A program made the translations under genes and the position numbers. From Candidatus Omnitrophota bacterium (lineage in GTDB: Bacteria; Omnitrophota; JACPQZ01), in the NCBI GenBank assembly GCA_016190205.1, contig JACPQZ010000070.1:1-6992 (forward strand): DNA of 6,992 bases, given 5' to 3'. Numbering within the stretch: the stretch's first letter is position 1; every line of letters begins with the position of its first letter. The notes beneath the pieces are model-generated. The model worked only from the letters and a program-made list of their open reading frames with translations. It was not told the DNA's origin and did not search any database. Positions 1-6,992 of this stretch are shown here, one piece after another.

Positions 1-2739
1 GACGAGCACCAAGCCATCCTGCAGGCATTTGAGGATGCCGCCCAAGGAAAACCCGCAAACTACTTCGACCTCGAAAAGCGCCTGGACGCCCTGGCCAAGA
101 CGAGCGCCTTGGCACAAGCCACACGGGAGCGGGATGAGGCAAGAAAGGAAAAGGCGCTGCTTGAACATGCGTTAGCAGGACTCGTGAATTCAGAGCGTGA
201 ACTTCGGGAAAAGCTTGAGGACGCGCGCAGAACGGTAGAGACCGTTCAGAGATTGTCGGCCGCGCTGGAAGAGAAGAGCAAGGATGCTCAAGATGCTGTA
301 GAGGCGAAGCGGAGCGCGCAAAGAGACGTCATCGAATTAGGACGTTACAGGCGTGAGCTGGAGAAGAGTACGCGCGCCTTAGAAAATAGGCAAACAGAGT
401 TGAATGTCTTGGAAGAATCTTTGCGCACGGAGCATGCCGGGCTTGTGGGCCAGCTAAGCGAATTCAGGGGTGATCTTAGCGACTTCGCACGGGAAAAAGA
501 AGAGATTTATGTGCTGCAAGCGAAGCTGGAAATCGAGGGCGCGAGGGTTAAAGAGGAGCTCAACCAAGCTCAGGCGGAACTGGACTCGGCAAACCGGGAA
601 CTCGGTGAACAGGATGTTGTTTTCGGCAGGCTTGAGGAGGCCATGGGGGCCCTTCGCGGTCAAGTCGAACAAGCGCGTTTGGCACTCCCCGCGCCAACCG
701 CTGAGGCCTCACGAGGGCTTGAGGATGCCGAACCAAAGGAAGCCAAGCCGGAGGGCGAAGAAAAAAGAATTACGGGGCTTACGGTGGAGGATGTCATATT
801 TGCTCCAGTTGAGCTTCCGAACCGTCCTGAAGAAGAGCCTGCCGTTGATCCGCAATTTGTTCAAAGCGTGCACGGGTTTTGGAACACTCTGTTTGAACAT
901 GAGAAAGAGAAATGGGATAAGGCCACGAGTGCGGAAGCACTTCCCAAGAGCGGCATCGCCGCCTTGAGCCAGGAGCTCAAACGCCAGCGGGTGTATGCGC
1001 GTCTTGTGTATACCCTCCTTCAGGCCTTTGCCGCACTGGCGCGCCAGCGCGCGCAAATGGGCGCTCTACGCACACCATCCCCGGAAGAGCTTCTACAAGC
1101 CGATCACAACATTTTCGAGAAACTCACGGAGCGAAGCTACAATCCCGCTCTGCCGGGACACCAAGCTTTGTACGGGGATCTCAAAAGAACCCTTGAATTG
1201 TCGCTGCGGCTTGAAGATTTCGTACAGGTGCCCTATCACGGCTTACTGGAAGATAGCATGCGTCCGAGGTATCCCGCTTTACGGATGGCGATCGATAAGA
1301 TCGCGGCGGAGATCGACCATATCCGGGTGGTGCAGAATTTGATGTCCCTGCCTCCAGAGCACCTGCTCACGTATACCACAACGATGGAAGTCAAAACGGC
1401 CTACCAGAATTACGTGAGCCAAAGAGGCAAATGGCGGATTCCGCAAGTCCCCCTGCTCAAGAGGTTCATCCAGGCCGAGGAGTTCGGGGCTCTTGCGCAG
1501 GAACTATTTGACATTTCGCGGGCCATCGCCAGGGTGCATGCCGGCTGGGAGGGATCCTTGAAGGCCCAGCAGGTCAAGTATGTGTTGGGCGCCGATCACC
1601 CTGCCGAGGTCGAGCCTATCTTTGCCAGCCGCTATGGAGGGGAGTACTTCAAACAGCTTACGGGCTTTGACTACAACGCGGCAAGCCCTAATCACCAAGG
1701 GATCTGCAAGGCCTTTGAGCGCCTAACAGAAAAAGTTTCCCAAGATGCCGAAGGGTTGGTGCGGTTTGGGGGCGGGACGTTTGCCGAGCAGGTGGACCGG
1801 ATGGTCATTACGGATATGTCTCAAGAAGGCCGCGATATGTTGCGAGATCTTGCGAAAAGAATAGAGCTCTATAAGCTGAGTCACCAGAGCAACGGGCCCC
1901 CGGCGGGCGACGGTGTTCGTGTTGCGCCGGAAATGGGCGATGCGGATAGCGCGCGCGGGGACGGTCTGACGTGGGAGATGATCTACGGGCTCTTTGAGGA
2001 AGCGAGGCCGGTGCTAGAAGAGCGATTTGACGCGCCTCAAATCCCGATGCTTCCAATACTCACGAGTGCGGCGGCTGCCCCGTCGCCGGTGGCGGCCGGG
2101 ATACCTGTCCCTTCGGTGCCAGGTACCGGAGTGCCTGGTACCCAGGTGCCGCATGAGCTATTTTTGGATGAGCTTCACCCCGCGCTCAAAAGTGCCCTCG
2201 TCGGCCATGATCGCGTCGTGGCGTTTACAAGCGAGTTTTTAAGCGGCGATTTGATGGCGGCACAGATCGATATCGTAGCGGCGCGGCTTGAGGCTGCCCA
2301 GGGGGACAAGCCCGGTCAGGCGAACCGCATCTGGGTAGTTGTGCCCAATGGCCAGTCGGCGGGGGACAGTCTCATGCACGTAGCCTCTCTTCATGAAAAT
2401 ATTAGTATCCTTGATGAGGGTAGTTATATAATTAATAAGCTGGACGCGGAGCTTTCGGGGCTTAAGCTCATCCGGGCCGGTTTTAAAGAAGACCAAAAGG
2501 TGCTCGACGCACTCGAGGTAACGGTGCCCCGGCCGCAAGAAGGGGAGATGGTTTATCTTTTCAATGTCTTTCTCGCGGCGTTCAGCGAAGATCCGGCCTT
2601 TGTAGATATGGTTAAGGGTGCCGCGAGCGTTTGGAAGCTTATTCTCGAAGCCGGCCGCTCGCTCGTGGGCCCTGAAAGCGAGCTTATAAAGGAAAAGATC
2701 CAGATGCAGGCGGACGCCCTCCGGGCGTCGCAGGCTTAA
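1..2739 (+). CDS. 5'-truncated large coiled-coil protein of unknown function
   Basis: The frame is open from base 1 and the true start lies upstream of the window; the TTG at 109 is internal. 912 residues are visible. Residues about 37-227 are a charged, Ala/Leu/Glu-rich heptad-like coiled coil. An acidic, Pro-rich linker follows (about 228-285), then a long mostly helical region (about 285-675). Next comes a Pro/Val/Gly/Ala linker containing VPGTGVPGTQVP (about 677-717). The C-terminal domain (about 718-912) includes a hydrophobic strand-like WVVVPNG and an ENISILDE segment, suggesting alternating alpha/beta structure. I see no transmembrane segment, nucleotide-binding loop or catalytic motif and do not recognise the family. 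A structural or scaffold role is only inferred from the coiled coil. The stop lies 10 bp before the next gene, so the two are probably co-transcribed. The cellular location cannot be judged without the N-terminus. Confidence 0.9.
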   Translation, partial: DEHQAILQAFEDAAQGKPANYFDLEKRLDALAKTSALAQATRERDEARKEKALLEHALAGLVNSERELREKLEDARRTVETVQRLSAALEEKSKDAQDAVEAKRSAQRDVIELGRYRRELEKSTRALENRQTELNVLEESLRTEHAGLVGQLSEFRGDLSDFAREKEEIYVLQAKLEIEGARVKEELNQAQAELDSANRELGEQDVVFGRLEEAMGALRGQVEQARLALPAPTAEASRGLEDAEPKEAKPEGEEKRITGLTVEDVIFAPVELPNRPEEEPAVDPQFVQSVHGFWNTLFEHEKEKWDKATSAEALPKSGIAALSQELKRQRVYARLVYTLLQAFAALARQRAQMGALRTPSPEELLQADHNIFEKLTERSYNPALPGHQALYGDLKRTLELSLRLEDFVQVPYHGLLEDSMRPRYPALRMAIDKIAAEIDHIRVVQNLMSLPPEHLLTYTTTMEVKTAYQNYVSQRGKWRIPQVPLLKRFIQAEEFGALAQELFDISRAIARVHAGWEGSLKAQQVKYVLGADHPAEVEPIFASRYGGEYFKQLTGFDYNAASPNHQGICKAFERLTEKVSQDAEGLVRFGGGTFAEQVDRMVITDMSQEGRDMLRDLAKRIELYKLSHQSNGPPAGDGVRVAPEMGDADSARGDGLTWEMIYGLFEEARPVLEERFDAPQIPMLPILTSAAAAPSPVAAGIPVPSVPGTGVPGTQVPHELFLDELHPALKSALVGHDRVVAFTSEFLSGDLMAAQIDIVAARLEAAQGDKPGQANRIWVVVPNGQSAGDSLMHVASLHENISILDEGSYIINKLDAELSGLKLIRAGFKEDQKVLDALEVTVPRPQEGEMVYLFNVFLAAFSEDPAFVDMVKGAASVWKLILEAGRSLVGPESELIKEKIQMQADALRASQA

Positions 2740-2757
2740 AGGAAAACGGATGGGGAG
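2739..2757 (+). promoter_or_regulatory. Two alternative ribosome binding sites for the glycosidase-like gene
   Basis: AAGGA at 2739-2743 overlaps the last base of the upstream stop codon and stands 6 nt before ATG 2750. GGGGAG at 2752-2757 stands 4 nt before a second in-frame ATG at 2762. Either start gives the same membrane anchor; the proteins would begin MGRPMKINK or MKINK. The first has the better spacing, the second the more typical n-region. The closeness to the upstream stop suggests translational coupling. Confidence 0.5.
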
Positions 2758-5137
2758 ACCTATGAAGATTAACAAGGCCCAGGCGTTTTACACCGCTTTC
2801 GCCCTCATTGTCTTGTGGGTTGCGATCAGGCTCTTTGTAGTCGGAGGCAGGGATTGGGCCCACGACGCAAGCACGAACGGCGCCGAGACCCCGCAAAAGG
2901 CTGTTGAGCTCATGCCCGCTGCGCAGGGGGCGTCCCCTCTTGCACAAGCGGTTCCCCCCAATAGGGTGTACCCGCCCGCAAGCATTGTGACACAAAACGC
3001 CCTGCCTGCCTTGCCATCTTCCGCTGCAGCACCTGGAATCCTCGTGGACAATTTTGACCGGGGCCTGACGAGCGGTATTTTCTCGGAGCGGCTCAATTCC
3101 CTGGGGAGCTACCAGGGCACGTGGGCCAAGCGGCCTTCCTATTCTATTATTACCAAGAGTTTTGAAGAGCGGCGCGGAAATGCCGGACAGGGCTTAGGTG
3201 TCGAGTGGCGCAGCGCGGGAGGCTGGTGCGGATGGTACACCCTTCTCATGGATCAGGAATTTAAGGGTATAGACATCTCTTCCTATAATGCCGTCACGTT
3301 TTGGGTAAAGGGCGCCCAGGGCGGGGAGAATTTTGACATAGGTCTCGCCGACTTTGCCATGCAGGAGCTTGAGATCGACGCGGTGTACGCAGGCTCGGTC
3401 AAGAACTTTCTCCCCCATGGGATTACGACGGAGTGGCAGAAGGTGAGGGTGCCCTTGGCGCGCGTCTCCTCGGACCTCGATCAAACCAATATGGGCTCGC
3501 TCGTTTTTTGGTTTAGGTACGGAGGATCGGGAAAAGTCTATGTCGAGGACGTCTGGTTTGAAAATGATGAAGAGGTCATGGCCCAAGAGGAATATAATGC
3601 CCCGCAGGCCGAGCGCGTGCCGGGGATGGAAAGGGCGCTGTGGGTTTGGAAGTTTGATCCCATCCGGGTCGGGCGCGTGCGCGAGGAGCTCTTCAAGATG
3701 TGCGAGCGCTCCCACATCAATGCCATCTACCAGTATTTTGGCGATTTTTCGGAGCAGGATGACCCGCAATATGCGGCCCAACTGGAGGAATTCCTGCGCG
3801 AGGCGAGCAAGCGGAAAATCCGGGTGGAGGCCCTGACGGGCAACCCGGTCTGGGCGCTTGAGAAAAACCACGAGGCGTGTCTTAACTGGATACGGGGCTT
3901 CCTGGATTTTAACAGCCGCCGTCCTCAAGAGGCGCGGATAGACGGGGTCTCCCTAGACGTGGAGCCGTATCTGACGGCCGAGTGGAACAGCGAGAGGGAG
4001 AAGATCAAGGAGGAGTATCTGGAGCTATTGGCGAAATGCCGCAAGCTTATCGCTTCCTATAACCAGAAATTCAAGCTGGGGGCCGCGATTCCCCTCCTGT
4101 ACGAGATCGAAGACGGCGGCTTTGAGCGCAAGGTCATCGAACAACTCGATTACATTGCGCTTATGGATTACTACGACACGGCCAAGGCCATCATCGAGCA
4201 CGGGCGTTATCATATTGACCTTGCGAGCGAGCTCGGCAAGAAAGTCTACATGGGTGTGGAGACGCAGGACCTCGTGCGCATGAACCAGGGCAAGCGGCGC
4301 AATACCTTTATCGAAGAAGGCTGGGAGTTCATGGAACAGGAGCTTAAAAGCGTGCACGAAGCCTTCAAGAACTCCCCCTCCTACGCAGGGGTCGCGATCC
4401 ACAGCTGTTATGCGTATAAGCTTTTACAGCGCGGCCGCAACGTCCCCACGAAGGAGCGTCCGCCGGTGGACAAGCTCTACATGGTGCACTCTAAAGAGAG
4501 CACCCGGCCGGTCACGATCGACGGGGATCTTTCGGATTGGGATCTTTCCCAGCACTTTGGCGTACACAAAAAAGAAAACGTGGTCTTTGGGGCCGGCGCC
4601 TGGGTAGACCCCTCGGACTTGTCCTTTGCCGCGCGCAGCCAGTGGGACAAGGATAACCTCTACTTTAGCTTCGCGATGCTGGATAACGCGCATGTGCAGG
4701 AGAAGACGGGGTCCGACATCTGGGAGGGGGACCACATGGAGTTGTGGCTCGACATGGAGCTTGAAGCCGATTATAACGAAGCCATCAATTCTAATGACGA
4801 CCTCCAAATCGGCTTAAGCCCGGGCAATTTCGCGGGCGTCAAGCCCGAGGTCTTTGTATGGGTTCCGGAACTGGATCAAACCCTTGTGCTGAGTGCAGAG
4901 ATTGCTTCCAGGAAAACCGAGGAGGGGTATATCCTGGAGGCACGAATCCCGGCCGCTCTTCTTTATGGCGCGCTTGAAAAGAAGGCGGCAGGTTTTTCGA
5001 AGGGCATGAAGCTTGGCATCATGATGGATGCCTCTGATTCGGATGATCCGAGACTGCCGCAGAAGTGCATGATCTCGAGCTCTACGGATCGTGTGTGGGG
5101 GGATCCCACCACATTCGGCGTATTATCATTGGAGTGA
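2750..5137 (+). CDS. Membrane-anchored GH18-like TIM-barrel protein with flanking carbohydrate-binding domains
   Basis: This 795-residue protein (ATG 2750; ATG 2762 also possible) has a basic start and one hydrophobic segment (about 12-32) without a clear cleavage site, so it is probably an uncleaved anchor with the rest outside the membrane. A low-complexity linker (33-95) follows. Residues 97-271 form a galactose-binding-like (CIA30/CBM-type) domain with WCGWYTLL (159-166), FWVKGAQGGENFDIGLAD (184-201) and TTEWQ (226-230). Residues about 294-560 show eight strand-like segments in TIM-barrel order. Strand 4 reads DGVSLDVEPY (398-407) and strand 6 reads LDYIALMDYYD (466-476). These resemble the GH18 signatures DxxDxDxE and MxYD: D398, D403 and E405 are kept, and the second Asp is Ser401. 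Residues about 576-795 are CBM9-like, with IDGDLSDWD, DNLYFSF, WEGDHMELWLD and GYILEARIP. Polysaccharide hydrolysis or binding at the cell surface is inferred; the substrate is unknown. Confidence 0.88.
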   Translation: MGRPMKINKAQAFYTAFALIVLWVAIRLFVVGGRDWAHDASTNGAETPQKAVELMPAAQGASPLAQAVPPNRVYPPASIVTQNALPALPSSAAAPGILVDNFDRGLTSGIFSERLNSLGSYQGTWAKRPSYSIITKSFEERRGNAGQGLGVEWRSAGGWCGWYTLLMDQEFKGIDISSYNAVTFWVKGAQGGENFDIGLADFAMQELEIDAVYAGSVKNFLPHGITTEWQKVRVPLARVSSDLDQTNMGSLVFWFRYGGSGKVYVEDVWFENDEEVMAQEEYNAPQAERVPGMERALWVWKFDPIRVGRVREELFKMCERSHINAIYQYFGDFSEQDDPQYAAQLEEFLREASKRKIRVEALTGNPVWALEKNHEACLNWIRGFLDFNSRRPQEARIDGVSLDVEPYLTAEWNSEREKIKEEYLELLAKCRKLIASYNQKFKLGAAIPLLYEIEDGGFERKVIEQLDYIALMDYYDTAKAIIEHGRYHIDLASELGKKVYMGVETQDLVRMNQGKRRNTFIEEGWEFMEQELKSVHEAFKNSPSYAGVAIHSCYAYKLLQRGRNVPTKERPPVDKLYMVHSKESTRPVTIDGDLSDWDLSQHFGVHKKENVVFGAGAWVDPSDLSFAARSQWDKDNLYFSFAMLDNAHVQEKTGSDIWEGDHMELWLDMELEADYNEAINSNDDLQIGLSPGNFAGVKPEVFVWVPELDQTLVLSAEIASRKTEEGYILEARIPAALLYGALEKKAAGFSKGMKLGIMMDASDSDDPRLPQKCMISSSTDRVWGDPTTFGVLSLE
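5131..5134 (+). promoter_or_regulatory. Ribosome binding site overlapping the gene 2 stop
   Basis: GGAG directly precedes the TGA of the glycosidase-like gene, reading GGAGTGA, and lies 9 nt before ATG 5144. This is a normal arrangement for a tightly coupled downstream gene. However, the frame it opens now ends inside the inverted-repeat element and not in the next protein. Confidence 0.45.
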
Positions 5138-5143
5138 ACACAT

Positions 5144-5263
5144 ATGATTGGAACGAACCGGTCTCGTACAGCGTACTGCGTACTGCGTGCAACGGTAGCA
5201 CGTCATTGCGAGCCCCGCGAAGCGGGGCGAAGCAATCTCAATGAGCACGCGACTTGCGCCTAG
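5144..5263 (+). other. Short ORF, possible remnant of the original 5' end of gene 3
   Basis: ATG 5144 opens a 39-codon frame beginning MIGTNRSRTAYCVLRATVA and ending at TAG 5261-5263. Only its first 20 or so codons precede the repeat element; the remainder translates the left arm. The start has a good ribosome binding site and is basic, as a signal-peptide n-region would be. It lies in a different frame from the downstream secreted protein. I read it as a candidate old start of gene 3, displaced by the repeat insertion. It could instead be a short leader peptide or have no function. Confidence 0.3.
5165..5188. repeat. Short imperfect 7-bp tandem repeat
   Basis: The units CGTACAG, CGTACTG, CGTACTG and a partial CGTG follow one another just upstream of the inverted-repeat element. 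The array is too short to be more than a minor slippage tract, but it marks the left flank of the element. Confidence 0.5.
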
Positions 5264-5308
5264 TTTGACGTCGCTTAAAACGGGCTCTGGTAGCGCCAAG
5301 TCGCAGTG

Positions 5309-5385
5309 CGAATTGATCCAGAGCGACCGAAGGGAGCGAAGGATCTCATGCCTAGAGATCCCTCACTTCGTTCGGGATCAATTCG
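5309..5385. repeat. Inner inverted repeat forming a long imperfect hairpin
   Basis: CGAATTGATCC (5309-5319) pairs with GGATCAATTCG (5375-5385). GGATCTC (5341-5347) pairs with GAGATCC (5355-5361) around a 7-nt loop. The intervening CGACCGAAGGGAG and its partner CTCACTTCGTTCG pair with a few mismatches and a short bulge. The whole region can thus fold as one stem-loop. It looks like a separate repeat family lodged inside the outer element. Confidence 0.75.
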
Positions 5386-5390
5386 GCCAA

Positions 5391-5413
5391 ATGAGTTGCC
5401 TTCGGCAACTCAT
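5391..5413. repeat. Tight 10-bp palindrome overlapping the likely start of gene 3
   Basis: ATGAGTTGCC, the loop TTC, and GGCAACTCAT form a perfect 10-bp stem. GGCC at 5385-5388 and 5414-5417 can extend it past a two-base bulge. It has no T-run and so is not an obvious terminator. ATG 5412 lies at the foot of the stem and ATG 5391 is its first triplet, so folding of the mRNA could mask initiation. Confidence 0.7.
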
Positions 5414-6593
5414 GGCCTCATTGAGATTGCTTCGTCGGCCTGACGGCCTCCTCGCAATGACAGTCTCGATGCTTGTCTGTGCCATCGGTTTGGGAGCGGC
5501 GCGCGCCGAGACCGTCCCGCTCACCGACATCCCCAAACTCCCCGAAGACACGGCGCTCTTTGAGGCGGAAAAGGCGTTCGGAAGCAGGGGAAAGATAGGC
5601 GGCTTCGCCCTCAAACCAGACCGCTACGGCATTTTCCACACGGAGGAGGGGTGGATACAGGTCATGTACGAAAAAAAGCCGGGGCCGCAGTTCGTGGGCT
5701 GTTACATCATTGTTCTGGGCGATTTGTCTCGCTACGAGACCGTCCAATTTAAGATCAAAGGGGAAAAGGGCGGGGAGACCTTTGAAATCGGCATGAACGA
5801 CACGGTCTCCAATAAGCGCGAGGATGCCGTGTTTGTGGGTTCGATCCACCGGTATCTCGAGAAAGGCATTACCACCGAGTGGCAGGACGTCACGATTCCC
5901 CTGGCCCACTTTTTCGGGCCGGACTTAACCCGCGTCTACAGCCTGGTCTTTCACTTCAATGAGCCGGGTCACGGGACATTTTGGATAGACAATATGCGCT
6001 TTGGGACCGAACCCTATCTTCATTTTGAAGACACCGTCGAGGCGCGGGGACACCTTCTCCTGGACGATTTTGACCATGCCTCGGTCAATCTCCTGGGCCG
6101 CAAGGCAAATGCCTATAAAAAGCTCCCTTCGTACTGCGTCCATTCTCTCACGGACGAAACGTACGTGGGCGGTCGCGGCCGTTCTCTGCGCCTCGATTAC
6201 GCCAAAAAATCCACGGGTTGGTGCGGTTACTACACTCTTCTTAATGAAATCGACGGCGACTACTATGACCTTTCCCGCTACAAATCGGTTTCCTTCTGGG
6301 TTAGGGGGGCCAGGGGGGGTGAGGAATTCGAGATCGGCATGGCTGATAAAAACTGGCTTAACATTGGAGACTCTCTCAAGGCGGGCCCCGTCACAACCTA
6401 CCTCCCTGTCGGCGTCACCACCGAGTGGCAGGAGGTGACCATCCCCCTGGAGGATTTTGGGAAACTCGATTTCACCGTCATGGGTTCCTTCGTGATTAAC
6501 TTCCATAGGAAGCAGGAAGGCACTGTTTTTATCGATGACTTGAGGTTTAACCTCAAAAGCGAGGAGGACCTCCTCAAGGGCTGGGAATTTTAG
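5412..6593 (+). CDS. Secreted protein with two tandem galactose-binding-like (CIA30/CBM-like) domains
   Basis: Started at ATG 5412, the protein has 393 residues. It opens with an Arg-rich n-region (RLLRR), a hydrophobic core (about 13-29) and a likely signal-peptidase I site after ARA (32). No lipobox is present. Domain 1 (about 47-198) and domain 2 (about 215-379) are homologous to each other and to the first domain of the upstream gene. Both carry a KGxxGGExFEIGM-type motif (116-128; 298-310, with Arg for Lys) and TTEWQ[DE]VTIPL (154-164; 336-346). Domain 2 also keeps LLLDDFD and WCGYYTLL, so it is closer to the upstream copy. No enzymatic domain is present, so an exported carbohydrate-binding role is inferred. 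The start is uncertain. The frame is open back to ATG 5241, and ATGs at 5391, 5457 and 5469 are also in frame. None has a good ribosome binding site. I prefer 5412 because it gives a complete signal peptide; 5457 and 5469 leave no positive charge. Confidence 0.85.
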   Translation: MASLRLLRRPDGLLAMTVSMLVCAIGLGAARAETVPLTDIPKLPEDTALFEAEKAFGSRGKIGGFALKPDRYGIFHTEEGWIQVMYEKKPGPQFVGCYIIVLGDLSRYETVQFKIKGEKGGETFEIGMNDTVSNKREDAVFVGSIHRYLEKGITTEWQDVTIPLAHFFGPDLTRVYSLVFHFNEPGHGTFWIDNMRFGTEPYLHFEDTVEARGHLLLDDFDHASVNLLGRKANAYKKLPSYCVHSLTDETYVGGRGRSLRLDYAKKSTGWCGYYTLLNEIDGDYYDLSRYKSVSFWVRGARGGEEFEIGMADKNWLNIGDSLKAGPVTTYLPVGVTTEWQEVTIPLEDFGKLDFTVMGSFVINFHRKQEGTVFIDDLRFNLKSEEDLLKGWEF

Positions 6594-6605
6594 GTATATG
6601 ACTAT

Positions 6606-6628
6606 GTCAAATTGACTTATTTTTGACT
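6606..6628. promoter_or_regulatory. TTGAC repeats, operator- or promoter-like
   Basis: GTCAA-A-TTGAC (6606-6616) is an inverted repeat, and a further TTGACT follows at 6623-6628, 11 bp (one helical turn) after the first TTGACT at 6612. Both resemble -35 boxes, but I find no good -10 about 17 bp downstream of either. A protein-binding site is possible; the evidence is weak. Confidence 0.25.
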
Positions 6629-6642
6629 TTTAATGCCGTAGT

Positions 6643-6655
6643 TTTGCCTGGCAAA
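6643..6655. promoter_or_regulatory. 13-bp palindrome, candidate operator
   Basis: TTTGCC-T-GGCAAA is a perfect palindrome around one central base. The one-base centre is too small for an RNA hairpin loop, so a dimeric DNA-binding regulator is a more natural reading than a terminator. It lies 50 bp past the stop of the secreted protein. Confidence 0.3.
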
Positions 6656-6672
6656 CATTGCGTGGCTGATGG

Positions 6673-6685
6673 GTATAAGTTATAC
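6673..6685. promoter_or_regulatory. Second 13-bp palindrome, candidate operator
   Basis: GTATAA-G-TTATAC is perfect around one central base. Its centre lies 30 bp, near three helical turns, after the centre of the first palindrome, although the two sequences are unrelated. A partial copy, GGTATAG, follows at 6692-6698. Confidence 0.3.
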
Positions 6686-6715
6686 TTCCTTGGTATAGTT
6701 GAAGGGCTTTTTTTT
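6678..6715 (+). terminator. Weak candidate Rho-independent terminator
   Basis: Eight consecutive T (6708-6715) follow short stems. These are AGTTATAC with GTATAGTT (6678-6685/6693-6700, two wobble pairs) or, alternatively, CCTT with AAGG (6688-6691/6702-6705). The stems are short or AT-rich, so only the T-run is a strong element. The position, about 85-120 bp after the last gene of the unit, suits a terminator. Confidence 0.3.
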
Positions 6716-6744
6716 GGCATCAATTTAAAGTTTTTCGCAATATT

Positions 6745-6773
6745 TTGTAATAGTATTTGTTTTGATGTATATC
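6745..6773 (+). promoter_or_regulatory. Candidate promoter for the downstream exported protein
   Basis: TTGTAA (6745-6750) and TATATC (6768-6773) are spaced by 17 bp, each matching four of six consensus bases of the sigma-70-type boxes. The AT-rich setting makes chance matches likely. Confidence 0.25.
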
Positions 6774-6795
6774 ACCGCCCCAGAAAGAGTGTTAA

Positions 6796-6992
6796 GTGGG
6801 GTTTATTTATTTCAGGAGATCTTGTCAACCAGCACGGCCAGAGGTCTCCTTTCTTTTAAAGGATCCCGCCCCATCCTCGGGAAAATGGCAGCGATTCGCC
6901 TTTTCCATTTTTGTCTCATTCATTCTGGGATGGTCAGCGCTTGTAGCGCCCGTGTCCCAAGCCGGGTCTCTCCCTGAAGCCAGCTTTAGAGC
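6796..6992 (+). CDS. Start of an exported protein, truncated by the window edge
   Basis: The frame is open from the codon after TAA 6793-6795 to the end of the window, giving 65 codons and no stop. Residues 30-33 (KWQR) are followed by a long hydrophobic stretch (34-54, nt 6895-6957), then SQA|GS at 54-58, a good signal-peptidase site with a mature start GSLPEASFR. GTG 6796 is the only common start codon in frame before the hydrophobic core; a weak AAAGAG lies 6 nt upstream. It would leave an unusually long n-region of about 33 residues, so the true start may be a rarer codon or there may be a frame error upstream. ATG 6885 lies in another frame. Too little mature protein is visible to name a function. 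Confidence 0.5.
   Translation, partial: MGFIYFRRSCQPARPEVSFLLKDPAPSSGKWQRFAFSIFVSFILGWSALVAPVSQAGSLPEASFR
6815..6857 (+). terminator. Very weak hairpin followed by a T-rich tract
   Basis: GGAGATC (6815-6821) can pair with GGTCTCC (6843-6849) with one wobble across a 21-nt loop, and TTTCTTTT follows. If the protein at the right edge starts at GTG 6796 this lies inside its coding region. If that protein starts later, this could be a leader structure or attenuator. Confidence 0.2.

Follow-up and report, generated by a model that had tools for sequence, protein, structure and literature searches.

A non-autonomous, CGTC-REP-like palindromic element has almost certainly inserted into the n-region of an already existing signal peptide, that of an Omnitrophota secreted protein with CBM30- and CBM11-like domains, and we lean slightly towards the view that the gene would now be expressed, weakly, from a start inside the element over the view that it has been disabled. 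Any protein still produced would now take its start and n-region from the repeat. Related insertions retain an outside start and read in frame through to the core, which indicates that the repeat family can serve as signal-peptide code; this general idea is sound, although the copy studied here may be a failed instance of it.

A palindromic element within an existing signal peptide

The window, that is, the whole stretch of DNA that was analyzed, is one entire metagenome contig of 6992 bp (C62) belonging to a 1.65-Mb genome, which its orthologues place in Omnitrophota. It carries two secreted-protein genes head to tail, one at 2750-5137 and the repeat-bearing CBM30/CBM11 gene, with the following features:

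2750-5137, + strand: upstream operon gene, secreted, with CBM30- and CBM9-like domains (ORF; Pfam CBM9_1 and CBM30 over cut-off)
5131-5134, + strand: GGAG, likely ribosome-binding site of the ancestral start, 9 nt before ATG 5144
5135-5137, + strand: TGA, stop of the upstream gene (ORF)
5144-5260, + strand: ancestral start and n-region remnant (MIGTNRSRTAYCVLRATVA), a 38-codon frame (orthologue starts; in-frame junction after excision)
5165-5188, + strand: CGTACTG heptamer repeat, 3.4 copies, inside the ancestral n-region (TRF)
5201-5462, no strand assigned: inserted REP-dimer element (dispersed copies; Y...R ends; conserved core 5202-5461)
5202-5239, + strand: left REP unit, GTCATTGCGAG-CCCCGCGAAGCGGGG-CGAAGCAATCTC (pattern search)
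5412-5462, + strand: candidate element-encoded start and n-region, MASLRLLRRPDGLLAMT (translation)
5423-5461, - strand: right REP unit, inverted (pattern search; translation)
5463-5507, + strand: original signal-peptide hydrophobic core and cleavage site, VSMLVCAIGLGAARA^ (sequence; aligns with orthologue signal peptides)
5508-6593, + strand: mature secreted protein with CBM30- and CBM11-like domains, frame intact (Pfam; orthologue identity)

Pfam analysis of the mature protein returned CBM30 with E = 2.6e-25 and CBM_11 over the cut-off, and the mature part shares 50-60% identity over most of its length with eight orthologues from Omnitrophota and relatives. In the orthologous loci, a homologue of the 2750-5137 gene lies directly upstream of the window-gene orthologue, and no close second copy of the window gene was found in the 1.65-Mb genome. 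Signal peptides were called by a simple script and by eye. At the far end of the window (6796-6992), a frame resembling the start of another secreted protein (..RFAFSIFVSFILGWSALVAPVSQAG) continues past the contig end.

The core of the element measures 260 bp, beginning with GTCATTGCGAG at 5202 and ending with CTCGCAATGAC at 5461, and the flanking C (5201) and A (5462) complete its Y...R ends. These ends are conserved in the family, as the base at position -1 was C or T in 67 of the 69 paired elements and the base at +1 was A or G in 68. The element is located directly 5' of the hydrophobic core VSMLVCAIGLGAARA, and its right unit, translated on the + strand, reads RLLRRPDGLLAM followed by the first two bases of a T codon. 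The predicted RNA fold of 5195-5470 reached -151 kcal/mol (z = -10.9). Full or partial copies occupy about 17 places in the 1.65-Mb genome, a few of which share the middle part of the window element, and the unit pattern was present in 45 of 97 related genomes, while the reversed-pattern control was found in none. A MITE with target-site duplication was rejected, as a duplication of at least 2 bp directly at the GTC/GAC ends was seen in 0/69 paired elements. Four Y1 tyrosine transposase genes (Y1_Tnp) are present in the window genome (C34, C13, C32, and C66; L066-L069), and none of the four has repeat units close on both sides. That the element might be an assembly error, or be carried by only part of the population, comes to mind because the window is a whole 6992-bp metagenome contig and repeats may mislead assembly. 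This reading is most improbable: the flanks are adjacent in the orthologous loci, which rules out a contig joined from distant parts, and no full-length match to the window element exists elsewhere in the genome.

All eight orthologues have their likely start at most about 50 nt from the end of the upstream gene, leading straight into a short signal peptide. On this ground, the ancestral start of the window gene is ATG 5144, which lies 6 nt after the upstream stop at a position matching the orthologue starts. Its GGAG has a hybridization energy of -5.9 and an opening cost of 7.7 kcal/mol, both within the range of the orthologue starts. Today, the 5144 frame enters the element and ends at TAG 5258-5260. 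Excision of 5201-5462 (262 bp) joins MIGTNRSRTAYCVLRATVA and VSMLVCAIGLGAARA in frame and yields MIGTNRSRTAYCVLRATVAVSMLVCAIGLGAARAETVPLTDIPKLPEDT, an ordinary signal peptide with three arginines. Inserts of 260 or 264 bp were rejected because their excision leaves the frame unrestored, and the length of 262 bp agrees with the conserved Y...R ends of the paired elements. As a general rule, this length drew weak support from mid-gene insertions (8/15 in the predicted class, P = 0.09), and the insert in an LptE gene, described below, does not fit it. Taken together, the eight orthologue starts and the in-frame empty site argue that the repeat interrupted a pre-existing signal peptide and severed its start from its core.

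These results modify the sequence-only reading of this DNA, which had the repeat supplying the start and n-region of the signal peptide. The element does occupy the n-region, and the first residues would be repeat-encoded if translation begins inside it, but it broke into a signal peptide that was already there. The same reading had proposed a comparison with orthologues, and the eight short signal peptides so obtained pointed to ATG 5144, a start that it had not seen.

Other repeats also occur in the leader of this gene. In another orthologue (L059, 7935-7989), tandem copies of the 7-bp unit TGGTCTA code for the signal-peptide core (LWSMVYGLWSIDYGLLTIDSYA), a situation that the heptamer in the ancestral n-region of the window (5165-5188) parallels, and a third orthologue (L058, 2183-2310) has an unusually long leader with GGGGTCAGGCCCC-type repeats. 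The signal peptide of this one gene has thus been entered by several kinds of repeat.

Candidate translation starts

The insertion parted ATG 5144 and its GGAG from the hydrophobic core and, as 262 bp is not divisible by three, altered the frame. The sequence-only reading had observed that the secreted-protein frame continues past the element end at 5461, and indeed frame 0, which spans the element and the protein, has no stop from 5199 until the one ending at 6593. The element contains no stop in the frame of the core and has ATGs in that frame at 5241, 5391, 5412, and 5457, so a protein with a full signal peptide would now arise only from a start within the element, whose outward frame would contribute a charged and then hydrophobic stretch (RLLRRPDGLLAMT). 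The explanation that we favor overall, on balance, is therefore an insertion into an existing signal peptide with the product made from an element-internal start. By eye, ATG 5412 gives the best signal peptide, and our translation agrees with the one given earlier, MASLRLLRRPDGLLAMT followed by VSMLVCAIGLGAARA^E; this ATG is positioned just 3' of a UUCG hairpin. While the element, its family, the ancestral start, the frame relations, and the recurrence are established by the analysis, we infer both the continued expression of the window gene and the position of its translation start.

The main rival, which we hold to be somewhat less likely, is that the insertion disabled the gene: ribosomes would run from 5144 to the stop at 5260, useful amounts of protein would be lost, and the body would be intact only because the insertion is recent. 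In support of this notion, the original start no longer shares the frame of the core and meets a stop, and none of the element-internal ATGs has a convincing Shine-Dalgarno sequence, all of them lying in stable hairpin structure with opening costs of 19.7-28.6 kcal/mol, compared with 7.7 at 5144. The window copy further departs from the other signal-peptide insertions, which are usually in frame with an outside start, and elsewhere in the same genome (C57), an element has deprived a signal-peptide gene of every start. Against this stand the mature protein, which is free of stops and frameshifts over its roughly 360 codons, and the in-frame starts that the element itself provides in the correct frame. 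The open frame through the element is in itself unremarkable, since 175 of the 181 distinct units of the family are open in the outward AMT frame and 168 in a second frame; in the third frame, a TGA arises from the element end itself. The use of ATG 5412 is unproven, its Shine-Dalgarno sequence being unconvincing and its surroundings stably structured.

Two further routes to the protein were considered. Starts 5457 and 5469 had been named as those remaining without the right arm, and correctly described as offering no positive charge besides the amino terminus. ATG 5457 in fact lies inside the element (GCAATGAC, 5454-5461), and only ATG 5469 remains. Initiation there, past the element, would give the minimal signal peptide MLVCAIGLGAARA and reduce the element to leader RNA. 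Its opening cost, 12.8 kcal/mol, is the lowest among the in-frame starts from 5241 onwards, but it has no Shine-Dalgarno sequence, and its 13-residue leader is shorter than that of every orthologue and is devoid of a charged n-region, the positive charges being the amino terminus and the cleavage-site arginine only. We regard this start as very unlikely. Scarcely more credible, and if anything less so, is a start at 5144 followed by a +1 frameshift into the core frame between 5199 and 5260, for example at GAG CCC CGC near 5210-5220. Neither frame contains a stop from 5199 to 5257, and the CCC-C run sits at the foot of a stable hairpin; a conserved shift site is nevertheless absent, the n-region of the product would reach about 100 residues, and no precedent was found.

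Copies of the repeat in other signal peptides

About ten other Omnitrophota secreted-protein genes carry a copy at the equivalent place, including those for LptE, Wzi, BatD, a CcsA-like protein, and an orthologue of the window gene, and in most of them, an outside start leads in frame through the copy. These outside starts mostly overlap the upstream gene and have a Shine-Dalgarno sequence. When the unit length keeps the frame, the outward unit frame reads RLLR...LLAMT, charged and then hydrophobic. An objective script was applied to 285 element ends from the window genome and related genomes, and in 10 of 43 ORFs in the AMT outward frame, the element was immediately followed by a signal-peptide core, two of the ten matches being the doubled element of C27, counted twice. 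This exceeds the 373 of 7554 obtained at random in-ORF positions (P = 4e-5) and the 5 of 56 ORFs in the other open frame (P = 0.046).

Individual cases are given here with slashes separating the outside start, the element, and what follows. The window genome has a TPR protein of the BatE type (C9, VTRHP/CHCEAREAGRSNLKRDCFVPLATLGVLAMT/LCALLMCSVARA), a member of the cytochrome c assembly (CcsA/CcsB) family (C27, MHSKRSA/...RLALAMT/VLAASFAWSS), and a read-through with an outside start in the other frame (C66). Genome G064 contributes a CBM protein (MRT/RLLRALCTLAMT/AVFAIPAFAA), a BatD protein whose element is read through from an outside start, a solute-binding protein (L192), and a further case on C48 (L303). 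In G092, the element interrupts the leaders of Wzi (MVQKTANIT/...RALAMT/VFVLGISVCPAFA) and LptE (MKNFNSN/VIASERSERSNLLGSRSLLRRASLCSALLAMT/ISAFIISGC), and LptE orthologues have plain leaders such as MKKILLLALVLLFTISGC.

The window-gene orthologue of G064 holds a single unit in its signal peptide (MTST/RLLRTLRVLAMT/VAVLIPSSAYA). In the tree, it groups with the element-free L058 and L065 (95/94 support), and its repeat unit differs from those of the window gene, which together point to two separate insertions in the same gene. Independent insertion is the simplest reading of these sequences.

Three other loci deserve mention. In G112 (L250, C17; element ends 1536 and 2270), neighboring secreted-protein genes each have a unit in the signal peptide (MDIKTRLLRALGALAMT/TTFLSPL.. 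and ..LKTGLLRPPKIIGGLAMT/FLFLTTALA). On C57 of the window genome (L105, element end 2053), a signal-peptide ORF of about 390 codons directly follows the element; it has no ATG, GTG, or TTG before the core, the element end gives TGA in that frame, and the ORF is probably broken or uses a rare start. In G064 (L203, C58, reverse strand, element end near 1643), CGCAATGAC holds ATGA, an overlapping stop and start, such that the upstream NUDIX-like gene ends in the element (..LSQ*) and a SuhB-like protein could begin there (MT/ESSAKFLSVAVRAARAAGS), both names being assigned by eye.

Known repeat families and the tolerance of insertions

The element resembles the CGTC-tagged REP superfamily, which was described from five phyla, Omnitrophota not among them, and includes RPE-4 and RPE-6 of Rickettsia conorii (Di Nocera, De Gregorio, Rocco 2013, PMC3733652). 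Shared traits are the C/TGTC end tag, the base before GTC being C in 43 and T in 24 of the 69 paired elements (CGTC at 5201-5204 in the window), a stem that starts with complementary AT (ATTGC/GCAAT can pair in every pattern unit), the occurrence of inverted pairs of units, many copies, some of them intragenic, and the lack of a transposase gene flanked by units. The published families have stems of 8-9 bp, loops of 4-5 nt, and a short CCA-like tail, whereas the Omnitrophota units span about 28-57 nt, with long variable inner stems and a CTC tail. Since stem, loop, and tail differ, we label the element CGTC-REP-like and do not assign it to one of the four published families. In total, 79 paired inverted elements were counted, irrespective of the HH/TT definition of PMC3733652, and single units are also common. 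Most N-terminal REPs in that study were deemed to lie probably outside the true gene; in the Omnitrophota cases, by contrast, the signal-peptide core adjoins the repeat, and there is scarcely space for a start further downstream.

According to the accounts of Ogata et al. 2000 in PMC2229807 and PMC10969869, Rickettsia palindromic elements are in-frame palindromes in unrelated protein genes, where they are read as coding. The Omnitrophota repeat likewise inserts in frame into protein-coding genes, both mid-gene and in signal peptides. By the same accounts, the Rickettsia elements enter proteins of many kinds, whereas here signal-peptide n-regions recur, with mid-gene insertions also occurring. 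The predicted signal peptide of the Yersinia exported protein YPO1552 consists partly of a mobile repeat, RU-2/YPAL (Delihas 2007, PMC2759123, PMC2229807). That case involves a Yersinia-type repeat and chiefly a single locus, while the Omnitrophota cases comprise several conserved secreted proteins in different genera, including the LptE lipoprotein. A literature search with the literal string GTCATTGCGAG returned unrelated papers only, and a combined search for REP, RAYT, and signal peptide found no paper. Intragenic REPs and one repeat-built signal peptide were thus already known; what seems new, within the literature searched, is that such copies recur in conserved secreted proteins of several genera belonging to one phylum, both the outside start and the core being visible.

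Intragenic REPs and Rickettsia palindromic elements raise the question of whether residues encoded by a repeat ever have a function, and N-terminal examples have often been dismissed as annotation errors because a later start is possible. Signal peptides offer a clean test: the n-region, and often the start, is missing once the repeat part is taken away, and a secreted product must therefore carry the repeat. With the same gene apparently struck independently in the window and in G064, and with an in-frame copy in LptE, the question becomes directly testable.

Compared with the whole genome, signal-peptide insertions are in strong excess (P about 1e-14, three genomes). When only intergenic and n-region DNA is considered, 11 of 44 insertions fall in signal peptides against 4.5 expected (P = 0.004), a value for the three case-richest genomes, which were grouped after the cases had been seen; by our own count, the excess over 4.5 would vanish if the other sampled genomes were added. 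Given this post hoc grouping and the loss of the excess with the other genomes, positive recruitment is not established. In the simplest model, an insertion persists wherever it causes little damage, the n-region being one such site, with the fitting frame as an aid; tolerated insertion of this kind explains the recurrent signal-peptide copies. The family's presence in other signal peptides, mostly in frame with an outside start, would accordingly reflect a tolerant region together with a fitting outward frame. A stronger proposal, which we consider doubtful, is that the CGTC-type REPs of Omnitrophota constitute a mobile signal-peptide module whose insertions are kept because they are functional, start and n-region having been repeatedly replaced in independent lineages; the outward frame RLLR...LLAMT would then provide a charged n-region and the first part of the hydrophobic core.

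In-frame copies of the family also occur mid-gene, with 15 clear paired elements that have at least 80 open codons on both sides. Examples recognized by eye are two TrpE-like genes (L201 and L246) and an Lnt-like gene (L272). In the two TrpE-like genes (L201, G064 C44; L246, G092 C85), the repeat is apparently located near the same linker position.
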